Shown: positions 1 through 12,524 of the stretch, in pieces | Numbering within the stretch: position 1 is the stretch's first letter | How the letters are laid out: each line of letters starts with the position of its first letter | DNA from: Bryobacterales bacterium | GTDB lineage: Bacteria > Acidobacteriota > Terriglobia > Bryobacterales > Bryobacteraceae | Length of the DNA: 12,524 nucleotides | NCBI GenBank assembly: GCA_003142355.1 | Contig: PLMF01000113.1 | Location: 42,993-55,516 of the forward strand | Direction: 5' to 3' | Notes under the pieces: generated by a model | Told to the model about the DNA's origin: nothing | The model's input: the letters and a program-made list of their open reading frames with translations, nothing else | Databases searched by the model: none | Translations under genes and position numbers: made by a program

Positions 1-1061
1 TTGCGCGGAGACTCGTCGTCCGGATGGTATTCCAGGATGACGAAGTTCGGCGTGGAGGCGGCGAAGTGGATGTTCACCAGCGTGGCCAGCGGACCCAGCG
101 GGTTGTGCGGCGCCACCTGGACGTAGTGCGCTTCGGCGATGGCGGCGATCTTCTTCTGCTCGAGCATTCCGCCGGCCAGGCAGATGTCCGGCTGAACGAT
201 GTCGGCCCCGCCCAACGTCATCAGTTGCTGGAACTGATACTTGGTATAGAGTTCCTCTCCCGTGGCGATGGGGATCTGGACGCGCCGCCGCAACTCAGCC
301 ATGGCGTCCATGTTCTCGGGCCGGATGGCCTCTTCGAGGAACAGCGGTTTCACCGGCTTCAGAACCTCGGCGAGCTCATAAGCCAGGTAGGGAGGCCAGA
401 TTCTGCCGTGGGCATCGAAGCACAGGTCGACGTTGGGTCCCACCGCCTGGCGCATGGCCTCGGCTCGAGCCCCAAACGCGCGGATGCCGGCGCTCTCCGG
501 CACCGCACTGGCGTAGCCCAAGGTGGCCTTCACCGCCGTGTACCCGTACTTGGCGATCAGACTTTTGGCCTGTTCGGGAGAGTTGGCAGCCTGGTAGCAG
601 CGGATCTTGTTGCGGCATTTCCCGCCCAGCAGCATGTAGACCGGCAGGCCCGCGGCTTTGCCTGCAATGTCCCACAAGGCGTGCTCGATGCCGCTGATGG
701 CGGAGTTGACCACCAGCCCGCCGGGAAAACGCGTGAAGTTGTACATGGTGGCCCACAGGTACTCGATGTTGCGCGGGTCCTTGCCGACCAGCCATTCCTT
801 AAAGTCCCGGACGGTCGCGGCCGTGGCCTCGTCGGGCCCCGCCGAATACGCCTCGCCCCAACCGTGGATGCCCTGGTCGGTAGAGATCTTTACGTACACA
901 TAGTTTCTTCCCGCGTTGACAATGAACACCTGGACATCGGTGATCTTGATCTGAGGATTCCCTGTATAACGCGGCGCGCTCTGCTCGATGGCAGCAGCCT
1001 GGAGCGGCAGCCCGATCACCCCACCCGCGGCGATGAACTCACGTCTCTTCATGTCGGCCAT
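1..1061 (-). CDS. Exported mandelate racemase/muconate lactonizing (DgoD-like) family protein, 3' end outside window
   Basis: Open from an ATG at 1061 to the left edge (353 codons), so the C-terminus is missing. Enolase-superfamily acid-sugar dehydratase or related lyase, which abstracts a proton alpha to a carboxylate using a Mg2+ ion. Visible: capping domain about 36-160, then barrel residues D216 and H218 in FDAHGR, E243 in LFLEEA, E269 in ATGEE and H319 in APHNPLGP. These match the metal ligands and the His pair of D-galactonate dehydratase. Residues 4-24 (MKRREFIAAGG, then a hydrophobic stretch) look like a twin-arginine signal, so the enzyme is probably exported folded. The start at 1061 is chosen because GGGGGAG lies 6 bases upstream; an ATG at 1052 is the alternative. 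It is divergent from the sugar-acid type MFS carrier, 120 bp away. The family call is firm. The substrate is unknown: galactonate, gluconate or another sugar acid are all possible. Confidence 0.88.
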   Translation of the reverse strand, partial: MADMKRREFIAAGGVIGLPLQAAAIEQSAPRYTGNPQIKITDVQVFIVNAGRNYVYVKISTDQGIHGWGEAYSAGPDEATAATVRDFKEWLVGKDPRNIEYLWATMYNFTRFPGGLVVNSAISGIEHALWDIAGKAAGLPVYMLLGGKCRNKIRCYQAANSPEQAKSLIAKYGYTAVKATLGYASAVPESAGIRAFGARAEAMRQAVGPNVDLCFDAHGRIWPPYLAYELAEVLKPVKPLFLEEAIRPENMDAMAELRRRVQIPIATGEELYTKYQFQQLMTLGGADIVQPDICLAGGMLEQKKIAAIAEAHYVQVAPHNPLGPLATLVNIHFAASTPNFVILEYHPDDESPR

Positions 1062-1181
1062 TCGGCACTCCCCCAAAGGTTGAATTTACAACCCAGAGTA
1101 TAGCTCCATTGTCGGAGCCCACCCCGGCCGGCCGCAGGCGGTTGGTGGACGGCGGGTGAATCCTGCTAGAGTCAGAAATCT
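1062..1181. promoter_or_regulatory. Divergent promoter/operator region between dehydratase and MFS genes
   Basis: Reading the minus strand, TATACT at 1102-1097 is a plausible -10 for the dehydratase gene; no clear -35 is visible. Two short inverted repeats flank it. GGTTG-AATTTA-CAACC (1078-1093) lies between this -10 and the ribosome site. GCTCC-ATTGTC-GGAGC (1103-1118) overlaps the upstream side. Their placement suits a repressor that controls both genes, but five-base arms are weak evidence. The MFS gene has only a poor Shine-Dalgarno-like TAGAG before its ATG. Confidence 0.35.
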
Positions 1182-2441
1182 ATGACCAGTACCACTGCCC
1201 CACTGAGGTCGGCCGGAGTTCCCCCGGTTCGCTGGGCGATCATCGGGGTGTTGAGCCTCGGCATGATCATCGCGTACGTGTCGCGTTCCGCTTTGGCGGT
1301 TCCCCTGGCACTGCCGGAGTTCATCCGGACCTTCCATCTCTCCATCACCGATCGGGGCGTGCTGAACTCGGCGTTCTTCTGGACCTATGCCGTGCTACAG
1401 ATACCGTCCGGCTGGGTGGTGGACCGGTACGGCGTCAAGTTCCCCTATTTCCTGGGCTTCACGATCTGGTGCCTGGCGTCCGCGAGCACGGCCCTGACGC
1501 GGTCGATACCGCAGTTGTTCATGGTGCAAGTTCTGCTGGGCATCGGCCAGGCGGTGGTGGTCCCCGCCAGCTACCGGTGGATACGGCACCACTTCGCGGA
1601 GAAGCGGCGCGGCCTGGCGATCGCTCTTTACATGACGGGGACGAAGATCGGGCCGGCTATCGGAGCTCCGCTGGCGGCGTGGCTGATCGGCATGTACGAC
1701 TGGCGGGTGATGTTCGTGCTGATCGGACTGGGCGGCCTGATTTGGCTGGTACCATGGCTCTTGCTGGTCAAAAATGACGACCGGCAAATCGAGCGGGCGG
1801 CCGCGAAGAAGGATGGCACAAAGCCCATCCCGTTCGGCAGGATCATGGCCAGCCCCGTGATTTGGGGCACCATCATCGCGTCGTTCTGCTACATGTACTT
1901 CGTCTACTTCTGCATGACCTGGATGCCGGCCTATTTCATGGAGAGGCGTCACCTCTCGCTGGGAAAGATGGGCCTCTTCACGTTTTTCAGCTTCGGCGGC
2001 ATGGCCCTGGTGGCTACGCTGGCCGGGTGGGCGGCGGACGTGTTGATTGGGCGCGGGCATAACGCCGTGACGGTCCGAAAGTGGTTCACCATCGCGGGTT
2101 TCTCCATTGCCTGCACGGAACTGATCGGCGCGCGGGCCGCATCGCTGGAAACGGCGCTGGTCTTCGCGGTGGTGTCGCTCTCCGGGCTGGGGTTGGCCAC
2201 GGCCAACTACTGGGCGCTTACGCAAACGCTGATCCCGGGCGCGGCCATCGGGCGGATCTCGGGGATTCAAAACTGCGCTTGCAGTGTGGCCGGAATCGTG
2301 GCTCCCATCCTGACTGGCTGGCTATTGCAAAAGACCGGCAGCTACGAAGCCCCGATGCTGGCGGTCCTGGTGGCGCTGCTGGCGGGCGTACTTTCGTACG
2401 CGTTCATGATCCGGGAGGAGTACGCGCCGAGGGCCAGGTAG
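1182..2441 (+). CDS. MFS transporter, sugar-acid/anion:cation symporter (ACS) type
   Basis: A 419-residue inner-membrane carrier of the usual MFS length with about 12 hydrophobic helices. The loop 2-3 signature is GWVVDRYGVK (residues 77-86, Asp81-Arg82). The first helix carries YVSRSALAVPLALPE, which aligns with the YVDRxNxSxALP signature of the ACS family (galactonate DgoT, glucarate GudP, hexuronate ExuT). The loop after helix 4 reads RHHFAEKRRGLA, also typical of this family. The likely substrate is a sugar acid. This fits the dehydratase transcribed away from it 120 bp upstream. Oddity: the helix-1 Asp is Ser34, and the Glu usually found in the GIxEAPxFP stretch of helix 4 is Gln124 (GIGQAVVVP); both acidic residues are used for proton coupling in DgoT. 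The TAG stop lies inside a REP-like sequence (2438-2453). The family is well supported; the substrate is inferred. Confidence 0.88.
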   Translation: MTSTTAPLRSAGVPPVRWAIIGVLSLGMIIAYVSRSALAVPLALPEFIRTFHLSITDRGVLNSAFFWTYAVLQIPSGWVVDRYGVKFPYFLGFTIWCLASASTALTRSIPQLFMVQVLLGIGQAVVVPASYRWIRHHFAEKRRGLAIALYMTGTKIGPAIGAPLAAWLIGMYDWRVMFVLIGLGGLIWLVPWLLLVKNDDRQIERAAAKKDGTKPIPFGRIMASPVIWGTIIASFCYMYFVYFCMTWMPAYFMERRHLSLGKMGLFTFFSFGGMALVATLAGWAADVLIGRGHNAVTVRKWFTIAGFSIACTELIGARAASLETALVFAVVSLSGLGLATANYWALTQTLIPGAAIGRISGIQNCACSVAGIVAPILTGWLLQKTGSYEAPMLAVLVALLAGVLSYAFMIREEYAPRAR

Positions 2442-2453
2442 GGGCCGGGCACG
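2438..2453 (+). repeat. Partial REP-like element (GTAG plus half hairpin) at the MFS stop codon
   Basis: The 16 bases GTAGGGGCCGGGCACG are identical to the minus-strand sequence at 6318-6303. There the same start continues into a full GC hairpin; here the second arm is replaced by GCGCGTGCG, so the copy is partial or decayed. REP elements mobilised by RAYT transposases characteristically begin with GTAG or GGAG followed by a palindrome. The TAG within it is the stop codon of the MFS gene. Confidence 0.5.
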
Positions 2454-2475
2454 GCGCGTGCGACGGACGGCGCCA

Positions 2476-2491
2476 ATTCCAAATTTGGAAT
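2476..2491. repeat. Perfect 16-bp palindrome ATTCCAAATTTGGAAT
   Basis: The sequence equals its own reverse complement and is clearly more AT-rich than its surroundings. It lies 35 bp after the MFS stop and about 190 bp upstream of the likely receptor promoter. It lacks the GC stem and T-run of an intrinsic terminator, so a dimeric-protein binding site or a remnant of a mobile repeat is more likely. Confidence 0.5.
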
Positions 2492-2666
2492 CCCGGATTA
2501 CCGATATTGAGCAATTGGCGGATTACTTGGCGTGGCGCAGGGGTGAGTAACACGGTAGGTAACGGTGTTAACGCGATGTAGACCGGGCCTCCGAACGCGC
2601 CGCCCGGAGCTGAATCGGCTGTTTCCAAGCCACTGCAAATAGATGATGGAATCAAGCGAAAAAGCC

Positions 2667-2695
2667 TGTACAAAAGGCCGGCTTCGCAATAGAAT
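2667..2695 (+). promoter_or_regulatory. Candidate sigma-70 promoter of the TonB receptor gene
   Basis: TGTACA (2667-2672, 4 of 6 matches to the -35 consensus) is separated by 17 bases from TAGAAT (2690-2695, 5 of 6 matches to the -10 consensus). This predicts a leader of about 118 bases before the ATG at 2820. The -10 sits in a small inverted repeat GCAAT-AGA-ATTGC (2686-2698). Confidence 0.35.
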
Positions 2696-2803
2696 TGCAT
2701 TCAGTGCCCAGGCATGGCCCGCCGTGTTGTCGTGTGGGAAGCTGACGCCGCGGTGTTGGCACTAAGGACTCACGCACTAAGACGGAAGTCCTGAACTTAA
2801 TTG

Positions 2804-2811
2804 TGAAAGGG
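2804..2811 (+). promoter_or_regulatory. Ribosome binding site of the receptor gene
   Basis: GAAAGGGG lies 8 bases before the ATG at 2820. It fixes the start, which also gives an intact signal peptide. Confidence 0.6.
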
Positions 2812-2819
2812 GTCTATCG

Positions 2820-5800
2820 ATGTCAATTCGTTTGCGAGTGTTTCTACTACTCCTCGCTCTGGCGGTTTCGCTAGCGGCGCAGGAAACACGAGGCAGGGTA
2901 CAGGGGGATGTCCACGATCCATCCGGTGCCCTGGTAGCCGGTGCAAGAGTCACGCTGTCCAACGACGATAGCGGGGTCCGCACCGCGGCGTCCACAAGTG
3001 AGGGCGGTCACTATCTGTTCGACATGGTGGTTCCCGGTCATTACACAGTCACCGTCGAAGCCGCGGGATTCAAGGCTTTCGTGCAGAAGAACGTCCTGAT
3101 CGAAGTCCGAGGCGACGTCACGGTTGACGGCAGTCTTCAGGTGGGCAGCGCGAAGGACGCCATTACGGTGGAGGCGGCTCCCGTGAGCGTCGAGTTCAAC
3201 ACCTCGACCATGTCGAACACGGTCGACATGAGGATGGCGGACTCGCTGCCGGAAATCAGCCGGAATCCGTTTATGATGGTCAGTCTGGATCCGGCGGTAG
3301 TGGTCAATTCCACCACCCAGCAGGAACCCTTCCATTTCTGGGCCGCCAGCCAGTTCTCGATCGGCGGGCCCACCAACACCATGAACGACATCCTTCTGGA
3401 CGGGTCGCCCGACATGGCGGTGGCGAAATCGGGTTACACGCCTCCAGTGGATGCGGTGCAGCAGACCAGCATTCAACAGAATGGGGTGGATGCGGAGTAC
3501 GGGCACAGCGCGGGCGGAGTGATTGGGCTCATCACGAAATCCGGCAGCAACGAAATCCACGGCACGGCCTATTACATGAACCGCAATCCGGCCATGAGCG
3601 CCATGTCCGACCGCACTACTTTCACGGCCAACCTGACGCGCCAGAACACCTTTGGCGGCACCGTCGGGGGACCCATCCGGAAGAACAAGCTGTTCACCTT
3701 TTTCGCGTACGAGCATATCAAACTGTCCAATCCCTACGGCAGCCGGATTGAGACGCTGCCCACCACGGCCGAGCGCACCGGGGATTTCTCGAAGCAACTG
3801 AACAATTCGGGCGCTCTGTCGGTGATTTACGATCCCTGGACCACGGTGACCAACGGCAGCACGGTTACGCGCACGCCTTTCGTGGGCAACGTAATTCCGA
3901 CCTCGCGGATCGACCCTACTTCGGCGCAGATCATGAGCTACCTGTGGCAACCCAATAACCCGGGCACCGGTGTGACGGGGGCCAACAACTCCTCGAACTA
4001 CCTATATGACATTTACCCGTACTACAACTTCATGGACCGGACGGATTACAACATCACGGACAAGCTGAAGTTCTTCGCGCGATACAGCTACTTGCACACC
4101 ACGGAGACGACTTCCGACTATACCGGGACCGGCTCGGTCATGCGCTACTTCCAGGGTTCGACCCGCAACGCCGTGAATGCCGGCGGCGACCTGGTCTGGA
4201 CCATCAACCCGACCACGGTGTTCGACATTCACACCGCCTACGACGGCATCAACGATTCGTTCGCTTCTCCGTCGACCGAGTTTGGTTCATCCGGACTTGC
4301 CAAACTATGGCCCAACAATTGGTACGCGCCGTACGCGGTCAATAATCCTGAAGTCTACTTCCCCAACATCAACATTACCGCGGGCGGTCTCAACTTTATG
4401 TCCAGTGTTCTCACCTATTGGATTCAGACGCCCCAGACGCCGTCGGTGGCGGCCAAGCTCTCCAAGGCCATCGGCCGTCATTACCTGAGGGTCGGCGGGG
4501 AGTTCCGCAAAGAAGAGGTAGACGCGCAACGGCCGATTTTCGCGCAATTCACGTTCGACGCCGGTCTGACTGCCAATACTTACAACTCGCCCAATACGGC
4601 GGTCAGCGGCAACGGCTGGGCTACATTTCTGCTGGGCGCCCTGGACAACGCTTCGACCTCGAACACCGCGCTAGCCGACAGCATTCCGTTTCAGCACATC
4701 AAGTCCACGTTTTTCGGGTACTATGTGCAGGACGATTTCAAGGTCAACTCGCGGCTGACGCTCAACCTGGGCCTGCGCGGGGAATACAGCGGGCCGCTGG
4801 TCGACGATCAATACCGATTGAGTCGCGGGCTCGACCTGACGACTCCGATTTCCGCGCTGTCGGGCGCCAACGCTCCGGTAATGCCGGCGGCGGTCACCGC
4901 GCTGCGGACTTCCGCCCCCATCTACAACGGGGCCTGGATCTTCACGGATTCCAGCCACCCAGGCAACTGGAATCCACCGAGCGTGTTGTTGGAGCCACGC
5001 ATCGGCATGGCTCTCCGGCTGAATGACAAGACGGCGATCCGCGCGGGGTGGGCGCGCTACATCGTTCCGGCCACGCTCACCAATGGATTCGGCAGTACCC
5101 TGCTGGGGAGCGTGGATTACAGCGGTTTCAGCGCCATTACGAACTCGGTTGCGGCGATACAGGGCGTGCCGCAGCAGACCCTCTCGAATCCCTTCCCCAC
5201 CGGGCTGGTGCCGGCGGCAGGCAAGGCCTCAGGGACGTACACCAACATGGGCGCCACCACGGCCCTCTGGTACGACCCGGATTTCCAACCGCAAACCGAC
5301 GACCGTCTGAACATCAGTGTGCAGCGCCAGTTGCCGTCGCATCTGCTTCTCGACGTCACGTACTACGTGCAGTTGAGCCGGAACGTGCCGTACACCCTCA
5401 ACCTGAACCTAGCGGACCCGAACATTGCCTATAAGTTGGGTCCGAGCGGCGGCAGCGCGACCACAGCCAAGGTGACTAATCCCTTCTACCAACTGCTGAC
5501 CCCCACCCAGATGCCGGGCACTTTGCGGACGCAGGCCACGGTTGCGGCCAGCGCCTTGCTGACGCCGTATCCGCAATACGGCACGCTCAACCAGTGGTTT
5601 ACGCCCGGCGCGGGCGACCATTACAACTCGCTCCAGATCTCGGCCAGACGCGCGTATTCGAGTGGCCTGACTTTGATGTTGGGCTTCAACTACAACCGCG
5701 AGAACGGGCAAAGCTATTACAACGACGTCGCCACCTTCGCGCGGAACCTGACGTGGATCCCGACGCAGACGGCGAAGGCGCGGATGACGGGTGCGGCCAT

Positions 5801-6281
5801 TTACGAGCTGCCTCTCGGGAAAGGCCGTCATTTCATGAACAACGTGAATCCGTTCGTGAATGGGGTCTTGGGAGGCTGGAACGTGAGCGCTGTGTTCACG
5901 TATAACACTGGTGTTCCAATCCGCCTTGGTTCGGCAGTGGTCACGGGCGACCCGGCGCTCTCCAACCCAACCAGCGGCAAATGGTTCGACACCAGCATGG
6001 TATCGGTGTTGCCGTCCTTCACGGTGCGCACCAACCCGATTCAGTACAGCGATCTGGTGGGTCCGCGCATGGTCAACCTCGACATGACGGTGGCGAAGCA
6101 GTTCCGGATCGTCGAAAGGGTCAAGTTCGAGCTGCGGATGGAGGACTATAACGCCCTGAACGCGTTCACTCCCACCACCCCGAATGTCAGCATCGGCAAT
6201 GCCAATTTCGGCAAATGCGTGGGCGCCCTGGCCGGCACTTCCGGCCGCCAGATTCAGCTCGGCGGGCGGTTTACGTTCTGA
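2820..6281 (+). CDS. Oar-like TonB-dependent receptor with carboxypeptidase-regulatory-like domain
   Basis: 1153-residue outer-membrane protein of the large Acidobacteriota Oar/SusC-like group, which imports or binds sugars, peptides or other large ligands. Residues 1-20 (MSIRLRVFLLLLALAVSLAA) are a Sec signal peptide with likely cleavage before QETRG. Residues about 25-105 form a carboxypeptidase-regulatory-like beta domain (GRVQGDVHDPSGALVAGARV ... GHYTVTVEAAGF). Residues about 114-245 form the plug, starting at AITVEAAPVSVEFNTS and including DILLDGS and DAEYGHSAGGVIGLITKSG. The rest is rich in alternating aromatic and polar residues and ends RQIQLGGRFTF, with the terminal Phe typical of a beta barrel. 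The start is supported by GAAAGGGG 8 bases upstream. No separate TonB box is obvious. The neighbouring sugar-acid carrier and exported dehydratase suggest a carbohydrate-derived ligand, but that is inference only. Length is normal for the group. Confidence 0.93.
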   Translation: MSIRLRVFLLLLALAVSLAAQETRGRVQGDVHDPSGALVAGARVTLSNDDSGVRTAASTSEGGHYLFDMVVPGHYTVTVEAAGFKAFVQKNVLIEVRGDVTVDGSLQVGSAKDAITVEAAPVSVEFNTSTMSNTVDMRMADSLPEISRNPFMMVSLDPAVVVNSTTQQEPFHFWAASQFSIGGPTNTMNDILLDGSPDMAVAKSGYTPPVDAVQQTSIQQNGVDAEYGHSAGGVIGLITKSGSNEIHGTAYYMNRNPAMSAMSDRTTFTANLTRQNTFGGTVGGPIRKNKLFTFFAYEHIKLSNPYGSRIETLPTTAERTGDFSKQLNNSGALSVIYDPWTTVTNGSTVTRTPFVGNVIPTSRIDPTSAQIMSYLWQPNNPGTGVTGANNSSNYLYDIYPYYNFMDRTDYNITDKLKFFARYSYLHTTETTSDYTGTGSVMRYFQGSTRNAVNAGGDLVWTINPTTVFDIHTAYDGINDSFASPSTEFGSSGLAKLWPNNWYAPYAVNNPEVYFPNINITAGGLNFMSSVLTYWIQTPQTPSVAAKLSKAIGRHYLRVGGEFRKEEVDAQRPIFAQFTFDAGLTANTYNSPNTAVSGNGWATFLLGALDNASTSNTALADSIPFQHIKSTFFGYYVQDDFKVNSRLTLNLGLRGEYSGPLVDDQYRLSRGLDLTTPISALSGANAPVMPAAVTALRTSAPIYNGAWIFTDSSHPGNWNPPSVLLEPRIGMALRLNDKTAIRAGWARYIVPATLTNGFGSTLLGSVDYSGFSAITNSVAAIQGVPQQTLSNPFPTGLVPAAGKASGTYTNMGATTALWYDPDFQPQTDDRLNISVQRQLPSHLLLDVTYYVQLSRNVPYTLNLNLADPNIAYKLGPSGGSATTAKVTNPFYQLLTPTQMPGTLRTQATVAASALLTPYPQYGTLNQWFTPGAGDHYNSLQISARRAYSSGLTLMLGFNYNRENGQSYYNDVATFARNLTWIPTQTAKARMTGAAIYELPLGKGRHFMNNVNPFVNGVLGGWNVSAVFTYNTGVPIRLGSAVVTGDPALSNPTSGKWFDTSMVSVLPSFTVRTNPIQYSDLVGPRMVNLDMTVAKQFRIVERVKFELRMEDYNALNAFTPTTPNVSIGNANFGKCVGALAGTSGRQIQLGGRFTF

Positions 6282-6292
6282 AGTTGACGGGG

Positions 6293-6318
6293 AGGGGCCG
6301 GGCGTGCCCGGCCCCTAC
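6293..6318. terminator. GC-rich hairpin / REP-like element between receptor gene and MttB pseudogene
   Basis: AGGGGCCGGGC (6293-6303) is the exact reverse complement of GCCCGGCCCCT (6306-6316), giving an 11-bp stem with a minimal loop. It begins 12 bases after the receptor stop, so it is well placed to end transcripts arriving from either side, although no T-run follows. On the minus strand it reads GTAG then the palindrome, the layout of RAYT-associated REP sequences. The first 16 bases (6318-6303) recur at 2438-2453. The TAG (6317-6315) ends the broken MttB frame. Confidence 0.6.
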
Positions 6319-6997
6319 GGCAGAATGGCGCCCATGGGGGTGGTCTCGTAGCGGACATCGAAAATGGCGGGCGATCCTCCATAAAGCACCGGGTGTCCCG
6401 GATTCGCCAGTTGGCTGATGACGACGCCGCTGAGGGTCTCCGCGGTCTGCTGAATCAGGCTTCCGGCCAGCGTCACTGGCGCGACGAATCCACTGAGCGG
6501 CATGGAGATGAACTCGACGGGAATGGACCAGCGCGCGCAGTCCACCAGGTTCTGGCTGGTGGCCGCGCTCCATTTCAGCGGAGCCGTGGGGCAGGTAGAG
6601 GCGGTAGCTATCGGCGATCCTGGCATGCACGTCCGCGGGAATGAAGGCGGTGCTTTGGGAAGCGATGTGCCGCAGGCCGCTGGTCAGCTTCACGTAGCGG
6701 ATGTAGTCGGCGGTGGTGGGCGGGCGCATTTCGCCGGTGCAGCCATCCAGGATTTGAATGGCCGCCGAGCCCGGCGTGAAGTAGACGTTGTCGCCCGAGA
6801 AGTTGCAAGTCGGGTTGCCCAGCGCGTCGAACAGACCGAAGGAACGCGGGACCTTGCGCAGGGCCCGGTCGATGAGTGCTTGGGTGAGCCGGATGCGCGC
6901 ATCCGGTCCGCCGGCCGCGCGCCTCGGCTACGACGTTCGCGATGAGGTCATCGCTCAACAGTCTGAGTACGGGTCGCATGGGAGGAGGGTAACGCAT
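6315..6997 (-). pseudogene. Decayed trimethylamine methyltransferase (MttB) family gene
   Basis: Three pieces in three frames, read leftwards, match successive parts of MttB/COG5598 proteins. These corrinoid-dependent methyltransferases demethylate trimethylamine or quaternary amines. Piece 1 (6997 or 6979 to about 6920) reads MRPVLRLLSDDLIANVVAEARG. Piece 2 (about 6915-6595) runs from RIRLTQALIDRALRKVPRSF through GDNVYFTPGSAA and MRPPTTADYIRYVK to IADSYRLYLP. Piece 3 (about 6600-6315) runs from CPTAPLKWSAATSQNLVDCA through VEFISMPLSGFVAPVTLAG and AETLSGVVISQL to YGGSPAIFDVRYETTPMGAI. From memory of family members, about 30-40 residues are missing at the first junction and about 50 at the second, each with a frame change. 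Roughly the last 200 residues are absent; the frame ends in a TAG contributed by the REP-like hairpin. The residue at the pyrrolysine/non-pyrrolysine position would be in the lost part. No function is expected. Confidence 0.85.
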
Positions 6998-7153
6998 GTT
7001 ATGAAATGAGAGGGCAAGCTAAAGCATGCCCCACCACGTTGCGGCGGGTGAGGCGGTGTGCTATGTGTGGGTTAGACTATCGACCCGACTGAAACCGCCC
7101 CGCTTACGCCAGGAGCGACGGTTCATCATAATTTTTTCGAAGGATGGCATCCT

Positions 7154-7462
7154 GTGGAAGCTGTCAACCGCAAACTCATTCGTCCGTCTCTTAACGAGAT
7201 CAAAGAACAGATCGCGCCTCCCCGCCGGGCCGCCCCGCCGCAGAAAAAGCCTGTTCCGCCGGATCAGACCAATGCGGAGAATTTTTACTACGTGAAACAG
7301 ATGCAGGCCAAGACCGCCATGGTCTTCGTGCTGCGCGATGGAGAAACACTTCACGGAACCATCGAATGGTACGACCGGTGCTGCCTGAAAGTGAATCGAA
7401 CCGGCGAGGCCAACCTGCTGCTCTACAAGCCGTGTATCAAGTACATGTACAAGGAGGGGTGA
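7154..7462 (+). CDS. hfq: Hfq-like Sm-domain RNA-binding protein
   Basis: 102 residues. Residues 1-42 are a basic, proline-rich tail, unusually long for Hfq. Residues 43-100 are an Sm fold: Sm1 spans about 43-80 (ENFYYVKQMQAKTAMVFVLR, DGETLHGTIEWYDRCCLKVN) and Sm2 is LLYKPCIKYMYK (89-100). This aligns with E. coli Hfq LNALRRERVPV ... NGIKLQGQIESFDQ ... YKHAI. Hfq hexamers bind U-rich and A-rich RNA and mediate small-RNA regulation. Oddity: the YKH motif of Sm2 reads Tyr91-Lys92-Pro93, so the uridine-contacting His is replaced. The start is a GTG at 7154, supported by GAAGGA 9 bases upstream; no in-frame ATG precedes it. A weak -10 (CATAAT, 7127-7132) lies close upstream. Its 3' end overlaps the convergent thioesterase gene by 26 bp. 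The symbol marks the family; this is a divergent member. Confidence 0.82.
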   Translation: MEAVNRKLIRPSLNEIKEQIAPPRRAAPPQKKPVPPDQTNAENFYYVKQMQAKTAMVFVLRDGETLHGTIEWYDRCCLKVNRTGEANLLLYKPCIKYMYKEG

Positions 7463-7946
7463 GAGGTGGAAAATGCGTCTGACCCCTTTTTGAGAGGCGA
7501 TACTCGCGGCGTTCTCCAGCTTCGCGGAAGCGCCGCTTTTCCTCTTCGGTTTCCGGAACGACGGGCGCAACGGCAGTGGCGTTCCCGATCTCATTGAGGG
7601 CCACGAACGTCAAGTGGGCGGAGCAGGTATGCAGGCGCTCGCCGGTCATGAGGTTCTCGGTGACCACCTTGACTCCCACTTCCATGGATGTGCGGAAGAC
7701 GCGGTTCACGGAGGAGTTCAGAATGATCAGTTCCCCGATATGGACCGGGTGGAGGAAATGCAAGCCATCGACGGAAGCCGTGACGACGGGCTTGCGCGCG
7801 TGCCGCATGGCGGCCATGGCGCCCGCCACGTCCACCAGGTGCATGACCTTTCCGCCTAGGACGTGACCCAGGCCGTTGGCGTCGTTGGGCAGCGCCAGCT
7901 CGGAGTATTCGGACGCCGATTCGCGAACCGGTTTGCCTTCCATCAT
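7437..7946 (-). CDS. Acyl-CoA thioesterase, hotdog fold (YciA/BACH type)
   Basis: 169 residues; hydrolyses acyl-CoA to free acid and CoA in the cytoplasm. The signature is LPNDANGLGHVLGGKVMHLVD (residues 19-39), with Asn24 and Asp39 at the positions of the catalytic pair in YciA-type enzymes. It is followed by AAMRHARKPVVTASVDGLHFLHPVHIGE (45-72), the substrate-channel strand. The ATG at 7946 overlaps the stop of the upstream glycosyltransferase fusion as ATGA, implying translational coupling; a second ATG follows at 7943. The hotdog domain ends near residue 135 and is followed by a charged helix (ETEEEKRRFREAGERREYR). From residue 153 on (KRGQTHFPPLTPPCTCT) the protein is encoded by a copy of the ATGCGTCTGACCCC repeat and the antisense of the Hfq-like gene end, so this tail is probably acquired. 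Substrate chain length cannot be told. Confidence 0.88.
   Translation of the reverse strand: MMEGKPVRESASEYSELALPNDANGLGHVLGGKVMHLVDVAGAMAAMRHARKPVVTASVDGLHFLHPVHIGELIILNSSVNRVFRTSMEVGVKVVTENLMTGERLHTCSAHLTFVALNEIGNATAVAPVVPETEEEKRRFREAGERREYRLSKRGQTHFPPLTPPCTCT
7470..7491 (+). repeat. Single copy of the ATGCGTCTGACCCC repeat (copy A)
   Basis: 22 bases, AAA-ATGCGTCTGACCCC-TTTTT, identical at the shared positions to the two arms at 8380-8430. It lies between the Hfq-like stop and the conserved part of the thioesterase gene, inside the thioesterase frame, where it encodes KRGQTHF. Confidence 0.85.
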
Positions 7947-8359
7947 TCCACCCTATTTCGACGCACTTTGCGGCGCAGATAGCTCTCGACATAGGCCTGC
8001 GCCTGGCGGCTCATGGTTTCGCCGGCAGGAGGATTCACGAATGCTCCCGAGGCCACGGAGTAATCCAGCGGCCCGTGAGCAAACGGATGGTGATCCCGCT
8101 CGAGGACGTAGTAAATGCGAAGGGAAGCGCCCTGGTCCCGCGAGACCGTGAAGCGCATCGCGTCGGGACCGTCGCCGGACGGGAAGCGGGCGCAGGTTCC
8201 GCGGGCATAGCCGAGGTTGCAGAGCCGCTGGAGCATGGCTTCGTCCGGCTGCCAGGGCAGATCGGGAACCGCCCGGCAGACGCCCGCCCATCGATCGCCC
8301 AGCGGCAGAATCGCAGTCGAGGCCCGCGGTTCCACCGGATAGAAGTAGGGGCAGGACAT
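7943..8359 (-). other. C-terminal cysteine-containing domain, probably an originally separate gene
   Basis: From the internal ATG at 8359 this segment encodes 138 residues with no membrane helix. It begins MSCPYFYPVEP and contains LPLGDRWAGVC, LCNLGYARGTCARFP, DAMRFTV, YVLERDHHPFAHGPL and a C-terminal RQAQAYVESYLRRK helix. Four cysteines are spaced C3-x24-C28-x18-C47-x8-C56, which could bind a metal or Fe-S centre. I recall similar stand-alone hypothetical proteins in Acidobacteriota genomes, but cannot verify this here. No Shine-Dalgarno precedes the ATG, so if it is made separately it would depend on coupling or reinitiation. Function unknown. Confidence 0.55.
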
Positions 8360-9877
8360 TTCGGAGGTATGGTACCGCAAAAAGGGGTCAGACGCATTTT
8401 TCGCGGCGAAAAATGCGTCTGACCCCTTTTCGAAGAGCACCAGGTCTACGTCGGCGAAGGGGCCCAGGCGGCGCTGATGCCAGGTGGCGAATTCGGGGCG
8501 GCGCGCGAACCAAGTCCGCCAGTAGGTCACTTGCGGTAACCAGCCGTAGATGAGGAAACGACGCGATTGCGCCAGCGTGGAAGCCTGGGATTCGGCTAGC
8601 GGCGAATTCTCGAAGGGGAACAGGTAGATCTTGCCCGAAATGGGATATACCGCCAGGTGGGCGTAGAGGAATCCGGGCAGCGGGTAGTCGGGGCGCCAGG
8701 CCGGCGGCCGGGCCTCAATGAACGGACTGGGGCAGATCACGGGGATCTCCCCGGCGGCTTGGAGCTGGTTGACGGCGCGGGCGGCGGCGCGCCAATCGGA
8801 GTTGTGATGATTCGGCCAGAGCTGGCGCCATTGTCCCAGAAAGAGAAAGACCCCGAGGGCGAATACGGCCGAGATGCGCCGCCACTCGCCGGCGGGAATG
8901 AACAGCGCCGCCATGGCGGTGGAGGCGAGGGCCGCGCCGGGCAGCGCCAGTTGCAGGTAGCGCGGGACGAAAACCGCGTCGCCGGTCAGCCAGGAAAAGG
9001 CGTACAGGAGGATGGGCTGGCATAGCCACCACGCGGCTATGAGAACGGTCGTGGTTAGGGGGAGCGGCCTCCCGCGCCGCGCGCGCACGATCAGCCATGC
9101 GCCCAACGCGCATCCCAGTACGAGCGTCAGTTCCAGAGAGCGGAGGAGCTGCCAGAGCGACGGCAGGGGCGCAAAGACGTGCGCTCGCACGTCGCGCAGC
9201 AAAGAGAGCGTCTGCGCCGCTACCGGCAGCAGCGCGAGCGCGTAAAGGCCGAAGACCAAGACCGCGCGCTTCCCATTCAGCGGAGTCTCGCCCCGGGCCA
9301 CGCGCGCCGCGGCATAGAGCACGAATACCAGGCACGAGGGCCAGAACAACAGGTGAATGTACTCGACCAGCGCGGCACTGGCGGCGAACAACAGGCCATC
9401 GCGCCACCGTCCGAAGTCGAGCCACCTCACCAGGAACAGCAGGGCGGCCGCGAACACGCACATTCCCAGGGCGTAAGGGCGCGCGTTGGCGGCCTGGTAG
9501 TTCAGGCCCGGCAAAGCGAGGCACGCAAAGACGGCAAACCAGGCCGCTTCGGGGTGAATCAGCCGGCGTGCGAGGCCAGCCAGAAGCAGGAGGAAACCGG
9601 CCATGGCCAGGATGGACGGCAGGCGAGTCGCCACCTCGGAATACCCCAGAACCGCGCCATTCATGCGGACGACGGGGTAGTACCAGGAGCGCCACGCCTG
9701 CGGCGCGGCGTCGGCGAGAGAAGGGTGATTCGCGCCGTGCTGCGCGACAAAGACAGTGGCCATCTCATCGAGCCAGAAGCTCGAAGGCAAGGGCATGAGC
9801 CAGAGCCGGACGAGGCACACCGCCAGCAGCAGCGGAAGCAGCGCAGATTTGCCGTTACCAGTCAACCACGGAGCCAT
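7943..9877 (-). CDS. GT-C membrane glycosyltransferase (PMT/ArnT-like) fused to a small cysteine-containing protein
   Basis: A 644-residue frame in two parts. Residues 1 to about 483 are a polytopic membrane protein like the PMT_2/ArnT glycosyltransferases. These transfer sugars from polyprenyl-phosphate donors on the outer face of the inner membrane. After helix 1 comes SSFWLDEMATVF with Asp37-Glu38, the usual GT-C acidic motif, then RLPSILAMAGF and ARPYALGM, and the last recognisable part is FADVDLVLFE. Residues 484-500 are encoded by a 51-bp palindromic repeat. Residues 507-644, starting MSCPYFYPVEP, look like a separate soluble protein. The start at 9877 is chosen because an upstream ATG at 9946 would overlap the preceding dehydratase gene by 92 bp; 9877 overlaps by 23 bp. 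No clear Shine-Dalgarno is visible. It overlaps the downstream thioesterase by ATGA. The glycosyltransferase class is well supported; acceptor and donor are unknown. Confidence 0.8.
   Translation of the reverse strand: MAPWLTGNGKSALLPLLLAVCLVRLWLMPLPSSFWLDEMATVFVAQHGANHPSLADAAPQAWRSWYYPVVRMNGAVLGYSEVATRLPSILAMAGFLLLLAGLARRLIHPEAAWFAVFACLALPGLNYQAANARPYALGMCVFAAALLFLVRWLDFGRWRDGLLFAASAALVEYIHLLFWPSCLVFVLYAAARVARGETPLNGKRAVLVFGLYALALLPVAAQTLSLLRDVRAHVFAPLPSLWQLLRSLELTLVLGCALGAWLIVRARRGRPLPLTTTVLIAAWWLCQPILLYAFSWLTGDAVFVPRYLQLALPGAALASTAMAALFIPAGEWRRISAVFALGVFLFLGQWRQLWPNHHNSDWRAAARAVNQLQAAGEIPVICPSPFIEARPPAWRPDYPLPGFLYAHLAVYPISGKIYLFPFENSPLAESQASTLAQSRRFLIYGWLPQVTYWRTWFARRPEFATWHQRRLGPFADVDLVLFEKGSDAFFAAKNASDPFLRYHTSEMSCPYFYPVEPRASTAILPLGDRWAGVCRAVPDLPWQPDEAMLQRLCNLGYARGTCARFPSGDGPDAMRFTVSRDQGASLRIYYVLERDHHPFAHGPLDYSVASGAFVNPPAGETMSRQAQAYVESYLRRKVRRNRVE
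8380..8430. repeat. Perfect 51-bp palindrome built of two inverted ATGCGTCTGACCCC copies
   Basis: Two 25-base arms (8380-8404 and 8406-8430) are exact reverse complements around a single central G at 8405. Each arm carries the same core as the single copy at 7470-7491. It is 17 codons long with no stop in the reading frame of the surrounding gene, where it encodes KGSDAFF, AAKNASD and PFL. It looks like a MITE- or REP-type palindromic element. Confidence 0.9.
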
Positions 9878-11066
9878 CGTCGGGATCGAAGCGAGGCGCG
9901 TACTGCCTGGGCTCGCCCACCTGCGCTTTGAGCTTGTCTTCGTCAATCGTGATTCCCAGGCCCGGATCGGTCAGCAGCGGACGGTGGCCGTTTCTGACCG
10001 GCGGCAAGGGCTTTGCCAGGAGATCCGCATAATCGGCGTCGCCATTCTCCTGGATCAGGAAATTCGGGATGGAGGCGGCAATTTGATAGCTGGCCGCGAG
10101 GGAACAGGGTCCCTGCGGATTATGCGGCGCAATGGGCGTGTAGTAGGCTTCCGCCATGCCCGCAATGAGCCGGAGCTCGGTGATGCCGCCGGCATAGCAT
10201 ACATCGGGTTGCAGAATGGTGGCGGCGCGTTTCTCGAGAATTTCCTTGAATCCCCATTTCGTGTAGATGCGCTCGCCGGTGGCGAGGGGAATATGGGTCT
10301 TGCGGGCCAGTTCGGCCATGATATCCACGTTGAGGCATTGAACCACCTCTTCAAAGAAAAATGGCTGGTAGGGTTCGAGGGCCTTCATGAGAAGCAGCGC
10401 CGTGGGCGGTTGTACGGCGCCGTGAAAGTCGATGGCGATATCGGCGCCCGGGCCGTACTTCTGGCGGAGAGCCTTGAAGTTATCCACGACCGCATCGATG
10501 TACTTGGGGCTCTCGACGTACTTGATGGCGCCTCTTCCCAAGGCGCTCGGGCCGGTCTTCATGGCGTTGACGCCGGTCTCTTCACTAATCCTTCCATAGA
10601 CCCGGATGCGGTCCCGGGTGGGGCCGCCCAGAAGCTTGTAGACCGGGACGCCGTAGACCTTCCCTTTGATGTCCCAGAGCGCCTGATCGATGCCGCTCTG
10701 GATGGCGGTCTTGATGGGACCGCCGCGGTAGAAGGCGCCGCGGTGAATGGCCTGCCAGTGGAAGACCACGCGACAAGGATCCTGGCCCACCAGGTAGCGT
10801 CCGACCTCCTGCGCGCCGGCGGCGCAGGCTTTGGCATCGTCCTTGAGCATTTCACCCCAGCCGACGATGCCAGCGTCGGTGGAGATCTTGACAAAAACCC
10901 ATGAGTTTTTCAGAACGAAGGTTTCGAGCTTGGTGACCTTGATATTGTCGTTGGGGCCGACTGGGGCGGCGGGGCTTGGTTCGGCGGTAAAGGCCTCATC
11001 CAGACCAAGCAGCGCGCCCGTGCCGACCAATCCGCGAATTGCGGAGCGGCGATCTACTTCCGACAT
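9855..11066 (-). CDS. DgoD-like mandelate racemase/muconate lactonizing family dehydratase with Tat-like leader
   Basis: 403 residues, complete. Enolase-superfamily enzyme that should dehydrate or rearrange a sugar acid with Mg2+. Asp213 and His215 lie in IDFHGAV, Glu239 in FFEEVV, Glu265 in ATGERIYTKWGF and His315 in APHNPQGP. Relative spacing is the same as I recall for E. coli D-galactonate dehydratase (D183, H185, E209, E235, H285), a constant offset of 30, and the stretch ILQPDVCYAGGITE (284-297) is also close to it. The N-terminus, DRRSAIRGLVGTGALLG (residues 5-21), resembles a twin-arginine leader, although Ala replaces the usual Phe. GGAGGTG lies 7 bases before the ATG. It follows the alcohol dehydrogenase by 34 bp and overlaps the glycosyltransferase, so co-transcription is likely. 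It resembles the dehydratase at 1-1061 but is not a recent duplicate. Exact substrate unknown. Confidence 0.9.
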   Translation of the reverse strand: MSEVDRRSAIRGLVGTGALLGLDEAFTAEPSPAAPVGPNDNIKVTKLETFVLKNSWVFVKISTDAGIVGWGEMLKDDAKACAAGAQEVGRYLVGQDPCRVVFHWQAIHRGAFYRGGPIKTAIQSGIDQALWDIKGKVYGVPVYKLLGGPTRDRIRVYGRISEETGVNAMKTGPSALGRGAIKYVESPKYIDAVVDNFKALRQKYGPGADIAIDFHGAVQPPTALLLMKALEPYQPFFFEEVVQCLNVDIMAELARKTHIPLATGERIYTKWGFKEILEKRAATILQPDVCYAGGITELRLIAGMAEAYYTPIAPHNPQGPCSLAASYQIAASIPNFLIQENGDADYADLLAKPLPPVRNGHRPLLTDPGLGITIDEDKLKAQVGEPRQYAPRFDPDDGSVVDW

Positions 11067-11072
11067 GACACG

Positions 11073-11080
11073 ACACCTCC
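11073..11080 (-). promoter_or_regulatory. Strong ribosome binding site of the dehydratase gene
   Basis: GGAGGTG on the minus strand, with 7 bases before the ATG at 11066. It lies in the 34-bp gap after the alcohol dehydrogenase stop, where no terminator hairpin is visible. Confidence 0.6.
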
Positions 11081-11100
11081 ATGGCTATTGGTTTGGTCCC

Positions 11101-12117
11101 TTAGCTGAGATCGTTGCGGAGCACGATGCGGTAGCGGGCTTTGCCGGCTTCCAGGTGGGCCAGCGCTTCATTGGCCCGGCTCATGGGGAACTCCTCGGTG
11201 ACCGGACCGATCTGGTGCCGGGCGCAGAAATCCAGCATAGTCGCCACCGTAGCCGGAGCACCCGAAGGCGACCCGCCCACCGAGCGCTCGCCGGCAATCA
11301 GCGGGAACGCCGGAATGGGCATCGGTTCGGGCACCACACCCACGATGTGCAAACGGCCTTTGGGGGCCAGCGCAGAGAGATATGCCGTCCAATCCAGCCC
11401 GGCGTTGACAGTGGACAGAATGAAATCGAGGCTCCCCGCCGCCTGCCGCAACTGTTCCGCCGAATGCGTATCCAGCACGTGGTGGGCGCCCATGCGGCGG
11501 GCCTCGTCCGATTTCGAGGCGGAGGAAGTAAAGGCGGTCACGTGGCATCCCCACTTGTTCAGGAATTGCAGGGCCAGGTGCCCGAGACCGCCGATTCCGA
11601 CGACGCCCACCTTATGGGTGGGCAGCACGCCGCATTCGAGGAGCGGGTTGAATACGGTAATGCCGCCGCACAGCAGCGGCCCGGCCTTGGCCAAGTCGAC
11701 GCCCTCCGGAATGGGCGTGGCCCAACACCAATGGCAGCGAACCCTGGTGGCGAACGCGCCATGCCTGCCGACGATAGTCTGCTCCAGGCTCTGGCACATG
11801 TTGTGATTGCCGGTGAGGCACGGGCGGCAATGCAGGCAACTGCCGGAGTTCCAACCCAGTCCCACGGTTTGTCCGACGTGAACCGACTTGGCGCCGCGGC
11901 CCAGGGCGGAGATCTTTCCGATGGCTTCATGCCCGGGGACGAAGGGATACTGCGTGATCTGCCAGTCGTTATTCAACATCGAAAGATCGGAATGGCAAAT
12001 GCCGCAGTACTCGACGTCGATTTCGACCTGCTCGTCCGGCAGCGGCCCCGGGTCGTAGGCCAGCGGCCCCAGTTTTCCGCGCGCCTCGCGCGCGGCCAAT
12101 GCGTGAATCTCAGACAT
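11101..12117 (-). CDS. Zinc-dependent NAD(P) alcohol dehydrogenase, YahK/cinnamyl-alcohol-dehydrogenase type
   Basis: 338 residues from the ATG at 12117, normal for medium-chain dehydrogenases; interconverts aldehydes and alcohols in the cytoplasm. Catalytic zinc ligands: Cys41 in YCGICHSD, His63 in PGHEAIG, Cys150 in LLCGGIT. Structural zinc: Cys94, Cys97, Cys100 and Cys108 in the stretch SCLHCRPCLTGNHNMC. The Rossmann motif is VGIGGLGHLALQF (173-185). Ser/Lys residues after the second strand (FTSSASK) suggest NADP(H). It closely resembles E. coli YahK along its whole length. The frame is open upstream to 12282, but that extension would run into the response-regulator gene and has no family similarity. 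AGGGGGA lies 11 bases before 12117. It starts 71 bp after the response-regulator stop and leads the dehydratase gene by 34 bp. Physiological substrate unknown. Confidence 0.92.
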   Translation of the reverse strand: MSEIHALAAREARGKLGPLAYDPGPLPDEQVEIDVEYCGICHSDLSMLNNDWQITQYPFVPGHEAIGKISALGRGAKSVHVGQTVGLGWNSGSCLHCRPCLTGNHNMCQSLEQTIVGRHGAFATRVRCHWCWATPIPEGVDLAKAGPLLCGGITVFNPLLECGVLPTHKVGVVGIGGLGHLALQFLNKWGCHVTAFTSSASKSDEARRMGAHHVLDTHSAEQLRQAAGSLDFILSTVNAGLDWTAYLSALAPKGRLHIVGVVPEPMPIPAFPLIAGERSVGGSPSGAPATVATMLDFCARHQIGPVTEEFPMSRANEALAHLEAGKARYRIVLRNDLS

Positions 12118-12188
12118 GCGAATCAAGTTCCCCCTGGGTAAATGGTAGCAGGCGCGGTTGGAGGCCGGGCGTGGCGGGGCTTGCCGGA

Positions 12189-12524
12189 CTAAGATTCCAA
12201 ACCAAGCGCGCGTTTGACCTCGTCTACAGCGAATGGTTTGTCGAGCACTTCCGAGCCGCCGAGATTGAGGACCTCGGCCCACAGCGCCTCGTCTGCCTGC
12301 CGGGATACAACGATCAGAGCGAAACTTGGGCGGGCGCCCTGCGCCATAAGCAAGTCACGCCACGACCCCCGACCTTCAATCTCGGTATCACACACAACCA
12401 GTCGCGGATGGAACTTGTCGATCACCGCCTGGGCGCCGGTCAGGTCGGGAACATTCACCACCAGCCGGCGGCTGCTGTCGAGGATTTCCCGAAATGCGCG
12501 CGCATCCTCGGCCGATGCCGAGAC
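12189..12524 (-). CDS. Response-regulator receiver domain protein, 5' end outside window
   Basis: 111 codons are visible, open to the right edge, so the N-terminus with the first acidic pair is missing or only just cut. CheY-like fold: RLVVCDTEIEG with the phospho-acceptor Asp46 (numbered from the edge), FALIVVSR with Ser74 at the Thr/Ser switch position, and SEVLDKPFAVDEVKRAL with the conserved Lys96 and cis-Pro97. The protein ends directly after the last helix (GLES), so it carries no output domain after the receiver. It could be a stand-alone CheY-like protein or the C-terminal receiver of a hybrid protein. The preceding helix (EDARAFREILDS) fits receiver helix 1, which favours a stand-alone protein starting just outside the window. 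Its partner kinase is not in view. It is on the same strand as the alcohol dehydrogenase, 71 bp upstream of it. Confidence 0.78.
   Translation of the reverse strand, partial: VSASAEDARAFREILDSSRRLVVNVPDLTGAQAVIDKFHPRLVVCDTEIEGRGSWRDLLMAQGARPSFALIVVSRQADEALWAEVLNLGGSEVLDKPFAVDEVKRALGLES

Follow-up and report, generated by a model that had tools for sequence, protein, structure and literature searches.

A terminal-repeat doublet at a gene junction probably joins two reading frames in a Bryobacterales genome

Background

How does a perfect palindrome come to lie within an open reading frame, at the border of what appear to be two genes, and did it join them? The question is raised by a stretch of 12,524 nucleotides from a Bryobacterales bacterium (contig PLMF01000113.1; hereafter, the window), in which a minus-strand frame of 644 codons (7943..9877) runs through such a palindrome. 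An earlier note on this DNA proposed that the element inserted in a short intergenic gap, removed the upstream stop and created a single frame, and compared it with the Rickettsia palindromic elements.

Several classes of small palindromic repeats are relevant; the papers PMC3733652, PMC6006769, PMC3116915 and PMC8049555 are cited here from excerpts. The repeats of TIRYT transposases (“TIRtrons”) have the consensus GGGGWSAS, are often dimeric and are described from Acidobacteria among others (PMC3733652; PMC6006769). The CGTC REPs have a terminal CGTC and a stem of 8-9 bp, and have no link to a transposase (PMC3733652). Intragenic REPs of other classes are known as well; RPE-4 and RPE-6 from Rickettsia conorii are examples (PMC3733652).

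Results

The palindrome and the joined frame

The palindrome occupies 8380..8430 on the minus strand and is built from two 25-nt units AAAAGGGGTCAGACGCATTTTTCGC in inverted orientation, separated by 1 nt; the arms 8380-8404 and 8406-8430 are 100% complementary (25+1+25, 51 letters). The glycosyltransferase frame reads it as KGSDAFFAAKNASDPF(L) and stays open throughout: ...DVDLVLFE-KGSDAFFAAKNASDPFL-RYHTSE-MSCPYFYPVEP.... The perfect 51-bp palindrome open in the coding frame, as given in the earlier note, is thus confirmed. Its length is indeed a multiple of three; this is not what kept the frame, since the element replaces target DNA rather than being simply added to it.

The division of the frame 9877-7943 also agrees with the earlier description. 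Before the palindrome there is a GT-C glycosyltransferase part (PMT_2, PF13231) of 483 residues (8431..9877, minus strand), whose final Glu codon has two bases in common with the palindrome; after it a 138-residue protein (7943..8359, minus strand) starts with MSCPYFYPVEP at the ATG at 8359. The fused frame corresponds to protein cluster P0001, with 21 member sequences on 8 contigs. In a fused protein the junctions would be spanned by the predicted peptides LVLFEKGSDAFF, VLFEKGSDAFF and HTSEMSCPY (or HTSEMSCPYF).

Four of the six frames in the palindrome are free of stops, two of three on each strand. The openness of a single unit in six frames was considered as a special property and rejected: dinucleotide shuffles are equally open, and composition explains it. 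The coding-strand RNA at 8360-8450 has a folding energy of -54.7 kcal/mol; 200 shuffles give -21.9 (sd 3.1), so that z is -10.6. The hairpin is followed by TTTTT and in this respect resembles a terminator; it is the sole terminator-like site detected in 7000-10000, a count that carries no evidential weight, as shuffles average 2.3 such sites. Rfam matches, to miRNA families and isrG, are far under the gathering scores.

The empty site in the closest relative

Eleven loci in Acidobacteriota MAGs were matched by the 138-residue protein; six of them are titled Bryobacterales, and the titles as a whole are of Acidobacteria (Bryobacterales, Terriglobia, Acidobacteriia, Solibacter). The closest, L001, is collinear with the window over about 8 kb on both sides of the junction, with 88.8-94.1% nucleotide identity in the long matching stretches, and it is the only one of the 11 in which the glycosyltransferase was found. 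In L001 the glycosyltransferase ends with LFEAPPL-TAG, the ATG of the second gene lies in another frame, and the junction has neither the palindrome nor a copy of the unit; the empty site with a stop between the genes, a comparison suggested in the earlier note, is therefore found.

The flanks of the window and L001 can be aligned as far as GAA at one end and TACCATACCTCCGAAATG at the other. Between them, 37 nt of L001 correspond to the doublet of the window and five further bases, which means that sequence was replaced and not only added. The earlier proposal is supported in each of its steps at the DNA level, with the limit that the element took the place of sequence and did not only insert.

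On the downstream side the window retains, at 8360..8379 (minus strand), a remnant of the conserved leader of the second gene (TTGCGGTACCAT), where the relatives have TG before TA(C/T)(C/T/G)AT. In the alignment of the window with the 11 relatives, the TG close to the ATG is kept in all relatives, in 10 of them as TTGTG and in L010 as CCGTG; its T is altered in the window alone (TTGCGGTACCAT), at the edge of the doublet. The conserved TG-TA(C/T)(C/T/G)AT before the ATG is possibly a promoter-like extended -10 element. No clear ribosome site was seen before this ATG in the 12-sequence alignment, and the 138-residue gene of the relatives may start leaderless. As far as the alignment can be read, the insertion is accompanied by loss of target sequence and by an altered promoter-like site. 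The comparison shows the empty site, as in L001, to be the earlier state, though L001 may itself have changed.

The downstream two-gene unit

The 138-residue match begins at the same ATG in all 11 relative loci, and 736 stand-alone homologues were found among proteins of about 76-241 residues; the downstream protein is a separate one, as had been supposed. Its cysteines 3, 28, 47 and 56 are invariant in 34 aligned sequences. The family has no match in Pfam or NCBIfam. A predicted model (mean pLDDT 68) gave no fold match at E <= 0.001, and matches to antibodies (best E 3e-4) were taken as chance.

The gene is followed by a 4HBT thioesterase gene (7437..7946, minus strand), with which it overlaps by ATGA. 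The two are paired in 10 of the 11 relative loci; the thioesterase was not found in L005. The 3' end of the thioesterase gene carries a single repeat unit (AAAAAGGGGTCAGACGCATTTT; 7470..7491, minus strand), about 0.9 kb from the doublet and absent at the same place in L001; the earlier note had overlooked it. The L001 protein ends with EYRLARRKSPR-stop, and that of the window is extended by the unit to RLSKRGQTHFPPLTPPCTCT-stop (EYRLSKRGQTHFPPLTPPCTCT-stop). Here too, sequence was replaced. The repeat sites 7470-7491 and 8380-8430 thus flank the conserved two-gene unit, and both are empty in L001.

Ends of other glycosyltransferases

The glycosyltransferase search matched 1019 proteins; 120 were listed and 22 compared as sequences. 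Twelve of the 22 terminate within about eight residues past the last conserved Phe/Leu-Glu, five bear other tails (P0009, P0017, P0019, P0067, P0071), and one is P0001, the window's own fusion. The remaining four (P0008, P0012, P0016, P0078) enter the downstream gene in another frame and have no palindrome peptide; from this overrun we conclude that loss of the glycosyltransferase stop codon is tolerated in general. Compared by eye, the out-of-frame overlap of these four with the downstream gene is about 100 codons.

Among 151 candidates for longer proteins containing the 138-residue protein there was a single match, P0001 itself. Both halves joined without the palindrome, an observation that the earlier note had named as decisive against its proposal, were thus not encountered in this set, and the viral contigs held no relative of the fused protein. 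The joining of the frames is, judging from these comparisons, real and confined to one lineage, and its roughly 70-kDa product is predicted.

A dispersed repeat family

The doublet is made of two copies of a repeat dispersed in soil Acidobacteria, GGGG(A/T)CAGACGCATTTT. The pattern AAAAGGGGTCAGACGCATTTT was searched with up to 3 mismatches in 200 genomes of the family, and the same pattern read backwards served as the control. Near-matches occur in 36 of the 200 genomes versus 13 of 200 for the control. Five or more near-matches (6 to 50) are held by 14 genomes, four of which have 29 to 50, and the control never gave more than two per genome. The commonest form among the copies listed is AAAAGGGGACAGACGCATTTT. 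Inverted doublets are found in L060, L062, L104, L106, L116, L144 and others; many copies in the 48 stretches that were read are of this kind, their 16-nt cores being 12-46 nt apart (11 nt in the window). One doublet (L060) and one single unit (L131) are present in the L001 genome.

The family is revealed by the 3-mismatch search only: near-matches were found in relatives, the exact variant of the window was not. The exact palindrome core was found in none of 41 relatives, the exact 19-mer of the window in none of 396 genomes of the phylum, the exact doublet pattern in none of 101 genomes of the family, and the 12-mer of the window nowhere in the genome G001. The viral contigs do not contain the 19-mer; the loose doublet pattern occurs in six of them, always as other GGGGTCAGACCC repeats, and the two-sequence RAYT profile found no frame in these six. 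Phages and plasmids gave no match to the repeat.

Association with RAYT transposases

Of the 130 copies listed, 12 lie within 600 bp of a Y1_Tnp match against 0.21 expected (Poisson P 1.5e-17), and 8 of 76 Y1_Tnp matches take part in such pairs. The count covers 13 of 16 genomes (G464, G500 and G511 are without listed places) and the copies listed, at most 20 per genome. A RAYT near a listed copy was found in five of the 13 genomes (G021, G447, G448, G476, G506); in the other eight, including G001, G487 (20 of 50 copies listed) and G456 (20 of 29), no listed copy is near a RAYT. Y1_Tnp genes are common anyway, being present in 25 of 41 relatives. In L140, L142, L146 and L147 inverted units stand on both sides of the transposase gene. 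All four proteins tested match NCBIfam REP_Tyr_transpos (REP-associated tyrosine transposase), one of them reaching the curated cut-off and the other three scoring below; for the copy-adjacent proteins of L142, L146, L147 and L134, Pfam gave Y1_Tnp only, with E up to 0.1.

As to the class of the element, the GGGGWSAS motif is present both in the window (GGGGTCAG) and in the commonest form (GGGGACAG), and the repeat is dimeric, dispersed and multi-copy, with two sites in the window itself. The unit has no GT(A/G)G tag, and its consensus folds weakly (-2.2 kcal/mol as DNA, with a broken stem). Neither does it agree with the CGTC REPs: CGTC is internal to the unit, there is no stem of 8-9 bp, and the link to RAYTs is present. 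It is very likely that the element is a terminal-repeat doublet of the TIRYT type and that the joining of the two reading frames is real. The repeat is probably mobile; transposition is what we infer from its distribution.

Copies inside genes

The 48 stretches and the window were read with a simple codon model. Of the coding frames that reach a copy, 18 stop before it or at its edge, 8 end inside (5 of these by a stop created at the very edge of the copy) and 17 pass through. These 17 are made up of 2 in the window, 5 of antisense or spurious appearance, 8 that stay within a single gene (L105, L106, L120, L123, L125, L127, L128, L137) and 2 gene-end extensions (L107, L108). We discount L117, L119 and the frames L109+, L119+, L124+, L105- and L128-, which are probably spurious or antisense.

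Five of the eight within-gene copies were compared with homologues (metH, FtsW-PBP, ImuB-like and methyltransferase genes). In metH (L127) the copy occupies the variable linker that separates the cobalamin from the activation domain; the length is about that of nine relatives, two genomes being omitted because their matches were partial or split. The copy of the methyltransferase (L123) is likewise in a variable linker (6 homologues aligned), and that of FtsW-PBP (L128) is in a linker (8 homologues aligned), with the relatives also having one frame. FtsW-PBP was considered as a second fusion made by the repeat and rejected, since in 11 of 12 genomes both domains are covered by a single frame longer than 1000 residues, the exception being G476, with partial matches only.

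In the gene that we label ImuB-like (Pfam IMS matches L137 just under the cut-off and L106 not at all), doublets are present at the same linker in three genomes (L106, L137, L182) and in none of six others, three partial matches being left out. Repeated insertion at this one site is possible, to judge by the alignment. The reading frame of the element is the same in L106 and L182 and different in L137.

The copies encode recurring stock peptides, KKGTDAF...NASVPFL and QKGDRRIF...KMRLSPF. Thirteen other same-strand junctions, counted by hand, have a copy no more than 100 nt from both genes, and none of them is joined in frame (L060, L104, L107, L109, L111, L112, L113, L114, L116, L119, L121 and two in L124; RAYT flanks omitted).

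Discussion

Proposed explanation

We propose that the palindrome is a REPIN-like hairpin doublet of a small non-autonomous repeat, which would have spread in this Acidobacteriota family with the help of a RAYT of the TIRYT kind; the repeat is presumably copied by the RAYT via single-strand intermediates. An ancestor of the window's species would have received the doublet where the glycosyltransferase gene meets the two-gene unit. Compared with L001, it replaced about 30-37 nt, corresponding there to the last codons of the glycosyltransferase, the stop and a part of the next promoter-like leader. With the palindrome open in two of the three coding-strand frames and the phase fitting, one 644-codon frame resulted. 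Translating ribosomes may keep the hairpin from forming or from terminating transcription, so that some read-through fusion is made; the 138-residue protein would then be a C-terminal extension of a membrane enzyme, perhaps also produced from its own ATG. Gene ends and linkers, in which a few lost codons would do no harm, are frequent places for copies.

We estimate that roughly one in five such stop losses should give an in-frame join, given that two of three frames are open and the next ATG is in the required phase in one case of three; selection is therefore not needed. We regard the event less as a selected fusion than as a side effect, tolerated by the host, of a repeat often located at gene ends and linkers.

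Alternative explanations

The joining might exist on paper only: the 138-residue protein would be made solely with the help of the ATG and leader of its gene, while the message of the glycosyltransferase would end at the hairpin and, lacking a stop codon, be subject to tmRNA rescue. We put the chances of this a little short of even. The hairpin with TTTTT is terminator-like and could block a full-length fusion mRNA, the ATG and the TACCATACCTCCGAA ahead of it are retained, and in every other sequence examined the downstream gene stands by itself. However, the window alone, unlike all 11 relatives, has an altered TG in the extended -10-like site, and the sequence upstream of it was replaced by the element, which suggests that the gene's own promoter is probably weaker; besides, terminators within translated frames are usually masked by ribosomes. 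A functional fusion maintained by selection, in which a cysteine-bearing protein is tethered to a membrane glycosyltransferase, we consider improbable, although the frame is intact in a cluster of this size and both halves have dN/dS below 1 relative to L001 (glycosyltransferase 0.23, 138-residue gene 0.44; thioesterase 0.12). The value for the 138-residue gene rests on 29 changes and is the highest of the three, and the insertion is not datable from it; the fusion is limited to one lineage; and the extension of the thioesterase by the same repeat nearby looks incidental. The C-terminal part of GT-C enzymes is usually outside the cytoplasm, where a protein otherwise made on its own would hardly be expected.

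The origin of the palindrome itself can also be disputed. An A-tract, a GC-rich stem base and a T-tract give it the shape of a terminator, and it might be an intrinsic bidirectional terminator or a local inverted duplication formed in place; yet the unit recurs 0.9 kb away and at many sites in related genomes, both genic and intergenic, and copies adjoin RAYT genes, which leaves this origin hardly credible. Perfect palindromes are prone to assembly error, and a chimera of the metagenome assembly could be suspected; we regard it as extremely unlikely, since the cluster of the fused protein extends over 8 contigs (a cluster-level count), the longest of 113,618 bases, and collinearity with L001 holds to the left and right of the junction. 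The RAYT-linked doublet remains our preferred reading.

Relation to known elements

The element is like the TIRYT repeats in its GGGGWSAS motif, inverted dimers, adjoining Y1 (IS200-like) transposases and genome-wide repetition (PMC3733652, excerpts). It differs from the described TIRs in that its sequence family is one of L001 (Bryobacterales) and its relatives. TIRYT transposases are of subclass 2.1 with a C-terminal HTH or DnaA-like domain; the Pfam matches of the four proteins here, at E up to 0.1, are to Y1_Tnp only. With REPINs and REP doublets it shares the two inverted units forming a hairpin, the dispersal and the RAYT link (PMC3116915, PMC8049555, excerpts); unlike GTAG REPs and the classical REPIN, it has no GTAG tag, and its single unit folds weakly. 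Intragenic REPs are similar in that palindromic dimers encode about 20-30 in-frame residues in unrelated genes, including DNA repair genes (PMC3733652, excerpts); theirs are of the tag classes GTAG and CGTC, while here copies replace linkers and one bridges two genes. The comparison with the Rickettsia palindromic elements made in the earlier note is apt for an in-frame palindrome that adds a peptide, a likeness of behaviour and not of compared sequences; it does not by itself place the element among them, and here the element is a RAYT-linked terminal-repeat doublet in another phylum.

The kind of element is thus already known, and the joining of two genes is the unusual part. The excerpts of PMC3733652 and PMC6006769 contain no in-frame TIR copies in genes and no gene-fusing TIR junction, and no description of a REP joining two genes was found in the literature searched, which was covered in part. 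With a repeat-free relative for comparison, the junction shows the states before and after the joining of two genes by a small repeat, and the repeat family sits in frame within enzymes such as methionine synthase. Two ideas become testable: that proteins are shaped by RAYT-linked repeats, and that a gene fusion can start with the insertion of a short open palindrome. A bolder view is that in these Acidobacteriota a RAYT-driven repeat is a general maker of protein linkers, its doublets, for the most part without stops, overwriting gene ends and variable linkers between domains, adding stock peptides and sometimes welding genes; we find it rather doubtful. Equally tentative is its corollary that the glycosyltransferase fusion is a new multidomain protein caught in the making.

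Other features of the window

A small Hfq-like protein (under the Pfam cut-off) is encoded at 7154-7462, convergent with the thioesterase gene. The genes 3-1076 and 9855-11066, similar to each other and about 10 kb apart, have in common a 74-nt stretch with 76% identity; the latter gene belongs to the enolase superfamily (MR_MLE) according to Pfam.
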